Source: Aerococcus urinae (lineage in GTDB: Bacteria > Bacillota > Bacilli > Lactobacillales > Aerococcaceae). Taken from it: a stretch of 64,000 bases of DNA. This document shows positions 1 through 64,000 of the stretch, in pieces (positions within the stretch are counted from its first letter, which is position 1; every line of letters starts with the position of its first letter). The stretch lies in assembly GCF_001543175.1 (NCBI RefSeq), contig NZ_CP014161.1:372001-436000 (forward strand), given 5' to 3'. The notes beneath the pieces were generated by a model. It worked only from the letters and a program-made list of their open reading frames with translations, was not told the DNA's origin and did not search any database. Made by a program: the position numbers and the translations under genes.

Positions 1-60
1 AAAAGCGCTTAGCTTGGCAATTATTCCGCCTAAATCCCAAACTTTATGCTAGAATGTATC

Positions 61-97
61 AGTGGTACTTAGGAAAGTAATTTTCTAAGTAGCCACT
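61..97. repeat. Imperfect inverted repeat upstream of tRNA-Arg
   Basis: The arm AGTGGTACTTAGGAAA at 61-76 pairs imperfectly with TTTTCTAAGTAGCCACT at 81-97, with a one-base bulge and a short loop. No T-run follows, so it is not a good terminator. It may be the remnant of an upstream gene's 3' structure or a leader hairpin. The first 117 bases show no ORF I can support. Confidence 0.4.
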
Positions 98-117
98 TGA
101 TATGATTGATTCAATTT

Positions 118-190
118 GCCCTCGTAGCTCAGTGGATAGAGCAATCGTTTCCTAAACGATGTGTCGGAAGTTCGATTCTTCTCGGGGGTG
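118..190 (+). tRNA. tRNA-Arg (anticodon CCT)
   Basis: A full cloverleaf can be folded by hand. The acceptor stem is 118-124 with 183-189 (one G-T and one T-G pair), the D stem is GCTC/GAGC, the anticodon stem is ATCGT/ACGAT with loop TTCCTAA, and the T stem and loop are GGAAG-TTCGATT-CTTCT. The discriminator base is G190. Anticodon CCT at 151-153 reads AGG, so it charges arginine. The CCA tail is not encoded (TTTT follows). The tRNA stands alone, 62 bases before the next gene. Confidence 0.95.
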
Positions 191-252
191 TTTTATTATA
201 GGCAAAAAGGTCATTGTTATCTGCTATAGGTAGTTAATAAGGAGATTAGAAC

Positions 253-1338
253 GTGTCAACCAGTGATATTACAATTATTATTCCTGCTTTAGAACCGAAT
301 GAGAAGTTAATAGCACTCTTAGAGTCCATTCGCAGCCAAGATTCAGATAATTTTACAATTATTATCGTTAATGATGGGTCTTCTTCTGACTATGATTCTT
401 ATTTTAAGCAAGCGCATGAAGACTTTGGTGCCATTGTCTTAAAACATGAGAAGAACTATGGCAAAGGGCGCGCGCTGAGAACGGCTTTTGACTATATCCT
501 GCACCATCTGCCTGACTGCCAGGGGGTCATTACCATTGATTCAGATGGACAGCACACCTATGCCGATATGATGAAATGTATCGGTGCCTTTGAGCAAGAT
601 CCCGATGCCTTAGTTTTAGGAGTTAGAGATTTTCAAAATGAAGTGCCGTGGAAGAGTCAATTCGGTAATCGCTTAACCCGCTATATATTAAAAATGGTTA
701 CCGGTATTTCCTTAACCGACACCCAAACGGGGTTAAGGGTGATTCCTAAAACTTATTTGGCCAGACTGTTGGAGATTTCAGGCGACCGCTTTGAATATGA
801 ATTAAAGATGATCATTGATGCGGCTAAGCAAAGAATTCCAATTAAGGAAGTGGCGATTGAGACCATCTACCATGATGATAATAAGGGGAGTCATTTTAAC
901 CCGATAAAGGATTCCATTGCTATTTATAGCGTTTTTTTAGAATACATGGCTAATCAGACCTATTTTTGGAAATATATCCTGTCTTCAGTCTCTTCCTTTG
1001 TGGTAGATATTCTTTTATTCCATCTCTTTTCTGTACTCTTGCCGCATGCTGCAAGTACTCTGACCATTTACTTAGCGACAATCATTGCCCGGACCATTTC
1101 ATCGGTCTTTAACTACACCTTGAATCGTTTTCTCGTTTTCAAGCAAGAATCCAAACAAAGCTTTATCAAATATGTCAGCTTGGTCATCGTGCAGATGTTC
1201 TTATCCGGAGGCTTGGTGTCTCTAATAAGCACCATTATGCAATCTCAAGCCACGACCTTTATTAAGGTATTTGTTGACTCCATGCTTTTCCTATTAAGCT
1301 ACTTCATTCAAAAACACTTTATCTTTAAAAGTAAATAA
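253..1338 (+). CDS. GT2 glycosyltransferase fused to a GtrA-like membrane domain
   Basis: This 361-residue protein likely transfers a sugar from an activated donor to a lipid carrier or to a wall or membrane glycan, and may also help flip the product. Residues 5-230 form a family 2 GT-A fold: the nucleotide-binding segment VNDGSSSD is at 39-46 and the metal-binding DSDGQH at 96-101. Residues 236-361 hold about four hydrophobic helices typical of GtrA proteins, which handle polyprenyl-linked sugars. The GTG start at 253 follows AAGGAG at 239-244. Fusion of GT2 and GtrA is known in Firmicutes. The sugar and acceptor cannot be told from sequence. The gene is monocistronic and ends at a strong terminator. 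Confidence 0.85.
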   Translation: MSTSDITIIIPALEPNEKLIALLESIRSQDSDNFTIIIVNDGSSSDYDSYFKQAHEDFGAIVLKHEKNYGKGRALRTAFDYILHHLPDCQGVITIDSDGQHTYADMMKCIGAFEQDPDALVLGVRDFQNEVPWKSQFGNRLTRYILKMVTGISLTDTQTGLRVIPKTYLARLLEISGDRFEYELKMIIDAAKQRIPIKEVAIETIYHDDNKGSHFNPIKDSIAIYSVFLEYMANQTYFWKYILSSVSSFVVDILLFHLFSVLLPHAASTLTIYLATIIARTISSVFNYTLNRFLVFKQESKQSFIKYVSLVIVQMFLSGGLVSLISTIMQSQATTFIKVFVDSMLFLLSYFIQKHFIFKSK

Positions 1339-1341
1339 GGT

Positions 1342-1405
1342 AGAGTGCGACAAGCACAAGAAAAGGGAGAGTCCTTAGAAAAGCGCTGGCATACAAGTTT
1401 ATTAA
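1342..1405 (+). repeat. Truncated copy of the GAGTGCGACA intergenic repeat
   Basis: AGAGTGCGACAAGC at 1342-1355 starts three bases after the stop codon of the GT2 gene. The same start motif follows proA (minus strand) and mvaS. The central palindrome of the full copies is missing here, so this is probably a shortened or decayed copy. See the copies at 16377-16682 and 43475-43650. Confidence 0.5.
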
Positions 1406-1447
1406 AAAATAACCGCGACCAGGTATTCTTCTGGTCGCGGTTATTTT
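1406..1447. terminator. Bidirectional rho-independent terminator
   Basis: AACCGCGACCAG (1411-1422) pairs perfectly with CTGGTCGCGGTT (1431-1442), extended by an A-run and T-run to about 17 bp. It lies between the GT2 gene (plus) and the deacetylase gene (minus), whose stop codon falls inside the 3' arm. It can serve both. Confidence 0.9.
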
Positions 1448-2798
1448 AGTTGTTAATCCAATTCTTGACTTCTGGAATTTGATCAGCAAAGACAAAGGTA
1501 TAGCCTTGTTTTTTTAGTTCAGGGATATATTTTTTCATGGCTTCGGCAGTCGCTTTGATGGTGTCGTGATGGAGGATAACGGCATGGTTATGGGCTTGAC
1601 TTAAGACACGTTGGGTGATTTGCTTAGTATCCATGGACTTCCAGTCTTCCGAATCGATATCCCAATAGATACCGGTTAAGTCTGGTCTTAAGCGAGCAAT
1701 GCGCCTTCTTTGAGCGCCGTGGGGGTTACGGATATATTTAGGACTGATGCCGGTGGCTTCTTTAATGGCCGCTTCGCCTTGGCTAATTTCGTCAACAACT
1801 TCTTTATCTCTTAAATTAGAGAAGTAAGGATGATCGTAGGTATGGTTGCCGAGTTTATGACCTTCAGCTAAAATTCGTTGACTTACTTGAGGGTACTCCT
1901 TAACATGGTTGCCTTGTTGGAAGAACATGGCTTTGATTCCGTATTGGTCAAGAATATCTAGGATAGCTCCAGTGTTTTCGGAAGGGCCATCATCAAAGGT
2001 CAGGGCGATCAACTTACGGTGGTCAATCGAACTACCGGTCAGGTATTGGCCTAGCAGGGGTTGGTTTAATAGTTGATTTAAGACGTCATCTTTGAGAGGC
2101 GGATTGGATTGAATCAGGCTCTTGGCGTAGATTTTTGTTTTATTAGTGATTGCTTGGAGGCTATTCTTGAGGCGGGGTTGGCCTTCGATATTTATCGCAG
2201 TATCTTCAAGGAGTTGACTAATTTCGTTAAATTTCTTTAAATTAGCGATGATTTGATCAGCTTGAAAACTGGTGGGCAGGTCATTAAGAATTGATTGGAG
2301 TTTATCATCTAATTGGACAATTTCTAAGGCGTTTTTATAATGAATTTTTAATTCATCGGATAGGGCATCCCCAACTGCGAAATCAAAGTTGGGAGCTAGC
2401 TTTTTGAGATCAGCCAGGCTAACGCTATTATTTAAAATATCACGAGGATTCACTTTATCGCCAACCACAAAAGCTTCTGAATCGTCATGTTGGTAGATTT
2501 GGTCAACGGCTTGGATAGCCGCTTGCTTCTGTTCGACAAAGGCAATTTCTTTAAGAGCCTTCTCTTTCTTCTCGGGTGCTAATTTATTGGCATTATCTTT
2601 GGCCGCTTGAATCATATCCTCATCAATCTCAGGGTTTAAATAGGCGTGATCGTCATCAATAAAGAGGGCATCCATAGTGATAGTACTTTGGGCTTGGTGC
2701 TTTTTATTGATTAGGTGGTGATGATAGGAAAACAGGCCTAAGGTTAATAAAATAATACTAAGTAAAACCAGGATAAGAACTTTTGATTTAGCTTTCAT
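1446..2798 (-). CDS. Membrane-anchored polysaccharide deacetylase (NodB domain)
   Basis: This 450-residue protein probably removes acetyl groups from N-acetylglucosamine or N-acetylmuramic acid in peptidoglycan, on the outer face of the membrane. Residues 7-25 are a signal anchor, followed by a helical extracellular stem to about 260. The NodB domain fills 263-445 with all five motifs: TFDDGPS (267-273), H319 and H323 in NHTYDH as zinc ligands, RNPHG (357-361), DIDSEDW (380-386) and HHD (410-412). Family knowledge links such enzymes to lysozyme resistance (PgdA type). A SD-like AAAAAGGAATAG precedes the ATG. It is a single gene with a terminator shared with its convergent neighbour. Confidence 0.88.
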   Translation of the reverse strand: MKAKSKVLILVLLSIILLTLGLFSYHHHLINKKHQAQSTITMDALFIDDDHAYLNPEIDEDMIQAAKDNANKLAPEKKEKALKEIAFVEQKQAAIQAVDQIYQHDDSEAFVVGDKVNPRDILNNSVSLADLKKLAPNFDFAVGDALSDELKIHYKNALEIVQLDDKLQSILNDLPTSFQADQIIANLKKFNEISQLLEDTAINIEGQPRLKNSLQAITNKTKIYAKSLIQSNPPLKDDVLNQLLNQPLLGQYLTGSSIDHRKLIALTFDDGPSENTGAILDILDQYGIKAMFFQQGNHVKEYPQVSQRILAEGHKLGNHTYDHPYFSNLRDKEVVDEISQGEAAIKEATGISPKYIRNPHGAQRRRIARLRPDLTGIYWDIDSEDWKSMDTKQITQRVLSQAHNHAVILHHDTIKATAEAMKKYIPELKKQGYTFVFADQIPEVKNWINN

Positions 2799-2884
2799 GA
2801 TACACTATTCCTTTTTAATTAATGCTTTATATTATAACCATATCCCGTTAAAAAATATGAAAAAATTATGAAAAATAAGGCAAA

Positions 2885-2930
2885 AAATATTAAAAAAGCG
2901 AACTCAGCTGTGAAAAGCTAAGTTCGCCGT
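2885..2930 (-). terminator. Terminator of the OppA-like gene
   Basis: On the minus strand GCGAACTTAGCT pairs with AGCTGAGTTCGC (arms 2916-2927 and 2898-2909, one mismatch), followed by six T. It lies just after the stop of the gene ending at 2950. Confidence 0.85.
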
Positions 2931-2949
2931 CAAGTCGGTATTTACATTA

Positions 2950-4614
2950 CTATTGTTTGACTTTTTTCTTATCTGCTTTGATTGGAATGGTTTGGGAACT
3001 CTTCTCGTAGGCCATATTTTTAAAGTCAAAGAGAAAACCTTTATCTGAGTAAGGGGCTTGGTTGATGACTTCTTCTCTTGAGAGATAGCTGTAATCGCCT
3101 TTAAGGATAGGTGTGGCAAGCTGATGTTTTTGGATTAATTGATCAGCTAGACTTCTGTCTTCATCAGATAATTTGCCACTAGCGTTCTGCTTCATTAACT
3201 CTTGGAAAGCTTCCAGGTCATCTCCCCAGGCTGCTTGGTAGTTTGGAGCCGTATAGGGGAGGTAGAGCTCACTATTAGAATAATTATCATAGGCTTGTTG
3301 TTGACTGAGGTAAAGATCAAAATCTCCTTTTTGGAACCGCTCCATCAAGACTTTTTCCGACAAGGGCAAGATATTAATAACCAGGTGAGGGATTTTACTT
3401 TCCCACTGACTTTGTAATTCCTTAGCTATTTTTTGCGACAGAGCATTGTCATCGGTAATCAAGTCCAGCTCAATGGCCTCAAATTGATAATCGTCTAAGA
3501 GCGCCTGCATACTTTTTTCATTATCAACCTCAGTTTTTTCTTGGCCTTGGCCCTCACTTTGGGGATCTAAGGAGTAACTGCTTTGTAAACTAGGCACAGT
3601 ATCAGTTAGGGCCTGCCGATCGATATTTTGTGCCAGGAGATCTCTTAGCCGCTGGTCATTGAGAATGTTTTTCTTATCGGCTTGATTAATATGGTAGAGG
3701 AGATTTTGGTTAAAGGGCCGTTTTAATGCGGTCCAATCTTCTTCTGGTGTACGACTAATCAAAATATCGGTTAAGCGTTGTTGGTAGGATTTTTTAGCTG
3801 TTTCAGTATTTTTGACATATTGGACACTGAGTTTTTCAGTGGGATAGTCCGTCCAATTGTGGTATTCTTCGTTGCGGTCATAGGTCCAAGTATCCCAACC
3901 GCTCTCCCAAGCGCTTAAATTGTAGGGGCCATTACTCAAAGTATTGATTGATTTTTGCCCGTAGAGGTCATAGTTAATTTGACCAATAAAGTTTTTCGGC
4001 AGGGGAAAGAGCGCTGGAAAGGCTAGAGCCTGCTTGAGACTGTTATCATCCATGTCCGGATCTTTTAAGGTGATTTTTAGCCGGTGGTCATCTAAAGCCT
4101 GAACATGGAGTTGATCGATACCTATTTGGCCACTTAGTACGGCGGAGGCATTATCAATTAAGGCTAGCAATTTATAGGCATAAAAATTATGGTGGTCAGG
4201 ATTAACTAATTCTTGCCAGGAATAGACGAAATCGCTGGCAGTTACAGGATCATTATCACTCCATTGGGCCTCTGTTTTTAAATGAATAATGACATCCCTA
4301 TCATTACGCTCAATCTCTCCGTTACTTACCCCTGGACGGATAGAACCATCTTTTTCTAAGCGGAAGAGCCCTTCACCCACCATATTCATGGCACTGAGTT
4401 CATAGGCCGTTTGCAGCTTATTGGGGTTAAGGGATTTTAATTTATGAGTAGTCGTAAGTCCCAAGGCTTCACGGGGATGTTGGGCTTGTGGTTCCACTTT
4501 TTCCTCGGTCCTTGTTTCCGGCTTTTTAGGGTCAGTGAAGCGGATTTGATCACAACCGCCCACCAGAACTAGTGAGCCTCCTAGGAGGAGTAAGGGAATG
4601 ATTTTCTTTTGCAT
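2950..4614 (-). CDS. OppA-like peptide-binding lipoprotein
   Basis: Substrate-binding protein of an ABC importer (SBP_bac_5 family), anchored outside the membrane and probably binding peptides. The start at 4614 is preferred over an upstream ATG at 4653 because it has AGAGGT seven bases before it and gives a clean lipoprotein signal with lipobox LVGGC (Cys21). The mature protein has the family block with W-S-D-N-D-P-V-T-A-SDFVYSW near 120-140. At 554 residues it has the usual length. It is much more divergent than the three OppA genes at 31789-37140 and has no permease or ATPase beside it, so it may feed another transporter or act as a pheromone or peptide receptor. Confidence 0.82.
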   Translation of the reverse strand: MQKKIIPLLLLGGSLVLVGGCDQIRFTDPKKPETRTEEKVEPQAQHPREALGLTTTHKLKSLNPNKLQTAYELSAMNMVGEGLFRLEKDGSIRPGVSNGEIERNDRDVIIHLKTEAQWSDNDPVTASDFVYSWQELVNPDHHNFYAYKLLALIDNASAVLSGQIGIDQLHVQALDDHRLKITLKDPDMDDNSLKQALAFPALFPLPKNFIGQINYDLYGQKSINTLSNGPYNLSAWESGWDTWTYDRNEEYHNWTDYPTEKLSVQYVKNTETAKKSYQQRLTDILISRTPEEDWTALKRPFNQNLLYHINQADKKNILNDQRLRDLLAQNIDRQALTDTVPSLQSSYSLDPQSEGQGQEKTEVDNEKSMQALLDDYQFEAIELDLITDDNALSQKIAKELQSQWESKIPHLVINILPLSEKVLMERFQKGDFDLYLSQQQAYDNYSNSELYLPYTAPNYQAAWGDDLEAFQELMKQNASGKLSDEDRSLADQLIQKHQLATPILKGDYSYLSREEVINQAPYSDKGFLFDFKNMAYEKSSQTIPIKADKKKVKQ

Positions 4615-4704
4615 AATATACCTCTTTATTCCATGATGTTCATATTCTAGCATGACTAAGATGCACTCGCAATTTCTCCCGGTTTAAGGAAAGCTTAAAA
4701 AGCA

Positions 4705-4734
4705 TAAAAAAGACTGGGTTTTCACTCCCAGCCT
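4705..4734 (-). terminator. Terminator after the 95-residue membrane protein gene
   Basis: Minus-strand GGCTGGG and CCCAGTC form a 7-bp stem with one G-U pair, followed by six T. It touches the stop codon of the gene at 4734-5021. Confidence 0.8.
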
Positions 4735-5021
4735 TATTCCTTATCTTCGAGTTGTTTGATGCGATATTCTAAGTGGTTGACTCTATTTTCGAGTTCCTTA
4801 ATTTGCTCAGTTTGGCTTTGAAAGTGGGCTTCTGTCTCATTAGGCGAGAAGATCTCCAAGACACCCCAAACTAAGAGAAAGAGAACGATTAGGCCGATTA
4901 ATAGGTAGCCCCAATTCAAGTGAGGAGATCCCTTATCTAAGTTCTCCAAGGTTTCATCAATATTAAGGTTTTCGATATCATCAATAAATTTTGAACGATT
5001 CTTTTTGGGTACTTTATTCAT
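4734..5021 (-). CDS. Small membrane protein with C-terminal coiled coil (hypothetical)
   Basis: I do not recognise this 95-residue protein. Residues 1-36 are charged and presumably cytoplasmic, 38-58 form one transmembrane helix (LLIGLIVLFLLVWGVLEIF region), and 65-95 are heptad-like, with hydrophobic positions between E, K and Q, which suggests a short coiled coil for self-association or partner binding. AAAGGAG stands six bases before the ATG, supporting translation. It lies 62 bases after the flavodoxin gene on the same strand and may be cotranscribed with it. No function is inferred. Confidence 0.65.
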   Translation of the reverse strand: MNKVPKKNRSKFIDDIENLNIDETLENLDKGSPHLNWGYLLIGLIVLFLLVWGVLEIFSPNETEAHFQSQTEQIKELENRVNHLEYRIKQLEDKE

Positions 5022-5083
5022 AGTGCTCCTTTCCGCCCTTCAATAAACTCGCTAGCTGTCTTACGGTCTAGGGGGGCACTGAT

Positions 5084-5533
5084 TTAATGTGGTTTTTGCT
5101 TAACTAAGTTGACCGCTGCCTGAGCACCGGCTTCAATGGTTTCAATGTCTTCAGCATTGCAATCAATTTCAATTTTAATGGCTGGATAAGCTGCCTGAGC
5201 CCCTGTTTGTAGGAATTGGTCATAGAAGTCATCGACGGATTGGCAATAATCCGGGTAATCGTGGTCTCCGGAGCCTAAGCTGATAAAAACTTTGCCAGTT
5301 AAATCTAAATCTTCTAAATCTTCATAGAGGTCGACGACATCGTCTGGGAGTTCTGAGCCGTAAGTATAGGTGCCTACAACACAGATATCCACATCGAGAA
5401 AGTCTTCGCCAAATAGGTTTAAGGAGGAATCCATATCAACTTCTACCCCTAAATCTTCCAAAGCTTCAGCCATAACGTCACAGGCTTCTTCTGTGTTACC
5501 AGTCATACTGGCATAAGCAATTAAGGCTTTCAT
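5084..5533 (-). CDS. Flavodoxin
   Basis: Short-chain flavodoxin of 149 residues, a soluble one- or two-electron carrier with bound FMN. The N-terminal strand is followed by SMTGNTEE (9-16), the FMN phosphate loop. GTYTYGS (54-60) and LGSGDHDYPDYC (86-97) match the two loops that clasp the isoalloxazine ring. The protein is strongly acidic, as usual for flavodoxins. AAAGGAG precedes the ATG. The redox partner is not evident: no ferredoxin reductase or pyruvate-flavodoxin oxidoreductase gene is nearby. Confidence 0.9.
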   Translation of the reverse strand: MKALIAYASMTGNTEEACDVMAEALEDLGVEVDMDSSLNLFGEDFLDVDICVVGTYTYGSELPDDVVDLYEDLEDLDLTGKVFISLGSGDHDYPDYCQSVDDFYDQFLQTGAQAAYPAIKIEIDCNAEDIETIEAGAQAAVNLVKQKPH

Positions 5534-5630
5534 TCTTATTCTCCTTTAATTTATTCATTTGACTAATAATCCCACCAAGTATAGCAAAAACGACTAAGCA
5601 GCGCTAGTTTAAGCTTATCAGATGAAAGAA

Positions 5631-5667
5631 AAACCAATAACTCCTTGTTAAAAGAGGTTATTGGTTG
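5631..5667 (-). terminator. Terminator after the GntR-type regulator gene
   Basis: AACCAATAAC (5632-5641) and GTTATTGGTT (5657-5666) form a perfect 10-bp stem. On the minus strand it is followed by TTTTTC. It sits 8 bases after the regulator's stop. Confidence 0.75.
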
Positions 5668-5674
5668 GTTGACA

Positions 5675-6382
5675 TTATTTCATGGCGTAAGGCGAAGCTT
5701 GGTCAAAGACCGCTTTTTCTTGGTCATTGAAATATTGATATTGGTGTAGGGTTAATAACTCAATTAAGGTACGTGTTTCGTCAAATTCATTACGTTTGGC
5801 TAGGAAAATAATATCTTGAATGTAAATAATATTTCTAGCTTGGTAAGCGCAATGTGTTTTGTTATCACCAGCTTGTAAGTGGTTATGGACTCTTTCCAAA
5901 ACAGAAGCATAACATTTAATGGCTTCTTCCACTAAGAAGTCATGTTGGGATAAATTGAGCAAGCTCTTAATAATCGCGCATTCCCATTGGATGCAGTCTA
6001 AATAATTATCACTATCAAAGGCAGCGATTAAATTATTTAAGTTTTGGTCAAGGTCAGCTGGCAAGTCTTTGGCGCTAGCTTTGTGCTTTAAAGCACGGTC
6101 CATTAAGCGGAAATAGCAAATTGCAAAATAACGCAAACGGAAAGCGACCAAGTCGACATCCTCTAAACTGGTTTTGACAAAAAATCCTCGGTAGGGCCGC
6201 ATTTCTACAATCTCTTCATCCGCTAATATGGCTAGGGCAGCACGGATTGGGCTACGGCTCATATCTAATTTTTCTGAAATAGCTGCTTCCACAATATGAT
6301 GATCATTTGGCCAATTGCCTTGGATAATTTGGTCTTTCATATATAGGTAGGCGATTTGCTCAAGCTTTTGTTGTTTTCCCAT
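5675..6382 (-). CDS. GntR family regulator with FCD effector domain
   Basis: DNA-binding regulator of 235 residues. Residues 5-72 are a winged helix-turn-helix with the GntR pattern (IVEAAISEKLDMSRSPIRAALAILADEEIVEMRPYRGFFV). Residues 78-225 are helical and fit the FCD domain, which in this family binds small carboxylates through a metal. The start follows GGGGAG. It is transcribed away from map, with 266 bases between the two starts; that gap holds a nested inverted repeat at 6472-6504 that could be its own operator. The effector and target genes are unknown, and no catabolic genes are adjacent. Confidence 0.82.
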   Translation of the reverse strand: MGKQQKLEQIAYLYMKDQIIQGNWPNDHHIVEAAISEKLDMSRSPIRAALAILADEEIVEMRPYRGFFVKTSLEDVDLVAFRLRYFAICYFRLMDRALKHKASAKDLPADLDQNLNNLIAAFDSDNYLDCIQWECAIIKSLLNLSQHDFLVEEAIKCYASVLERVHNHLQAGDNKTHCAYQARNIIYIQDIIFLAKRNEFDETRTLIELLTLHQYQYFNDQEKAVFDQASPYAMK

Positions 6383-6471
6383 AATTCATCTCCCCATCTA
6401 TGGTATTCAAAAAAAAGTTTGATTGCAGGATATAAAGTATCAGTAGAAAATATTACTATATTGACATAGCT

Positions 6472-6504
6472 AATCATATCTTGCTTAAGATATTGTATAT
6501 GATT
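6472..6504. promoter_or_regulatory. Nested inverted repeat, candidate operator
   Basis: AATCATAT (6472-6479) and ATATGATT (6497-6504) are exact inverted arms. Inside them ATATCTT (6476-6482) and AAGATAT (6487-6493) form a second overlapping palindrome. It lies in the AT-rich divergent region between the GntR-type gene and map. GntR regulators often bind such sites in their own promoter region, so autoregulation is an inference. Confidence 0.4.
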
Positions 6505-6648
6505 TGTTTAAAAAAGACCAGAAAAACTTGAAAAAAACTAATTTATTTCATAAATTGTTAATAAATCCCTTAAGGCCGAGAAATAAGCATCTATTTTAAG
6601 GCTTTTATTGTATACTTAGCTATGATAATTTATGAAAGGAAGAAATCA

Positions 6649-7464
6649 ATGATTACCATCAAATCTGAACGCGAAATTCAAGCTATGGCAGAAGCTGGCC
6701 GTTTAGTGGCAAGCATTATGGAAGAATTACGCGATATTATCGAACCTGGTATTTCTACCATGGATATTAATGATTTCATTGAAAAACGTACTCGTCAAGC
6801 AGGAGCTATTCCTGAAGAAATTGGTTTTGAGGGCTACCCTTATGCATCATGTACCTCAACCAACGATGAAATTTGCCACGCCTTCCCGGATAAAAAGACC
6901 ATTTTAAAAGCGGGCGATATTTGTTCGGTGGATACCGTCCTCTCTCTGGATGGATTCTTTACCGATACTTGCCATACCTTTAAGATTGGAGAGGTTGATC
7001 CTGAAGTTCAACACCTCTTAGATGTCACTAAGAAGAGTCTTTACTTGGGAATTGAACAAGCTGTGGCTGGTAACCGGATTGGAGACATTGGCCATGCCAT
7101 TCAAAGCTATGCAGAAGCAGAAGGCTTTGGTGTGGTCAGAGATTTTGTCGGTCATGGCATCCAACCCACCATGCACGAAGATCCACAAATCCCTCATTAT
7201 GGTCGTCCTGGACGTGGTCAACGTCTTCGTGAGGGCATGACGATTTGTATCGAACCTATGATTACTATGGGTGGCTATCAAGCCAAGGTGGATAGTAACG
7301 GTTGGACGGCACGCACAGTGGATGGCTCCTGGTGTGCCCAATATGAGCATACTCTAGTTGTCACTGCAAATAAACCCAAGATTTTGACCATGCAACAAGC
7401 AGAAGCTGGTGACGAAGATTTAGGCATCGACTCCTTGCAAATTGATTTTAATCGAGGAAATTAA
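6649..7464 (+). CDS. map: Methionine aminopeptidase, type I
   Basis: Removes the initiator methionine from new proteins, in the cytoplasm, after deformylation (def is at 57373-57951). The start at 6649 is chosen over an in-frame ATG at 6622 because AAAGGA (6635-6640) sits eight bases before it and the family's N-terminus begins there. The metal ligands are visible in order: D in VDTVLSLDG, D in TDTCHTF, H in FVGHGI, E in IEPMI and E in YEHTLVV. At 271 residues it is slightly longer than the common 250, with a short acidic C-terminal tail. LCP and coaD genes follow at 19 and 43 bases and may be cotranscribed. Confidence 0.95.
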   Translation: MITIKSEREIQAMAEAGRLVASIMEELRDIIEPGISTMDINDFIEKRTRQAGAIPEEIGFEGYPYASCTSTNDEICHAFPDKKTILKAGDICSVDTVLSLDGFFTDTCHTFKIGEVDPEVQHLLDVTKKSLYLGIEQAVAGNRIGDIGHAIQSYAEAEGFGVVRDFVGHGIQPTMHEDPQIPHYGRPGRGQRLREGMTICIEPMITMGGYQAKVDSNGWTARTVDGSWCAQYEHTLVVTANKPKILTMQQAEAGDEDLGIDSLQIDFNRGN

Positions 7465-7483
7465 CAGCTAAGGAAGTGAAAAT

Positions 7484-8941
7484 ATGAAGCAATCGTCAAT
7501 TCAAGAAAATCGACGGAGCTACCGCCACCATCAACCGGATGATGATAAGAATAAAGGTAAAGCAAGGAAAATTTTTAAGGGACTGGGCCTGGTTTTAGGA
7601 ATTATTGTAGTCGTCTTTATTATTCGCTTAGCCTTTAATTTCTTTAATTTTTCCGGGGCCATCTATCAGAATGTTGACCGGGAAAATATGCGTGATAGTC
7701 GGATATCGCTCAAGAATGGCGACCCGGTCAATATTTTACTCGAGGGGATCGATAATGGTGCTTTAATGTATGAAAATGTTAAGGATGGCCGTTCGGATGT
7801 CATGATGGTGATTACCATCAACCCCAAAGAAGGCAAATCAACCATCCTAAGCCTCCCTCGCGACACCCTGGCTCCCCAAGGAAAGACTAATGACTTCAAT
7901 AAATTGAACCATGCTTATATGAACGGGGGCATGGAGGACTCCATTAATTCCATCCAACGTTTTCTTGATGTTCCTATTGACCATTATGTTGAAGTCAATA
8001 TGCAAGGCTTCATTGATATTATTGATGGCATGGGCGGTATTGAGATTACGTCACCCATGACTTTTGAACAAGATGGGGTCAGTTTTACTGAAGGAGAAAC
8101 ACGGACCTTATCTGGTAAGGAAGCCATGATGTATGTACGGATGCGTAAAATGGATCCTGAGGGGGATATTGGCCGTCAAAAACGCCAACAACAATTGGTT
8201 CAAGCGGTTATTGACCGACTCTTATCCATGGATACGGTCTTTAATTATGAAGAAATTTTAAATACTCTCGGTGATAATTTGCGGACTGATTTACGGCCCA
8301 ATGACATGCTGGCTCTCCAACAAAATTATTTACAAGCCCTTAAGAATCCTACCCACTTAGTCTTTGATGACTGGTTAGATTTGAATTTAACTTTTGGTTG
8401 GTATTTGGCGATAGAGGAAGAAGACCGCATCCGCATGTCTAATCGGATTCGGGCCTTATTGGAATTAGAACCGACCCAGTCGGCCATTGTTTACCCGGTA
8501 AGTTTTAATATTCCACCAGTCTATTTCCCTGTTTCGGATTTAAATGGTAATGGCATTCTTGAAGACGAAGAAATGGCCATTAAACCGGGCGTTTATGAGA
8601 AAGATAAACTCGACCGTCTGATTGAAAAAGAATTTGGAGAAGAAGGTTTAAATTATGAGGCCCAAAATCAACCGCAAGTTGACGATGCTTCAGGGGACAC
8701 GGTGAGACCAAGCGAAAATGGTTTGCCTCAAGCTGAAAGTCAACAGCCTGCCTATCAGCCTCAAGCACCGGTTAGTCCGACTCCCGCCCCCCAGCCTCAA
8801 GCTCCCGCACCTCTCCCTCAAGCTCCGGCTCCCCAAGCTCCAGGTCTAGGAGCCAACCGAGCCCAACAACCGGCAGGGGGAGGAGAAGCAGTGGCACCAG
8901 AAAACACAGTGCCCGCTCAACCAGCTCCGGGAAGCTATTAA
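7484..8941 (+). CDS. LCP (LytR-CpsA-Psr) family cell-wall ligase
   Basis: LCP enzymes move glycopolymers such as teichoic acid or capsule from undecaprenyl phosphate onto peptidoglycan, outside the membrane. This 485-residue protein has a basic cytoplasmic N-terminus, one helix at about 31-51, and the LCP domain from about 80, with DVMMVITINPKEG, SLPRDT and the later arginine-rich block VRMRKMDPEGDIGRQKRQQQ that contacts the pyrophosphate. Residues from about 400 are a disordered tail rich in P, Q and A with repeated PQAPAP units. SD AAGGAAGTG precedes the ATG. Which polymer it attaches is unknown; the exopolysaccharide-type genes at 13262-15595 are not adjacent. Confidence 0.88.
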   Translation: MKQSSIQENRRSYRHHQPDDDKNKGKARKIFKGLGLVLGIIVVVFIIRLAFNFFNFSGAIYQNVDRENMRDSRISLKNGDPVNILLEGIDNGALMYENVKDGRSDVMMVITINPKEGKSTILSLPRDTLAPQGKTNDFNKLNHAYMNGGMEDSINSIQRFLDVPIDHYVEVNMQGFIDIIDGMGGIEITSPMTFEQDGVSFTEGETRTLSGKEAMMYVRMRKMDPEGDIGRQKRQQQLVQAVIDRLLSMDTVFNYEEILNTLGDNLRTDLRPNDMLALQQNYLQALKNPTHLVFDDWLDLNLTFGWYLAIEEEDRIRMSNRIRALLELEPTQSAIVYPVSFNIPPVYFPVSDLNGNGILEDEEMAIKPGVYEKDKLDRLIEKEFGEEGLNYEAQNQPQVDDASGDTVRPSENGLPQAESQQPAYQPQAPVSPTPAPQPQAPAPLPQAPAPQAPGLGANRAQQPAGGGEAVAPENTVPAQPAPGSY

Positions 8942-8984
8942 TTGAATGAAAAATTGAAAACCGATAAAAGAAAGGAAGTCGATC

Positions 8985-9488
8985 ATGGGCATTAGAAATG
9001 CACTATATGCTGGTAGTTTTGATCCAATGACTAAGGGACATGTTGATATGATTGAGCGCGCTAGCCGTATTTTTGATACCCTCTATGTTGCTGTAGCAGT
9101 GAATACCACTAAACAAGCCCTCTTTAGCAATGAAGAGAAATTAGCCCTGGCTAAAGAAGCCTTAGCTGGGCTGGATAATGTGGAAGTCATGCGTCTTACG
9201 GGGGGGTTGACTATTGACTTAGCCAAATCTCTGAATTGCTGTGCCCTCATTCGTGGCGTTCGCAATGTCAAAGACTTTGAGTATGAGACTAACATTGCCT
9301 TGATGAATAAACTGCAAGCGGATGATGTCGAAACCTTACTCATGCTGTCGGATGAAAAATACCGCTTCGTTTCTTCTAGCCTTATCAAAGAGACCGCCTA
9401 TTTCGGTGGGGATGTGTCTGCCTTAGTGCCTGAATGTGTCAATCAGGCCATTATTGCTAAGTTCAAGAAAACACACGGAAAAGATTAA
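8985..9488 (+). CDS. coaD: Phosphopantetheine adenylyltransferase
   Basis: Transfers AMP from ATP to 4'-phosphopantetheine, the fourth step of coenzyme A synthesis. Length 167 residues, usual for the family. The nucleotidyltransferase signature GSFDPMTKGHVD (9-20) contains the T/HxGH motif, and IRGVRNVKDFEYE and VSSSLIKE match the phosphopantetheine-binding and second nucleotide motifs. The ATG follows AAAGGAAG. It lies downstream of the LCP gene, probably as the last gene of a map-LCP-coaD unit. The earlier CoA step, coaBC, is at 56060. Confidence 0.95.
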   Translation: MGIRNALYAGSFDPMTKGHVDMIERASRIFDTLYVAVAVNTTKQALFSNEEKLALAKEALAGLDNVEVMRLTGGLTIDLAKSLNCCALIRGVRNVKDFEYETNIALMNKLQADDVETLLMLSDEKYRFVSSSLIKETAYFGGDVSALVPECVNQAIIAKFKKTHGKD

Positions 9489-9575
9489 TGTTCGGAATTA
9501 GTGATTATAATCAAGGGTTATTTCCTTAAATTTCTCTATAAAACGAATATTTTTCTCTAAAATAGCCGATTAGCC

Positions 9576-9603
9576 TTGATTTTTAATGGCGTGGTGTTAC
9601 AAT
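9576..9603 (+). promoter_or_regulatory. Promoter of guaC
   Basis: TTGATT (9576-9581), a 16-base spacer and TACAAT (9598-9603), with TG one base upstream of the -10 (extended -10). The start of guaC is 55 bases downstream. No purine riboswitch-like structure is seen in the short leader. Confidence 0.7.
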
Positions 9604-9657
9604 GTTAAAGGTTTATTTTAATAGTTTGAATAATTTAGTGAAATTAGGAGAGAATAA

Positions 9658-10626
9658 ATGCAAACTTTTGATTATGAGCAAGTCCAGTTAATCCCTGCTA
9701 AGTGTATTGTACAGAGCCGGTCGGAATGTGATACGGGTATTCAATTTGGACCTCATAAGTTCAAGATTCCGGTTGTCCCTGCTAACATGCAAACGGTCCT
9801 TAATGAATCCTTAGCCGAAAAATTAGCTGCTAATGGCTATTTCTACATTATGCACCGCTTTGAACCGGAAAAACGTTTAGATTTTATCCGTCGTATGAAT
9901 CAAAAAGGACTTTATACTTCGATTAGTGTTGGGGTGAAGCCTGAAGAATATGACTTTATCGATGAAGTGAAAGAGTCTGGTGAAAAAGTAGACTATATCA
10001 CCATTGATATTGCCCATGGTCATTCCCATACGGTTATTGATATGATTAAATATATCAAGAAACAACTACCTGATACCTTTGTCATTGCAGGTAATATCGC
10101 CACTCCAGAAGCCGTCCGTGACTTAGAAAACGCCGGCGCTGACGCTACCAAAGTTGGTGTAGGGCCAGGTCGGGTATGTATTACTAAGATTAAAACGGGT
10201 TTTGGGACCGCAGGCTGGCAATTAGCGGCCATTCGCCTGTGTGCTAAAGCAGCCCGTAAGCCAATTATTGCTGACGGGGGCATCCGTACCCATGGTGACA
10301 TTGCTAAGAGCTTCCGCTTTGGCGCTTCCATGGTGATGATTGGTTCCTTACTCGCAGCCCATGAAGAATCACCAGGTGAAGAAGTCATTCAAAATGGACA
10401 AAAATATAAGGAATATTTTGGCTCTGCTTCTGAATTTCAAAAGGGCGAATATAAGAATGTTGAAGGCAAGAAAATTTTAATTGAAAGCCGCGGCAGCATC
10501 TTCAAAACCTTGAAAGAAATGCAAGAAGACTTACAAAGTAGTATTTCTTACGCAGGTGGTAGGGATTTAGGTGCATTACGCACAGTTGACTATGTGGTCA
10601 TTCCAAGCATCTATAATGGAGATTAA
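9658..10626 (+). CDS. guaC: GMP reductase
   Basis: Reduces GMP to IMP with NADPH and release of ammonia, linking guanine to adenine nucleotides. The 322-residue length and lack of CBS domains separate it from IMP dehydrogenase. The IMPDH/GMPR barrel signature [15 protein letters not shown] (about 169-183) carries the catalytic cysteine and its flexible loop. [12 protein letters not shown] is the phosphate-binding segment. GAGAG precedes the ATG, and a clear promoter (9576-9603) and terminator (10643-10673) frame it as a single-gene unit. Confidence 0.93.
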
Positions 10627-10642
10627 TACGGTATTGAAATTG

Positions 10643-10673
10643 AGGGCTGGAGGAAAACTTCGGCCCTTTTTTA
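10643..10673 (+). terminator. Terminator of guaC
   Basis: AGGGCTGGAG (10643-10652) pairs with CTTCGGCCCT (10658-10667) through ten pairs including two G-U, followed by six T. Confidence 0.85.
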
Positions 10674-10810
10674 TTGCTTAATCAGCCTAATGATGAGCTT
10701 ATTACCAGGAGAGATCGTTATTTTGTCAAAAGTACGCGGACGCTATTCTTCTGCTGCACTAGCAATGAGAGGCACATGAGAAGCTTTATCTAATTAAGGA
10801 GGAAAACCTT

Positions 10811-11692
10811 ATGAAAACTGCAATTATTACCGATAGTACAGCGGCCTTACCGGAATCTTTAGCCAAACATCCCGATGTTTACCAAGTCTATTTACAAATT
10901 AATTTAGCTGATGGGTCGACTATGACTGACACCAGTGATAGAGACCAAGTGACTGCCTACTATCATAGTCTGGCAAGTATGAACACTTTACCAAGAACCT
11001 CCCAACCCAGCATGGGAGAAGTGGTCCAAGTGATGGATGACTTAGTAGCCAAGGGTTATGATGAGGTTTTAATCATGACTTTTCCTTCGGCCTTGAGTGG
11101 CACCTTTCAAAATTGTCAAAGCGTGGCCCAAAATTACCAAGACCGTCTATCCGTTTATTTGATGGACACTCGGCAAACCTCCATTCCCCTAGCCTACTTG
11201 GTTGAAGTCGCTTTACACTTGATCGAGGCTGGGAAATTATCGCTAGCTGAGATTGTTGACCTTTTGAACCACTTGGATGAGGCGATGGTGATCTATGTCA
11301 TCGTTGGCAATCTTGATAATCTTGTTAAAGGGGGCCGAGCAAGTAAGGGAATGGCGCTCTTAGGTAATTTATTGAAGATATTTCCCATTGTCCGAATCGA
11401 ACGCAATGGGGCCTTGGAAATGGTCGAAAAAGTTCGCACCCAAAAGAAGGCCCTCAAACGGATGGAAGAATTAATGGAAAAAGAGATGACGGCTTATCCA
11501 GAAGGCTTGGAATTAGCTCTTATCACCACTCCAGATAGCCCTTTAGCCGAGGAGTTTGAGCAAATGATTGCTAAGGATGAAAGTCAATATCCTATCCGTC
11601 AAGGCTTGATTCCCCCGGTAATTGGCACCCACTTGGGCTGTAATAGTGTCGCTTTTTGTGTACTCCCCAAAGTTGAAAATTTTAAGTTATAA
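10811..11692 (+). CDS. DegV family fatty-acid-binding protein (first of a pair)
   Basis: DegV proteins bind a fatty acid and, as FakB subunits, present it to the kinase FakA for phosphorylation and use in phospholipid synthesis. Residues 1-293 match the family: ITDSTAALP at the start, the TSQPSMGE loop near 70-78, FPSALSGTFQN near 97-107 and DTRQTS, with NLVKGGRASK (about 169-178) in the second domain. SD AAGGAGG lies 8 bases before the ATG. The next gene is a paralogue 33 bases on. No fakA is in the window. The bound lipid cannot be named from sequence. Confidence 0.85.
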   Translation: MKTAIITDSTAALPESLAKHPDVYQVYLQINLADGSTMTDTSDRDQVTAYYHSLASMNTLPRTSQPSMGEVVQVMDDLVAKGYDEVLIMTFPSALSGTFQNCQSVAQNYQDRLSVYLMDTRQTSIPLAYLVEVALHLIEAGKLSLAEIVDLLNHLDEAMVIYVIVGNLDNLVKGGRASKGMALLGNLLKIFPIVRIERNGALEMVEKVRTQKKALKRMEELMEKEMTAYPEGLELALITTPDSPLAEEFEQMIAKDESQYPIRQGLIPPVIGTHLGCNSVAFCVLPKVENFKL

Positions 11693-11725
11693 TATAAGCA
11701 AAGCTTAAATAAGGAGGTTGTTTAA

Positions 11726-12610
11726 ATGAAAGCAGCAATTTTAACCGATTCTACGGCGACACTCAATGATCGTTTGCTTAATCATCCTGATATTTATTAT
11801 GTTTCTTTACAGCTCCATTTTTCCTCAGGAGAGACTTTTATTGAGAGTGAAGATCGTAGCATCCTACCGGAATTTTATCATCGCTTAAAAAATGCCAAAG
11901 AGCTACCTAAGACTTCTCAACCCCGCCCCCAAGACTTCTATGCCATTTATGAAGAATTAGTGGACAAAGGTTATGATACCGTCTTCTTTATCCCCTTGAG
12001 CGCTGTGTTAAGTGGGACTAGCCAGACCGGACAATCGGTAGCTAGTGAATTTGAAGACCAAATTAAAACTTATGTGATTGATACTGGTCGGGCAGCAACG
12101 CCTCTCCGTTACCTGGTGAGTCAGGCTTTAGATTTAGTGGAAGCTGGGGCTGAGCCTGAAGAAGTGGTGACTAAGATTAAATGGTTAAATGCACACACGA
12201 CCATCTGGGCTTTAGTAGGGGATATTAATAACTTAGTTAAGGGCGGCCGGGCTTCACGGGCTCAAGGTTTACTGGGGTCCTTATTAAAAATCGTTCCCTT
12301 GATTGAATTTGACCAAGAAGGAAATATTTCCGTCTTAGCCAAGGTGCGGACCAAACGTAAGGCCTTAATGAAGCTGGCCGATGCCTTTATCGAAGAAGCC
12401 AAGAAATATTCTCAGGGCTATAAAGGGACCATTGCCCATGCTGATGATGAATCAGGGGCCAAAGAGCTGGCAGATTTAATCCGCGAGAAATTACCAGACA
12501 TTGAAATCGAATTTGATTGGTTAACCCCAGTAGTGGGGACTCACGGGGGGACAGGTACCCTAGCTACAGCCGTATTACCAAGTTTAAAGAATTATTTACT
12601 CACTAAATAA
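11726..12610 (+). CDS. DegV family fatty-acid-binding protein (second of a pair)
   Basis: A paralogue of the preceding gene with the same order of motifs: LTDSTATL, TSQPRPQD, IPLSAVLSGTSQ, DTGRAA and NLVKGGRASR. Length 294 residues. The family role is lipid binding for the Fak system. In characterised species different FakB proteins prefer saturated or unsaturated chains, so the pair may divide substrates; that is inference. AAGGAGG precedes the ATG. The two genes likely share a transcript that ends at 12623-12657. Confidence 0.85.
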   Translation: MKAAILTDSTATLNDRLLNHPDIYYVSLQLHFSSGETFIESEDRSILPEFYHRLKNAKELPKTSQPRPQDFYAIYEELVDKGYDTVFFIPLSAVLSGTSQTGQSVASEFEDQIKTYVIDTGRAATPLRYLVSQALDLVEAGAEPEEVVTKIKWLNAHTTIWALVGDINNLVKGGRASRAQGLLGSLLKIVPLIEFDQEGNISVLAKVRTKRKALMKLADAFIEEAKKYSQGYKGTIAHADDESGAKELADLIREKLPDIEIEFDWLTPVVGTHGGTGTLATAVLPSLKNYLLTK

Positions 12611-12622
12611 GCATCAATTATC

Positions 12623-12657
12623 AAGTCTCTTAACCATCAAGTTGGGAGACTTTTTTT
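12623..12657 (+). terminator. Terminator of the DegV gene pair
   Basis: AAGTCTCTTAAC (12623-12634) pairs with GTTGGGAGACTT (12641-12652) along 12 bp with two G-U pairs, followed by seven T. Confidence 0.88.
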
Positions 12658-12754
12658 ATTAAACACTCTGCTGAAAAAAGTACTTGGTTGCCTAAATTTA
12701 AGATCTCTTTGAAGATATCTTAGTGGATAACTGTTAAAATAGGGCTTAACACGC

Positions 12755-12760
12755 TATAAT
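12755..12760 (+). promoter_or_regulatory. Candidate -10 (TATAAT) for the Nudix-cps operon
   Basis: TATAAT 25 bases before the Nudix ATG, in an AT-rich stretch following the previous terminator. The -35 region is weak (TGTTAA at 12732-12737). Confidence 0.5.
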
Positions 12761-12784
12761 AAGTAAGACAGAAGGGGTGGAAGG

Positions 12785-13246
12785 ATGCAATTAACCAGTT
12801 TAGTCTATTTGGAGCGTGATGAGCGCTTTTTAATGTTACACCGTATCAAGAAGGCACATGATATTAACCAGGGTAAATGGGTTGGTATTGGGGGAAAGTT
12901 CGAACTAGGAGAAGCTCCCCTAGAATGTGCTAAGCGGGAAGTAAAAGAAGAGACCGGCTGGGAACTTGAAGCAGCAGAATTTCGCGGTGTCGTTACCTTT
13001 ATCTATGCCGATGATGAGCCCATGTATATTTTTGTTTATACGGGAACCCTAGCTAGTGATGAGGTCAGGGAGAATGATGAAGGGGTTATGGCTTGGATCC
13101 CTAAAGATGAAGTCTTAGACCTCCCGCTTTGGGAAGGCGACCGCTTATTCTTAGAGCCCTTAATGACTAGCAATGACCTGTTTGATATTAAGGTAGTATA
13201 CGATGAAAACAGTCAGCTACTGGCTTATGAGGATAACCGTCAATAA
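12785..13246 (+). CDS. Nudix hydrolase (MutT-like)
   Basis: Hydrolase of nucleoside diphosphates linked to another group, 153 residues. The Nudix box is complete: G37, E43, then R51-E52-V53-K54-E55-E56-T57-G58-W59, fitting Gx5Ex7REUxEExGU. The 8-oxo-dGTP diphosphatase subgroup is likely from the N-terminal LVYLERDERFLMLHR and GKWVGIGGKFE, but the substrate is not certain. It starts with GGGGTGGAAGG upstream of the ATG and leads an operon whose next gene, a CpsB homologue, begins 15 bases after its stop. The pairing with polysaccharide regulation genes may be incidental. Confidence 0.85.
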   Translation: MQLTSLVYLERDERFLMLHRIKKAHDINQGKWVGIGGKFELGEAPLECAKREVKEETGWELEAAEFRGVVTFIYADDEPMYIFVYTGTLASDEVRENDEGVMAWIPKDEVLDLPLWEGDRLFLEPLMTSNDLFDIKVVYDENSQLLAYEDNRQ

Positions 13247-13261
13247 AAAGGAGGATGCTAG

Positions 13262-14011
13262 ATGTTAGTGGATATGGCCTGTCACATTGCCAAAGTGGAT
13301 CATACAGACTCTAATAAAGAGCAATTAGCCATGGCTAATACCATTTGGCAAAGTGGTGTGACCCATGTCCTAGCCACTGCTTCTTATCCGACTGATCCAG
13401 CAGCTACTGGGGGGGACTTAGTACAGGCCGCCGAAGCTTTTCAAGAGGACCTAGACCGGCGGGGAATTGCCTTAATGGTCTACCCGGGTCAGATTATTGA
13501 CTTAGCCCAGGCGATTTCCTGGGATGACTTATCCCAAGATATTCTCTATGCTGATCTCAACCAGCGTTATGTTCTAGTTAAATTAAATCAAGAGGATCCC
13601 CAGCGCTACTTTGAACCCTTACTTTTCGAATGGTTGAAGCATGATATCCGCCCAGTCTTAGTCCAAATTGAGGAGAACCAGGCCCTCATGCGCGATATTG
13701 ACCAAGTTTATCAGTGGGTTGACCAAGGCTGCTACACGGCCTTGACGGCGGGAAATCTACTAGGCCGCCAGGGCAAACAGGTAAAGAAGCAATGCCATTA
13801 CTTATTGGAAGCCGGTTTAGCCCACTTGCTGGGGAGTTTTTCCACTAGCAGTGACGATTACCAATTACGCCAGGCTTATGCTGCCTTGGAAAACCGCTAT
13901 GGACAGAGCATTAGCTTTGATATCCAGCAGAACGCTAGGGCTTTAATTAATGGGGATCCTTTAATCGATCATTTTCAAATTAAAAAGAAAAAGCGTTTCT
14001 GGTTCTTCTAG
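13262..14011 (+). CDS. CpsB/YwqE-like PHP phosphatase homologue, apparently catalytically dead
   Basis: CpsB enzymes are manganese-dependent PHP-fold tyrosine phosphatases that act on the kinase CpsD. The fold and length (249 residues) match: the start MLVDMACHI, a GCYTALTAGNLLG segment near 158-170 and the end QQNARALINGDP align well with the family. The metal ligands do not. Family HxH near residue 5 is here A6-C7-H8, the TSHH-type motif is TASYP, the GxE motif is PGQ, AHIER is VQIEE, and SDxH is GSFST. I infer a pseudophosphatase that may still bind CpsD. The reading frame is open with AAAAGGAGG before the ATG, and cpsC and cpsD follow. Confidence 0.75.
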   Translation: MLVDMACHIAKVDHTDSNKEQLAMANTIWQSGVTHVLATASYPTDPAATGGDLVQAAEAFQEDLDRRGIALMVYPGQIIDLAQAISWDDLSQDILYADLNQRYVLVKLNQEDPQRYFEPLLFEWLKHDIRPVLVQIEENQALMRDIDQVYQWVDQGCYTALTAGNLLGRQGKQVKKQCHYLLEAGLAHLLGSFSTSSDDYQLRQAYAALENRYGQSISFDIQQNARALINGDPLIDHFQIKKKKRFWFF

Positions 14012-14050
14012 AAAGTTAAAACGGGCCTTTTCTTAATCAATTAGAAAGGC

Positions 14051-14059
14051 TGCTATAAT
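14051..14059 (+). promoter_or_regulatory. Candidate internal extended -10 promoter before cpsC
   Basis: TGCTATAAT at 14051-14059 is a perfect extended -10. It follows a small hairpin, CCTTTTCT (14027-14034) with AGAAAGG (14043-14049), in the 81-base gap between the cpsB-like gene and cpsC. No convincing -35 is seen. Confidence 0.45.
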
Positions 14060-14092
14060 TATTTTAAAGAAATGAGGATGTGACAGTTAACC

Positions 14093-14821
14093 ATGAAGCA
14101 GTACAAAGGACGATCATTGGCTTCTTTTTTCCGGGGGCTTAAGCGGCAGTGGCTGTTTATCTTCTTAGGGGTCCTGCTTGGGATCGTGGTGGCCAGTGCT
14201 TATAATTTCTTATGGGCAGAGGCAGAATACGCCTCACAAACTCAAATCGTGGTCACCCCTAAGGACAGTGATAAGGACAAGGCGGACGAAAAGAAAGCGG
14301 GCTTAAAAACCTACGACGACCTGCTCCATACGCCACTTATCTTACAACCAGTGGCCCAAGCTCATCAAAGGGACGTTGAAACTTTGAGTGAGAATACCCA
14401 TTTAGAAGCCGATCAAAAATCGGCAGTCTTCAATGTGATTGTGACAGACGGAAATGCTAGTCAAGCGCAAAGCTTGGCCTCCGATATCAGTAAAGAATTT
14501 ATCCAACAACTGCCCCAAGTCCTCGCTGTTGAAAAAGTGACCTTATTAAGCCCAGCCAGCTATAATGAGAAACCGGTTAGTCCCAATTACTGGTTGAATC
14601 TCCTCTTAGGAGCTCTACTCGGGGGCTTAGTCAGTCTAGTCATCCAAGCGATTCGGGTGCTTAACGATGATACGGTACGGAGTCAAGCTGTGGTTGAAGA
14701 AATGGGTTGGTCCTTAATTGGCGTCTTACCGCAAATGAGTGAGGAGTCCATTGAGGTGACCCGTTTTAAACGTCGTTACAGAAGCCAGGATGACACTGAT
14801 GAGACCAAACGGCGAATTTAG
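14093..14821 (+). CDS. Wzz/CpsC chain-length regulator and kinase adaptor
   Basis: Membrane protein of 242 residues that in this family sets polysaccharide chain length and activates the cytoplasmic tyrosine kinase CpsD. Two helices at about 20-42 and 166-188 bracket an extracellular domain. The first is followed by ASQTQIVVTPK and the second is preceded by the proline-rich SYNEKPVSPNYW, both typical of Wzz-type proteins. The cytoplasmic tail (NDDTVRSQAVVEEMGWSLIG) resembles the usual CpsD contact region. The ribosome site is weak. cpsD follows after 18 bases. Confidence 0.85.
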   Translation: MKQYKGRSLASFFRGLKRQWLFIFLGVLLGIVVASAYNFLWAEAEYASQTQIVVTPKDSDKDKADEKKAGLKTYDDLLHTPLILQPVAQAHQRDVETLSENTHLEADQKSAVFNVIVTDGNASQAQSLASDISKEFIQQLPQVLAVEKVTLLSPASYNEKPVSPNYWLNLLLGALLGGLVSLVIQAIRVLNDDTVRSQAVVEEMGWSLIGVLPQMSEESIEVTRFKRRYRSQDDTDETKRRI

Positions 14822-14839
14822 TAAAGGTGATCAAGTTTT

Positions 14840-15595
14840 ATGTTTAATTTCAAACAACGAAAAATTGACAAGAAAAATAAGGAACAACGGCGTGGCGTGA
14901 GCCTAATCACAGCGTCCGATCCTAACCACGTGATTTCAGAACAGTTTCGCACGATTCGTACCAATATCCAATTTGCTATTGATGCTTATCATTTGAAGAC
15001 CCTAATGTTTACTTCATCAGGCCCTTGGGAAGGAAAGTCTACCATTGCAGCCAATGTGGCGACGACCATGGCACATTTGGATGGGGTACGCGTGTTGATG
15101 ATTGATTGCGATTTACGTAAGCCTACAGTGCATAAAACCTTTGATATTCATAGCCGCAAGGGTTTGACAACTTATCTTACTGACTGCGACGTCGATTACA
15201 TGGATGTCGCCCAATATGTGGCTGAAGTGAACACCTATGTGATACCAGCTGGTCCTATCCCGCCTAATCCGGCTGAGCTCTTGAGTTCCCAACGGATGAG
15301 TGACTTATTGGAAGATGTGACGGCTGTCTTTGACTTAGTTATCATTGATGCGCCTCCACTCTTACCAGTGACTGATGCCCAAATTATTGCCAGCCGAACA
15401 GATGCCAGTGTCTTCGTCTTGCGGGAGGGTGTGGCCAGTTACCAGGATATTCAAAAATCCAAGCGCCTCTTGGAAAGCGTTGATGCTAATGTGATTGGGG
15501 CCATCTATAATGGAGCCGATGGCCAAGGGATGAATGCCTATTATGGCTATGGTTACCGCGATGAAGATATTGATAGTGAGGATTTACAATCCTAG
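14840..15595 (+). CDS. CpsD/CapB-type tyrosine kinase
   Basis: Cytoplasmic bacterial tyrosine kinase of 251 residues that autophosphorylates and, with CpsC, controls extracellular polysaccharide assembly. Walker A is SSGPWEGKST (59-68), Walker A' is MLIDCDLRKPT, and Walker B is LVIIDAPP. The C-terminus carries the family's tyrosine cluster (AYYGYGYRDED) used for autophosphorylation. The gene is intact beside an apparently inactive CpsB, so dephosphorylation may rely on another enzyme, for example the phosphatase at 26285. No glycosyltransferase, flippase or polymerase genes follow, so this control module stands apart from any biosynthesis cluster. Confidence 0.88.
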   Translation: MFNFKQRKIDKKNKEQRRGVSLITASDPNHVISEQFRTIRTNIQFAIDAYHLKTLMFTSSGPWEGKSTIAANVATTMAHLDGVRVLMIDCDLRKPTVHKTFDIHSRKGLTTYLTDCDVDYMDVAQYVAEVNTYVIPAGPIPPNPAELLSSQRMSDLLEDVTAVFDLVIIDAPPLLPVTDAQIIASRTDASVFVLREGVASYQDIQKSKRLLESVDANVIGAIYNGADGQGMNAYYGYGYRDEDIDSEDLQS

Positions 15596-15624
15596 CTCTT
15601 AATCAATTGGGAGAGATCGATAAG

Positions 15625-15786
15625 ATGAATAAATTAGCTTTAACTTTACTGAGCTTAGCTGGACTGCAGCTTTGGGACTGGCGTCATTCCCAAGTTAAGG
15701 CTCCTTGCCTAAGTGACCAAGAAAAAATGGACTATAGTAAAGGCAAAGAATCTAGTAAGAAAAATTTAACCAATGGAGGTAGATAA
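15625..15786 (+). CDS. Small ORF, 53 residues, hydrophobic N-terminus (hypothetical)
   Basis: An open frame from ATG 15625 to TAA 15784 is preceded by GGGAGA. It encodes a peptide whose residues 3-16 are hydrophobic (KLALTLLSLAGLQL), followed by a polar, lysine-rich tail. That could be a signal peptide or a short membrane anchor. It occupies almost the whole gap between cpsD and the next gene. Its last codons contain the GGAGGT ribosome site of the next gene, and its stop is one base before that gene's GTG, so the two may be translationally coupled. I know no family for it. Confidence 0.5.
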   Translation: MNKLALTLLSLAGLQLWDWRHSQVKAPCLSDQEKMDYSKGKESSKKNLTNGGR

Positions 15787-15787
15787 C

Positions 15788-16255
15788 GTGGCTAAATCGA
15801 TACATGCTGCTTTAACTTATGCGCAGAACGAAGAATTAAAACGCTTGAATACCCAATATGCCAAGAATGATGTCAGCCAAGTGTTAAAAACAATCCAAGA
15901 ATTTATTAATAACTATCAAGAATACTTTATGGATGGGCAAATTAATATGTTCGCCATTGAGGCCCAACCTAATTTACGGAATCATACTGCTCGTACGGCC
16001 TTTGTCATGATTAATTTAACTGGCAAGACCATTACAGAAATGAATGCGCATTTAGAGTTTAAAATTGATGACTTTGACCTTCAATTCGAGCCGGTAGACT
16101 GGGAAATTCCAAGTGATTTTCTAGGGAGTTGGGCGCCTAACTATGCCATTATGGTAGTCGATGACATCCCTATGCAAGGGCAACCGACCAAGGCGAGCTA
16201 TCTTCTTGATGACATTGAACTATCAGTAACCAATGTTACAGTAGTTAATGGATAA
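15788..16255 (+). CDS. Hypothetical protein, last gene of the cps-type operon
   Basis: I do not recognise this protein. The GTG start at 15788 is chosen over an ATG at 15773 because GGAGGT (15775-15780) stands seven bases before it and overlaps the upstream ATG. The product is 155 residues. An N-terminal helical part (to about 45) is followed by a strand-rich part with alternating hydrophobic residues (TAFVMINLTGKTITEMNAHL, FDLQFEPVDWEIP, SYLLDDIELSVTNVTV), suggesting a beta-sandwich. No signal peptide or membrane helix is visible. It is the final gene before the terminator at 16294-16331. A link to polysaccharide control is suggested only by position. Confidence 0.6.
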   Translation: MAKSIHAALTYAQNEELKRLNTQYAKNDVSQVLKTIQEFINNYQEYFMDGQINMFAIEAQPNLRNHTARTAFVMINLTGKTITEMNAHLEFKIDDFDLQFEPVDWEIPSDFLGSWAPNYAIMVVDDIPMQGQPTKASYLLDDIELSVTNVTVVNG

Positions 16256-16293
16256 GGGTGGCTATAAGTCTGGACGAATTCTTATCTATTAGA

Positions 16294-16331
16294 AAAAACG
16301 GAGTAGCCTGACTGTGGGCAACTCCGTTTTT
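16294..16331. terminator. Terminator of the Nudix-cps operon
   Basis: AAAAACGGAGTAGCC and GGGCAACTCCGTTTTT form a stem of about 14 bp with one mismatch, followed by a T-run. The A-run on the other side makes it potentially bidirectional. Confidence 0.88.
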
Positions 16332-16376
16332 GTTTGTTTAATTTTTTGAGCGTTTGCTAGGCTTCGTCCTTTGTTG

Positions 16377-16682
16377 TGACTGTCGCACACTCCTAAACGT
16401 GTTCCAAGCGCGAGGTGAGCTCCATTTCAGAGGTCCTTGTAAATCCTCTATGAGGATTTACTGCGCACTTCTTCCAATTGCTATAGCTGTTCGAAGCGTC
16501 AGCAAGTTACAGATATAGTATGCGTAGCGGTCTTGCTCTCTGACGCGCTTGTCGCACTCTTTAAATTTGCTCCGAGTGCAGATCGATCTCCACTTCACTA
16601 AAGTGCAAGAAATTCTTTTTAAGAATTTTTGCGCTTTAGTTCCAGTGCTATCGATCTTTAGTGCACTCGTCACACTCTGTTA
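16377..16682 (-). repeat. Composite intergenic hairpin repeat downstream of proA
   Basis: Read on the minus strand from the proA stop, three starts of the GAGTGYGACR motif follow one another (16661-16677, 16545-16560, 16377-16392). The first unit folds over its full length of about 105 bases: GAGTGCA, GATCGAT, ACTAAAG, GCAA and AAATTCTT in one arm are mirrored in the other. Its tip is AAATTCTT-TTT-AAGAATTT (16610-16628). The second unit has GTAAATCCTC-TAT-GAGGATTTAC (16439-16461) at the same relative place. A block including GCATACTATATCTGTAAC is shared with 43475-43650. There is no ORF, so this is the only content of the 350-base gap between the cps operon terminator and proA. Confidence 0.75.
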
Positions 16683-17936
16683 TTCCCTGATTTGGCCTTG
16701 GCCGAAGATGGTGTATTTATAGGAGGTGAGTGCTTCTAAGCCCATGGGGCCTCGGGCGTGGAGTTTTTGGGTGGAAATTCCGATTTCACCACCAAAGCCA
16801 AAGACCTCACCGTCGGTAAAGCGGGTCGAGGCATTAACGTAGACACAGGCCGAGTCCACGTCATCCATAAAGCGGTTAGCGATGGCATAATCATTGGTTA
16901 CAATGGCTTCGGAATGGTGACTAGAGTGTTCAGCAATATGGTCAACGGCCTCTTGGTAATCCTTAACCACCTTAATGGCAATTTCATAGTCCAAGTATTC
17001 CTCGTCATAGTCGGCTGCAGTGGCTGGGATAACGCCATCGATATAGTCGGCGGTGACTTGGTCACCATGGATTTTCACCTGGTGGTCCTTAAGTGCTTGG
17101 CCAGCTAGGGGTAGAAAATCTTTGGCAATAGCTTGGTCGACCAGGAGAGTTTCTAGGGCATTGCAGACAGAAACTCTTTGTGCTTTTCCATTGATTAGGA
17201 TTTTTAAAGCCATATCAAAATCGCAGGCTTCATGGACATAGAGATGGCAGTTTCCCACTCCGGTTTCAATGGTTGGGATGGTGGCTGTTTGGACGACTCT
17301 TTGGATTAAGTTCTTACTTCCCCGGGGGATGAGGCAATCGATGGAGTCATTCATGGTCATCATTTCCCCGGCTAAGTCGTGGCTGGGGTTGTCGATAAAC
17401 TGGATGGCAGCTTTAGGTAAGTCGACTGCTTCCAGGCCTTCTTGTAAGGCATGGACGATGGCCTGGTTGGTTTGAATGGTTTCCTTACCCCCACGTAGAA
17501 TCACGGCATTACCTGTTTTAAAGCAAAGCCCAGCGGCATCCGAACTGACATTAGGACGAGATTCATAAATAATACCAATAACCCCTAAAGGCACCCGGCG
17601 CTTACCAATTTTTAGACCATTTTCATTGACCCACATTTCATCGACATGGTTGATGGGGTCGTCTAATTGGGCGACTTTTTCTAGACCTTGGGCCATGGCC
17701 TCAATGCGGTCTGGATTTAAGGTCATCCGTTCCACAAAAGCACTCTTAAGTCCTTGTTCTTGGGCTTTTTGACACTCTGTCTGGTTGGTTTGGAGAATAT
17801 TTTCTGAGGCATTTCTTAGCGACTCGGCCATTTGGACCAGGGCTTGGTCTTTTTTAGCCCGAGGTAGATTACTGAGTTGACGGGCTGCTGCTTTGGCCTC
17901 TTGGCCCATTTGCACTAAATCAGCTGAATTAATCAT
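16680..17936 (-). CDS. proA: Gamma-glutamyl phosphate reductase
   Basis: Second enzyme of proline synthesis: reduces gamma-glutamyl phosphate to glutamate semialdehyde with NADPH. The 418-residue length matches the family. The catalytic cysteine lies in AQRVSVCNALETLL, and PLGVIGIIYESRPNVSSDAAGLCFKTGNAVILRGGKE is the cofactor-binding block. The C-terminal FGFGGEIGISTQKLHARGPMGLEALTSYKY is diagnostic. AAGGAGTG precedes the ATG. It lies 29 bases after proB, so the two form an operon. The stop codon abuts the repeat array at 16377-16682. Confidence 0.96.
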   Translation of the reverse strand: MINSADLVQMGQEAKAAARQLSNLPRAKKDQALVQMAESLRNASENILQTNQTECQKAQEQGLKSAFVERMTLNPDRIEAMAQGLEKVAQLDDPINHVDEMWVNENGLKIGKRRVPLGVIGIIYESRPNVSSDAAGLCFKTGNAVILRGGKETIQTNQAIVHALQEGLEAVDLPKAAIQFIDNPSHDLAGEMMTMNDSIDCLIPRGSKNLIQRVVQTATIPTIETGVGNCHLYVHEACDFDMALKILINGKAQRVSVCNALETLLVDQAIAKDFLPLAGQALKDHQVKIHGDQVTADYIDGVIPATAADYDEEYLDYEIAIKVVKDYQEAVDHIAEHSSHHSEAIVTNDYAIANRFMDDVDSACVYVNASTRFTDGEVFGFGGEIGISTQKLHARGPMGLEALTSYKYTIFGQGQIRE

Positions 17937-17965
17937 GGTTTTTCACTCCTTAGTTAATGATCTTA

Positions 17966-18772
17966 TTAGTTTTTAGGAATAAAAGCAGTGCCGATATCGG
18001 CGCCTTTTAAGACATCAAAGATTTGACTGGGCTCTTCGGAAGACATAATGACTAAGCGACGACCTTCTTCTAGGGTTTTAGCAGCTGCTTTCAGCTTACT
18101 ATGCATACCACCGGTAGAGAAGGTCGATCCCTTATCACCAGCCATGGCCAGGTAGTCTGCATTAACTTCATGGATGGTAGAGAAGCGTTGGGCTTGGGGG
18201 TCAGTATTCGGGTTAGCATCATAAAAGCCGTCCACGTCGGTTAATAAGATAAGCAGGTCAGCTTCAACAATGGAAGCCACCAAGGCGGAGAGGTTATCAT
18301 TATCTCCAAAACGGACTTTATGGTCCATTTCATCGACAGCAATGGCGTCATTTTCATTCACGATAGGGATAATTTGGTGCTTGAGTAAACTGGCAAAATT
18401 ATTTTTCAAATTGGCTAGGGAATCATGGAAATCAATCACGTCTCTAGTCATGAGAATTTGGGCGACTGATTTATGATAATAAGAGAAAAAACGGGCGTAG
18501 GTATTCATTAGAGCCACTTGACCGACAGCGGCAACCGCTTGTTGGTCGGGAATATTTTTGGGGCGCTTGGGGAGGTTGAGTTGGGCACACCCCACCCCCA
18601 TGGCCCCGGAAGAGACTAAGATGACTTCTTTTCCCATTTGAGTCAGGGAAGAGATCACATAAGCTAGGCGGTCAATGCGTTGGTAGCGAATATTATTGGT
18701 CGACGTCATCAGGGAATTGGTACCCACTTTGATAACAATTCGCTTAGCGTCTTTAAGAGAATCACGGTGCAA
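17966..18772 (-). CDS. proB: Glutamate 5-kinase (short form without PUA domain)
   Basis: First enzyme of proline synthesis: phosphorylates the gamma-carboxylate of glutamate. The 268-residue protein is an amino-acid kinase domain (IVIKVGTNSL at 12-21, VSSGAMGVG near 54-62, NENDAIAVDE, DVDGFYDANPN, GTGG-type STGGMHSKL). It ends where E. coli ProB continues with a PUA domain, so it is the short form known in other Lactobacillales rather than a truncation. The start is TTG, with AGTAGG about ten bases upstream. An extended -10 promoter candidate is at 18807-18815. The enzyme is normally feedback-inhibited by proline. Confidence 0.94.
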   Translation of the reverse strand: MHRDSLKDAKRIVIKVGTNSLMTSTNNIRYQRIDRLAYVISSLTQMGKEVILVSSGAMGVGCAQLNLPKRPKNIPDQQAVAAVGQVALMNTYARFFSYYHKSVAQILMTRDVIDFHDSLANLKNNFASLLKHQIIPIVNENDAIAVDEMDHKVRFGDNDNLSALVASIVEADLLILLTDVDGFYDANPNTDPQAQRFSTIHEVNADYLAMAGDKGSTFSTGGMHSKLKAAAKTLEEGRRLVIMSSEEPSQIFDVLKGADIGTAFIPKN

Positions 18773-18806
18773 GATCTTTACCTACTTTCTTAACTCATTG
18801 CCAATA

Positions 18807-18815
18807 ATTGTAGCA
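18807..18815 (-). promoter_or_regulatory. Candidate extended -10 promoter of proBA
   Basis: On the minus strand TGCTACAAT is an extended -10, about 35 bases before the TTG start of proB. No good -35 is seen. A divergent extended -10, TGGTATACT at 18856-18864, serves the plus-strand carboxypeptidase gene. Confidence 0.5.
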
Positions 18816-18893
18816 TAATTTCCTACAATTAGGCGCTAATATTTAGCTGGCATGGTGGTATACTAGGCATAATCAAAAAAGGGAGGGTAAAAA

Positions 18894-19835
18894 ATGAAAG
18901 ATTGGTTAAAAAACCACCCTAAAGCCTATATTTTGGCACTTATTTTACTTTATGCAATCATCTTACTTGGAGTAGATATTTATTATCCCAGTTTCCAAGC
19001 TGCTAACGAAGCCCAGCAGGAGGATAAAGCTAGCCCAGACGTTGAATTGGCCCAATTGAAACAAAAATTAACTGAGAAAGAGCTAGGAGTGGCTGATTTA
19101 AAGGACCAACGTATGCAGGGCGTGACCCTAGCAGATGTCCAAGCCCACCACCCCCAATACTCACTCACAGAGCTTATCCAAGCTATCCCGACCGAAGACC
19201 AGCCGGGGGATTGGCGGCTAAAAGTGGTTAATCCGCTTTTTCCCTTGACTGAGCCAGTGGATATTCAGACCGCCACTGCCTCCAACGGTCAGCTTTATGA
19301 TAAGCGTATCGAAGACCCTCTCAACCATTTAATGGAAGCTGCTCAAAAAGCCGGCTACCCCTTGACTATTGTTTCCGCTTATCGGGATGTCAATAGCCAG
19401 GAAAAGAACCGGCAAAGCATGATTCAGATGTATCAGGCAGGGGGTGCAAGTTTAGAGGAAGCTAAAGCTAAAACTGATGCCTACGTTGCCCCAACCCATG
19501 CCTCAGAACACAGCACCGGTTTAGCCCTAGACCTCTTGGGGACCGATTGGGTTCAAGCTAAGCGGGGGTTGGAAACTGACTATGCCAAAGAGGCTTCAGC
19601 CCAATGGCTTAGGGACCATGCGCAAGATTATGGCTTTATCCTCCGCTACTTAGAAGGCAAGGAAGCTGTCACGGGTTATGATTTTGAGCCTTGGCATTAC
19701 CGCTATGTGGGGGTTTCCACAGCCCAATACATTAAGAAATACCAGCTCACTTTAGAAGAATATTTAGTCTTATTAGCCGCCCGCCAGGGGCAAAAACTGA
19801 CTTACCAAGTCGATCCCTCCTTGCCTACTGATTAA
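18894..19835 (+). CDS. M15 family D-alanyl-D-alanine carboxypeptidase (VanY-like)
   Basis: Zinc peptidase that trims the terminal D-Ala from peptidoglycan stem peptides outside the cell. The 313-residue protein has a signal anchor at 12-29, a short linker and the catalytic domain from about 125. The zinc motifs are SEHSTGLALDLLG (HxxxxxxD) and EPWHYRYVG (the second histidine), with SAYRDVNSQE upstream as in the VanY/DacB group. The ribosome site AGGGAGGG is strong. Its 3' end overlaps the convergent HAD gene by 11 bases. In this setting it is a housekeeping wall enzyme; no other van genes are present. Confidence 0.9.
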   Translation: MKDWLKNHPKAYILALILLYAIILLGVDIYYPSFQAANEAQQEDKASPDVELAQLKQKLTEKELGVADLKDQRMQGVTLADVQAHHPQYSLTELIQAIPTEDQPGDWRLKVVNPLFPLTEPVDIQTATASNGQLYDKRIEDPLNHLMEAAQKAGYPLTIVSAYRDVNSQEKNRQSMIQMYQAGGASLEEAKAKTDAYVAPTHASEHSTGLALDLLGTDWVQAKRGLETDYAKEASAQWLRDHAQDYGFILRYLEGKEAVTGYDFEPWHYRYVGVSTAQYIKKYQLTLEEYLVLLAARQGQKLTYQVDPSLPTD

Positions 19836-21009
19836 GTGTTCGACTTGGAATGAGGTAGGCCTGGTCTTGACCAAAGGGGATGGTTTCTTGGAAAGGACGC
19901 AAAGCTCCTACATTATTGTCCCGTCCTTGGATAAAATACACCTGGTTAGGCTTGGCGTATTCTTTTTGGGCCTGGCTGACAAAATCTTGGGTCTTGTCCC
20001 TTAATAAACGGTTGAAAAGTACCCGGGTAGTGGAGGGAGAAAAGGCTTGAAACATCTGATAGTCCCCCATATTATCGCCAAAGACTGCCAAAGGGTCTCT
20101 GCCTTGATGACGGGGCTGGATGAGCTTTTGAATAGCCTGAACCTTACCCGCCGCCTTAGTAATAGGAGCATCGCTTTTTAATTGGGCTTGGTAGATGCCG
20201 GCTTCATCCCGTTTATAGGACATGCCAATAATCTCGGGCAGGTCAATCGGATAGAAATATTTGACGGCCGTTTCAACCAGACTTTGGGGACTAGCGCTCA
20301 CAATATAAGTGGCGATCCCAGCCGTATGCAAGCTCTGGTAGAGCTTAATCAATTCATTGGGAATCCGTAGTCCCTGGCTAAAGTGAGTGCTGAGACACTG
20401 TCTTGGGTCTCCTGACAAGGAGTAGGTCCAAGTGAAGTCTTTAATTGGAGCCCTTAAGCCATAAGCTAGGGCTTTTTTACCGAGGTCGACAAAGTCGATT
20501 TCAGTGAAGTTGTGATAAAGAAAACTTGGACAGGAAGCACCTGCTTGCTTAGGGAAGTGCTGGTTATAAGCCAAGTAAAAGGTCCGTATCTTACAGAAAA
20601 AATTGAAGAATAAGGGGTCAGCCTCAAGTCGCTCTTCTAGAGACTTTTGGCTTTTCTGATAGTCATCTCGTTCGGGATAGAGTTTTTGGTAGTCAGCAAT
20701 AATATCATCGATGAGCTCTTGAAAGCTGATTTGCGGTTCTTGGTCACTTAAAGCTTGGTCAAGAGCCGCTTTATTTTGGCTTAAGCAGTTTCTCATTTCA
20801 CTAGGGCTTAATTGATAGGCTAGGTGGGCTGCAGTATAGACCATGCTATGGTCTTCAATATCGTTAAAGATGCTGGTATGGTCAAAGTCAAAAACGACAT
20901 AGTTTTTTTGAGCTAGGGGAGTATCCCTTGGCTGTTGGTGAGTTTTAATCAGCTGGTCAAGTCTATGGTAGAGCTGGGGTTCCCAATTTTTGGGGGCAAG
21001 TTGAGGCAT
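19825..21009 (-). CDS. HAD superfamily phosphatase, possibly phosphocholine-type
   Basis: Hydrolase of 394 residues. HAD motif I is VVFDFDHTS with D41 as nucleophile and D43 as general acid. Motif II is YIVSASPQ, and motif III/IV is VFGDNMGDYQM. The long helical insert after motif I and the overall length resemble HAD class I enzymes such as phosphorylcholine phosphatase, but the substrate is not fixed by sequence. No signal peptide is visible, so it should act in the cytoplasm. AAAGGAG precedes the ATG. It is convergent with, and overlaps, the carboxypeptidase gene; no terminator stands between them. Confidence 0.78.
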   Translation of the reverse strand: MPQLAPKNWEPQLYHRLDQLIKTHQQPRDTPLAQKNYVVFDFDHTSIFNDIEDHSMVYTAAHLAYQLSPSEMRNCLSQNKAALDQALSDQEPQISFQELIDDIIADYQKLYPERDDYQKSQKSLEERLEADPLFFNFFCKIRTFYLAYNQHFPKQAGASCPSFLYHNFTEIDFVDLGKKALAYGLRAPIKDFTWTYSLSGDPRQCLSTHFSQGLRIPNELIKLYQSLHTAGIATYIVSASPQSLVETAVKYFYPIDLPEIIGMSYKRDEAGIYQAQLKSDAPITKAAGKVQAIQKLIQPRHQGRDPLAVFGDNMGDYQMFQAFSPSTTRVLFNRLLRDKTQDFVSQAQKEYAKPNQVYFIQGRDNNVGALRPFQETIPFGQDQAYLIPSRTLNQ

Positions 21010-21202
21010 GAGGAGTCTCCTTTCAAGGTGAAAAGTTAGGACACGAGGTCCCTTTGCTTATGCCTATCATACACTAGTTAGCCAAGGGAACCTAGCTTTA
21101 AGGGAAAAAGATTAATGGTATAATAAATCTGTAAACTTGACTTGAGAAAGGGTAAAGACTAAGCGTGATCGATAATTTCGACATAGCTTTGCAGGTAGCT
21201 AT

Positions 21203-21210
21203 GTTATAAT
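21203..21210 (+). promoter_or_regulatory. Candidate extended -10 promoter
   Basis: TGTTATAAT (core TATAAT 21205-21210) lies 32 bases before the ATG at 21242. A second extended -10, TGGTATAAT at 21116-21124, lies further upstream in the same 230-base gap and could give a longer leader. Neither has a strong -35. Confidence 0.55.
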
Positions 21211-21241
21211 TAAAGTAATCGACTTTGAAGGGGGCTCTATC

Positions 21242-21790
21242 ATGCGAATTGATGAACTATATACCAAACTCAATGAACTAGGTTTTATCGAAAATTATTA
21301 TGTCGTCAATAAGAAGCATAATGATGAACCAGAAACGGAACGTGTGCTCAAAATCTATGATGATGAATTTAAATTAGCTGAGATCTATATTGATAAACCT
21401 TACATGTTAAGAACCAGCTATGGTGGTTTTGATGCCAGAAATCCTTTAGAAAAGCAAGCCCTACTCAAAATCTTAGTTGAATTCGCCTCTACACCCGTTA
21501 ACCGGCGACAGAGTGAATTATATTTTGCCTATTATAATGATTTGAATAACATTTCTCATTATATTAAACGCTTGAGCAATGGCCGCTTAACCGATGAAAT
21601 GATTCCGATGGCTTACTTTCGCACCCTAAACGATGAACAACTCAATGCCTATCTTTTTAATACGGCAGAGTTTGAAGACTTCCCTAAGGATTATCAACCC
21701 CGCTTTACACCGGATTCTTTTGTTAAAGTACGTCCTTATGAAGAAATGATTGAACATTTAGAGGGACGTTATCCCCATGACGATGAATAG
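21242..21790 (+). CDS. Hypothetical protein, 182 residues
   Basis: I do not recognise this soluble, acidic protein. It begins MRIDELYTKLNELGF, has a strand-rich middle (ENYYVVNKKHNDE, RVLKIYDDEFKLAEIYID, YMLRTSYGGFDA) and a helical C-terminal half that includes LLKILVEFASTPVNRR. It shows no signal, membrane helix or catalytic motif. GAAGGGGG precedes the ATG. The next gene, a TPR protein, follows in the same direction 105 bases on, so they may be cotranscribed. Phage-like origin was considered, but composition matches its neighbours. Confidence 0.6.
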   Translation: MRIDELYTKLNELGFIENYYVVNKKHNDEPETERVLKIYDDEFKLAEIYIDKPYMLRTSYGGFDARNPLEKQALLKILVEFASTPVNRRQSELYFAYYNDLNNISHYIKRLSNGRLTDEMIPMAYFRTLNDEQLNAYLFNTAEFEDFPKDYQPRFTPDSFVKVRPYEEMIEHLEGRYPHDDE

Positions 21791-21895
21791 GGAATAATGA
21801 CCACATTAAATTCTAAGCTAGAGCATGACAGAACCAAAAATAAGGAAATAGCACAGTGATAAATGCTGAAAATGGGAAAAATTGAGGAGATTAGT

Positions 21896-22942
21896 ATGGA
21901 CGAACAACAGCAAAGTCTGTTAAATGATTTAAGTAAAAACTTTACGGGAAACTTTAAAGATGATATGACCTATATTGTTAGCAAGGTCAAGGATCATTTC
22001 CGTGATTTACAAGAGGATGAGGAATTACGTCAGCGAATTGAGAAAGTCCTCCTGGATGCTTATCCTGAAGAAGAGGAACCGATTTTACGTTTATGGACAG
22101 ATTTGACGGATCGTTCTGATGATGATTTCATCCAACATATGAAAGAATTAATTGATGAAGGGAAGGCCACTGATGCCCAGTTTGAGATGAATCTCTTTAT
22201 CAATGCCATGGAAGCTGACTTTATCGAATATAAGCCTAAGCCGAATGTAAAATATTATTCGATCAATGACTGGATCGACTTATTTATTTTTACTTGGTAT
22301 GAACCTCAAACACTCGAATTGCGTCCCACCAAACGTGATTATTCCAAAATCTATACTTCCTACGCTGAAGTGCTGATGGCTGCCAATGAATGGCAGGAGG
22401 CCGCCGAAGCCTATAAGCAAGCCCTGCTTTGGAATCCCTATAATGCCAAAACTATTTTTAATCTGGCAGGGGTTTACCAATTGATGGAACAATATGGGAT
22501 GAGCTTTGCAACGATTTTGAATGGTTTTCGCTACGCAGTAAGACGGGAAGACTTCTCCCGGGGCTATGCCTATCTGGCGTATTTCTATGAGAAAAAAGAT
22601 GACCTAAAAACTGCGACTCAGTTATACTACCTGAGTTTGGCTTGGTCGGATAATTCCCGGGCTAAAGAACGTTTGGCAGTTATTGAAGAAGAATTGGGTC
22701 ACTTAGACCCCGCCCTTGAAGGTGAAGACCTTCAAAAATTCAAGAAAGATTACCGTATTAACAACTATCCGAATGCAGAAATGCTGAATGGACTCAAGGC
22801 CGCAGCCAGTCGGGCTATGGCCCTGCATTCCTATGAAACCGCCTATGTTTATTACGGCCTCTACATGGACTTGGTCGATTCACCCGAAGACTATATTGTT
22901 AAGATGATACGCGAACTGGATTACCGTTTGAAAGGTGACTAG
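21896..22942 (+). CDS. Tetratricopeptide-repeat protein (hypothetical)
   Basis: A 348-residue soluble protein built of helices, with at least two clear TPR-like units around 160-245 (AEVLMAANEWQEAAEAYKQAL, NPYNAKTIFNLAGVYQLMEQY, FSRGYAYLAYFYEKKDDLKTA). TPRs mediate protein-protein contacts. The start at 21896 is chosen because GAGGAG lies six bases upstream; in-frame ATGs at 21863 and 21872 have no ribosome site. The N-terminal 130 residues are acidic and unassigned. Function unknown; it sits downstream of another unknown gene and ends before a strong bidirectional terminator. Confidence 0.7.
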   Translation: MDEQQQSLLNDLSKNFTGNFKDDMTYIVSKVKDHFRDLQEDEELRQRIEKVLLDAYPEEEEPILRLWTDLTDRSDDDFIQHMKELIDEGKATDAQFEMNLFINAMEADFIEYKPKPNVKYYSINDWIDLFIFTWYEPQTLELRPTKRDYSKIYTSYAEVLMAANEWQEAAEAYKQALLWNPYNAKTIFNLAGVYQLMEQYGMSFATILNGFRYAVRREDFSRGYAYLAYFYEKKDDLKTATQLYYLSLAWSDNSRAKERLAVIEEELGHLDPALEGEDLQKFKKDYRINNYPNAEMLNGLKAAASRAMALHSYETAYVYYGLYMDLVDSPEDYIVKMIRELDYRLKGD

Positions 22943-22988
22943 GATTGTGAATAGGACCATGGACCAGTGAATGTCAATTAATAGATAA

Positions 22989-23055
22989 TAAAAAGTGCTT
23001 CAAGCTAGCCTGATTTTCCAATAGGGAAGTTGGATTAGCTTGGAGCACTTTTATT
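22989..23055. terminator. Bidirectional terminator between the TPR and AraC genes
   Basis: AAAAGTGCTTCAAGCTA (22991-23007) pairs with TAGCTTGGAGCACTTTT (23036-23052) along 17 bp with one G-U pair. A-runs and T-runs flank it, so it serves both convergent genes. Confidence 0.92.
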
Positions 23056-23089
23056 TTGCTTTTAAATATGGAAATTGAGTCCTAGTTTC

Positions 23090-23920
23090 TTAATGTTTGC
23101 GAAGATCGTGGGGTGGGTAGTGGTAGTGCTTTTTGAATGCGCGATAAAAAGAGGAGTAGTCATTAAAGCCCACCTTTTGCCAAGTGTTTTGGATCGACTC
23201 CCCTTGACTAATTAATTCCTGAGCGCGGTTCAATCTTTTGTTGATGATGTATTGGTGGAGAGTAGAATGGTAAAATTCTTCAAACAAACGATTGAGGGTG
23301 GAACTACTATAACCAAAGCGCTTGGAAATGAGCGATAAGGGTAAGTCTTCAGCCAAGTGGCTGTCAATAAATTGAGCAATGGCTGTGGCTAATTCATAGC
23401 GTTGGTCACGAATATGGGGGTGGAGGTGTTTTTGCTCAAATAAGTGACAGCAGTCCACCAGTAATTGGCAGGTTAAGGCGAAAAGTCGCTTTTGTTGGAG
23501 CTGGGTCTTGGCATAGGATTGGGTTTGGTTCATTTCAGTAAGTACCTGGTTGAGGTATTTCCAATCGTGACGGTCAACACTTAAAATCTGCATTTTAGAA
23601 AATAGTTGATTAATTTCAGGAGTAGCGATAAAGCTATCACTGACCGCTTCCAAGTAGGGGTCACCGATAGCTAAAAGAAAGCCCAGATGTTCCTGGTCCT
23701 TGTCGATCTTATCAGTCTTAAAGTTGACCCGGATATTGGCAGGGAGGGAAACGACCTGCTGGCTTTGGAGAGTTAAGCTTTGGTTGGGCGTTTGGATTTC
23801 TAAAGCTTTTTGGCTAAAGAGCATCTCCTGACGGTGATAAAGGGAACGATTATAGGTCAGCAAATTGTCTTTTTTTAAGGCAGTGACTTTGATCCGGTAG
23901 GGAACTGATAAGAGTGACAT
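23090..23920 (-). CDS. AraC family transcriptional regulator
   Basis: DNA-binding regulator of 276 residues. The C-terminal hundred residues are two helix-turn-helix units: LPLSLISKRFGYSSSTLNRLFEEF and, after HQYIINKRLNRAQELI, IQNTWQKVGFNDYSSFYRAFKKHYHYPPHDLRK, matching the AraC signature. The N-terminal part (10-100) is strand-rich and resembles a cupin-like sensor. Family members respond to sugars or stress, but no catabolic gene is adjacent. The ATG is preceded by AAAAAGGAG. The gene is monocistronic. Confidence 0.88.
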   Translation of the reverse strand: MSLLSVPYRIKVTALKKDNLLTYNRSLYHRQEMLFSQKALEIQTPNQSLTLQSQQVVSLPANIRVNFKTDKIDKDQEHLGFLLAIGDPYLEAVSDSFIATPEINQLFSKMQILSVDRHDWKYLNQVLTEMNQTQSYAKTQLQQKRLFALTCQLLVDCCHLFEQKHLHPHIRDQRYELATAIAQFIDSHLAEDLPLSLISKRFGYSSSTLNRLFEEFYHSTLHQYIINKRLNRAQELISQGESIQNTWQKVGFNDYSSFYRAFKKHYHYPPHDLRKH

Positions 23921-23998
23921 AAAGAGAGACTCCTTTTTGTGTTCTATTATTAATAAAGTATTTTAATATAAATACCGAGTCAAGTAAATTGATAATAA

Positions 23999-24026
23999 AA
24001 GGGCTGAGACTTTTGCCTCAGCCCCT
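23999..24026 (-). terminator. Terminator of dapA
   Basis: GGGCTGAG (24001-24008) and CTCAGCCC (24017-24024) form a perfect 8-bp stem, followed on the minus strand by TTTTATT. Confidence 0.85.
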
Positions 24027-24049
24027 TCGTATAATTTGAAGGCATTACA

Positions 24050-24937
24050 TTAAATGATGCCTAGGGAATGCATTTCAGCTTTAATTTTTTCGACTAATTC
24101 CGTAGCTGGAGCCGTTAAAGGTAGGCGGGTAGGTCCCACATTAAAACCAAGTAAGGCTACCGCTGCCTTGATTGGAATAGGATTTGGTTCAGCAAAGAGC
24201 AAGTCGATTAATGGTTTGTAGTCGGCTTGAATCTTTCTTGCGGTTTTGAAGTCACTCTTTAGTGCCGCATGGGTCATTTGGTTAACGGCTTTGGGAGCAA
24301 TATTGGCTAAAACAGAAATAACCCCTTTTGCGCCTAAACTCATTAATGGCACGATAGTATCATCGTTGCCTGAATAGAAATCGATGGCTTCACCGACAGC
24401 ATGTAAGTTATCGACAGAATGGTTAAAGTTACCGGTAGCATCTTTTAAAGCGACAATATTATCTACCTTAGCTAATTCTTTAAGGCTTTCCGGTTGAATG
24501 GTCATTCCTGTTCTTCCTGGTACGTCATAGAGGATAACAGGAATGTCTACCGCTCCAGCAATGGCGTGGTAGTGTTCGATGAGGCCTTGTTGGCTGGTTT
24601 TTAAATAGTAGGGCGTCACGGAAAGAATGGCATCCGCACCAACTGCTTCACAGTCTTTGGTTAATTGCACCCCGTGGCGGGTATCGTTAGAGCCCGCACC
24701 GGCAATAACAGGAACACGTCCATTAACATAATCCACCGCAAACTTAATGACTTCAACTTGTTCTTCGTCGGTTTGAGTGGAAGCTTCACCAGTTGTGCCG
24801 TCAATAATGAGGGCGTCAGTACCAGCGTCAATTTGAAAGTCGATTAATTCTTTGAATACATCAAAATTAACCTTTTTTTCTGCGGTATCCTCATAGGGTG
24901 TCACCAAAGCAACGCCTGAACCAGTATAAATTGACAT
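24050..24937 (-). CDS. dapA: 4-hydroxy-tetrahydrodipicolinate synthase
   Basis: Condenses pyruvate and aspartate semialdehyde, the first committed step of the lysine/diaminopimelate pathway. The start at 24937 is chosen because GGAGGGG sits seven bases upstream; an in-frame ATG at 24994 would add 19 atypical residues. The 295-residue barrel has the Schiff-base lysine in VALKDATG, the catalytic tyrosine in LYDVPGRTG, TGEAS (carboxylate binding) and SVTPYY. No other dap genes are in the window. It lies 95 bases after alr on the same strand and may share its transcript; a role in wall-precursor supply fits both. Confidence 0.94.
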   Translation of the reverse strand: MSIYTGSGVALVTPYEDTAEKKVNFDVFKELIDFQIDAGTDALIIDGTTGEASTQTDEEQVEVIKFAVDYVNGRVPVIAGAGSNDTRHGVQLTKDCEAVGADAILSVTPYYLKTSQQGLIEHYHAIAGAVDIPVILYDVPGRTGMTIQPESLKELAKVDNIVALKDATGNFNHSVDNLHAVGEAIDFYSGNDDTIVPLMSLGAKGVISVLANIAPKAVNQMTHAALKSDFKTARKIQADYKPLIDLLFAEPNPIPIKAAVALLGFNVGPTRLPLTAPATELVEKIKAEMHSLGII

Positions 24938-25031
24938 ATCTAACCCCTCCGTATATTTATTATATTTTATAATTGTGTGGAATATTATTAACAATTAATT
25001 TAGCACGCCATTAGGGCTTTGTCAATTGTCT

Positions 25032-26189
25032 TTATGAGTAGACATAGGTGCGGGGAACCCGTTCGCTAATCCCACAGGTAATTTCATAAGCAATAGTATG
25101 GTTATACAAAGCCAAGTCCCAGGCCGAAATGTGATTGCCGTAATCATCGCTACCAATCAAGGTGACCTTTTCGTGGAGGGGGAGTTCTTTAGGTAGAGCG
25201 ACCATGCATTGGTCCATACATACCCGCCCCACAATGGGGCACTTGTAACCAGCAATCAAGACTTCAAAGCCAGAGGAAGACCTAGGCAGCCCGTCAGCAT
25301 AGCCAATCGGAAGGGTGCCGATCCATTGATCGGATTCAGTGGTATAGGTCGCTCCATAGCTAATCGATTCACCAGCTTGTAATTTTTTGACATAGACTAA
25401 TTCACTTTCTAGGGTGAAGGCCGGTTTTAGTGGCATATCATCTGGAAGGTCAAAATCGGGACCGGCTGGGCTTTCCCCATATAAACCAATCCCTAGGCGA
25501 ACGATGTCCATAGTTTTTTCTGGATACCAGAGGGCCAGTGCCGTGTTGGACCGGTGGATGAGCGGTTTATGGTCAAGACGAGAAAAATCTAGGTCTTGGA
25601 TAAAGTCTTCAAAGCGTTGGGATTGCTTAGCAACATAGTCTTGATCCTGAACGCGATCACTATCTGCCGTGGCATAATGGGTAAAGACCCCTTCCAATGC
25701 AAAGGCCTCTTGGTGGTCACTGATATAGTCGATAATTTCCTGGCCTACCTGACTATCCCGTAAACCAATCCGACCCATTCCTGAATCCACCTTTAAATGT
25801 AGTTTTAAAGGCGCTAATTCCCGGTCTGTAGGGCGTTGGGCGTAAGCCGCCTTTAACCAATCTAACGAAGAGATGGTCAGACTGATATCGTGTTGGGCAT
25901 GAAGCCAGGCATCTTCAACCTCGGTGATCCCTAAAATGAGGATAGGAGCCTGGATACCGGCTTCTCTGAGGGCCAGAGCTTCATCAGTGACAGCGACACA
26001 GAAGCCCTCTGCCCCTGCTTCGGTGAGGGCTTTAGCAATAGGAATAGAGCCGTGACCATAGGCATCCGCTTTAATGACTGCATATGTCTTGGCTTTAGGG
26101 CTAAAGGCATGTTTAAATAGTAGGTAGTTATCAACAATATTTGGAATTGAAACAACAACCCGAGTAGGGCGATGTTCGCCACAAATCAT
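25032..26189 (-). CDS. alr: Alanine racemase
   Basis: PLP enzyme that interconverts L- and D-alanine for peptidoglycan and teichoic acid. The 385-residue length is standard. K40 in AVIKADAYGHG holds PLP; the second catalytic residue is the tyrosine in SYGATYT; DSGMGRIGLR is the conserved arginine-containing segment. AAAGGAG precedes the ATG at 26189. In many Firmicutes alr follows acpS; here it stands upstream of dapA and divergent from a phosphatase gene with 95 bases between starts. Confidence 0.96.
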   Translation of the reverse strand: MICGEHRPTRVVVSIPNIVDNYLLFKHAFSPKAKTYAVIKADAYGHGSIPIAKALTEAGAEGFCVAVTDEALALREAGIQAPILILGITEVEDAWLHAQHDISLTISSLDWLKAAYAQRPTDRELAPLKLHLKVDSGMGRIGLRDSQVGQEIIDYISDHQEAFALEGVFTHYATADSDRVQDQDYVAKQSQRFEDFIQDLDFSRLDHKPLIHRSNTALALWYPEKTMDIVRLGIGLYGESPAGPDFDLPDDMPLKPAFTLESELVYVKKLQAGESISYGATYTTESDQWIGTLPIGYADGLPRSSSGFEVLIAGYKCPIVGRVCMDQCMVALPKELPLHEKVTLIGSDDYGNHISAWDLALYNHTIAYEITCGISERVPRTYVYS

Positions 26190-26284
26190 AAAAATTCTCC
26201 TTTCAAAGACTTTTCATCGTAGCTATATTTTAGCATAAATCGGGTTAGGAGCATTAGATTTGTCGAGGCGTAGAGGGAGGCTAT

Positions 26285-26761
26285 ATGATTAGAATTTGTT
26301 TTGTCTGTTTAGGAAATATTTGTCGCTCACCCATGGCCGAAGCCTTGATGCGTGAAGCAGTCAAAGAGAACCACTGGAAGAATGTGGTTCAGGTTGAATC
26401 TGCAGCTATTTCTGACTGGGAAATAGGCAACGGCGTCCACCCAGGCAGCCGCGCAATCTTGGAGCGGAAAGGCATTCCATGGGAAGATTTGATTTCTTCC
26501 CCCTTAACTGAAAAAATCATTCAAGAGGCTGATTTATTAATTGGGATGGACGACCAAAATATTGCCGATATCAAGCGGCTAGGCGCCGACCCCGAAAAGG
26601 TCTTTCGCCTCATGGATTTCACTGACCAAGGCGGCATTATTGATGACCCCTGGTATACCGGAAAATTTGAATTAACTTTCGAGAAAGTCAGCCAAGGCAT
26701 CCAAGGCCTCTGTGACTATCTCAAGGAGAATTATCCCCAGCAATTAAATCAATCGTTTTGA
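26285..26761 (+). CDS. Low-molecular-weight protein tyrosine phosphatase
   Basis: Cytoplasmic phosphatase of 158 residues. The P-loop CLGNICRS runs from C8 to S15 (C-x5-R), and the general acid is the aspartate pair in IIDDPWYTG. Ile12 in the loop is the residue seen in tyrosine-specific members; the arginine phosphatase YwlE has Thr there, so tyrosine specificity is more likely. Because the CpsB homologue at 13262 lacks its metal site, this enzyme is a plausible partner for the CpsD kinase; that is inference. The ATG follows GAGGGAGG and a terminator follows the gene. Confidence 0.92.
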   Translation: MIRICFVCLGNICRSPMAEALMREAVKENHWKNVVQVESAAISDWEIGNGVHPGSRAILERKGIPWEDLISSPLTEKIIQEADLLIGMDDQNIADIKRLGADPEKVFRLMDFTDQGGIIDDPWYTGKFELTFEKVSQGIQGLCDYLKENYPQQLNQSF

Positions 26762-26780
26762 CAATAAGTTTTAAAGTGAT

Positions 26781-26820
26781 AAAAAGGCTCCCCTCGAGTG
26801 GTCGAGATGGAGCCTTTTCG
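26781..26820. terminator. Bidirectional terminator
   Basis: AAAAGGCTCC (26782-26791) and GGAGCCTTTT (26809-26818) form a perfect 10-bp stem, with a short inner TCGA/TCGA pairing in the loop. It separates the convergent phosphatase and metK genes. Confidence 0.9.
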
Positions 26821-26845
26821 CTTGGCGTAAATATTCAATGAATTT

Positions 26846-28057
26846 TTATTGGACAGCCTTTAATAGGGCTTGGACCCGGTCGGTTTTTTCCCAAGGGAAG
26901 TAGCCATTGTCACTAGGGCGCCCAAAGTGGCCATAAGTGGCAGTTGGTTGGTAGATGGGCCGACGTAGATCTAAGCTGTTGATGATACCTGATGGTGATA
27001 GGGGGAAGATCTCACGAATAGCTTCTAATAAGCGGTCTTTGGAAACAGTCCCGGTTTCAAAAGTATCGACAGCGATAGATACCGGTTCGCTCACTCCAAT
27101 GGCGTAGGCGAGTTGGACTTCACAAGCCTTGGCTAGGCCTGCAGCAACAATATTTTTAGCAATATAGCGGGCCATGTAGGAGGCTGATCGGTCTACCTTA
27201 GTGGCATCCTTTCCAGAAAAGGCCCCACCACCATGACGGGATGCACCACCGTAGGTATCCACAATAATCTTGCGTCCAGTTAAGCCGGAATCCCCCTTAG
27301 GTCCACCAATGACAAAACGGCCAGTCGGATTGATGTAGTACTTGGTATTTTGGTCCAATAGGGAAGCTGGAATCACCGGGTTAATGATGTATTCCTTAAC
27401 ATCTTGGTGAATTTGTTTTTGGGTAATTTCTTCTGCATGTTGGGTAGAAAGCACGATCGTGTCCACACGGAAGGGTCTGCCTTCATCATCCAGTTCAACC
27501 GTCACTTGGGTTTTGCCGTCGGGACGTAGGTAAGGCAGTAAGCCACTGTGGCGGGCATAGGCCAAACGTTCAGTCAGACGGTGGGCTAGGGTGATGGCAA
27601 GCGGCATATATTCCTCGGTTTCATCACAAGCGTAACCAAACATCAAGCCTTGGTCGCCAGCGCCTAGGGACTCAATGGCTTCTTCTGCTGCCAAACTATC
27701 GTCTTCTTCCCGGGCTTCTAGGGAAATGTCAACCCCTTGGGCGATATCAGGAGATTGTTGGTCAATGGCTACCATCACGGATAAGTTCTCAGCGTCAAAG
27801 CCAAACTTACCGCGCCGGTAACCAATTTTGGTAACGGTATTACGAACAATTTCTTGATAATTAAGGACGGCCTTAGTAGAGATCTCTCCAAAAATAAAAA
27901 CTAAGCCAGTATTTACGATGGTTTCACATGCTACCCGACTGTTAGGATCTTGGGCGATAGCGGCGTCCAGAATAGCATCACTAATTTGGTCGGCTACCTT
28001 GTCAGGATGTCCTTCTGTGACACTTTCACTAGTAAATAATCTTTTTTCTTTAGACAT
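26846..28057 (-). CDS. metK: S-adenosylmethionine synthetase
   Basis: Makes SAM from methionine and ATP. The 403-residue protein opens with [23 protein letters not shown], has [12 protein letters not shown] (the methionine-binding signature) and [19 protein letters not shown] (phosphate signature). AGGAGGTTCC lies directly before the ATG. The upstream minus-strand region offers an extended -10 (TGCTATGAT) and a leader of only about 35 bases, too short for an S-box; I see no clear S(MK) box either. GAAC and GTTC around the ribosome site could form a very small hairpin. Monocistronic. Confidence 0.97.
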
Positions 28058-28264
28058 AGGAACCTCCTAGTTCTCTTGATTTCTCTAGTATCATAGCATA
28101 CAAGGGTCAATTTGTATCTAAGAAAGTGATTTCACGCTTGGAGTCAAGTAGAGAATTTTTCTGTCTGCCTTGATAGGGCCTGTGTTGAATTTCCAAGAAA
28201 TTAAAGGTAAACTAATCTATACTAATGTTTAAAGTCACAGCTTTTATTTAAGGGTGGTGTGTGG

Positions 28265-28612
28265 ATGAAACGCCGGGATTACAGACAAGCAAAAAAAGCT
28301 TATGAAAAAGAAAAACAAAACCAAGCAAAGGGCAAAAGTGAAGCGAATGATCCTTTGTATAACCAAGCAACCACCGAGTTTAATAGTGATGACTTTCGTG
28401 ACTTAGCTTTTGATGACCAAGAACTCCACGACCAAGATACTAATGAAATTTTCTTTGAAAAACAAAAACGCCGCCAATGGCAATGGTCGTCACCTAACAA
28501 GGGAGCTTCCCGTTTCATTGTTTTACTCTTAGCTATCCTAGCGATTATTGTGGCTGTTTTAGTGATGCCCATTTTGGTCAACTTTTTCCGCCAGGTGGTT
28601 ACTTTTATTTAG
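28265..28612 (+). CDS. Small C-terminally anchored membrane protein (hypothetical)
   Basis: I do not recognise this 115-residue protein. Residues 1-75 are highly charged and polar (KRRDYRQAKKAYEKEKQNQ, then acidic DDFRDLAFDDQELHDQD). Residues 83-104 form a single transmembrane helix, leaving a seven-residue tail, so the bulk should face the cytoplasm. The ATG at 28265 is preferred to GTG at 28259 because AAGGGTGG lies at a fitting distance. It is a single gene with a near-perfect terminator. No function inferred. Confidence 0.6.
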   Translation: MKRRDYRQAKKAYEKEKQNQAKGKSEANDPLYNQATTEFNSDDFRDLAFDDQELHDQDTNEIFFEKQKRRQWQWSSPNKGASRFIVLLLAILAIIVAVLVMPILVNFFRQVVTFI

Positions 28613-28643
28613 TAAGCCAACAACATTAAAATAAATACCAAGC

Positions 28644-28683
28644 AAAAAGGAGACTGGAATAAATGTTCCAGTCTCCTTTTTTC
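28644..28683 (+). terminator. Strong terminator with 16-bp perfect stem
   Basis: AAAAAGGAGACTGGAA (28644-28659) and TTCCAGTCTCCTTTTT (28666-28681) are fully complementary around a six-base loop. Confidence 0.95.
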
Positions 28684-28814
28684 TCACATCCTTTTCAGTC
28701 GAGTTCGAACGCCAGTCTTGAAGTTGCTTCAGAAAATACCAACGCACAGATTCCTGTGCTTATGGTATTTTCCTCCAGCAATTCAAGCCTTTGGCGGCGT
28801 TCTCACATCCTTTT
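28681..28814. repeat. Long imperfect hairpin flanked by 15-base direct repeats
   Basis: TTCTCACATCCTTTT occurs at 28681-28695 and again at 28800-28814, the second copy running into the stop codon of the M24 peptidase gene. Between them GAACGCC, CTTGAA and AAAATACCA in the left arm are mirrored in the right arm, and the tip is GCACAG-ATTC-CTGTGC. The layout (hairpin, short palindromic tip, starts at a stop codon) resembles the GAGTGCGACA repeats at 16377-16682 and 43475-43650, but the sequence differs, so it may be a second family. Confidence 0.65.
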
Positions 28815-29925
28815 ATCTAGGGTCAAGGATTTGTGCTTGACGGGGGTAGTGGTTGATGACTTCAGGGCCATCTTCATGGGCGATGACCAAGTCTTCGATT
28901 CTGACTGCGGTATTACCGGTTAGATAGATCCCTGGTTCGACGGAGAAGATATTCCCAGCCTGGATAGGGGTCTGGTTGACTTTTGAAACGTCACCTTTTT
29001 CGTGGCATTCTCGGCCGATAAAGTGGCCAATCCGGTGGGTAAAGTAAGGACCATAACCGGCTTGGTCGATATGGTTTCGTCCTGCTAGGTCAACTTCGGC
29101 CAAGGCTTCTCCCACTTGGGCCGCCTTAATCCCACGAGCTTGGGCTTCTTCAACAATTTGGTGGATTTTTAGGGCTTCCTCAGAGGGCTGGCCATAGTAG
29201 ACGGTCCGAGTCATATCGGAACAGTAATAGTTATGGCGGCAGCCGATGTCAATCACCACAGAGTCCCCTAATTCTGGTTTAGAGTGATCAGGCACATGGT
29301 GGGGGTCGGCTCCATTAGGCCCATAGGCAATAATAGGTTCAAAGCTCAGGCCCTGGTTAGCCCCTTCTTCGACAAAGATTTTCTTCAACTGTTCGCAAGC
29401 CTCAATCTCACTATAGCCATAGGGAATGACTTCTTCAATCACGCGCTTCATCGCCCGGTCGGTAATGGCAGAAACTTCACGCATGGTTTCCATTTCTGCT
29501 TCTGATTTGATGGCCCGCTGTTGGTCAACGATATCACTAGTCAGTAACCAGTTAAAGGCTGGATAGGCTTCCATCAAGGGCAGTAACCATCCTGCAATCA
29601 GGTGTTTATCGACGCCAACTTTTGCACCTTCTGCTAGCTCCTTAAATACCTGGGTTTTTTCAAAGGCTTCGACAATACTATCGCCGTCTTTAATCCAAAC
29701 TACCTGGCCCTTATCAGGTTCTTCAAAGACAAAGAGTTCATTGGCAATTAAAACCGGCTCTTGGTCAGCCTGGGCGATCATTAACCAGAATCTTTCATTG
29801 GGATCAAATTCAATATTATAATAATAAGAAATGGCATAGGGGTCACTAATGATTAAGCGACTAATGCCTTGAGATTTGATATTGTCTTGTAAAATGTCTA
29901 AACGTCGGTAGCTATGATTAGTCAT
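28813..29925 (-). CDS. M24 family Xaa-Pro dipeptidase/aminopeptidase
   Basis: Metallopeptidase of 370 residues that removes residues next to proline, probably from dipeptides or short peptides taken up by Opp. The N-terminal creatinase-like domain spans 1-125. The catalytic pita-bread domain has the metal ligands D in VVIDIGC, D in CSDMTRTVYYG, H in THRIGHFIG, E in SVEPGIY and E in VRIEDLV. AAAGGAGG precedes the ATG. PepQ-type dipeptidase is the likeliest assignment, but PepP-type aminopeptidase cannot be excluded. The 200-base upstream gap has several small inverted repeats. Confidence 0.87.
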   Translation of the reverse strand: MTNHSYRRLDILQDNIKSQGISRLIISDPYAISYYYNIEFDPNERFWLMIAQADQEPVLIANELFVFEEPDKGQVVWIKDGDSIVEAFEKTQVFKELAEGAKVGVDKHLIAGWLLPLMEAYPAFNWLLTSDIVDQQRAIKSEAEMETMREVSAITDRAMKRVIEEVIPYGYSEIEACEQLKKIFVEEGANQGLSFEPIIAYGPNGADPHHVPDHSKPELGDSVVIDIGCRHNYYCSDMTRTVYYGQPSEEALKIHQIVEEAQARGIKAAQVGEALAEVDLAGRNHIDQAGYGPYFTHRIGHFIGRECHEKGDVSKVNQTPIQAGNIFSVEPGIYLTGNTAVRIEDLVIAHEDGPEVINHYPRQAQILDPR

Positions 29926-30134
29926 TTTTTTCCTCCTTTTGTGCTTGACAATGAGCCCTTAACTAAAGACTTTAAGGTCTGAAAAGAGCCTCCGTTGTCA
30001 GACTATTTGGCTTATTATAGCATAAATTAGTCTGGTCTTTACAGGTATTCAAAGTCAGTAAGATGTGCTAAACTGGGAATTAAAAGTAAGCGTTTCAAAA
30101 GACCTAGCTTAGCGCTAATTAGGAAGTGAAAATC

Positions 30135-31505
30135 ATGGTAAAAATAGATTATGAACAATATGTTGACGCATTAATAAAAGATATTCAAAACTTAGTCCAA
30201 ATTCCTTCGGTCAGAAATTTGGACCAGGCCAGTGAAGGGGGCCCTTATGGCCCCGCTATCGCTCAAGCGGTGGAATGGTTAGAGGAAAAGGCCCAGGTAG
30301 ATGGGTTTCAGACGGAAAACCACCAGGGCCATGTCCTAACCATTGAGCCTAAAAATAATGGTCAAGGTCAGCGGGTGGAAATCGCCTGTCACTTGGATGT
30401 AGTTGACGTGGCTGCCGGCTGGGAGGATGACCCTTTCTCCGGTAAAATTGTGGATAACCGTCTTTACGGGCGGGGTAGTGATGACATGAAACGGGCCGAC
30501 ATGCTGGTTTACTATGCTTTAAAGATTATCCGTGACTATCAAATTCCGCTCAAAAATCAATTGGTATGGGTTTACGGGACGGATGAAGAATGTAATATGG
30601 ATGATATGAAATACTTCCGCCAACTGGCTCCTGAGCCGAGCTTTGCCTTTACCCCTGATGGAAATTTTCCCCTGTCTATTGGGGAAAAGGGGGCGCTCAC
30701 TTGGACCATTAGCGGGCAATGGCCAGCAGATTCTTTGGTCCATAGCCTAAAGGGCGGAGAAGGAGCTAATGTGGTGGCTTCTTCCTGCCAAATAGCCCTT
30801 AAGGCCAATAATCCTGAAGCGGCTGAAGCTTATTGCCAAGCCAAGGGCTGGCCAGCCAAGGTGGTTAGCGACAGCGAATTGGTCGTTATCCAGGTCAAAG
30901 GCAAGGCGGCCCATTCTTCGGTACCTGAATTAGGGGCCAATGCCATTGTCCGGGCCTTAGATATTGCAGCTAATGCCTACGGCGACCACTACGCTAGCCA
31001 GCTTCTTGACTGCATTGGGTCAAGTGATGGCTCTGGCTTAGGGATTGACTCAGCAACAGAAAAAATGGGGGCCTTAACCTTTAACTTAGGGACCTTAGTC
31101 CTTGATGGCAAGGGGACTTACCAGATGGAAGTTGATATCCGCTATCCTGATGCCTGGACCAGTGACCAACTCTATGATCAAGTTAAGACTCATTTTCCAG
31201 AAGCTCAGTTTGAGACCACTTTTGATGTGCCGTGGACCTTGGTCGATGCTAAGCGTCCCGCTATTCAAGCCTTACTCAAACAATTTGAAGAGGTCTTCCC
31301 CTCAGAAGGCCAAGAACCAGCTGTCAGTGGCGGGGTGACTTACAGTAAATTTATCCCTAATTGTGTGGGCTTTGGGGCAGCTATGGCTGATGATCCGACG
31401 GTTGCCCACCAAGCCAATGAATGGATTGATTTAGGTAATTTAGAAGACTTGCTCCGACTCTACACCCAAGTCATTATTGAATTAGGACAAATGGAAGACT
31501 TATAA
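30135..31505 (+). CDS. pepV: Dipeptidase PepV
   Basis: Zinc dipeptidase of the M20 family that splits a broad range of dipeptides in the cytoplasm. The start at 30135 follows AGGAAGTG; a GTG at 30126 lies inside that site. The 456-residue protein carries CHLDVVD (H and D ligands), YGRGSDDMKRADM (bridging D), YGTDEECNMDDM (catalytic and ligand E) and the long lid domain typical of PepV. The late histidine for the second metal is in PTVAHQANEWID. Together with the downstream oppA-oppBCDF block it forms a peptide-use region. It ends before the terminator at 31601-31642. Confidence 0.92.
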   Translation: MVKIDYEQYVDALIKDIQNLVQIPSVRNLDQASEGGPYGPAIAQAVEWLEEKAQVDGFQTENHQGHVLTIEPKNNGQGQRVEIACHLDVVDVAAGWEDDPFSGKIVDNRLYGRGSDDMKRADMLVYYALKIIRDYQIPLKNQLVWVYGTDEECNMDDMKYFRQLAPEPSFAFTPDGNFPLSIGEKGALTWTISGQWPADSLVHSLKGGEGANVVASSCQIALKANNPEAAEAYCQAKGWPAKVVSDSELVVIQVKGKAAHSSVPELGANAIVRALDIAANAYGDHYASQLLDCIGSSDGSGLGIDSATEKMGALTFNLGTLVLDGKGTYQMEVDIRYPDAWTSDQLYDQVKTHFPEAQFETTFDVPWTLVDAKRPAIQALLKQFEEVFPSEGQEPAVSGGVTYSKFIPNCVGFGAAMADDPTVAHQANEWIDLGNLEDLLRLYTQVIIELGQMEDL

Positions 31506-31600
31506 ACACGAAATTGAAACTAGAGATAGAAGTTTCTGACTGAATGAATTAGGAAGCCCTAGTAGATCCCTATTCCAAAAGTTAGTTCTACCTTCTCATA

Positions 31601-31642
31601 AAAAAGGCGACAAATTCTTTCTTCGATTTGTCGTCTTTTTTT
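31601..31642 (+). terminator. Terminator of pepV
   Basis: AAAAAGGCGACAAA (31601-31614) pairs with TTTGTCGTCTTTTT (31627-31640) with one G-U pair, followed by more T. Downstream, in reverse orientation, GTCGCACTAT at 31667-31676 resembles the start of the GAGTGCGACA repeats. Confidence 0.92.
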
Positions 31643-31727
31643 AAAGCGGATTGCTGATTTGTCGGACTTGTCGCACTATTTTCTTTATGTTTATTTATAA
31701 AAACTTTAAATAATCGTTTATAAGTTA

Positions 31728-31756
31728 TTGCTTTTTTCCTCTTCGAGGCGTATATT
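31728..31756 (+). promoter_or_regulatory. Promoter of oppA copy 1
   Basis: TTGCTT (31728-31733), 17-base spacer, TATATT (31751-31756). The ATG is 33 bases downstream. Confidence 0.65.
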
Positions 31757-31788
31757 TTTGGATAACTTACTTTGAGGAGGTAAAGAAA

Positions 31789-33420
31789 ATGAAGGTAAGA
31801 AAATTAGTTATAAGTTTATTGTCCCTTTCAGCTCTTGCTTTAGCGGGCTGTAGTCAAAATAGTAAGGCTAATGAGAAGATCGTTCACCTCACCGAGGCGC
31901 AGGAAATCTCCACCCTAGACTCGTCCACGGTTGAAGATACAGGGAGCTCTGCCTATATTGGTCATATGCAAGACCCCTTGTACTGGGAAGATGAAAATAA
32001 CAAGGTCACTCCGGCTTTGGCTAAGGAAATGCCAGAGAAATCTGAAGATGGTCTAACTTATACTATCAAGATGCGTGACGACGCCAAATGGTCCAACGGA
32101 GACCCAATCACTGCTAATGACTTTGTTTATGCGGTCCAACGTCTAGCTAATCCAGAAACCCGGGCATCTTATGCTTACTTGGTGGAAAATTTTGAAAACG
32201 CTGAAGAAGTCCTCAAGGGCGACCGTCCAGTGGAAGACTTAGGGGTCAAGGCTTTAGATGATCACACTGTAGAAATCAAGTTGTCCAAGCCAACGCCATA
32301 TATGGAACACCTGCTTGCCTTCACTAATTTCTCACCATTAAACAAGAAATTCGTGGAAGAAAAAGGCGATGCTTATGGTAGCAATTCCGACAACGTCCTC
32401 GCCAGCGGTCCCTTCAAGGTGGAAGACTGGGATGGGACTGGGCTTAACTGGAAATTAGTTAAGAACCCCGACTACTACAACGCTGACAAGGTTAAAATTG
32501 ATGGTGCTGATGTCCAAGTTATTAAGGAAATCTCTACCCGGGTTAACCTCTTTGAAAATGGTGAGGTTGACAATACAATCTTGTCTGGTGAACTAGTCCG
32601 CCAATACAAGGATAATCCTAACCTGAAATTTAAACCTAAGGCCTCAATCTCATACATCGGTGTCAACCACAAGAACCCACTATTGGCTAATAAAGACTTC
32701 CGTCTTGCTCTTGACTATGCCTTGGATAATAAGGAATATACTGAACAAATCCTAGCAACCGGCTCGACTCCAATTTCAACCTTTGTGCCTAAAGGCTTAG
32801 TTAAGAATCCGGAAACCGGGGAAGACTTAGTCGATGAGGCTAATATCGAACCGAAAGTTGATGTGAAGAAGGCCCAAGAACTTTGGGAAAAAGCTAAAGC
32901 CGCTGTCCCACAAGATTCCTATCGCCTACGTATCTTATCTTCTGATGATGAAGGCTCCAAGCGTGTGGGAGAATACTTCCAAGGACAATTAGAAAATAAT
33001 TTACCTGGCCTCAAAGTAGACTTGATTACTGTCCCTGGTAAGAATCGGATTGCTGCACAAAGATCAGGGGACTTCGACCTGGTCCTCTCTGGATGGTTGG
33101 GTGACTATGCCGATGCTTCTAACTTCCTTGACCTCTTTAAGACTGGCAATCCAAATAATGACGGTAAATACTCGAATCCAAAATATGATGAATTGTTAAA
33201 CAAGGCTGCAAACCAAGATGCTAATGATCCGCAAGCCCGTTACAATGACTTCTTGGAAGCCCAAAAGGTTCTATCTGAAGACGAAGCTGTTATTGTCCTT
33301 AACCAAGGGGTAACGGCTGAATTACGGAACCCTCGTGTCCAAGGGGCAACCTACCGTTCCGTTGGTAATGAATTTGACTACCGTACCGCAACGATTGATA
33401 ATTCAGCCGCTGAAAAATAA
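31789..33420 (+). CDS. oppA: Peptide-binding lipoprotein OppA, tandem copy 1
   Basis: Extracellular receptor of the oligopeptide ABC importer, 543 residues. Signal peptide with lipobox ALAGC, so Cys21 would carry the lipid. The SBP_bac_5 domain contains LAKEMPEKSEDGLTYTIKMR, DAKWSNGDPITANDFVYAVQRL and DYADASNFLDLFKTGN. It is the first of three tandem paralogues before oppBCDF. It is very close to copy 2 in sequence. A clear promoter precedes it and a ribosome site GAGGAGG. Peptide preference cannot be read from sequence. Confidence 0.92.
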   Translation: MKVRKLVISLLSLSALALAGCSQNSKANEKIVHLTEAQEISTLDSSTVEDTGSSAYIGHMQDPLYWEDENNKVTPALAKEMPEKSEDGLTYTIKMRDDAKWSNGDPITANDFVYAVQRLANPETRASYAYLVENFENAEEVLKGDRPVEDLGVKALDDHTVEIKLSKPTPYMEHLLAFTNFSPLNKKFVEEKGDAYGSNSDNVLASGPFKVEDWDGTGLNWKLVKNPDYYNADKVKIDGADVQVIKEISTRVNLFENGEVDNTILSGELVRQYKDNPNLKFKPKASISYIGVNHKNPLLANKDFRLALDYALDNKEYTEQILATGSTPISTFVPKGLVKNPETGEDLVDEANIEPKVDVKKAQELWEKAKAAVPQDSYRLRILSSDDEGSKRVGEYFQGQLENNLPGLKVDLITVPGKNRIAAQRSGDFDLVLSGWLGDYADASNFLDLFKTGNPNNDGKYSNPKYDELLNKAANQDANDPQARYNDFLEAQKVLSEDEAVIVLNQGVTAELRNPRVQGATYRSVGNEFDYRTATIDNSAAEK

Positions 33421-33470
33421 TCTCAAGTAAATAAGCACAATATTAAGCAGGAGTAGTTTCCCTAACTCTT

Positions 33471-33498
33471 ATTGAGACAGGAGACTGCCCCTGTTTTT
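33471..33498 (+). terminator. Weak terminator after oppA copy 1
   Basis: ACAGG and CCTGT form a short stem around AGACTGCC, followed by TTTTTG. It is weaker than those after copies 2 and 3, so some read-through into copy 2 is likely. Confidence 0.5.
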
Positions 33499-33598
33499 GC
33501 TTTCACTAATTTTATATAAGAAAATAGGTCAAAAAGTACTGCAATTCCCAGAAAACGCTCACAATGTATCTTTTTGTACTAAAAATTAGTGAAAATGA

Positions 33599-33627
33599 TT
33601 GATTTTTCTGACAGTTTAGGGTATATT
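33599..33627 (+). promoter_or_regulatory. Promoter of oppA copy 2
   Basis: TTGATT (33599-33604), 17-base spacer, TATATT (33622-33627), 46 bases before the ATG. Confidence 0.7.
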
Positions 33628-33672
33628 ATCCCATACGAATTATATTTATTTTAGGGGAGGAAAAATATTATT

Positions 33673-35301
33673 ATGAAGTTTAAGAAACTCGCTGTGACGG
33701 TCCTAGCTTCTGCAGCCTTAGTACTTAGTGGCTGTGGACAGGGCCAAAGCCAAAACCAGAATGTTATTCGTCGGACTGAATTACAGGAAATGACTACCCT
33801 AGACTCTACCCGGGTAGAAGATATTCAAAGTGCTAACTACATTGGTCATATGCAAGATCCTCTATATTGGGAAGATGAAAATAACGAAGTTCATCCGGCT
33901 TTAGCCAAGGAAATGCCAGAAAAGTCTGAAGACGGCTTAACTTACACCATTAAGATGCGTGATGACGCTAAATGGTCTAATGGAGACCCTGTCACCGCCC
34001 ATGACTTTGTCTATGCTGTCCAACGCTTAGCCAATCCAGAAACTGGAGCTACCTATGCTTACTTAGTGGAAAACTTCGAAAATGCGGAAGAAGTGCTAAA
34101 AGGTGACCGCCCAGTAGAAGACTTAGGGGTAAAAGCTTTAGACGATTACACCATTGAAATCAAATTATCTCGTCCAACCCCATACATGGAACATTTACTG
34201 GCCTTCACGACCTTTTCACCACTTAACCAAAAATATGTGGAAGAAAAAGGTGATGCCTATGGAACTAACTCCGATAATGTCCTAGCCAATGGTCCATTCA
34301 AGGTGGAAGACTGGGATGGTACTGGCTTAAATTGGAAATTAGTTAAGAATGATGATTACTACAATGCTGACCAAGTGAAAGTGGACGGCGCTGAAGTCCA
34401 AGTCATTAAAGAAGACTCCACCACCGTTAACCTCTTTGAAAATGGGGAAGTGGATAATGCTCTCTTACGTGGTGAATTAGTTCGCCAGTATAGTGACCAC
34501 CCACACCTGGAATACCGTCCGACTGCTTCAACCTACTACATCGAGTTGAACCAAGAAAATCCATTATTAGCCAATAAAGACTTCCGTGAAGCCTTAAACT
34601 ATGCCATCGATAATAAGGAATACGCTGAGCAAATTAAAGCAGATGGTTCAGTTCCGCTAAGCACCTTAGTACCTAATGACCTCGTGCATAACCCAGAAAC
34701 CGGGGAAGATTTCACCAAAGATGCTGCCATTGAACCAAAATATGACCCTGAAAAGGCTAAAGAGCTTTGGGAAAAAGTTCAAAAAGAACTGCCACAAGAC
34801 TCTTACAGCATCCGTTTACTCTCTTCCGATGACGAAGGATCTAAGCAAGTGGGTGAATATCTCCAAGGTCAAATCCAAAATAACCTCCCTGGCTTAAAAG
34901 TTGACTTAATCACCGTGCCAGGTAAGAACCGCATTGCCCAACAAAATGCTGGAGATTTTGATATGGCTATTTCTGGTTGGTTAGCTGACTACGCTGATGC
35001 TTCCAACTTCCTTGACCTATTCACCACTGGTCACTCGAATAACCATGGCAACTACTCTAACCCAGCCTATGATCAATTATTAGAAAAAGCCGACAATGAA
35101 GATGCGAACGACCCTCAAGCCCGTTACAATGACTTTATTGAAGCGCAACGTCTCTTAGCCGCTGATGAAGCTACCATTGTTTTATCCCAAAAACAAGATG
35201 CTGAACTCCGTAACCCACGTGTTCAAGGCATCACCTACCGTCCTGTAGGCAATGAATTTGACATCCGTACAGCGACGATTGATAATTCTGCCAATGAATA
35301 A
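33673..35301 (+). CDS. oppA: Peptide-binding lipoprotein OppA, tandem copy 2
   Basis: Second paralogue, 542 residues, with lipobox LVLSGC (Cys21). Long stretches are identical or nearly so to copy 1 (for example the LAKEMPEKSEDGLTYTIK block and YLVENFENAEEVLKGDRPV), which points to a fairly recent duplication. Differences cluster in the segment around residues 280-370 that contacts peptide in OppA structures, so substrate range may differ. Ribosome site GGGGAGG lies about 12 bases before the ATG. It has its own promoter and a strong terminator at 35324-35356. Confidence 0.92.
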   Translation: MKFKKLAVTVLASAALVLSGCGQGQSQNQNVIRRTELQEMTTLDSTRVEDIQSANYIGHMQDPLYWEDENNEVHPALAKEMPEKSEDGLTYTIKMRDDAKWSNGDPVTAHDFVYAVQRLANPETGATYAYLVENFENAEEVLKGDRPVEDLGVKALDDYTIEIKLSRPTPYMEHLLAFTTFSPLNQKYVEEKGDAYGTNSDNVLANGPFKVEDWDGTGLNWKLVKNDDYYNADQVKVDGAEVQVIKEDSTTVNLFENGEVDNALLRGELVRQYSDHPHLEYRPTASTYYIELNQENPLLANKDFREALNYAIDNKEYAEQIKADGSVPLSTLVPNDLVHNPETGEDFTKDAAIEPKYDPEKAKELWEKVQKELPQDSYSIRLLSSDDEGSKQVGEYLQGQIQNNLPGLKVDLITVPGKNRIAQQNAGDFDMAISGWLADYADASNFLDLFTTGHSNNHGNYSNPAYDQLLEKADNEDANDPQARYNDFIEAQRLLAADEATIVLSQKQDAELRNPRVQGITYRPVGNEFDIRTATIDNSANE

Positions 35302-35323
35302 TAGCCAATTGGCTAACTCTAAC

Positions 35324-35356
35324 AGGCGCCACTACTTTCGAGTAGGGCGCCTTTTT
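35324..35356 (+). terminator. Terminator of oppA copy 2
   Basis: AGGCGCC (35324-35330) pairs with GGCGCCT (35346-35352), and an inner CTACT/AGTAG extends the stem past a one-base bulge. Five T follow. Confidence 0.9.
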
Positions 35357-35449
35357 GTTTTTCTGCTTATAAAGGGTAATCACTTCTTATAAAAGGAAGC
35401 TTTTTCAAAAACAGCTGTATTTATTCATTTAAAAAATATTCAAAATAGT

Positions 35450-35478
35450 TTGACAATTTATCTCTAATAGGGTATTTT
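35450..35478 (+). promoter_or_regulatory. Promoter of oppA copy 3
   Basis: TTGACA (35450-35455), 17-base spacer, TATTTT (35473-35478). It has a perfect -35 and is the best of the three oppA promoters. Confidence 0.75.
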
Positions 35479-35511
35479 ATTAGTTAAATAAATTTTTAAG
35501 GGGAGATAAAT

Positions 35512-37140
35512 ATGAAACTAAAACGTAGTGCTTTGCTCCTTGCCACGGCTGCTAGCCTTTTCTTGGCAGCTTGTAGTGGACAAGAAAGTGCAGGAAACAA
35601 GAGTGGAAAAAATTCGACCATTAACTACGCCGTTAATACCGAACTATCGACACTCGATTCTGGGACTGTAATGGATATTAACGCGGCAAACTATATTGGC
35701 TTAGTCCAGGAAGGGCTCTATTGGGAAAATGAAAAGAATGAAGTTCAACCAGCCTTAGCCAAGGAAATGCCAGAAAAGTCAGAAGACGGTCTGACTTATA
35801 CCGTCAAGATGCGTGACGATGCCAAGTGGTCGAACGGGGACCCCGTGACTGCCCATGACTTTGTCTATGCCATTCGTCGCCTGGCTGATCCAAAAACTGG
35901 GGCAGCTTATTCTTATCTCTTAGAGAACTTTGTCAATGGCCCAGAAATTGCTGAGGGCAAGAAAGCTCCTGAAGAAATTGGCGTTAAAGCCTTGGATGAC
36001 CATACCATTGAAATTAACTTGTCCAAACCAACGCCATATTTGGAACACCTCTTATCCTTTGTGCCTTTCTTCCCAACTAACCAAAAATTCGTGGAAGAAA
36101 AGGGTGACCGTTATGGTAGTTCAGCCGAAAATTCGATTGCTAGCGGCCCATACAAGATGGTGGAATGGGACGGATCGGGCTTAGAGTGGAAATTGGAAAA
36201 GAATCCAGACTACTATAATAAGGACCAAGTCAAAGTGGATAATATTGACGTCCAAGTCATGAAAGAAGTCTCAACGAACGTTAACCTCTTTGATTCTAAA
36301 AAAGTCGACAACTCACTATTGACCGGTGAAACTGTTAAACAATTTGCTGACCATCCGAACGCTGTTCAACAAGAGAAAGCTCGGACCCGTTACTTACAAC
36401 TTAACTATGAGAACAAGGTCTTAGCTAACCGCAACTTCCGTCAAGCTGTTGACTATGCGATCGACAATGATGAATTGACCCAACAAATTATTGGGGACGG
36501 TTCTAAGGGACTTTCAACCTTTGTGCCAGAAAACTTTGTCGCTAATCCTGAAACCGGGGAAGACTTCGTCAGTGAATACGGTAATGAAAAATTTGCGGAT
36601 AAGAGCAAGGCCAAAGAACATTGGGAAAAGGCTAAGTCTGAACTCGGTCAAGACCAAGTGACTATCCGCTTACTGGCTGATGATGATGAGAAGTCCAAGA
36701 AGGAATCCCAATATATCCAAGGGCAAATTGAAGAAAATATGCCAGGAGTTAAGGTAGAAATTACTAACGTGCCTAAGAAGAACCGAATGAGTCAAGTGGC
36801 TGAAGGAAACTTTGATCTTGTTATCACCGGTTGGGGAGCTGACTATGCGGATGCAAGCAACTTCTATGACCTTTTCAAATCTGATAATTTCTACAATCAA
36901 GGGCACTATAAGAATCCTGAATACGATAAGGTCGTAGAGAGAGCAGGCAACCAAGATGCTAACGATCCTAAAACACGTTGGGAAGACTTTAAAGAAGCTC
37001 AAAAGATTCTCTCTGATGACAAAGCGGTCTTGGTTCTCTATCAAGAGGTAGAAACCCAATTACGTAATCCAAATCTTAAAGGCATTACTTTCCGCCCAGT
37101 TAACCTCGAATATGACTTCAGAACCGCTTACTTTGAATAA
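35512..37140 (+). CDS. oppA: Peptide-binding lipoprotein OppA, tandem copy 3
   Basis: Third paralogue, 542 residues, lipobox FLAAC (Cys21). It keeps the family blocks (LAKEMPEKSEDGLTYTVK, WSNGDPVTAHDFVYAIRRL, GWGADYADASNFYDLF) but is clearly more diverged than copies 1 and 2 are from each other. GGGGAG precedes the ATG. It ends with a terminator and is separated from oppB by a minus-strand gene, so it is a separate transcription unit although it probably feeds the OppBCDF transporter. Confidence 0.91.
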   Translation: MKLKRSALLLATAASLFLAACSGQESAGNKSGKNSTINYAVNTELSTLDSGTVMDINAANYIGLVQEGLYWENEKNEVQPALAKEMPEKSEDGLTYTVKMRDDAKWSNGDPVTAHDFVYAIRRLADPKTGAAYSYLLENFVNGPEIAEGKKAPEEIGVKALDDHTIEINLSKPTPYLEHLLSFVPFFPTNQKFVEEKGDRYGSSAENSIASGPYKMVEWDGSGLEWKLEKNPDYYNKDQVKVDNIDVQVMKEVSTNVNLFDSKKVDNSLLTGETVKQFADHPNAVQQEKARTRYLQLNYENKVLANRNFRQAVDYAIDNDELTQQIIGDGSKGLSTFVPENFVANPETGEDFVSEYGNEKFADKSKAKEHWEKAKSELGQDQVTIRLLADDDEKSKKESQYIQGQIEENMPGVKVEITNVPKKNRMSQVAEGNFDLVITGWGADYADASNFYDLFKSDNFYNQGHYKNPEYDKVVERAGNQDANDPKTRWEDFKEAQKILSDDKAVLVLYQEVETQLRNPNLKGITFRPVNLEYDFRTAYFE

Positions 37141-37228
37141 GCAATCTGAGTTTAAATAATGAAGCATAGATATCCTTCATCGAATCAAGCTTGATCTATA
37201 AAATTGAAGGATGAATGAGGCAAAATTA

Positions 37229-37255
37229 AAAAGAGGCTCTAGCAAGCCTCTTTTG
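37229..37255 (+). terminator. Terminator of oppA copy 3
   Basis: AAAAGAGGCT and AGCCTCTTTT form a perfect stem around a six-base loop (37229-37254). Just upstream ATCCTTCA and TGAAGGAT form another inverted repeat with a long loop (about 37171-37213). Confidence 0.88.
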
Positions 37256-37357
37256 TCTTTGTTAGAATATATCACGTAAGGAATACTATGATAAGATTTC
37301 TATACACTCAAACAGATTAAAGGCTACTTTTAAGCCATAAAAAGTAGATGCAATTCT

Positions 37358-37738
37358 CTAAAATAAGTAGTATAGTAATAGGAATACAAGTGATAAAACT
37401 AGGAAAAAACTTCCTATGGCTAGACCTTTGCGGTACCAAGGTCCGATGTGAGTCGACAGATAGTTTTCTTTGTCAGAATCTTCTGTGCTGACTGGAGATG
37501 GATCGGGAGCTGCCTTCCACAGCCTCGGGCCATATTTCTTCCACATGGATTGAAACGTATCAAAGGTACCGGCTTTTAATATCCAACCAGCAAGGGAGGG
37601 AATCAAAAAACAAGCGGAAAGTATAAAGTAACTGTCACTTAAGCGTCTGGCCCATGGATAGCTGGACTCAATCAGTAATTGAAGGAGTGGCAAGATACTT
37701 AATATACTGACCAAAAGAAGGCCTTTATTTTTTTTCAT
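37358..37738 (-). CDS. Small membrane protein, DUF3899-like
   Basis: About 126 residues with two N-terminal helices (about 5-25 and 38-58) and one C-terminal helix (about 105-125), separated by a polar cytoplasmic or external loop. The segment LSDSYFILSACFLIPSLAGWILKAGTFDTF resembles DUF3899 proteins, which are of unknown function. The start at 37738 is preferred; an ATG at 37750 directly touches the AAGGA site. The gene lies on the minus strand between oppA copy 3 and oppB, so it interrupts the transport locus and uses the same intergenic region as the oppB promoter. Confidence 0.6.
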   Translation of the reverse strand: MKKNKGLLLVSILSILPLLQLLIESSYPWARRLSDSYFILSACFLIPSLAGWILKAGTFDTFQSMWKKYGPRLWKAAPDPSPVSTEDSDKENYLSTHIGPWYRKGLAIGSFFLVLSLVFLLLYYLF

Positions 37739-37811
37739 AGTTGATATCATTCCTTATATTGTGATTTTCAATGTTATTAAATTTACCATAAATTAGGAGG
37801 TGGCGCAATTT

Positions 37812-38756
37812 ATGAAATCATATGGCAAGTTTCTATTAAGAAGAATATTCTTTATGGTTTTGACCTTATTTCTAATTGCAACGATCACATTTTTCTTAAT
37901 GAAGCTCTTACCGGGAACGCCTTATACTAATGAAGATAAGCTTTCTCCTGAGCAGATTTATATTATGAATGAACGTTATGGCTTAAACGACCCAGTATTT
38001 GTGCAATATATTCGCTATATTTTAGGAATGCTGAAGGGCGACTTTGGGGTGTCATTCCAATTTAATAATACCCCTGTGTCTGAATTATTAGGCGCTCGGA
38101 TTTGGCCTTCCATCCAATTAGGGGCCCAAGCCTTACTGGTAGGGACCGTGATTGGGACTATTTTTGGGGTTATTTCAGCCATGTATCGGAATACTTGGAT
38201 TGATTCCGGACTAACCTTTCTCTCGATCCTAGGGCAATCGATCCCTAACTTTGTTTTCGCCGTCCTCTTACAGCTGATTTTTGCTGTTAAGCTGGGCTGG
38301 TTCCCGATTGCTCTATGGGATAGCGGCTTGTGGTCCTCAGTCTTACCGACCATTGCGCTTTCGATTTCGCCATTGGCCAACTCAGCGCGTTTTGTGCGTA
38401 CTGAGATGGTGGATGTCTTGAATTCTGACTATATCGAATTAGCTCGGGCTAAGGGACTTAGTCAAACCAAGGTGGCCTTTAAACATGGGGTACGGAATGC
38501 CTTGATTCCTTTGGTAACCATCCTCGGGCCTCTGTCTGTGGCCTTGATGACTGGTTCCATGGTGGTGGAGAATATCTTTGCTATCCCAGGGATTGGGGAA
38601 CAATTTGTTAAATCCATTACCACTAATGACTACCCAACCATTATGGGTGTGACCATGTTCTACTCAACCGCCTTGGTGGTTATCCTATTAATTGTTGATA
38701 TCCTATACGGAATCATTGACCCACGTATCCGTGTAAGTACTGAAGGAGGGCGTTAA
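37812..38756 (+). CDS. oppB: Oligopeptide ABC transporter permease OppB
   Basis: Integral membrane subunit of the peptide importer, 314 residues. The ATG at 37812 follows AGGAGG (37795-37800); an in-frame GTG at 37800 falls inside that site. Six helices are expected; the first is at about 11-33. The permease contact loop for the ATPase is ELARAKGLSQTKVAFKHGVRNALIPLVTILG, matching the EAA motif. PGTPY after helix 1 is typical for OppB. oppC starts two bases after its stop. Confidence 0.94.
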   Translation: MKSYGKFLLRRIFFMVLTLFLIATITFFLMKLLPGTPYTNEDKLSPEQIYIMNERYGLNDPVFVQYIRYILGMLKGDFGVSFQFNNTPVSELLGARIWPSIQLGAQALLVGTVIGTIFGVISAMYRNTWIDSGLTFLSILGQSIPNFVFAVLLQLIFAVKLGWFPIALWDSGLWSSVLPTIALSISPLANSARFVRTEMVDVLNSDYIELARAKGLSQTKVAFKHGVRNALIPLVTILGPLSVALMTGSMVVENIFAIPGIGEQFVKSITTNDYPTIMGVTMFYSTALVVILLIVDILYGIIDPRIRVSTEGGR

Positions 38757-38758
38757 GA

Positions 38759-39796
38759 ATGGCTGAAAATACCAAAGCTTATCCTAAAATGAGTAAAGAA
38801 AGCTTCCGCCCGGTTAACCATGAGGATTATTTATCCGCTGAAACTATCTCAGCTCCATCCTTGAGTTTTATTCAAGATGCATGGCGGCGCTTAAAGAAGA
38901 ATAAGGCGGCGGTTGTTTCTTTAGTTATTTTAATTATTGTCGCTATTATTGCCTTATTAGCTCCGGTTTTAGCTCCTCATGACTATGCTGCCCAAAATGC
39001 CCAATTTGCCAACTTACCTCCTAAGATTCCAGGCTTGGAAGCCTTGTCCTGGTTCGATGGTAAAACAAAAGTGGCTGGCGCAGCGGTTGATGCTTATGCT
39101 AAGGCTGGTGTTCCTGATGGTCAATACTTCTACCTAGGAACGGATGCTTTAGGACGTGACTTGTTATCGCGGATTCTCTACGGGACTCGCGTTTCCCTCT
39201 TTATCGGGGTGGTTGCCGCACTCTTGAACCTCTTAATTGGGGTGCCTTACGGGATTGTTTCCGGTTGGATGGGCGGCAAGGTCGACAACTTGATGCAACG
39301 TATTCTAGAAGTAATGTCTGGGGTGCCTAACTTAGTGGTAGTTATCCTCTTATTACTGGTCTTACGTCCAGGGATCTCATCCATTATTATTTCCCTAGCC
39401 TTGACCGAGTGGATTACCATGGCACGTTTAGTCCGGGCAGAAACCCTGAAGATTAAAACCAGTGAATATGTTTTAGCGGCACGGAGTCTAGGAGAATCTC
39501 CTTTCAAGATTGCCCTCAAGCATATTCTGCCTAATATTGCTGGGGTGGTTATTATTCAAACCATCTTCTCCATTCCTTCAGCCATCTTCTTTGAAGCCTT
39601 CTTGAGCTTTATTGGTTTAGGGATTCCAGCCCCTCAAGCATCCTTAGGGACACTGATTAACGATGGTTATAAGACCTTCCGCTTCCTACCTCACTTGATG
39701 TGGTATCCAGCGGGTGTCCTCTGTATCGTTATGATTTCATTTAATATGCTAGCAAACGGATTAAGAGATGCACTTGATCCAAAAACAACGGATTAG
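38759..39796 (+). CDS. oppC: Oligopeptide ABC transporter permease OppC
   Basis: Second membrane subunit, 345 residues. It has the longer cytoplasmic N-terminus of OppC proteins, a first helix at about 51-72, an extracellular insert and the domain with YFYLGTDALGRDLLSRILYGTRVSL. The EAA-type loop is AARSLGESPFKIALKHILPNIAG. GGAGGG precedes the ATG. Gene spacing of 2 bases to oppB and 11 to oppD indicates one transcript for oppBCDF. Confidence 0.94.
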   Translation: MAENTKAYPKMSKESFRPVNHEDYLSAETISAPSLSFIQDAWRRLKKNKAAVVSLVILIIVAIIALLAPVLAPHDYAAQNAQFANLPPKIPGLEALSWFDGKTKVAGAAVDAYAKAGVPDGQYFYLGTDALGRDLLSRILYGTRVSLFIGVVAALLNLLIGVPYGIVSGWMGGKVDNLMQRILEVMSGVPNLVVVILLLLVLRPGISSIIISLALTEWITMARLVRAETLKIKTSEYVLAARSLGESPFKIALKHILPNIAGVVIIQTIFSIPSAIFFEAFLSFIGLGIPAPQASLGTLINDGYKTFRFLPHLMWYPAGVLCIVMISFNMLANGLRDALDPKTTD

Positions 39797-39807
39797 GAGG
39801 CGAGCAA

Positions 39808-40929
39808 ATGAGTGAAAATGTACTAGAAGTAAAAGATCTAGAAATTGGTTTCGATACCTTTGCTGGTCAAGTCCAAGCCATTCGCGGGGTAAGTTTTGAA
39901 TTGAAAAAAGGCGAAACTCTAGCCATTGTTGGTGAATCGGGCTCAGGAAAATCCGTAACGGTTAGAACAGTGATGCGTCTCTTAGCCAACAATGCCGTGG
40001 TTAACGGCGGTGAGGTCAATTTCAGAAATGAAAACTTACTGGAAAAAACTGACAAAGAAATGCAGGCGATTCGTGGAGAAGACATTGCCATGATCTTCCA
40101 AGATCCGATGACTTCCCTAAACCCAGTTATGCGGATTGGTGACCAAGTGGCCGAGCCGATCCGCCTCCACCAAAATGCGTCTAAGGAAGAAGCTAACAAG
40201 CGGGCCTTGGAACTCTTAGAGCAAGTGGGAATTCCTAATGCCAAGGACCGGATGCGCGATTACCCCCACCAATTCTCTGGCGGACAACGGCAAAGAATTG
40301 TTATTGCTATTGCCCTAGCTTGTCGGCCTGAAATTCTGATCGCTGATGAACCAACTACCGCTCTGGATGTGACCATTCAAGCTCAAATCCTAGAATTGAT
40401 GAAGGAACTCCAAACCACCTCAAGCACATCAATTATCTTCATTACCCACGACTTGGGTGTGGTGGCTAATGTAGCTGACCGGGTAGCGGTGATGTATGCT
40501 GGGAAGATTGTGGAATATGGAACGGTTGATGAGATTTTCTATAATCCTCAACATCCTTATACTTGGGGCTTAATTACCTCCATGCCAACCCTAGATACGG
40601 AGGGTAAGCTACTTTCTATCCCTGGGACCCCACCGGACTTATTAGATCCACCTAAGGGAGACGCCTTTGCCTTGCGGAGTGACTACGCTATGGCTATCGA
40701 CTATGAAGAACAACCGCCAATGTTCCAAGTTTCTAATACCCACTTTGCGGCTACTTGGTTACTTCATCCCGATTGCCCAGCAGTGACGGTTCCTGAAGAA
40801 ATCAGTTCTCGCTTTGAAACCTATCAACAATTAGTGGCAGAGGGACTAGTAGAAGAAAATGGTACCAGCACAGGCGTACTTGACCAAGCCCATAAGCAAG
40901 CCGCACAAAAGGAGGTCGCCCATGACTAA
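39808..40929 (+). CDS. oppD: Oligopeptide ABC transporter ATPase OppD
   Basis: ATP-hydrolysing subunit, 373 residues. Walker A GESGSGKS (43-50), Q-loop [11 protein letters not shown], signature FSGGQRQR, Walker B ILIADEPT and the H-loop FITHDLG are all intact. The C-terminal OppD/F domain normally has a cysteine cluster; here the equivalent stretch reads [17 protein letters not shown] without those cysteines, so an iron-sulfur site is not expected. Its last 8 bases overlap oppF (ATG inside the final codons), suggesting coupled translation. Confidence 0.95.
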
Positions 40930-41851
40930 GCAAGAAAAACCTCTCTTAGAAGTTCATCACTTAAAACAATATTTTAATGTGGGGCAAAAGAATGAAGTGC
41001 GTGGTGTCGATGACATTTCCTTCGACATTTATGAAGGGGAAACATTTGGTCTGGTTGGCGAATCAGGTTCTGGTAAGACCACAACTGGGCGGGCCATCAT
41101 GCGCCTATATCAGCCAACTGACGGGGAAATTCTCTTTGAAGGCAAGGATATTGCGGCCATTAAGAAGCGCCAAGATGAATTAGCCTTTAGAAAAGACATT
41201 CAAATGATCTTCCAAGATCCCTATGCTTCCTTGAATCCGCGGATGAAGGTTGAAGACATCATTGCTGAGGGGTTAGAAATTCACAAGATCTGTAATAGTG
41301 AAGCGGAAGCCAAGGAAAGAGTCAAGCAATTACTTGAGGTGGTTGGTTTGAAGCCTGACCATGCTTCTCGTTATCCTCACGAATTTTCTGGGGGGCAACG
41401 ACAACGGATCGGTATTGCCCGTGCCCTAGCGGTTAACCCTAAAATGATTATTGCTGACGAACCGATTTCAGCCTTGGACGTTTCGATTCAGGCCCAAGTG
41501 GTCAACTTGATGCAACGCTTGCAAAAAGAGTTTAACTTGACCTATCTCTTTATTGCCCATGACTTGTCCATGGTGAAATATATCTCTAACCGGATAGGGG
41601 TTATGTACCGAGGAAAGTTAGTCGAGTTAGCAGATTCTGATGAACTCTACTACCATGCCCTACACCCTTATACCAAGAGTCTATTATCAGCCGTGCCGCA
41701 ACCGGATCCTATTCATGAACGTAACCGGAAACGGATCCCATATGACCACGCGGACTTTACCGGCAATGAAAGCATGCATGAAATTGTCCCAGGACACTAC
41801 GTTTACTGTAGCCCTGAAGAAGCTGAACAATATAAAGCGAATTATAAATAA
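40922..41851 (+). CDS. oppF: Oligopeptide ABC transporter ATPase OppF
   Basis: Second ATPase, 309 residues. The ATG at 40922 lies in the end of oppD and follows AAGGAGG; a frame open further upstream has no ribosome site. Walker [49 protein letters not shown] and FIAHDLSMV complete an active ABC domain. The C-terminal [16 protein letters not shown] is the OppF signature for the peptide family. A strong terminator follows. Confidence 0.95.
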
Positions 41852-41862
41852 TGTAAAACAAG

Positions 41863-41900
41863 AAAAAGCTGCAGAGGCAAAGGCTTCTGCAGCTTTTTTG
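41863..41900 (+). terminator. Terminator of oppBCDF
   Basis: AAAAAGCTGCAGA (41863-41875) pairs perfectly with TCTGCAGCTTTTT (41886-41898), followed by T. Confidence 0.93.
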
Positions 41901-41924
41901 TGGAGATTTTTCTAAGGCTTCTGA

Positions 41925-41960
41925 ACAAAAAAACTCCGTCATGGTTATGGCGAAGTTTTA
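41925..41960 (-). terminator. Terminator of the 36-residue gene
   Basis: On the minus strand AAACTTCG and CGGAGTTT form an 8-bp stem with one G-U pair, followed by T-run. It starts 13 bases after the small gene's stop. Confidence 0.7.
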
Positions 41961-41972
41961 GCGATTACTGTT

Positions 41973-42083
41973 TTAATCTTCTTGGTTCCGTTGTAGGTAG
42001 CTTTGGAATAGAAGTCCAGCAATTAAGATAATGTACCAGAGAATTTTACGGTTGCGGGCTTTTTGTGCTTTAGTAACTGCCAT
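41973..42083 (-). CDS. 36-residue membrane peptide (small ORF)
   Basis: This short ORF has an ideal ribosome site, AAAGGAGG, seven bases before the ATG at 42083, and its own terminator. The peptide begins MAVTKAQKARNRKILW, has a hydrophobic stretch ILWYIILIAGLLF (14-26) and ends SYLQRNQED. The basic N-terminus and short helix suggest a single-pass membrane peptide with its N-terminus inside. Neighbours are oppF (convergent) and mvaS (divergent, 223 bases). I know no family. It could be a housekeeping small protein, a modulator of a membrane complex or a toxin-like peptide; none is shown. Confidence 0.65.
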   Translation of the reverse strand: MAVTKAQKARNRKILWYIILIAGLLFQSYLQRNQED

Positions 42084-42306
42084 TATTTTTCCTCCTTTAT
42101 GACCCAGGTCAGACTTTTCTTGATTATACCATAAAGAAGATCTGACTTTAATGAATAAGCAGAGTCGGTCTATTCTCTAAAAAGGGAAAAGTTTCGTTTT
42201 TTCTTAAAAAAGCGCTCAAAAATAAATATCCCTTAAAACTATGATAGAATAAAGTTTCTGAAAGAATAACACTAAAAACAATAAATTAAATCGAGGGACT
42301 GCTAGT

Positions 42307-43470
42307 ATGAAAATTGGTATTGATAAGTATAATTTCTATATTCCAAAGCAATATATTGAAATGCGGGACTTGGCTGAGGCGCGCCAAACGGACCCCAATA
42401 AGTATCTGCTGGGTTTAGGCCAAGACCAGCAAGCCTTTGCCCCTTTGTCTCAAGATACGGTTTCTATGGCTGCTAATGCTGCGGCAGCCATTCTGACCGA
42501 CCAAGACAAGGAGGCTATCGATTTAGTGATTCTTGCCACTGAATCGGGGATTGACCAATCCAAGGCTGGGGCCATCTATATCCACCACTTATTAGGCATC
42601 AATCCCAAAGCGCGTTGTATCGAAGTTAAAGAAGCATGTTATGGGGGGACCTTTGCCCTACAGACTGCCGTCAACCATATCGCTAAACGCCCCCAAGCCA
42701 AGGCCCTGGTTCTCACCAGTGATATTGCCCGCTACGGCTTAAACACTGCAGGGGAAGCCACTCAAGGCGCTGGGGCAGTGGCCTTATTAATTACTGCCAA
42801 TCCTAGGATCCTTAGTGTCAATGACGATGCGACTTATTATACCATTGATGTCATGGATTTCTGGCGGCCTAATTATTCGCGCTTGGCCCATGTGGATGGA
42901 CACTATTCCAATGACCAATACCTTAATGCCCTAGACCAAGTTTGGGCTGACCACCAGGCACTTTCCGGCCACCAGCTGGATGACTTTGCTGCTTTCTGCT
43001 TCCACCTGCCTTACACCAAACTAGGCTTAAAAGGTTTAAAACACCTCACCCAAAAGGCTAAGGATGAACCACTAGAAGAGTGGGAGGAATCCTTTGAAGC
43101 CAGTCGGGCCTATAATCGCCGGGTAGGAAATATTTACACAGGGTCCTTATACCTCAGTTTGATTAGTTTATTGGAAAACGATACTTCTTTGCAAGCAGGT
43201 GACCTCATTGGCCTGTATAGTTACGGTTCGGGAGCGATGGCCGAATTTTTCTCCATGAACCTTGAAGCTAATTACCAAGATTACCTAGAAGGGGACAAAC
43301 ACCGCCGACAATTTGCTGAGCGACAAAAACTTTCCATTCCTGAATATGAAGCCCTCTTTCAAGAAGACCTCCTTAGTGACGGTAGTCAGCAAAGCATCCC
43401 AGCCCACGGCGACCAAGATGACTACCGACTACTCGGCCTAAAAGACCATAAACGTATTTATGGTAAATAA
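42307..43470 (+). CDS. mvaS: HMG-CoA synthase
   Basis: Condenses acetyl-CoA with acetoacetyl-CoA in the mevalonate pathway to isoprenoids. The 387-residue protein shows the catalytic residues at the positions known from Enterococcus: E79 in ATESGID, C111 in KEACYGGT and the histidine near 233 in FCFHLPYTK. GIDKYNFYIPKQYIEM is the usual N-terminus. The gene faces mvaA, which encodes the next step, across a repeat element and a terminator. No acetoacetyl-CoA thiolase is in the window. Confidence 0.96.
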   Translation: MKIGIDKYNFYIPKQYIEMRDLAEARQTDPNKYLLGLGQDQQAFAPLSQDTVSMAANAAAAILTDQDKEAIDLVILATESGIDQSKAGAIYIHHLLGINPKARCIEVKEACYGGTFALQTAVNHIAKRPQAKALVLTSDIARYGLNTAGEATQGAGAVALLITANPRILSVNDDATYYTIDVMDFWRPNYSRLAHVDGHYSNDQYLNALDQVWADHQALSGHQLDDFAAFCFHLPYTKLGLKGLKHLTQKAKDEPLEEWEESFEASRAYNRRVGNIYTGSLYLSLISLLENDTSLQAGDLIGLYSYGSGAMAEFFSMNLEANYQDYLEGDKHRRQFAERQKLSIPEYEALFQEDLLSDGSQQSIPAHGDQDDYRLLGLKDHKRIYGK

Positions 43471-43474
43471 GGAA

Positions 43475-43650
43475 GAGTGCGACAAAAGTCAAAAGAGCCC
43501 TGAACCGCTTCGCATACTATATCTGTAACTCGCTTGCGCTTCGAACAGCTATAGCAACTGGAACTAAAGGAAGAAAGAATTCTCAAAGAGAATTCGTCGA
43601 TCTTTAGTGAAGTGGATGCTTGTCTTGCGCTTGGAGCAGGTTTTGATTAA
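43475..43650 (+). repeat. Intergenic hairpin repeat copy after mvaS
   Basis: AGAGTGCGACAAAAG starts four bases after the mvaS stop. GCATACTATATCTGTAAC (starting near 43519), TTCGAACAGCTATAGCAA and CTGGAACTAAAG are shared with the inverted copy at 16377-16682. The tip palindrome differs: GAATTCTC-AAA-GAGAATTC (43577-43595). The flank TCTTTAGTGAAGTGGA then mirrors the copy at 16590-16600. No coding frame runs through it. Confidence 0.75.
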
Positions 43651-43662
43651 AGAGTTTATATT

Positions 43663-43697
43663 TTAAAAGGGACTGCCTCAGACGGTCCCTTTTTTAG
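43663..43697. terminator. Bidirectional terminator between mvaS and mvaA
   Basis: AAAAGGGAC (43665-43673) and GTCCCTTTT (43685-43693) form the stem, extended by a T-G and a G-C pair, with a T-run after it. Confidence 0.88.
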
Positions 43698-43726
43698 TGG
43701 AAATTTCTCTTATTTAACCCCCAGGC

Positions 43727-45037
43727 TTATTGACGGAGGTCATCTAAAATAGCCTTGGCGTTTTGCCGATCCATATGTTTGGCTTTTTGTAAGGCTTGAC
43801 TGACCTGGTCGACTTCAGCGCCCTGGGCACCTACAGCGATAGCCAGCGATCGGGCTTGTAGTGACATGTGCCCCGCTTGGATGCCTTCAATGACCAGCGC
43901 CCTCAGTGCTGCTAGGTTTTGAGCCAAACCGAGGGCAGCTACAATCTTCATTAAGTCCCTAGCACTGGGCTGGTCGAGTAAATGATGGACGACTTTAGCA
44001 GCAGGGTGAATTTTGATTGATCCACCGACACTTCCTAAGGCCAAGGGGAGGGTGATCTCTCCAGCTAATAGGCCCTGATCTTCAAGGTAGTCCCATTGGG
44101 CCAGGCCCCGGTATTGTCCGGATTGGCTGGCATAGGCGTGACAGGCTGCCTCCACCGCCCGCCAGTCGTTACCGCTAGCGATGACTAGGGCATCGACACC
44201 ATTCATAATCCCTTTATTGTGGGTAGTGGCCCGGTAAGGATCGACTTGGGCGAGTTGGCTAGCTTGACTAATCCGCTTAGCTACTTTCTTAGGATCTTGA
44301 CCAGGCTTAGCCAATGCCTCAATAGGGATTTGACAAGTGGCCTTAGCCAGACATTGGGTAGCTAAGTTGCTTAAAATAGCCATTAATTTTTCTAGACGGG
44401 GTAGTGACTCATCCTTTTGACTAAGTGCTTCAATGTGACTGGCTAAGGATTCCAGCATGGTATTCATCATATTGGCGCCCATGGCTTCTTGGGTATCTAC
44501 CGTCATATAGACCACAAAAAATGGCTCATCTGCCTTGGGATAGTAGGCTGTTTCTAACTGGCGTACACCTCCGCCCCGTCGGCTGAGACTGGGATGGGCC
44601 TGGTTGGCTAACTGGATGAGTTCGTCTCGGTGGTCTTTGATGTAAGTGGCCCAGATTTCAGCTTGCTTGGCTTGGTCTAAGCCTAAGAAGACCATTTGCC
44701 CTGTCATTTGCCGGTTCAAGACCTCGCTATGGAAGCCGCCGCCTGCCTTAGCCATTTTAGCGGCGTAACTGGCTGCTGCGATGACACTAGGTTCTTCGAT
44801 TGCCATGGGAACTAAGTAGTCTTTTTGGTTGATAACAAAGTTCATAGCCAGTCCCAGGGGTAGGAAATAAGTTCCAATGAGATTTTCAACCATCTTATCT
44901 GCCAAGTCTAGGGGCAAGCCCTGGTTATTCTTGAGATAGTCCTTTTCTTCATCACTAATAAAGTGGAGCTCATTTAAGCGGGCCAGGCGTTCCTCTAGGG
45001 GGAGGCGGTAGAAGCCCTGTAAATTCACTTGAGTCAT
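43727..45037 (-). CDS. mvaA: HMG-CoA reductase, class II
   Basis: Reduces HMG-CoA to mevalonate with NAD(P)H. The 436-residue protein is a stand-alone reductase, not the thiolase-reductase fusion (MvaE) of Enterococcus. Expected active-site residues are E81/E82 in AIEEPSVIAAAS, K in THNKGIMNG, D in ASGNDWRAVEA and the histidine in AGHMSL near the C-terminus. DTQEAMGANMMNT is the cofactor loop of class II. The ribosome site TTAGGAGG is good. mvaS lies opposite, so the two genes are not cotranscribed. Confidence 0.95.
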   Translation of the reverse strand: MTQVNLQGFYRLPLEERLARLNELHFISDEEKDYLKNNQGLPLDLADKMVENLIGTYFLPLGLAMNFVINQKDYLVPMAIEEPSVIAAASYAAKMAKAGGGFHSEVLNRQMTGQMVFLGLDQAKQAEIWATYIKDHRDELIQLANQAHPSLSRRGGGVRQLETAYYPKADEPFFVVYMTVDTQEAMGANMMNTMLESLASHIEALSQKDESLPRLEKLMAILSNLATQCLAKATCQIPIEALAKPGQDPKKVAKRISQASQLAQVDPYRATTHNKGIMNGVDALVIASGNDWRAVEAACHAYASQSGQYRGLAQWDYLEDQGLLAGEITLPLALGSVGGSIKIHPAAKVVHHLLDQPSARDLMKIVAALGLAQNLAALRALVIEGIQAGHMSLQARSLAIAVGAQGAEVDQVSQALQKAKHMDRQNAKAILDDLRQ

Positions 45038-45093
45038 GATAACCTCCTAAGTGCTTTGTTTATAAGTGAAGGGGTAAGCTTTATTACTTTTTC

Positions 45094-45127
45094 ATAAAAA
45101 AAGAAGTTGGGGATTACTTCCAACTTC
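45094..45127 (-). terminator. Terminator of the 107-residue gene
   Basis: GAAGTTGG (45103-45110) and CCAACTTC (45120-45127) form a perfect stem. On the minus strand seven T follow. Confidence 0.85.
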
Positions 45128-45170
45128 TAGTTTATGGGGCATTACTGCATTAATCAATAGTAAGTCGATA

Positions 45171-45494
45171 TTAATGGTCGATGCAATAGAGATTATCATC
45201 GACTATTTGATCGTCAGTTAAGAGGACAAAAACTTGCCGAAATTCATCAAAATCTATCCGGTTGTCATTGCCTAATATGCTGAGGGCCTGTGTTGTGACA
45301 TGGATTTGACCGATATGCGTTTCAAGGACCTCATCAAAGTTTTCAAAAGTAGGCGCATTGGTTTGTAAGACCAAACTCCGATAGGCTCTGTGGCTGGTAT
45401 GACCTGTTTCATCGGAGGTTGTTAGGCAAATATTATGGAAACGATCTAAGTTTTGTAACTGTTGTATGGCTTTCTGGGTGAAAAATAACTTCAT
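45171..45494 (-). CDS. Hypothetical protein, possibly HesB-like
   Basis: A 107-residue soluble acidic protein. The N-terminal MKLFFTQKAIQQL and alternating strands recall HesB/IscA-like proteins of Firmicutes, but the conserved cysteines of true A-type carriers are not in place (only C23 and C104 are seen), so I keep it as hypothetical with a low-grade resemblance. GAGGAGG precedes the ATG. It is a single gene with its own terminator between the esterase gene and mvaA. Confidence 0.5.
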   Translation of the reverse strand: MKLFFTQKAIQQLQNLDRFHNICLTTSDETGHTSHRAYRSLVLQTNAPTFENFDEVLETHIGQIHVTTQALSILGNDNRIDFDEFRQVFVLLTDDQIVDDNLYCIDH

Positions 45495-45598
45495 GGCATA
45501 TCCTCCTCACAACAACTCTTATAAGGATGATTATATCAGAATTCGTGAGCAGTTTAGTCGGAAAAGCCTAAAAATAATTTTTAAAACGTTTTCATACT

Positions 45599-46426
45599 TC
45601 ACCAGTCGCTACTGAGAAAACGGAGACAGTCGGGGAGGTGTTTGGCCCAGTAATATTCATTATGCTCTTCATCCACATAGATGTTGAAGTCAATATTTTC
45701 TACTGGAATCCCTCCTGCGATAAGCAAAGCTTGGTAGTGGAGGGAAGCGTCGATATAGGCTTGGGCCATATTGCCTTGGATAAAGAGACGATCGGTATCA
45801 TCGCCTTCTTTGCTGCCGACTTGGAGGTAGATTTTTTGCTCGGGGTCTAAGCTTTGTGACTTGAGATAGCGATCAAAGGGTTCTTGAACGATCCATTGGG
45901 CTAGGGAAAAAATCCCCAAGCGGCCAATCTGATCGGCATACTTAATTCCCATATAGGCGGTAATATTGGCCCCAAAAGAAGACCCAATCATGGCCGTATG
46001 GTTTTTATCGGTTTTAGTCCGATAGGTCTGGTCGATAAAGGGTTTAACCACCTTCATAATGAAGTCACTAAAATCATTGCCTAAACCCCCCAAGGGCCTT
46101 GCCTTAGGGTCACTAGGATTTTCAAAGCTCCAAGCATTATAATCATCCGAGCGAGTTTGAGGGTCATTGTCGATCCCGACCACAATCATCTTGGCTAAAT
46201 CGGGATTACGCTTGAGGGTAGGGATGACCTTCCAGGAATAGCCTAGGAAGGACTCCTTACTATAAAAGACATTTTGTCCGTCATGCATGTAAACAACTGG
46301 ATAGGACGCGGATTCCTGCTGGTAATTTTTAGGGAGTAGGACTCGCACCCGCCGCTTCTTGCCGGAATAGGGCAAGCTTAAGTAGTGGGTTTTCATTTTT
46401 AGATAATAATAATCGGCATTGAACAT
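45599..46426 (-). CDS. Alpha/beta-hydrolase, putative esterase (Esterase_D-like)
   Basis: Likely carboxylesterase of 275 residues. The nucleophile elbow is IGSSFGA, the acid is probably in VGSKEGDDTD, and the histidine in VDEEHNEYYW, giving a full Ser-Asp-His triad in the usual order. VVYMHDGQN is the oxyanion segment. This arrangement is that of the Fes/tributyrin-esterase group. No signal peptide is visible. GGAGGT precedes the ATG. Substrate unknown; the gene stands alone, divergent from pyrR. Confidence 0.83.
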   Translation of the reverse strand: MFNADYYYLKMKTHYLSLPYSGKKRRVRVLLPKNYQQESASYPVVYMHDGQNVFYSKESFLGYSWKVIPTLKRNPDLAKMIVVGIDNDPQTRSDDYNAWSFENPSDPKARPLGGLGNDFSDFIMKVVKPFIDQTYRTKTDKNHTAMIGSSFGANITAYMGIKYADQIGRLGIFSLAQWIVQEPFDRYLKSQSLDPEQKIYLQVGSKEGDDTDRLFIQGNMAQAYIDASLHYQALLIAGGIPVENIDFNIYVDEEHNEYYWAKHLPDCLRFLSSDW

Positions 46427-46581
46427 GATTTACCTCCGCTTAATGTGCTACTAGCATACTTGACCCAGGGGGATTAAGCAAGCGCAATCCCCCTGAAGGT
46501 GCTCAAGGTTAAGAAATAATTGCAGACTTCACAATATTTCGCTACAATGATGTGTAGAATAAAGGATAAGGGGGAGATGCC

Positions 46582-47115
46582 TTGGCAACAGAAGTCGAGC
46601 TTCTCAACGAAGCAGAAATGAAGCGCGCCTTAACGCGAATGAGCTATGAGATTTTGGAGCGCAACCATGGTACCGCTAATTTAGCCATCGTAGGGATTAA
46701 AACCCGCGGAGCAATTATTGCTAACCGGATTAAGGACCGCATCAACCAGTTAGAAGAGGCTGATGTCTTTTATGGGGAATTGGATGTTCGTGCTTACCGT
46801 GATGACCTCGACCAGGAAAAGGATCAGTTGGTCAAAGACTTATCCCAGTTGGACTTTGATGTGAATGGTAAACACATCTTTATCTGTGATGATGTCCTCA
46901 TGACTGGTCGGACCATTCGGGCGACGATGGATGCCTTGATGGATCATGGGCGTCCAAGCAAGATCTCTTTAGTCACACTTATTGACCGGGGCCACCGGGA
47001 ATTACCGATTCGTGCTGATATTGTTGGTAAAAACATTCCCACTTCCCGGCAAGAGAAAATTCGGGTGAAGATGCGGGAACTCGACAGTAAGGATGCAGTA
47101 TATATAATTAAATAG
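46582..47115 (+). CDS. pyrR: Pyrimidine regulatory protein / uracil phosphoribosyltransferase PyrR
   Basis: PyrR binds pyr mRNA leaders with UMP and attenuates pyrimidine genes; it also has weak uracil phosphoribosyltransferase activity. The 177-residue protein has the PRPP motif IFICDDVLMTGRT and the N-terminal GIKTRGAIIANRI. The start is TTG at 46582 with AAGGGGGAGA upstream; an ATG at 46577 is out of frame. No pyr operon or PyrR-binding leader is seen here, so it acts in trans. Its stop is only about four bases from the TPP riboswitch, and no other terminator stands between. Confidence 0.94.
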   Translation: MATEVELLNEAEMKRALTRMSYEILERNHGTANLAIVGIKTRGAIIANRIKDRINQLEEADVFYGELDVRAYRDDLDQEKDQLVKDLSQLDFDVNGKHIFICDDVLMTGRTIRATMDALMDHGRPSKISLVTLIDRGHRELPIRADIVGKNIPTSRQEKIRVKMRELDSKDAVYIIK

Positions 47116-47118
47116 TTG

Positions 47119-47200
47119 CTACTAGGGGAGCCTTTATGGCTGAGATGTATTTTACAGACCCTTTGAACTTGAGACTAGGTAATACTAGCGGAAGAAAGTG
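47119..47200 (+). ncRNA. TPP riboswitch (THI element)
   Basis: The conserved blocks are in order: ACTAGGGGAGCC, GGCTGAGATG, then GACCCTTTGAAC, CTTGAGACTAGGTAATAC and TAGCGGAAGAAAG. These match the thiamine pyrophosphate aptamer used across bacteria. It is followed by a terminator (47205-47241) and thiT, so ligand binding should stop transcription. It begins only a few bases after pyrR. Confidence 0.93.
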
Positions 47201-47204
47201 CACA

Positions 47205-47241
47205 AAAACAGGTAAGAGGCATTTTCTCTTACCTGTTTTTT
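47205..47241 (+). terminator. Riboswitch-controlled terminator of thiT
   Basis: AAAACAGGTAAGAG (47205-47218) pairs perfectly with CTCTTACCTGTTTT (47226-47239), followed by T. Position between aptamer and gene indicates the expression platform. It may also end pyrR transcripts. Confidence 0.92.
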
Positions 47242-47263
47242 GCTAGGAAAGGACTTTATAATT

Positions 47264-47830
47264 ATGGGACAAAGTAAACAAGTAAGAGTTTTATTAGAAG
47301 TTGCTATGGTAGCGGTCTTGGCTTATTTATTAGGTCTATTACCGACCACCAATGGAGTAGGTATTGGGGTAAACTTAGGGGTTATTCCCATTTATTTGAT
47401 CTCTTTAAGACGTGGGATAAAGAGCGGTTTTGCTGCCGGTTTCCTGTTTGGGCTTTTGCAATTAATCACTGGTCAAGCCACCATTCTAACCCCTTTCCAA
47501 GTTTTCCTTGAATACTTCTTCGCCTTTATGTTAGCAGGCTTAACGGGACTCTTAGCTAGTCGGGTCAAGAAAGCAGGGCTAGAAGGAGATAAAAAAGGGC
47601 TTTGGATCGGTATCTTTTCAGCGACCTTTATTGGGATGGTGGCCCAATACTTTATCCATTGGTATGCCGGCTATGCCTTCTGGTCTTCTTATGCCCCAGA
47701 AGGGATGAATGCTTGGTGGTATACGACCATTGTCAATGTACCTACCGGTTTCTTTACCTGGCTAGTAGGGGCTTTAGTGGTGGCTTTATTATTTAATAAT
47801 GCCCCCAGGCTCTTAAATCCAGAAGATTAA
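47264..47830 (+). CDS. thiT: Thiamine ECF transporter S component ThiT
   Basis: Membrane protein that binds thiamine and, with the shared EcfAA'T module, imports it. The ATG at 47264 follows AAAGGA and gives 188 residues with six expected helices. The thiamine-binding stretch HWYAGYAFWSSYAPEGMNAWWYTTIVN agrees with ThiT structures, where aromatic residues stack on the ligand. The upstream TPP riboswitch supports the substrate. No ecfAAT genes are in the window, as usual for group II ECF systems. Confidence 0.94.
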   Translation: MGQSKQVRVLLEVAMVAVLAYLLGLLPTTNGVGIGVNLGVIPIYLISLRRGIKSGFAAGFLFGLLQLITGQATILTPFQVFLEYFFAFMLAGLTGLLASRVKKAGLEGDKKGLWIGIFSATFIGMVAQYFIHWYAGYAFWSSYAPEGMNAWWYTTIVNVPTGFFTWLVGALVVALLFNNAPRLLNPED

Positions 47831-47871
47831 AGAGCAATTTTAACAATTGCTTAGATGGAATTATTGTTCTG

Positions 47872-47898
47872 AGACGTCCTTTGAGAGGGCGTCTTTTT
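47872..47898 (+). terminator. Terminator of thiT
   Basis: AGACGTCCT (47872-47880) pairs with AGGGCGTCT (47886-47894) with one G-U pair, followed by TTTTT. Confidence 0.85.
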
Positions 47899-47981
47899 AT
47901 TGACTGAGACTGATTTTTTGACAAAAAGAAAGATTTTATGGAATTGTTGGCGCGCAAACACTTTAATAAGAAAGCGTTTGC

Positions 47982-48053
47982 TATAATATTTTGTGAAAAG
48001 GATAACTAAAGTTAAAGCCTAGCTGAAAGCTTTCTCTCTTTTTTTAGTTAAGT
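47982..48053 (+). promoter_or_regulatory. Promoter and leader of the CPA-like transporter gene
   Basis: The 320-base gap after thiT holds TGCTATAAT (core 47982-47987), an extended -10, overlapped by AGAAAGCGTTTGCT, a near-match to a CcpA cre site. Downstream, AAAGC and GCTTT form a short hairpin before TCTCTCTTTTTTT (about 48013-48050), which could act as a weak attenuator. About 160 bases of leader precede the start codon. I see no known riboswitch in it. Confidence 0.45.
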
Positions 48054-48154
48054 ATGTGAAGTTATGAACTATATTTTTTACCCAAAGTGAGAAGGCTATA
48101 ACGACCAATAAGTAATAGAGGATTTAAGAAAAATATTGGAAAGGAGTGTTCAAT

Positions 48155-49411
48155 GTGTTTGTTCTTCGTTTCTTACTGGCAATGCTTATTGCTTATTTTG
48201 CCGGAGAACTGGCTAAGAAAATCAAATTCCCAGCCATCATTGGTTGGTTGATTGTGGCCATGTTTCTCGGAGAGCACGGGCTAAACCTTTTAAGCCCTGA
48301 ACTAATTTCAACCAAGGTCTATCAATCACTGATGGTACTTATGCAAATTCTAGTGGGGTCGATGGTGGGCTATAAGTTAGTTTACCGTGACATCAAGGAT
48401 TCCATCAGTAAAGTCTTCGCCATGGGAATATCTGACCTGGTGGTAACCTTTGCAGTGGTGACGGGATCTTTTGCCCTTATTCTTCACCTCTTAGGTCTAC
48501 CCATCATTGCTGCCTTACTCTTTGGGGGGATCGCTATTGCGACTGCACCGGCACCTCCAGTCTCAGTGGTGGAACAGTATGATTGTTCCGGCCCCTTATC
48601 TGATTCAGTGCCATCGATGACGGCTTTTAACTCAGTGATGGTTAACATTGTCTTCTTCCCCCTAGTATCGATTATTGGAGCGGTCTTAAACGAAAGTTCC
48701 ACTTCCGTCTTGGGCTCATTACTGATTATGATCTTAGCTCCGATTCTCTTGGGTGGGGTAATCGGACTGGTCGCAGGGAAATTAGTAGGAAAAGGCGCTT
48801 CCAAACAGCAAAGCTTCCTTATCTATTTGTTCTCCATGCTAGTCATTTATGCCTTAGATAATTATTTGAACTGGCATGTCTTCACTGAAACTCAGATGAT
48901 GTCCTTATTAGCCGGGATCGCGGGCTCATGCGCCTTTATGAACGTGGTGGATCCTGAGAAAGTACCGAGCTTGCAAATGGATCTCGGCCCAGTTCACTCT
49001 TATGCCTTAATGATTTTCATTGTCAACCTATCGATTCACCTGAATCCAGCAGCCCTATTTGACGGTGGCATGCTAATGGTGGCCTATATCTTGATTAGGG
49101 CTTTAGGCAAATACTTGGGTTGTTATCTGGGTGCCAAAATCAGTCATGCCCCCAAGGTCGTTGAAAAGTATATGGGAATCATTATGATGCCTCACTCGGG
49201 GGTCTCGATTATGTTTGCTGGGATTGCTGCCTATAATTTGATGGGGGTTTACCCTGAGTTAGCTAATCTCTTACAGATCACAATTTCAGCCGCTGCCCTA
49301 ATCATTGAAATTATTTCTCTCCCCCTAGCCGGCATGGTTTATCGAAAACTCGGCGAAGCGGGCAAGGAGAAAGAAAAATTGGCAAGGCAAGAAGACTTAC
49401 TGCCTAGCTAA
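48155..49411 (+). CDS. CPA-superfamily transporter (Na+/H+ exchanger fold), divergent
   Basis: Integral membrane protein of 418 residues with about 12-13 helices, related to PF00999-type cation:proton antiporters. The GTG at 48155 follows AAGGAG (48141-48146); an in-frame GTG at 48146 lies inside it. In typical members an ATDP motif and paired acidic residues in the core helix carry the ion. Here the equivalent stretches read IATAPAPPVSV and TAFNSVMVNIVFF, without those aspartates. The ion, or whether it moves a cation at all, is therefore uncertain. It opens a block with the regulator, thioredoxin, arylsulfotransferase and YeiH genes. Confidence 0.72.
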   Translation: MFVLRFLLAMLIAYFAGELAKKIKFPAIIGWLIVAMFLGEHGLNLLSPELISTKVYQSLMVLMQILVGSMVGYKLVYRDIKDSISKVFAMGISDLVVTFAVVTGSFALILHLLGLPIIAALLFGGIAIATAPAPPVSVVEQYDCSGPLSDSVPSMTAFNSVMVNIVFFPLVSIIGAVLNESSTSVLGSLLIMILAPILLGGVIGLVAGKLVGKGASKQQSFLIYLFSMLVIYALDNYLNWHVFTETQMMSLLAGIAGSCAFMNVVDPEKVPSLQMDLGPVHSYALMIFIVNLSIHLNPAALFDGGMLMVAYILIRALGKYLGCYLGAKISHAPKVVEKYMGIIMMPHSGVSIMFAGIAAYNLMGVYPELANLLQITISAAALIIEIISLPLAGMVYRKLGEAGKEKEKLARQEDLLPS

Positions 49412-49498
49412 GTGATGAAACGAAGCGGACATGACTCAACTTGTATTAAAATAAAAGGAGCAAACCAACCATATTGAAAGACACAGGGGGATGGGAAA

Positions 49499-50152
49499 AT
49501 GTCAACATCATTTATTGACTACTGTCTCAACCATGAGAAAGTCATTAATCACACCCGCCAGGAAAGCTATAAAAAGGGCGATGTGATTGAGACCATTGGA
49601 ACACGGATTACTGAAATTGGCATTGTCGATAAAGGTTTACTCAAAACAGTGAATTATTCGGCAGAGGGTAAGGAATTAAATACCACACTCTTCTTTACCA
49701 ATTCAATCCTATTGGAATACCTTTATTTTAACGAGAATTTAAACTATACCTATGATTTAGTGGTCTTACGGGCCACTACCGTTACCTGGATACCGGCAAA
49801 ATTATTTAAAGCCATCGTTTTTGAAGACAGCTTGGGTATGGAACTCTATGTCCACCACTTGATTGAGCGGGGCTTAGAATCCCAGCGGATCATTTCCTGC
49901 TTGAACTATCCTACTATTCGTGAACGGATTTGTTACTGGATTGCCTCCAAGAATTCTCTAGAAATTGGGCGGAGCGACATAAAGCCCGACATGGAACTAC
50001 CCTTCACCCAAGAAATTTTTGCCAAGTTAATCAAGGTCAGCCGGTCCAGTTTAAACCAAGAATTACACCATATGGAAGAAGAGGGCTTCTTTAAAATGAC
50101 ACGGAAGGCCTTAACCCATATTAATCAAGAGAAGATTTGGGATAACCTGTAA
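49499..50152 (+). CDS. Crp/FNR family transcriptional regulator
   Basis: Regulator of 217 residues with an N-terminal cyclic-nucleotide-binding-like beta roll (about 15-125: YKKGDVIETIGTRITEIGIVDKGLLKTV) and a C-terminal winged helix-turn-helix (about 160-210: LPFTQEIFAKLIKVSRSSLNQELHHMEEEGFF). It has only two cysteines, in the long helix (SCLNYPTIRERICYW), and no N-terminal cysteine cluster, so it is unlikely to bind an FNR iron-sulfur cluster. It lies 87 bases after the transporter gene and before the thioredoxin-arylsulfotransferase pair, which it may control. Confidence 0.85.
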   Translation: MSTSFIDYCLNHEKVINHTRQESYKKGDVIETIGTRITEIGIVDKGLLKTVNYSAEGKELNTTLFFTNSILLEYLYFNENLNYTYDLVVLRATTVTWIPAKLFKAIVFEDSLGMELYVHHLIERGLESQRIISCLNYPTIRERICYWIASKNSLEIGRSDIKPDMELPFTQEIFAKLIKVSRSSLNQELHHMEEEGFFKMTRKALTHINQEKIWDNL

Positions 50153-50187
50153 AGGAGTTGATGTCAAAAAATATTCATAACTCATGC

Positions 50188-50228
50188 GATGGCGTTAAGC
50201 CTTATAACTAGTCTTTAACGTCTCCATC
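50188..50228. promoter_or_regulatory. Inverted repeat before the thioredoxin gene
   Basis: GATGG with CGTTAAG (50188-50199) is mirrored by CTTTAACG with CCATC (50213-50228). A few unpaired bases interrupt the stem. No T-run follows, so it is not a simple terminator. It lies 40 bases before the thioredoxin gene and 35 after the Crp-type gene. An operator or an mRNA-processing hairpin are possible readings. Confidence 0.45.
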
Positions 50229-50267
50229 ATCAATTAGCTATCAAACATTAAATAAAGGAGTGTTGAG

Positions 50268-50576
50268 ATGATAAAAGAATACCAACAAGGTGATTTTAAA
50301 GCTGAAATTGCTGAGGGCAATGTTTTGGTCGATTTCTATTCGAAGACCTGTGGCCCTTGTAAAATGTTAAGTTTTATCTTAGAGGATATCGATAAAAGCC
50401 ATGGGGATGACCTGACTATTCTTAAAGTGAGTTTTGAAGAAAATACTGACATCGTGGAAGAATATGGCGTCGAAGGCTATCCAACCTTAGTTTATTTTAA
50501 AGACGGTAATGAAATTACCCGTAAAGCGGGCTTACAACAAAAACCAGTGATTGAAAAAATGTTAGAGGAGGAATAA
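50268..50576 (+). CDS. Thioredoxin-like protein
   Basis: A 102-residue thioredoxin fold with the active site C28-G-P-C31 and the cis-proline in EGYPTLVYF. Position 27 is Thr instead of the usual Trp before CGPC, which marks it as different from housekeeping TrxA. No signal peptide, so cytoplasmic. AAAGGAG precedes the ATG, and only two bases separate its stop from the arylsulfotransferase ATG. In E. coli the arylsulfotransferase operon encodes its own thioredoxin-fold oxidase DsbL; here a CGPC thioredoxin stands in the same position, which suggests a dedicated partner. Confidence 0.88.
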   Translation: MIKEYQQGDFKAEIAEGNVLVDFYSKTCGPCKMLSFILEDIDKSHGDDLTILKVSFEENTDIVEEYGVEGYPTLVYFKDGNEITRKAGLQQKPVIEKMLEEE

Positions 50577-50578
50577 TC

Positions 50579-52468
50579 ATGACAGAAACTGCAACTTATA
50601 CCTATAAAGAACACTTGATTGAAAAGCAAAGAAAAGCTGAAGAAGCCATGTTAGAGGAGTTTCACTTGGGAGACTATACTCTTGACAATCCTTTAGTGAA
50701 ATACAATGCCTACCTCATTAACCCTTTATCCGCAGTGGTCCTCTTTAAGACCGAAGAACCTACAGCCATTACTGTTCGCGTCCTAGGTAAGACTGAAGAA
50801 GCCGACATCTTCCAAACCTTCCCAGTAGGTACTGAACATGTACTTCCGATTGTGGGACTTTACCCTGAATATGAAAACAAGGTGGAAATCTATCCTTACC
50901 AAACTCCTTCCAAGAAACATACCGTAACTATTCCAGTGGGCCAAGTGGAAGGTACCGACCTAGTCAACTCGATTGAAACCACCCCTGAGTACATGCAAGA
51001 CAACATTATGTTCCTCTGCCCAGCTAACTATGCCTTAGCCATTGCGGTAGACTATGCGGGTGACGTGCGTTTGAAATTAGATGTGCCTATGGTCTGGGAC
51101 GTTAAGGTGCTAGACAATGGCCACTTGCTCATGTCCAGTGACCGTTTGACCTCTATGCCTTACTTTATGAGTGGGATGTATGAATTCTCAGCAGTAGGTA
51201 AGATTTATACCGAATACCGGGTACCTACTGGTTTCCACCACGACTGTTGTGTCTTACCAAATGGCGATATCATTGCCCTAACCTGTAACCATGAAAATAG
51301 CACCGTAGAAGACCAATTAGTGGTAGTGGATAAGGATACCGGGGTGGTTAAACGGACCATTAACTATATTGACTTCTTAAAACCTGGCGCTCAAAAATCT
51401 GGTTCCTGGTCAGAAGAAGACTGGTTCCATAACAATGCTGTCTGGTATGACAAACATACCAACTCCTTAACCTTATCTGGTCGTCATGTGAATGCTATGG
51501 TGAATATTGACTTCGATACCGAAGAAATTAACTGGATTATTTCTGATCCCGATGGCTGGCCAGAAGAATATCATAAATATCTCTTCACTCCAGTGGGTGA
51601 TGGAGAATTTGACTGGCAATATGAACAACACGCTAACTTGATTACTCCTGATGGCGACGTGATGTGCTTTGACAACCACCACTACGGGGCTCAAGATCCA
51701 GACAAGTACTTAACACCAGAAGAATCCTATTCACGTGGGGTCCGTTACAAGATCGATACCGAAACCATGGAAATTGAACAAGTCTGGCAATATGGTAAAG
51801 AACGTGGTTACGAATTCTTCTCACCATATATCTGTAATGTGGTTTACTATAATGAAGACCACTACCTCATTCATTCCGGCGGTATTGCTTATGACGGCCA
51901 AGGTAATCCATCTAAAGAATTAGGGCCATTTGCTATGCAAGAAGATCCTGATGCTAAATTAGAATCCATTACCGTTGAGTGGAACCATGGCGTTAAGGAA
52001 TATGAATTAAGCGTGCGTTCTAACTACTACCGGGCTGAGAAATTCCCATTATATTCTAAGAAGGGTGGGGAATATGACTTACAATTAGGCGCTGGACGTG
52101 TTCTCGGTTACTTAGGTGAAACCGCGCAAATGGACTATGACATCCCAGCTGAAGAAGTCAATGAACCCGTTCCTGAAAAGGTTGACGTTCGTCTAACCGA
52201 TGAAGAAGATATGTTTACCTTTGAAGCCATGTTTGAAAAAGGCCAATTGGTCATGTTAGTCCTTGAAGGCGAAGAAGATACCCGTCGTTACTTCATTTCA
52301 ACCGCTAAGGGGCATCGCGGAGCTATGTGTGCCGGAACCTTCCTACCTAAGGATGACCGCGAAACCCGTACTGTGGTCACCAAATACGGCTTTGATAAGG
52401 GAGATTACAAGGTCAAATTAATCATCGATGACAAGAAATATGATACTGGCCTAACCATTAAGGGTTAA
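50579..52468 (+). CDS. Arylsulfotransferase (ASST family), without signal peptide
   Basis: ASST enzymes move a sulfate from one phenolic ester to another phenol by way of a sulfated histidine, without PAPS. This 629-residue protein has the N-terminal domain (YTLDNPLVKYNAYLINPLSAVVLF, 33-56) and a propeller with the expected active-site blocks: H220-H221 in GFHHDCCVLPNGD, H303 in SGRHVNAMVNID, and H351 in EQHANLITPDG, which matches the nucleophile of the E. coli enzyme, plus R387 in YSRGVRYKID. Gram-negative members are periplasmic; this one has a charged N-terminus and no signal. Cysteines include a vicinal pair, C223-C224. It is the second gene after thioredoxin with GAGGAGG before the ATG. 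Confidence 0.85.
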   Translation: MTETATYTYKEHLIEKQRKAEEAMLEEFHLGDYTLDNPLVKYNAYLINPLSAVVLFKTEEPTAITVRVLGKTEEADIFQTFPVGTEHVLPIVGLYPEYENKVEIYPYQTPSKKHTVTIPVGQVEGTDLVNSIETTPEYMQDNIMFLCPANYALAIAVDYAGDVRLKLDVPMVWDVKVLDNGHLLMSSDRLTSMPYFMSGMYEFSAVGKIYTEYRVPTGFHHDCCVLPNGDIIALTCNHENSTVEDQLVVVDKDTGVVKRTINYIDFLKPGAQKSGSWSEEDWFHNNAVWYDKHTNSLTLSGRHVNAMVNIDFDTEEINWIISDPDGWPEEYHKYLFTPVGDGEFDWQYEQHANLITPDGDVMCFDNHHYGAQDPDKYLTPEESYSRGVRYKIDTETMEIEQVWQYGKERGYEFFSPYICNVVYYNEDHYLIHSGGIAYDGQGNPSKELGPFAMQEDPDAKLESITVEWNHGVKEYELSVRSNYYRAEKFPLYSKKGGEYDLQLGAGRVLGYLGETAQMDYDIPAEEVNEPVPEKVDVRLTDEEDMFTFEAMFEKGQLVMLVLEGEEDTRRYFISTAKGHRGAMCAGTFLPKDDRETRTVVTKYGFDKGDYKVKLIIDDKKYDTGLTIKG

Positions 52469-52499
52469 AGAAAGACATTTTAAATTTCTTTAAAAAAAT

Positions 52500-52529
52500 T
52501 TGGACAAATTAACCAAACTATGGTCTAAT
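52500..52529 (+). promoter_or_regulatory. Candidate promoter of the YeiH gene
   Basis: TTGGAC (52500-52505), 18-base spacer, TCTAAT (52524-52529). The hairpin at 52539-52586 would lie at the very start of this transcript. Confidence 0.4.
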
Positions 52530-52538
52530 AAAATAGCT

Positions 52539-52586
52539 ACCTCGGAAGCCTTTTCCGTTATAAGAAGCGACTTCTGAGGTGCTTTT
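52539..52586 (+). terminator. Terminator or attenuator between the arylsulfotransferase and YeiH genes
   Basis: ACCTCGGAAG (52539-52548) pairs with CTTCTGAGGT (52571-52580), with one G-U pair and a 22-base loop, followed by GCTTTTATTATTTT. It lies right before the YeiH ribosome site, so it may limit read-through or act as an attenuator. Confidence 0.6.
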
Positions 52587-52606
52587 ATTATTTTAAGGAG
52601 GAAGAT

Positions 52607-53596
52607 ATGGACATTTTAAAAAAGAAGAGCTTTTGGCTCTCATTTATTCTGTTATTATTAGTATCATTATTCGCTAAATGGCTATCAGGCTTCCCTGGCT
52701 TATCCTTAATTGGTCACTTAGTGATTGCCTTAATTATTGGGATGGTTTTACAAGCATCTGGTCAATTAAAGGGGATCGCCAAGGGGGGATCAGGCTTTAT
52801 CTCTAACAAGTTCTTACGTTTAGGGATTATCTTGATGGGCTTCCGCCTCAACCTGGAAGTGCTGGCTCAACACGGTGTCAAGACCATTACCCTAGCTATT
52901 GTGGTCATCGCCTTCACGATTGGGCTAATTTATAGCCTGGCTAAGGCTGCAGGGATTGAACGTAAATTATCCCTCTTATCAGCTTCAGGGTGTGGGATCT
53001 GTGGGGCAGCTGCTGTCCTTGGTCTATCACCCATTATTGAAACCGATGAGGACGATGAGGTTATTTCTGTTGCCGTAGTCGCTATTCTAGGGACCATCTT
53101 TACCTTGATTATGGTACTCTTACGGCCAATCATGGGTTTAACCGATGTTCAGTTTGGAGTCCTAGCTGGTGGCTCATTACATGAGATCGCCCATGCTGTC
53201 GCTGCTGGGGCCGCGGGTGGAGCTGCTTCAGAAAATATTGCCGTGATTGTTAAGTTGTCACGGGTATTAATGCTAGCGCCGGTTTCCTTGATTTTCTCTT
53301 ATATTGCTAGTCGTCGGAGTGATGGCAATAGTCATGCCAAGATTCAATGGCCATGGTTCATGTTAGGTTTCATTATTTCTTCGGCCATTGGGACCTACGC
53401 TGGTCTATCAGAAGCTATTGTGGGTCACTTAGTTGACTTAGCCTATATTCTCTTAGGGATGGCAATGGCTGCTTTAGGGGTAAATGTGAACTTTAAAGTG
53501 GTCTTTGAAAAGGGACAAAAAGTCTTTGCAGTTTGCTTCGCCGGCTCAGTAGCTCTCTTTGCCCTTGTCTTTGTTGCGGCTAAAATGTTCTTCTAG
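52607..53596 (+). CDS. YeiH/PSE family putative sulfate exporter
   Basis: Integral membrane protein of 329 residues with about ten helices, family PF03601 (annotated in general as a putative sulfate exporter on limited evidence). The conserved SGCGICGAAAVLGLSPII and AGGSLHEIAHAVAAGAAGG segments are present. AAGGAGG precedes the ATG. It follows the arylsulfotransferase gene with only a hairpin between, so export of sulfate, sulfite or an organosulfur product of that enzyme is a reasonable inference. A bidirectional terminator follows. Confidence 0.83.
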   Translation: MDILKKKSFWLSFILLLLVSLFAKWLSGFPGLSLIGHLVIALIIGMVLQASGQLKGIAKGGSGFISNKFLRLGIILMGFRLNLEVLAQHGVKTITLAIVVIAFTIGLIYSLAKAAGIERKLSLLSASGCGICGAAAVLGLSPIIETDEDDEVISVAVVAILGTIFTLIMVLLRPIMGLTDVQFGVLAGGSLHEIAHAVAAGAAGGAASENIAVIVKLSRVLMLAPVSLIFSYIASRRSDGNSHAKIQWPWFMLGFIISSAIGTYAGLSEAIVGHLVDLAYILLGMAMAALGVNVNFKVVFEKGQKVFAVCFAGSVALFALVFVAAKMFF

Positions 53597-53612
53597 TCAA
53601 ATAGAGTAAAAG

Positions 53613-53644
53613 AAAAACGCAAGTCCATTCGGGCTTGCGTTTTT
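53613..53644. terminator. Bidirectional terminator
   Basis: AAAAACGCAAGTCC (53613-53626) and GGGCTTGCGTTTTT (53631-53644) form a stem of 14 pairs with one G-U pair around a four-base loop. It serves the YeiH gene and the convergent rplY gene. Confidence 0.93.
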
Positions 53645-53655
53645 GTATGAAGTGG

Positions 53656-54285
53656 TTATTCTGCGTCAGAATCTTTTTCGCCGATTACTTCAGGTTCAGC
53701 GGCTACAGCTGGTTCTGCATCTTCTTCAGGTTCGTCATCTGGAGCGCTGACTGATACGATAACTTCTTCTGGGTCGGTAATTAATTCAGCTTCTTCCATA
53801 CCTTCGAATTTAACTTCGCCGGCAGTAACGCTGTCATTAATGTCTAAGCCGCTAACATCCACAGTGAAGTATTCTGGCGCTTTAGCAGGGTCAATACGTA
53901 GGGTAACTTCGTAGACGTTGATGGCTGCCACACCAGCAGGGTTAGCTAGCTTCTCTTCGCCAACGATAGATACAGGAACGTTAACCTCAAGTTTTTCACC
54001 TTTCTTGATTGCTTGTAAGCTAATGTTATAAACGATTGGCTTAATAGCTGCGCGAGAAATTTCACGTAAGAAAACGGTACGGCTTCCTTGTCCTTCAATT
54101 TCTAATTCGAAAACTGAGTTAGTCCCTAAGTCACGTTCAATTTTTTCCACGTCTGGGCGTTCCATTGAAATTTTGATAGGGTCTAGGTCACTAGCATACA
54201 CGACACCTGGAACTAAGTCTTCACGGCGTAAAGCCTTTGAAGCGGATGTTCCTGCAGCATCACGCGTTTTTGCTACAAATTTCAT
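53656..54285 (-). CDS. rplY: Ribosomal protein L25 / general stress protein Ctc
   Basis: Binds 5S rRNA in the large ribosomal subunit. The 209-residue form has the N-terminal L25 domain (FVAKTRDAAGTSASKALRREDLVPGVVYASD) and the C-terminal beta domain of the long Ctc type (about 95-180), then a disordered acidic tail. Two adjacent ATGs follow AGGAGG; the second (54285) has the better spacing and the family start MKF. In Bacillus this protein rises under stress; no sigma-B site is visible here. Confidence 0.92.
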   Translation of the reverse strand: MKFVAKTRDAAGTSASKALRREDLVPGVVYASDLDPIKISMERPDVEKIERDLGTNSVFELEIEGQGSRTVFLREISRAAIKPIVYNISLQAIKKGEKLEVNVPVSIVGEEKLANPAGVAAINVYEVTLRIDPAKAPEYFTVDVSGLDINDSVTAGEVKFEGMEEAELITDPEEVIVSVSAPDDEPEEDAEPAVAAEPEVIGEKDSDAE

Positions 54286-54532
54286 CATTCTACCTCCTGA
54301 TTATTACTTTTATGAATTCTTTGAATTCCTAAAAACTACTCAATTATAGCACAAAGGGCCATAATAGATCAAGAATCCATAGTTTTTCAATTTCTATTTA
54401 ACCATAAAAAGGCCAAGAGTTGTAGTGTTTTTGAAAAATATTTCTTGTAATTCGCTTTTTGCTTGTCTAGAGAATAAAAGAAGGACTTCTAGTTTTTAAT
54501 CCCTAGTGGACCAACTCAAGGCCTAAGTATGG

Positions 54533-54538
54533 TAAAAT
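54533..54538 (+). promoter_or_regulatory. Candidate -10 of thrC
   Basis: TGGTAAAAT with core TAAAAT, an extended -10, 37 bases before the ATG. The rest of the 290-base gap between rplY and thrC is AT-rich and shows no T-box or other clear leader structure. Confidence 0.45.
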
Positions 54539-54574
54539 AACGGCAATAATATCTGCTTACCTAGGAGGTTATCC

Positions 54575-56050
54575 ATGTTATACACCAGTACGAGAAATAG
54601 TCAGCTTTCTGTTCGGTCAACAGAGGCAATTTTGCAAGGCCTAGCGCCTGATGGGGGGCTTTATGTTCCTAAATCGATTCCTCATTATCAAGGGGATTGG
54701 GAGACGATGAGCAAGTTGTCCTACCAGGAACTAGCCTTTCAAATTTTAAGCCTCTATTTTGATGATTTTCCTGAGGACATTTTACAGACCTGTATCCAAG
54801 CCGCCTATGATGAAAAATTTGATGATGACCGCATTGCACCGGTAGTTGGTTTATCCGATCATTATCTCTTGGAACTTTTCCATGGGCCGACGATTGCCTT
54901 TAAGGACATGGCCTTATCCTTACTCCCTCACTTAATGAAGGCTGCCCAAAAAGTCTTGGGTCGCGATGAAGAAATTATCATTTTAACCGCGACTTCAGGA
55001 GACACCGGTAAGGCCGCTATGGCTGGTTTTGAAGACGTGACTGGGACTAAGATCATTGTCTTCTATCCTAAGGGCGGGGTTTCCAGCATTCAGGAAAAAC
55101 AAATGCTGACCCAAAAAGGAGACAACACCTATGTCTTTGGGGTCAAAGGAAACTTTGATGACGCTCAAAGTAAGGTCAAGGAGCTTTTCAATGATAAGGA
55201 CTTAGCAGCGGAACTTCAAGCCAACCATAGCCAATTTTCTTCTGCTAATTCCATGAATATCGGTCGCTTGTTCCCTCAAGTGGTTTACTATTTCTATGCC
55301 TATGGGCAATTACTGAAACAGGGCGCGATTCAAGCAGGGGACTTGGTCAACTTTACGGTGCCAACCGGGAATTTTGGAAATATATTGGCTGGCTACTATG
55401 CTAAGCAAATGGGCCTACCGATTGACCGCTTAGTCTGTGCCTCAAACGACAATACCGTCCTCTATGACTTCTTCAATAGCGGGACTTATGACCGCCGTCG
55501 TCCTTTTAAATTGACCATCTCTCCTTCGATGGATATTTTGGTCTCCAGTAACCTGGAACGGCTCTTGTATTACGCCGTGGGTCAGGATAGTCAAGCGGTC
55601 AAAGACTTGATGGCTGCATTACAGGATGAAGGTCACTACCAATTAGGTCAAGAAGTGCAAGCGGCCTTTGATAGCTTTATTGGAGCCTATAGTGATGAAG
55701 CTGAAACTAGAGCAGAAATTAAGCGCGTTTACCAAGAGGACCACTACCTCATGGATCCCCATACGGCCGTGGCTTCCGCCTGCCTAGGCAAGGTGAAGGA
55801 CCAGTTAGCGGGGGAAAGTATTGTGGTATCGACCGCCAGTCCCTTTAAATTCCCCGCTGCCGTTTTGGAATCAATCGATAAGGGCGACAGTCATTTAAGT
55901 GACTTAGAACTCTTAGAGGCAGTGCAAGCGGCCAATGGTTTGGACTATCCCCAAGCAATCCAAGCCATCCTTGAAGCGGACAGCCGGCCTGAACGGGTAA
56001 TTGAAGTGGAGGAAATGGAAACAGTGGTAAGAGAGATTGCCAAAGGATAG
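54575..56050 (+). CDS. thrC: Threonine synthase
   Basis: PLP enzyme that converts O-phosphohomoserine to threonine. The 491-residue length fits the longer bacterial/yeast-type group. The N-terminal SVRSTEAILQGLAPDGGLYVP and the PLP lysine motif FHGPTIAFKDMALSLL (K about 110) are diagnostic, as is TATSGDTGKAAMAG for the phosphate loop. CTAGGAGG precedes the ATG. No hom or thrB is adjacent. coaBC follows ten bases later, and the thrC stop overlaps its ribosome site. Confidence 0.95.
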   Translation: MLYTSTRNSQLSVRSTEAILQGLAPDGGLYVPKSIPHYQGDWETMSKLSYQELAFQILSLYFDDFPEDILQTCIQAAYDEKFDDDRIAPVVGLSDHYLLELFHGPTIAFKDMALSLLPHLMKAAQKVLGRDEEIIILTATSGDTGKAAMAGFEDVTGTKIIVFYPKGGVSSIQEKQMLTQKGDNTYVFGVKGNFDDAQSKVKELFNDKDLAAELQANHSQFSSANSMNIGRLFPQVVYYFYAYGQLLKQGAIQAGDLVNFTVPTGNFGNILAGYYAKQMGLPIDRLVCASNDNTVLYDFFNSGTYDRRRPFKLTISPSMDILVSSNLERLLYYAVGQDSQAVKDLMAALQDEGHYQLGQEVQAAFDSFIGAYSDEAETRAEIKRVYQEDHYLMDPHTAVASACLGKVKDQLAGESIVVSTASPFKFPAAVLESIDKGDSHLSDLELLEAVQAANGLDYPQAIQAILEADSRPERVIEVEEMETVVREIAKG

Positions 56051-56059
56051 GAGATTAAG

Positions 56060-57298
56060 GTGTTAGAAAATAAACAAATCGTTGTGATCGTGACCGGTGG
56101 AATTGCTGCTTACAAGGCGCCAGACTTTGTGCGTCTATTGATCAAGTCCGGCGCTGAAGTCAGGGTAGTGATGACTGAGGCAGCTGAACAATTTGTCCGC
56201 CCCTTTACTTTCGAGGTCTTAACCAAGTACCCCGTCCTAACTGACCAGGGAGATTATCCTGAAAGTATCGGTCACATTCATTTAGCTGACTGGGCTGACC
56301 TGGTGGTTGTCCTCCCAGCTACCGCTAACACCCTAGCCAAGGCGAGCTTGGGTTTAGGGGATAATGAGGCAACTGCTACCTTATTAGCCATGGATTGTCC
56401 GCGGATTTTTGTTCCAGCCATGAATAGTAAAATGTGGGAAAATCTGGCTACGGTTAATAATGTTAACAACATAAGAAAAGGCGGAGATATTGTTATCGAA
56501 CCGGCTAGTGGCTTTTTGGCGGAAGGCTATGAAGGGAAAGGGAGGATGCCTGAACCCATTGAGGTCTTGCAAGCAATTAAAGCTTTAGTGGCTTTGGACA
56601 AGGCCTTCAATGGTCAAGTAAAGAATATCCTTAAGACCAGCCCCTTTAAAGGGAAGAAGATCGCCGTATCCGCTGGAGGTACTCAAGAAGCTATTGATCC
56701 CGTACGCTTTATTGGTAACCATTCCTCAGGGAAAATGGGCTTGGCCTTAGCCCATGTGGCTTTACTCTTAGGAGCCGAAGTCACTTTAGTGATGACCCCA
56801 ACGGCCCGAGATTTGCCCCATCTCCCTGCCATTCAAACCCGTCAGGTCAAAGACGCTCGCCAGCTCTACCAAGTCATGCACGAACTGAACGAGGCTAGTG
56901 ATATCATTATCATGGCGGCAGCGGTTTCAGACTATCGGGTCGAGACGCCTAGCCCCGAGAAGATCAAGAAAAATAAAGACACTGACCAGGACCACTTGCA
57001 AATTAACCTGGTAGAGAATCCTGATATTCTCAAGAGCCTTTCCCAGGAAGGGACTTTCTTGGTAGGCTTTGCCGCTGAAACCAACCACGTGCTCGACTAT
57101 GCCAAGAAGAAATTAGCTGCCAAGGGCATCGATATGATTGTAGCTAATGACGTGAGTCAACAAGCTATCGGTTTCTCTAGTGAAGACAATGCCGTCACCA
57201 TCATCAGTCAAAAGGGGGCAAAAACCTTACCTCAAGCCGATAAAATGATGATTGCTGCTGGAATTTTTGCTCAAATTGCTCAAGAATTGAATCCATAA
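56060..57298 (+). CDS. coaBC: Bifunctional phosphopantothenoylcysteine decarboxylase/synthetase
   Basis: Catalyses two steps of coenzyme A synthesis: joining cysteine to phosphopantothenate with CTP (CoaB) and decarboxylating the product (CoaC, an FMN enzyme). Residues 1-190 are CoaC, with VTGGIAAYK, the catalytic histidine in IGHIHLADWAD and PAMNSKMWEN. Residues 195-412 are CoaB, with VSAGGTQEAIDPVRFIGNHSSGKMG. The GTG start follows AGGAG. In streptococci the two are separate genes; here they are fused. The later step coaD is at 8985. Confidence 0.95.
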   Translation: MLENKQIVVIVTGGIAAYKAPDFVRLLIKSGAEVRVVMTEAAEQFVRPFTFEVLTKYPVLTDQGDYPESIGHIHLADWADLVVVLPATANTLAKASLGLGDNEATATLLAMDCPRIFVPAMNSKMWENLATVNNVNNIRKGGDIVIEPASGFLAEGYEGKGRMPEPIEVLQAIKALVALDKAFNGQVKNILKTSPFKGKKIAVSAGGTQEAIDPVRFIGNHSSGKMGLALAHVALLLGAEVTLVMTPTARDLPHLPAIQTRQVKDARQLYQVMHELNEASDIIIMAAAVSDYRVETPSPEKIKKNKDTDQDHLQINLVENPDILKSLSQEGTFLVGFAAETNHVLDYAKKKLAAKGIDMIVANDVSQQAIGFSSEDNAVTIISQKGAKTLPQADKMMIAAGIFAQIAQELNP

Positions 57299-57299
57299 G

Positions 57300-57353
57300 A
57301 AAAAGGACTTAGCTCTAAGCCAGGAAATGGCTGCTAGCTAGGTCCTTTTTTTC
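57300..57353 (+). terminator. Terminator of thrC-coaBC
   Basis: AAAAGGAC (57301-57308) and GTCCTTTT (57342-57349), with inner TAGCT/AGCTA pairing, form a stem followed by TTT. It lies between coaBC and the convergent def gene. Confidence 0.85.
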
Positions 57354-57372
57354 TTGATCAGGGGATCAAGGC

Positions 57373-57951
57373 TTAAAACTCGTCACCTAAAAGATAGGTG
57401 TGCTCACCTAAGGAGTAGGGATCGTTTTTATTAATTCTTTCATAGTAGAGGTGACCGTCGAGGTGGTCGATTTCGTGTTGCAAGACGATAGCAGGATAGC
57501 CCTTGAAACGTTTCTTAAAGTGATTGCCTTCTAAATCATCGTAAGTGATGGTGATTCGAGCGTAGCGGGGCACATAGCCGGACACGTCATCATCGACTGA
57601 GAGGCAGCCTTCGCCCTCTCTGAGGCAGACTTTTTCTACGGAATGACTAATGATCTTTGGATTGACCATAACCCCTTCTAAGATAATCTCTTCATCGGAA
57701 TCAGGATCTTCGATATTAGGAACCAAAAGGGCAATCATCTTTTCGCCGATGCCTACTTGAGGGGCGGCGAGACCAACACCAGCGCGGAGACCAAGTTCAG
57801 GGCCCTTTTCTTCATCTTGACTATTATACAGGTATTCCATCATATCGTGAGCGGCTTGTTTTTGCGTTTCATTTAAGGGAAAAGTGATGGTGTCTGCTTC
57901 ACGGTGTAAAACTGGATTACCATCACGGGTTATGTCATCCATTAAGTACAT
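57373..57951 (-). CDS. def: Peptide deformylase
   Basis: Metal-dependent enzyme that removes the N-formyl group from nascent proteins before methionine cleavage by Map (6649). The 192-residue protein has all three motifs: GVGLAAPQVG, EGCLSV (cysteine ligand) and QHEIDHLDG (two histidines and the catalytic glutamate). The insert around 95-115 is that of the Gram-positive type II enzymes. GGAGG lies ten bases before the ATG. Monocistronic. Confidence 0.95.
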   Translation of the reverse strand: MYLMDDITRDGNPVLHREADTITFPLNETQKQAAHDMMEYLYNSQDEEKGPELGLRAGVGLAAPQVGIGEKMIALLVPNIEDPDSDEEIILEGVMVNPKIISHSVEKVCLREGEGCLSVDDDVSGYVPRYARITITYDDLEGNHFKKRFKGYPAIVLQHEIDHLDGHLYYERINKNDPYSLGEHTYLLGDEF

Positions 57952-58099
57952 ACAGCTTATCCTCCATTAATTATCTTATATTTTAATTCATTTTCTCAAA
58001 TTACAGCAAATAAGTCAAAAGGATCTCGCCGTTTTTTAAGGCCATAAATCATCGAATCAGAACAATAAATGTATCCCTTAATTAATAAAATTTTCACAA

Positions 58100-58113
58100 G
58101 GTAAGCGCTTTCC
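58100..58113. promoter_or_regulatory. Candidate cre site 1 upstream of pdhA
   Basis: GGTAAGCGCTTTCC is a close match to the CcpA catabolite-responsive element, centred on AGCGCT, about 290 bases before the pdhA start. A perfect ten-base palindrome, TGTTATAACA, follows at 58131-58140 and may be another operator. Confidence 0.5.
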
Positions 58114-58223
58114 TGATCGAACTATAACAGTGTTATAACAGTTGCAAACACCTGTATTATTTTTGAAAATGGCTTTATATAAGTACTTTAGCCAGACTTT
58201 TAGGAAAGCAATCAGGGCGTACA

Positions 58224-58237
58224 TGTTAACGTTTACA
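58224..58237. promoter_or_regulatory. Candidate cre site 2 upstream of pdhA
   Basis: TGTTAACGTTTACA fits the cre consensus TGWNANCGNTNWCA at every position. It lies about 55-65 bases upstream of the candidate pdh promoter, a place where CcpA can activate, as it does for overflow genes in Bacillus. Confidence 0.6.
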
Positions 58238-58289
58238 CAAATAAAGCAACTGTTCTAATATAGAAAGTTAGGATTTGGGCCTCAATTGT

Positions 58290-58318
58290 TTGAATTCGCT
58301 TCCTTTCCATGATAAATT
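58290..58318 (+). promoter_or_regulatory. Candidate promoter of pdhABCD
   Basis: TTGAAT (58290-58295), 17-base spacer, TAAATT (58313-58318) with TG two bases upstream. It stands 75 bases before the pdhA ATG. Other AT-rich -10-like sites exist further upstream, so the start site is not certain. Confidence 0.4.
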
Positions 58319-58392
58319 AGTGAAGTGAAGGGTGAATAAGCCAATGCCAAGGCATGGCAAAATATTTTCTTTACAGAAAGGAATGTGTACAG

Positions 58393-59496
58393 ATGGCAAA
58401 ACAACCAGTAGATTATCAAGCACAACTTGCTGGTATTGACGAACAGTTCCAAATGGTTCGTATACTAGACGAGGAAGGGAAAGTCGTTAACCCTGACATT
58501 ATGCCAGATTTAACTGACGACCAACTTGTAGAAATAATGAAACGGATGGTCTTTTCAAGAACCTTACACGAACGCTCAATGGCACTTGCTCGCCAAGGAC
58601 GTTTAGGTTTCTATGCGCCAACTTATGGACAAGAAGCTTCCCAAATGGCTAGCTCCTATGCCTTTGAACAAGATGACTGGCTATTCCCAGGTTACCGTGA
58701 TATTCCACAATTAGTGGCTAAGGGATTACCAGTAGACAAGGCCTTCCATTGGTCTCGTGGACACGTCGAAGGAAATAATTATCCAGAAGACTTCCATGCA
58801 ATGCCTCCACAAATTATTATTGGGGCTCAACTTATCCAAGGTATGGGTAATGCTGTTGGTCAAAAACTAAATGGCTCTAAGAATGTCACCTACACCTACA
58901 CCGGTGATGGTGGTTCAAGTCAAGGGGACTCATATGAAGCTTGGAACTATGCTGGTCGCTATAAAGCACCAATTGTTTTCTTCATTCAAAACAATGGTTT
59001 TGCGATTTCCACCCCACGTCAAAAACAATCAGCGGCTAAATCCTTAGCACAAAAAGCCGTTGCAGCTGGTATGCCAGGTGTTCAAGTGGACGGTAACGAT
59101 GCCTTAGCAGTTTATGCAGTTGCTAAACAAGCACGTGAATGGGCTGCAGCAGGTAACGGACCAGTCTTAATTGAAACCATTACCAACCGCCTCGGCGCTC
59201 ACTCCACTTCCGGTGACGATCCTAAGATTTATCGTACCGATGAAGATATCCAAAGCTGGACCAGTCGTGAACCACTGATTCGTTTCCGTGCATATCTAGA
59301 AGAAAAAGGTTTATGGGACGAACAAACTGAAAGCGACTATGTCGAAAGCGTTAAAGAAGAAGTTCAAGCAGCCATCAAGAAAGCTGAAGCTGCGCCTAAG
59401 CAAAAAGTTTCTGACTTCTTGAAGAACATGTTCGAAGAACCAGGACAAAACATTAAAGAACAAATTGAAAAATATGAAGCGAAGGAGAGTGAATAA
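58393..59496 (+). CDS. pdhA: Pyruvate dehydrogenase E1 component, alpha subunit
   Basis: With PdhB decarboxylates pyruvate using thiamine diphosphate. The ATG at 58393 follows AAAGGA; an in-frame ATG at 58354 has none and gives an odd N-terminus. The 367-residue protein has the ThDP motif [31 protein letters not shown] (GDG to NN), the phosphorylation-loop region [20 protein letters not shown] and [29 protein letters not shown]. The upstream region has two cre candidates. The four pdh genes are in the usual order. Confidence 0.96.
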
Positions 59497-59498
59497 GG

Positions 59499-60485
59499 AT
59501 GGCCAAGAGAACTGGAAAAACAATGGTAGAAGCCATCACTGCAACGTTAGACCAAGAAATGGCTCGTGACGATAAAATTTTACTTTTCGGTGAAGACGTA
59601 GGTAAAAACGGTGGTGTGTTCCGTGCTTCTAAAGGTTTATATGATAAATATGGTGAAGACCGTGTAAGTGATACGCCTCTATCTGAATCAGGTATTGGTG
59701 GTATGGCAATCGGACTTTGTCTCCAAGGTTTCCGTCCTATCATGGAAATCCAATTCTTCGCTTTCGTATTTGAAGTGATGGACTCCTTAGCTGGACAAAT
59801 GTCACGTTACCGCTTCCGTTATGGAGCAACCCGTAACTTCCCAATTACCGTGCGTTCACCATTTGGTGGTGGGGTTCATACACCTGAAATGCACGCGGAC
59901 TCAGTAGAAGGTATTTTTGTTCAAACCCCAGGGATGAAAGTGGTTGTTCCATCAAGTCCTTATGAAGCTAAAGGTTTACTTGCTTCAGCCATTCGTGACA
60001 ATGACCCAGTCTTATTCCTTGAACACATGAAGTTATACCGCTCATTCCGTGAAGAAGTTCCTGAAGAAGAATATACCATTCCTCTAGGCGTAGCCAATGT
60101 GGCACGTGAAGGTTCTGACGTCACTGTGATCGCTTACGGTTACATGGTTCGTGAAGCGCTTAAGGCTGCGGAAGAATTAGAAAAAGAAAATATTTCTGTT
60201 GAAGTCATTGACTTACGGACGATTTCACCAGTTGACTATGAAACCATTGGTAAATCTGTTGAAAAAACCGGCCGTGTTGTCATGGTACAAGAAGCTCAAC
60301 GTGAAGCTGGTGCAGGTAACAATGTGATCGCTGAAATTTCTCAACGTTTCATTCTTTCTCTAGAATCACCAATTGAATTCGTATCAGCTCCTGATACAGT
60401 TTACCCATTTGGTTTAGCAGAAAATGACTGGTTGCCAAATGCTGATGACATCAAAGAAGCAGTTAAGAACACAGTTAATTTCTAG
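59499..60485 (+). CDS. pdhB: Pyruvate dehydrogenase E1 component, beta subunit
   Basis: Partner of PdhA in the E1 heterotetramer, 328 residues. [22 protein letters not shown] and [16 protein letters not shown] carry the glutamate that activates thiamine diphosphate. The C-terminal [27 protein letters not shown] is standard. The ATG follows AAGGAGAG and begins two bases after the pdhA stop, so the two are translated together. Confidence 0.96.
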
Positions 60486-60537
60486 AAATAAGTAATCCTA
60501 TTGAATCACTTAAGCTAAGAAGGGATGATGAAAAAAG

Positions 60538-62163
60538 ATGACATATACTTTTAATATGCCAGACGTCGGTGAAGGCATGAGCGAAGGCGAAGTTGTTAGC
60601 TGGCACGTTGGAGTCGGAGACTCTGTTCAAGAAGAAGATGTTCTTGTTGAAATCCAAAATGATAAATCTGTTGAAGAAATCGCTTCACCTGTAAGCGGTA
60701 AAATTGAAAAACTATACGTTGAAGAAGGTGACGTAGCTATCGTTGGTGAACCTTTGATTGACTTCTCAGGTGAAGGCCTACCAGAAAGTGATAATGCAGC
60801 TTCTGAAGCACCAGCTAGTGAAGAAGCCTCAGCTCCTTCAGCGAATGCAAGCACTGGATATTACCAATTCCGCCTACCAGATGTTGGTGAAGGAATGGCC
60901 GAAGGTGAGATCGCTGAATGGCTAGTCAGTGAAGGCGACGAAGTCACTGAAGATACTGCGGTTGTTGAAATTCAAAATGACAAATCCGTAGAAGAAGTTT
61001 ACGCTCCAGTGGCTGGTACCATTAAGAACATCATTGTGCCTGCCGGCGAAGTAGCCAATGTGGGTGACGTTCTTGCTGAAATCGACTCACCAGAACATAA
61101 CAGCGAAGGCTCAGCACCATCTTCAACTCCAGCTTCTCCAGCTCAACTTGAAAAAGCTGACGAAGGCAATGAAGGTGCAACCGGTGCAGCTAATGGTAAC
61201 GGTGGCGTACCACAAACCGCTGATCCAAACAAACGCGTATTAGCAATGCCTTCCGTACGTCAATATGCGCGTGAACAAGGCGTTGATATTTCTCAAGTTG
61301 CAGGTACCGGTAAGAATGGCCGTGTTCTCAAAGAAGACATTGATAACTTTGACGGACAAGCTGCAACCGCAAGTGCTCCAGCTGCTGAAGCAACAAGTGC
61401 TAAAGCCAGCGAAGAACCTGCTAAGAAGGCTGCACCTAAGAAGGAAAGCCATGAAGACGGCGATGTAGAACACGTTAAGATGACTCCAATGCGTAAAGCG
61501 ATCGCTAAATCCATGGAAACCTCTAAATACACTGCTCCTCAAGTGACCTTGTTCAAGGATGTCGAAGTATCCAAACTATGGGATCACCGTAAGAAATTCA
61601 AGGGTATTGCTGCTGAACGTGATACCAAGTTAACCTTCTTACCATATGCAGTGAAAGCTTTAATTGCTGCAGTTAAGAAATACCCAATGCTCAACGCTTC
61701 AGTTGATGATGATGCTCAAGAATTCTTATTGAAGAAATATTACAACATTGGTATTGCTACTGATACTGATCAAGGATTATACGTTCCTGTAGTTCATAAT
61801 GCAGACCGCAAATCCATGTTTGATATTGCCGATGAAATTAATGATAAAGCTGCCAAGGCCCATGAAGGAAAATTGAAGGCTGCTGATATGTCAGACGGTA
61901 CTGTTTCAATTTCTAACATTGGTTCAGTTGGCGGGGAATACTTCACCCCAATTCTTAACTACCCAGAAGTTGCCATTTTAGGCTTTGGTGCAATTGTGCA
62001 ACAACCTGTAGTTGACGACAATGGTGAATTAGCAGTTGGTCGAGTATTGAAACTTTCATTAACCTTCGACCACCGTATCGTCGACGGCGCAACAGGACAA
62101 AAAGCCTTGAACGAAGTTGGTCGTCTGCTTAGCGATCCTGAATTATTATTAATGGAATCTTAA
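60538..62163 (+). CDS. pdhC: Pyruvate dehydrogenase E2, dihydrolipoamide acetyltransferase with two lipoyl domains
   Basis: Core of the complex; passes the acetyl group from lipoate to CoA. The 541-residue protein has two lipoyl domains (about 2-78 and 104-182), each with the lipoylation lysine in IQNDKSVEE, then an Ala/Pro/Glu-rich linker. The E1/E3-binding domain ([35 protein letters not shown]) is at about 236-271. The catalytic domain ends with the histidine motif [23 protein letters not shown] precedes the ATG. Confidence 0.96.
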
Positions 62164-62178
62164 GGAGGTAGTTAGTAA

Positions 62179-63588
62179 ATGGTTGTAGGTGCAATGGCAA
62201 TTGAACTGGATACAGTCGTTGTTGGGGCTGGACCTGGCGGATACGTTGCGGCGATCCGCGCAGCCCAAATGGGACAAAAAGTAGCCATTATTGAACGTGA
62301 ATATATTGGTGGTGTCTGCTTAAACGTTGGCTGTATTCCTTCCAAGGCTTTAATCCAAGCTGGACATGCTTACCACGAGGCCAATGGCGGTTTAGAAGTC
62401 TTTGGTGTGGATTCAAAAGCTAGCTTAGATTTCACCAAAACACAAGAATGGAAAGACAATAGTGTGGTTAAAACCCTAACTAGTGGGGTAGAAATGCTAT
62501 TGAAGAAAAATAAAGTGGAAATTATCCGCGGGGAAGCTTTCTTCAACAATGAACGTGAATTAACCGTGATGGGTGAAGGTGATGAACACCAACTCTATAG
62601 CTACAAACACGCAATCATTGCGACAGGTTCTCATCCAATTGAAATCAAAGGCTTTAAGTTTGGTGGCCGTGTCATTGACTCCACAGGTGCCTTAAACTTA
62701 AAAGAAGTGCCTAAGAAACTCGTTGTTATCGGTGGTGGGGTCATTGGTGCCGAACTGGGTTCAGCTTATGCTAACCTCGGTAGCCAAGTCACCATCTTAG
62801 AAGGTTCTCCTCAAATCTTACCTAACTTTGAAAAAGATATGGTTAAGGTTGTCGAAAAAGGCATGAAAGCTAAAGGCATGGATATCCATGTTAACGCTAT
62901 GGCCAAGGAAGCTGTCGACAACGGGGACTCTGTCACCGTTAAATATGAAATTGACGGCAAGGCTAACGAAATTGAAGCGGATTATGTCTTAGTTTCTGTT
63001 GGTCGTCGTCCTAACACTGAAGATCTTGGCTTAGAAGCCCTAGGTGTTAAGAAGAATGACCGTGGCTTAATCGAAGTGGATAACCAAGGACGGACCAGCG
63101 TGAAGAATATCTTCGCAATTGGTGACGTCGTTCCTGGTGCTGCTTTAGCCCACAAAGCGTCCTACGAAGGTAAAATTGCTGCGGAAGCCATTTCTGGTAA
63201 AGCCGCTGCAGTGGACTACAAGGTAATGCCTTCCGTAGCCTTCACTGACCCTGAAATTGCTTCTTACGGTTTAACCGAAAAAGAAGCTAAAGATCAAGGG
63301 CTTGACGTGAAAGCAACCAAGTTCCCATTAGCTGGGAATGGACGGGCTTTGTCATTAAACCAAAAAGAAGGTTTCGTTCGCTTAGTTGCTACTAAGGATG
63401 ACAAGGTGATCGTTGGTGCTCAAATGGTCGGCGTTGGTGCTTCAGACGTGATGGCTGAAGCAGGCCTAGCTATTGAAGCAGGCATGAACGCTGAAGATAT
63501 TGCCCTCACTATCCATGGCCACCCATCCCTCGGGGAAAGCTTAATGGATACAGCAGAAGGCGTTCTCGGCATGCCAATCCATATGTAA
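62179..63588 (+). CDS. pdhD: Dihydrolipoamide dehydrogenase (E3)
   Basis: FAD enzyme that reoxidises dihydrolipoamide and makes NADH. The 469-residue protein has [18 protein letters not shown] (FAD), the redox disulfide [13 protein letters not shown], the NAD fold [20 protein letters not shown] and the catalytic HGHPSLGE near the C-terminus. AAGGAGG stands about ten bases before the ATG at 62179; a second ATG lies 15 bases further on. It closes the pdh operon before the terminator at 63611. Confidence 0.96.
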
Positions 63589-63610
63589 GAATATAATATG
63601 ACAGGACAAG

Positions 63611-63645
63611 AGGCTCTTGCTTTGGCAAGGGCTTTTTGTTTTTGG
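63611..63645 (+). terminator. Terminator of pdhABCD
   Basis: AGGCTCTTGC (63611-63620) pairs with GCAAGGGCTT (63625-63634) through ten pairs, two of them G-U, followed by TTTGTTTTT. Confidence 0.85.
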
Positions 63646-63676
63646 TCAAAAATGCTACTGACAAATGATCTATGAC

Positions 63677-63705
63677 TTGCACTTTAGGAATTTCTTAGCC
63701 ATACT
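63677..63705 (+). promoter_or_regulatory. Promoter candidate of the last, partial gene
   Basis: TTGCAC (63677-63682), 17-base spacer, CATACT (63700-63705), 30 bases before the ATG at 63735. Confidence 0.55.
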
Positions 63706-63734
63706 AAGGAAAAAGACTAGGATGGAGTGTCGTT

Positions 63735-64000
63735 ATGAGTAAAATTACTGAAAAATTTAAGGGCTATGCCTTAAAAGGAGGCGTTCCGGTTGAAGAATCT
63801 AACCTGGACGGTGGACAGAAGCTCTTCCGGATGGGAATGCAGCTGCCGGATAGGGAGGTCATCCCTGTAGCCATCATTATCGACGGTAAGGAAGACCCGG
63901 CGGTGGATTATCAAATTACCTACAGTAAGCTAGCCTATGTGAAGGACTATAACCAACGGGGTGAGGCCTTAGATGAAATTAACCGGCTCAACCGAGTTCA
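63735..64000 (+). CDS. Hypothetical protein, 5' part only
   Basis: An open frame from ATG 63735 (GGAG nine bases before it) runs off the window after about 88 codons. It starts MSKITEKFKGYALKGGVP and continues with a strand-rich segment (LFRMGMQLPDREVIPVAIIID, VDYQITYSKLAYVKDY) then a helix (GEALDEINRLNRV). No signal or membrane helix is seen in this part. The family is not recognised; too little is visible for a call. Confidence 0.6.
   Translation, partial: MSKITEKFKGYALKGGVPVEESNLDGGQKLFRMGMQLPDREVIPVAIIIDGKEDPAVDYQITYSKLAYVKDYNQRGEALDEINRLNRV

Follow-up and report, generated by a model that had tools for sequence, protein, structure and literature searches.

A gene cluster of Aerococcus urinae that pairs an arylsulfate sulfotransferase (ASST) with a dedicated thioredoxin (Trx) is probably a cytoplasmic module for the reductive desulfation of imported aryl sulfates, with Trx as the physiological sulfuryl acceptor (we put the probability of this reading at about 0.6). 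The cluster lies in a stretch of 64,000 nucleotides of contig NZ_CP014161.1, referred to here as the window. We infer the chemistry, as the best explanation, from gene context only. This context, in which a cytoplasmic ASST is accompanied by Trx, thioredoxin reductase (TrxB), the anaerobic sulfite reductase AsrABC or the membrane protein YeiH, is new; a literature search found no description of Trx/TrxB-linked reduction of aryl sulfates, and the word 'thioredoxin' has no occurrence in a 2026 review covering bacterial ASSTs or in two 2024 papers on 'Cluster II' enzymes. It suggests an undescribed path from sulfated phenols to sulfite and then to hydrogen sulfide.

The cluster and its cytoplasmic sulfotransferase

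The genes run on the + strand in the order antiporter, Crp, Trx, ASST, YeiH (Table 1). As described in the initial annotation, a Trx gene with a CGPC motif lies two bases 5' of the ASST gene, and a YeiH/PSE family gene lies 3' of it.

Table 1. Features of the cluster (window coordinates)
Feature	Position	Strand	Evidence	Proposed role
Crp-family-type palindrome TGTTGGCGCGCAAACA	47945..47960	.	centre at -41.5 of cluster promoter	predicted activator site
-10 element TATAAT	47982..47987	+	sequence; same TGCTATAATAT 5' of TrxB2	predicted cluster promoter
CPA-type antiporter/permease	48146..49411	+	PF00999 1.6e-14	candidate importer or ion-coupled transporter for the module
Crp/Fnr-family regulator	49499..50152	+	cNMP_binding 3.6e-07; HTH_Crp_2 6.3e-06	
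Dedicated thioredoxin (Trx)	50268..50576	+	PF00085 3.7e-22; SKT-CGPC; GYPT cis-Pro motif	
Cytoplasmic ASST	50579..52468	+	629 aa; PF05935/PF17425	
Hairpin and T-rich run, ASST/YeiH intergenic	52526..52590	+	fold -24.1 kcal/mol, z -2.6	predicted terminator or YeiH leader
YeiH/PSE family membrane protein	52607..53596	+	PF03601 4.7e-72	predicted sulfite exporter

At E <= 0.001 the ASST matches only two Pfam families, PF05935 (1.1e-93, 314.7 bits) and PF17425 (1.3e-17, 64.1 bits), with a cut-off of 24.2. Its predicted structure (pLDDT 91.9) has ASSTs as best PDB matches. In an alignment with the E. coli ASST (3ELQ), H221, H284, N286, R302 and H351 correspond to H252, H356, N358, R374 and H436, respectively. 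These positions are invariant across 141 aligned ASSTs, and H351 is the equivalent of the histidine that becomes sulfated (H436). The active site thus aligns with that of the known enzyme. Of the residues originally listed for it, H221 and H351 stand, H303 is not a listed active-site residue and the arginine is R386 and not R387. Judged by this alignment, the window ASST has the set of catalytic residues found in a family for which transfer of the sulfuryl group of p-nitrophenyl sulfate is proven.

No signal peptide was found on the ASST: its N-terminus is polar and the open frame (637 aa) adds just 8 codons. Together with the matching active site, this agrees with the earlier view of the protein as a cytoplasmic counterpart of the periplasmic enzyme. 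Hydropathy over the first 40 residues reaches at least 2.0 in 25/29 other ASSTs versus 2/109 cytoplasmic alignment rows, both of these having a doubtful or truncated start; across the first 60 residues the two groups are not separated. One gene (L032 = L142) is entered twice in these 109 rows and in the 84 'main' rows. The loop that holds chain cysteines 418 and 424 of the E. coli ASST is missing from the window protein in the 3ELQ alignment, and its family-specific cysteines are C419 and C584. The equivalent of T501 is C419 in one alignment and I418 in another, in which C419 aligns with S502, so that a place for C419 in the active site is only putative.

The ASST locus of the window contains no TrxB. 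A TrxB with a CAIC motif is found elsewhere in the genome (C1:1809290-1810240; 78% identity to L038), where it pairs with a second Trx (74%). A third Trx has the motif ATWCGPC, unlike the cluster Trx, and Trp never precedes CxxC in 61 Trx taken from the relatives' loci; by these motifs the cluster Trx group is distinct from the WCGPC Trx of the genome.

The unlinked TrxB-Trx2 pair lies behind the same exact palindrome as the cluster, with 24 nt between palindrome and TGCTATAATAT at both sites. The pattern TGTTGGCGCGNNAACA, which was built from these two sites, matches exactly at them and nowhere else in the 1.97 Mb genome. With two mismatches allowed it matches three more places, and a backwards control pattern matches two. 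The HTH_Crp_2 score of the regulator is 26.5 bits (cut-off 27). An Rfam search of positions 47000-55000 gave a TPP riboswitch beyond the cluster and two sub-threshold matches. YeiH starts 138 nt after the end of the ASST gene; because of this gap and the hairpin within it (Table 1), co-transcription of the two genes is unsure.

Neighbourhoods of related sulfotransferases

We compared 79 related loci, the best 80 of 197 candidates, and the linkage rate is therefore skewed to sequences close to the window. In this best-80 set, Trx and TrxB occur within 4.5 kb of the ASST in 59/79 loci, always on the ASST strand (59/59) and in the order TrxB-Trx-ASST in 52/59, with median gaps of 23 and 26 nt. 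None of 30 control loci from the same order, whose ASSTs are of the other, mostly signal-bearing kind, has Trx nearby (repeated on all ORFs); this control set includes three broken or fragmentary ASSTs (L052, L055 and L059).

Not every locus has this pairing. Across 398 genomes sampled evenly from the phylum, a linked Trx is present in 7/18 loci and 6/11 genomes, one of the seven lacking TrxB. The 18 loci are 22 matches minus the window, two G447 fragments and one 1664-aa secreted protein (G608); among them, L261 has an in-frame stop and L254 begins at a contig edge. The neighbourhood conservation on which the initial annotation depended is seen among close relatives (59/79 of the best-80 set, against 0/30 controls) and in part of the phylum sample.

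AsrABC homologues lie near the ASST in 16 of the 79 best-80 loci, starting 37-209 nt past the last ASST in 15 of the 16. For example, in Hungatella hathewayi (L153), AsrA, AsrB and AsrC score above their equivalog cut-offs and are followed by siroheme-synthesis genes. AsrC occurs in 34/398 genomes of the phylum sample and together with this ASST in three (1.2 expected, 14 x 34/398), and it is never adjacent to the ASST there; one Trx-less locus (L255) has AsrA-like (104 bits) and AsrB-like (164 bits) genes near the ASST, with AsrC absent. AsrABC is found in 12/38 Trx-linked versus 0/11 unlinked well-flanked loci (p = 0.045, uncorrected), and on independent pairs this association is not significant. 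Similarly, C419 is associated with Trx linkage (p = 0.0019, uncorrected); on independent tree pairs this is not significant and, as there is about one informative pair, we do not take the association as proof. In operons of related gut and environmental bacteria, TrxB often, and sulfite reductase sometimes, accompanies the ASST.

PF03601 genes of divergent subfamilies adjoin the ASST in the window and in L138, L139, L142, L151 and L064, with YeiH in place of AsrABC. YeiH-like genes also flank two of the other ASSTs, those of the control set (L061 and L063). In L064 a second ASST type, distant from the window ASST, is fused to Trx and stands beside TrxB, YeiH and Crp; this YeiH is 52% identical to that of the window, and the Crp adjoining it 50% identical to the window regulator. 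Two loci (L124 and L125) have both ASST types plus Trx and TrxB. Within the best-80 set, a Crp-like gene is near the ASST in 36/79 loci, and in three Anaerococcus loci (L144-L146) an antiporter homologue immediately precedes TrxB-Trx-ASST.

A proposed reductive desulfation and its alternatives

In the proposed mechanism, the aryl sulfate would enter through the co-encoded transporter, H351 would become sulfated and the phenol would leave. The sulfuryl group would then pass to a thiol, either straight to a Trx cysteine or by way of the family-specific ASST cysteine C419, and a second thiol would resolve the S-sulfonate to sulfite and a disulfide. TrxB and NADPH would re-reduce Trx. With Trx as sulfuryl acceptor, the net reaction would be aryl sulfate + Trx(SH)2 -> phenol + sulfite + Trx(S-S). 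In some Clostridia, this sulfite would be turned into sulfide by AsrABC. No siroheme sulfite reductase (NIR_SIR) was found in the window genome, where YeiH would export the sulfite. The module may serve as electron sink, sulfur source, or both.

PAPS and APS reductases provide a precedent: together with thioredoxin, they move a sulfuryl group to a thiol, and thiol exchange frees sulfite. Their fold is unrelated to that of ASST and they use a nucleotide rather than an aryl sulfate; no PAPS reductase domain or fold was found in the window ASST (Pfam, E <= 0.001; predicted fold that of ASST). We infer that the ASST-Trx route would follow the same logic, with the aryl sulfate as pre-activated substrate. 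A wider version, to which we give slightly less than even odds, is a dissimilatory route in which aryl sulfates made by hosts or plants serve as pre-activated sulfate, with Trx and not a phenol as physiological acceptor. Transporter, ASST, Trx and TrxB would free sulfite with no ATP spent on sulfate activation; it would go to sulfide through AsrABC or, presumably, Dsr in sulfate reducers, and bacteria with no sulfite reductase, such as that of the window, would export it by YeiH.

The strongest alternative, still unlikely in our view, is that Trx and TrxB just keep C419, C584 and C363 of the ASST reduced, or toggle its activity, and that the enzyme swaps sulfate among phenols in the cytoplasm. 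Cysteine is indeed present at 584 in 109/109 and at 419 in 103/109 cytoplasmic rows and, according to the 2026 review, purified Cluster II enzymes act on phenols, which also counts against the reductive reading. Such maintenance leaves unexplained the AsrABC and siroheme genes and the adjoining PF03601 genes, and the ASST type fused to Trx has none of these cysteines (S at 419, a gap at 584 and V at 363).

We consider it improbable that the same Trx-dependent reduction acts on another sulfuryl compound as natural donor, such as an N- or S-sulfonate. Transporter types differ between loci (DASS-type anion transporters in 52/79, CPA in 3 and MFS in 2, best 80 of 197 candidates), many loci have tandem paralogous ASSTs and donor specificity is not a property that sequence can reveal; the Cluster II members in the review's table, tested with p-nitrophenyl sulfate or other aryl sulfates, use them.

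Least probable of all is a sulfatase-like ASST with YeiH exporting sulfate or a sulfated product: PF03601 proteins carry the annotation of putative sulfate exporter (TIGR00698, for which the window YeiH scores 160.8 bits against a subfamily cut-off of 232.6), but the ASST of Eubacterium A-44 fails to hydrolyse its donor (2026 review), AsrABC acts on sulfite and not sulfate, Salmonella YeiH protects against sulfite (PMC12880088) and TrxB and Trx are left unexplained. Since AsrABC fills the place of YeiH in relatives, and given this sulfite resistance, sulfate and the sulfated product were dropped from the export substrates originally suggested (sulfate, sulfite or the sulfated product), and export of sulfite is predicted. 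The original idea that the enzyme sulfates or desulfates phenols is likewise narrowed, to a proposed reductive desulfation with Trx as acceptor.

Relation to known systems

The window ASST is most likely a Cluster II member, to go by the organisms in common. Organisms with studied Cluster II enzymes include D. hafniense, Desulfosporosinus sp. HMP52, Hungatella effluvii, H. hathewayi and Niameybacter massiliensis, and enzymes from Desulfosporosinus sp. HMP52 and H. effluvii are among those transferring the sulfuryl group of p-nitrophenyl sulfate. Desulfosporosinus sp. HMP52 (L202), H. effluvii (L150 and L197), H. hathewayi and Niameybacter massiliensis are also in our set of relatives, a match at the level of organisms. 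The PF05935 family and the catalytic residues are common to both. The tested Cluster II members are PAPS-independent sulfotransferases, in line with what the initial annotation had supposed for this enzyme. They are described, like bacterial ASSTs generally in the 2026 review, as tools for sulfating phenols, whereas the window ASST is proposed to be a Trx-linked reductase. If Trx is the acceptor, the class would be reductases in the cell. This is testable soon, as several Cluster II ASSTs have already been produced in E. coli.

The E. coli CFT073 ASST, with DsbL and DsbI, shares with the window an operon of ASST and thioredoxin-fold partner and the chemistry of the catalytic H436. It is periplasmic and oxidative and has an essential disulfide; the window ASST has no signal peptide and no cysteine loop, and its Trx is of the CGPC type found with TrxB. 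The cluster Trx had been seen as a replacement for DsbL. This role was rejected because the disulfide loop is missing and TrxB accompanies Trx in relatives, and the CGPC motif also makes it unlikely.

Across gut genomes, asrABC is more prevalent than dsrAB, and in taurine degradation organic sulfur passes to sulfite and then through AsrABC to sulfide (PMC9016944). That route cleaves a sulfonate, while the ASST route would first need a two-electron reduction of a sulfate ester. If our reading is true, gut AsrABC gains a sulfite source, and phenol sulfates, for example p-cresyl or indoxyl sulfate, and the sulfates of drugs and flavonoids would be linked to gut sulfite and hydrogen sulfide. The text of PMC9016944 mentions uncharacterised microbial sulfatases, and the terms 'sulfotransferase' and 'sulfate ester' are absent from it.

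In Salmonella, sulfite resistance is driven mainly by YeiH, and its transport function is suggested from structure (PMC12880088). The window YeiH is of the same PF03601 family and adjoins a putative sulfite-producing enzyme; the regulator beside it is Crp-type, in contrast to the LysR-type YeiE of the known YeiH system.

The Trx-ASST cluster and its relatives

The host genome (G000) is a single contig of 1.97 Mb, in which the window occupies C1:372001-436000. The initial annotation described a thioredoxin (Trx) gene two bases before the gene of an arylsulfate sulfotransferase (ASST, PF05935) lacking a signal peptide, followed by a YeiH gene; gene order and families are confirmed (see table). 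Further 5', a TPP riboswitch (RF00059) at 47114-47213 scores 61.8 bits, above the gathering score of 54.3, with a membrane-protein gene 3' of it (47240-47830) which we take to resemble ThiT, the thiamin transporter subunit.

Features of the gene cluster (window coordinates)
Feature	Position	Strand	Remark
CPA antiporter	48146-49411	+	first gene of cluster
Crp-type regulator	49499-50152	+	
Trx	50268-50576	+	2 bases 5' of ASST
ASST	50579-52468	+	no signal peptide
Hairpin	52526-52590	+	between ASST and YeiH
YeiH/PF03601 gene	52607-53596	+	last gene of cluster

Our sample of the order comprised 295 genomes, 30 of them with PF05935, from which 33 stretches were fetched. A cytoplasmic ASST with Trx occurs in the window and in two other stretches (L032 and L038), where the thioredoxin reductase (TrxB) gene lies immediately before Trx; L032 (G293) and L142 (Hutsoniella sourekii) are one and the same ASST. 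Within the family, taken to be the Aerococcaceae and including Hutsoniella sourekii, 3/76 genomes carry the window-type ASST at full length and a fourth gives a weak partial match. A second type of ASST (PF05935/PF14269; L064:5607-7424) is fused to a C-terminal Trx domain and lies between TrxB and YeiH, with YeiH and Crp neighbours 52% and 50% identical to those of the window. Two loci from another family of the phylum (L124, L125) show a same-strand run of Crp, MFS transporter, window-type ASST, L064-type ASST, Trx and TrxB. The other ASSTs of the order have a Trx match at 0/30 loci; a YeiH-like neighbour is present at L061 and L063, and L045 encodes a TrxB-like protein roughly 5 kb from its ASST. 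Trx-less L064-type ASSTs of large-genome relatives in the same class (L115, L117, L118, L122) adjoin three genes whose products have about 345, 260 and 260 amino acids. The one scanned (344 amino acids, L115) is an NMT1-type ABC substrate-binding protein, which may point to uptake of sulfate esters for sulfur.

Scanning named genomes yielded 79 loci from the best 80 of 197 candidates, including Lachnospiraceae, Hungatella, Enterocloster, Anaerococcus, Erysipelotrichaceae, Ornithinibacillus, Desulfosporosinus, Desulfobulbaceae, Desulfovibrio and others. Both Trx and TrxB lie within 4.5 kb of the ASST in 59 of these 79, always on its strand (59/59) and in 52 cases arranged as TrxB-Trx-ASST, these 52 having median gaps of 23 and 26 nt. 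Neighbour families, counted by phmmer with queries taken from these same loci, include a DASS-type anion transporter (52 of the 79), a Crp-type regulator (36), the complete anaerobic sulfite reductase AsrABC (16), PF03601 (4), CPA (3) and MFS (2). AsrA starts 37-209 nt past the last ASST in 15/16 AsrABC loci; AsrABC is upstream in L174. The run in Hungatella hathewayi (L153) reads DASS, TrxB, Trx, ASST, ASST, AsrA, AsrB, AsrC, a CysG N-terminal-domain protein and HemC, and its AsrA, AsrB and AsrC, the one trio checked in this way, pass the NCBIfam equivalog cut-offs (439.9/323.15, 333.5/288.6 and 371.5/324.1 bits). A phosphoribosyltransferase-like protein (L157:11763-12467 and similar; weak PF00156, orotate-PRT-like), perhaps with a regulatory role, is found near the ASST in 24 of the 79.

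An even sample of the phylum (398 genomes) contains the ASST family in 14 genomes at E <= 1e-60. Once the window itself, two fragments that come from a single genome and a secreted protein are set aside, 18 loci from 11 genomes remain; Trx is linked in 7 of them (6/11 genomes), with TrxB in 6 of the 7. Trx linkage is thus typical of a large subset and not of the entire family. In 49 well-flanked loci AsrABC accompanies 12/38 Trx-linked vs 0/11 unlinked ASSTs (p = 0.045), an association unsupported by independent pairs of the tree. AsrC is present in 34/398 phylum-sample genomes, together with ASST in 3 and adjacent in none; the Trx-less L255 has AsrA- and AsrB-like genes, but its AsrC match is merely ferredoxin-like. 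L267:5571-10565 encodes an apparently secreted protein of 1664 amino acids; both of its halves are ASST-like, and the repeats at its C-terminus, judged by eye, resemble S-layer domains.

Active site, fold and cysteines of the ASST

When the window ASST is aligned with E. coli ASST (3ELQ), its active-site set is H221, H284, N286, R302 and H351, invariant across 141 aligned ASSTs, with H351 equivalent to the sulfated H436. H221 and H351 had been named in the initial annotation; its H303 is outside this set, and its R387 should read R386. The structure prediction it proposed (AlphaFold2, pLDDT 91.9, 43 sequences) matches ASST structures first, among them 4p04, 3ets, 3elq and 4p05, with E reaching 1.7e-27 and TM at 0.54-0.57 normalised by query length, the sulfotransferase Cpz4 ranking after them. 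E. coli ASST has a loop with two cysteines (chain positions 418 and 424) that is missing from the window ASST in the alignment.

In the cytoplasmic family (109 rows, one gene being counted twice), C419 is Cys in 103 rows and Ser in 6, and C584 is Cys in all 109. In 29 other, mostly signal-bearing ASSTs the first position is G (22), S (6) or C (1) and the second a gap. At the sequence level, C419 and C584 are marker cysteines of the cytoplasmic family. C419 pairs with T501 in one 3ELQ alignment and, when profiles are aligned, with the residue that follows it; T501 of E. coli ASST is thought to coordinate the sulfuryl group. C419 tracks Trx linkage (64/65 linked vs 14/19 unlinked, p = 0.0019), with too few independent pairs on the tree. 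Second ASST copies, 25 in number and all with Cys at 419, share loci with the first copy, in tandem or divergently (L148, L150, L153-L161 and others), which suggests a division of labour between donors.

Thioredoxin as candidate sulfuryl acceptor

ASSTs of Cluster II, the group whose tested members are PAPS-independent sulfotransferases, move sulfuryl groups from p-nitrophenyl sulfate (PMC13426309, PMC11468790, PMC11576661). Transfer runs via a residue that becomes sulfated (in E. coli ASST, His436), and the Eubacterium A-44 enzyme transfers without hydrolysis (both PMC13426309). Judged from shared organisms rather than a joint tree, the window ASST is probably a Cluster II member.

In the cell, a Trx thiol would accept the sulfuryl group, either directly or through C419, and a resolving thiol would then free sulfite. 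This mechanism would explain the presence of TrxB and Trx, AsrABC with siroheme genes, PF03601 genes and the natural Trx-ASST fusion. The sulfuryl-transfer potential of aryl sulfates is high, near that of PAPS, so that reduction driven by Trx should be downhill. Counting against it are the incomplete Trx linkage and the tree-pair and genome co-occurrence statistics, which lend it no support. Gene context gives strong evidence in a large subset of the ASST family, and we propose from it that the cluster reduces aryl sulfates, driven by thioredoxin and yielding sulfite. The cytoplasmic ASST of the initial annotation stands; the sulfate-swapping role is replaced by this proposed reduction, and YeiH would export sulfite in place of sulfate, given AsrABC at related loci.

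Among the matches listed from the open-licence literature, in the text available, we found no description of a thioredoxin-coupled ASST or of sulfite as an ASST product. 'Thioredoxin' has 0 occurrences in a 2026 review of ASSTs (PMC13426309) and likewise in two papers of 2024 that describe new ASSTs (PMC11468790, PMC11576661). The available sections of a paper on clostridial disulfide enzymes (PMC12453122) hold nothing on Trx-ASST pairing, and 'sulfotransferase' has 0 occurrences in those of the D. hafniense genome paper (PMC3306737). A sulfite-resistance role of YeiH is described in Salmonella (PMC12880088), and asrABC in gut bacteria (PMC9016944).

Thioredoxin, sulfite and regulation in the host genome

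The only further PF05935 gene (C1:1433271-1434341, = L060:5714-7456) has a lipobox-like N-terminus (MCLLAGC) and no Trx match among its neighbours; the genome encodes one cytoplasmic and one probably exported ASST. A NIR_SIR search of the genome found no protein (the same search was positive in 11/14 control genomes), so sulfite would not be reducible there by a known siroheme enzyme. Two more PF03601 genes, both weak matches, lie elsewhere.

An unlinked TrxB and a second Trx (Trx2) are located at C1:1808921-1810240, 78% identical to L038 TrxB and 74% to the window Trx, respectively. An inositol-monophosphatase gene adjoins them, and its homologue follows TrxB-Trx-ASST in L038. Trx proteins of ASST loci (n=61) have Trp before CxxC in 0/61 and a GYPT motif in 52/61, unlike the third Trx of the genome (ATWCGPCR with SIPT).

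Two sites in the genome match the pattern TGTTGGCGCGNNAACA exactly, one 5' of the CPA gene (47945-47960) and one 5' of TrxB2, the same two promoters from which it was derived. Its tenth base is 24 nt from TGCTATAATAT at both. Assuming a transcription start 7 nt past TATAAT, the centre of TGTTGGCGCGNNAACA lies at -41.5, which we take to be the position of a class II Crp-type activator site. This fits co-regulation of the CPA-Trx-ASST cluster and TrxB-Trx2 via predicted Crp-type sites.
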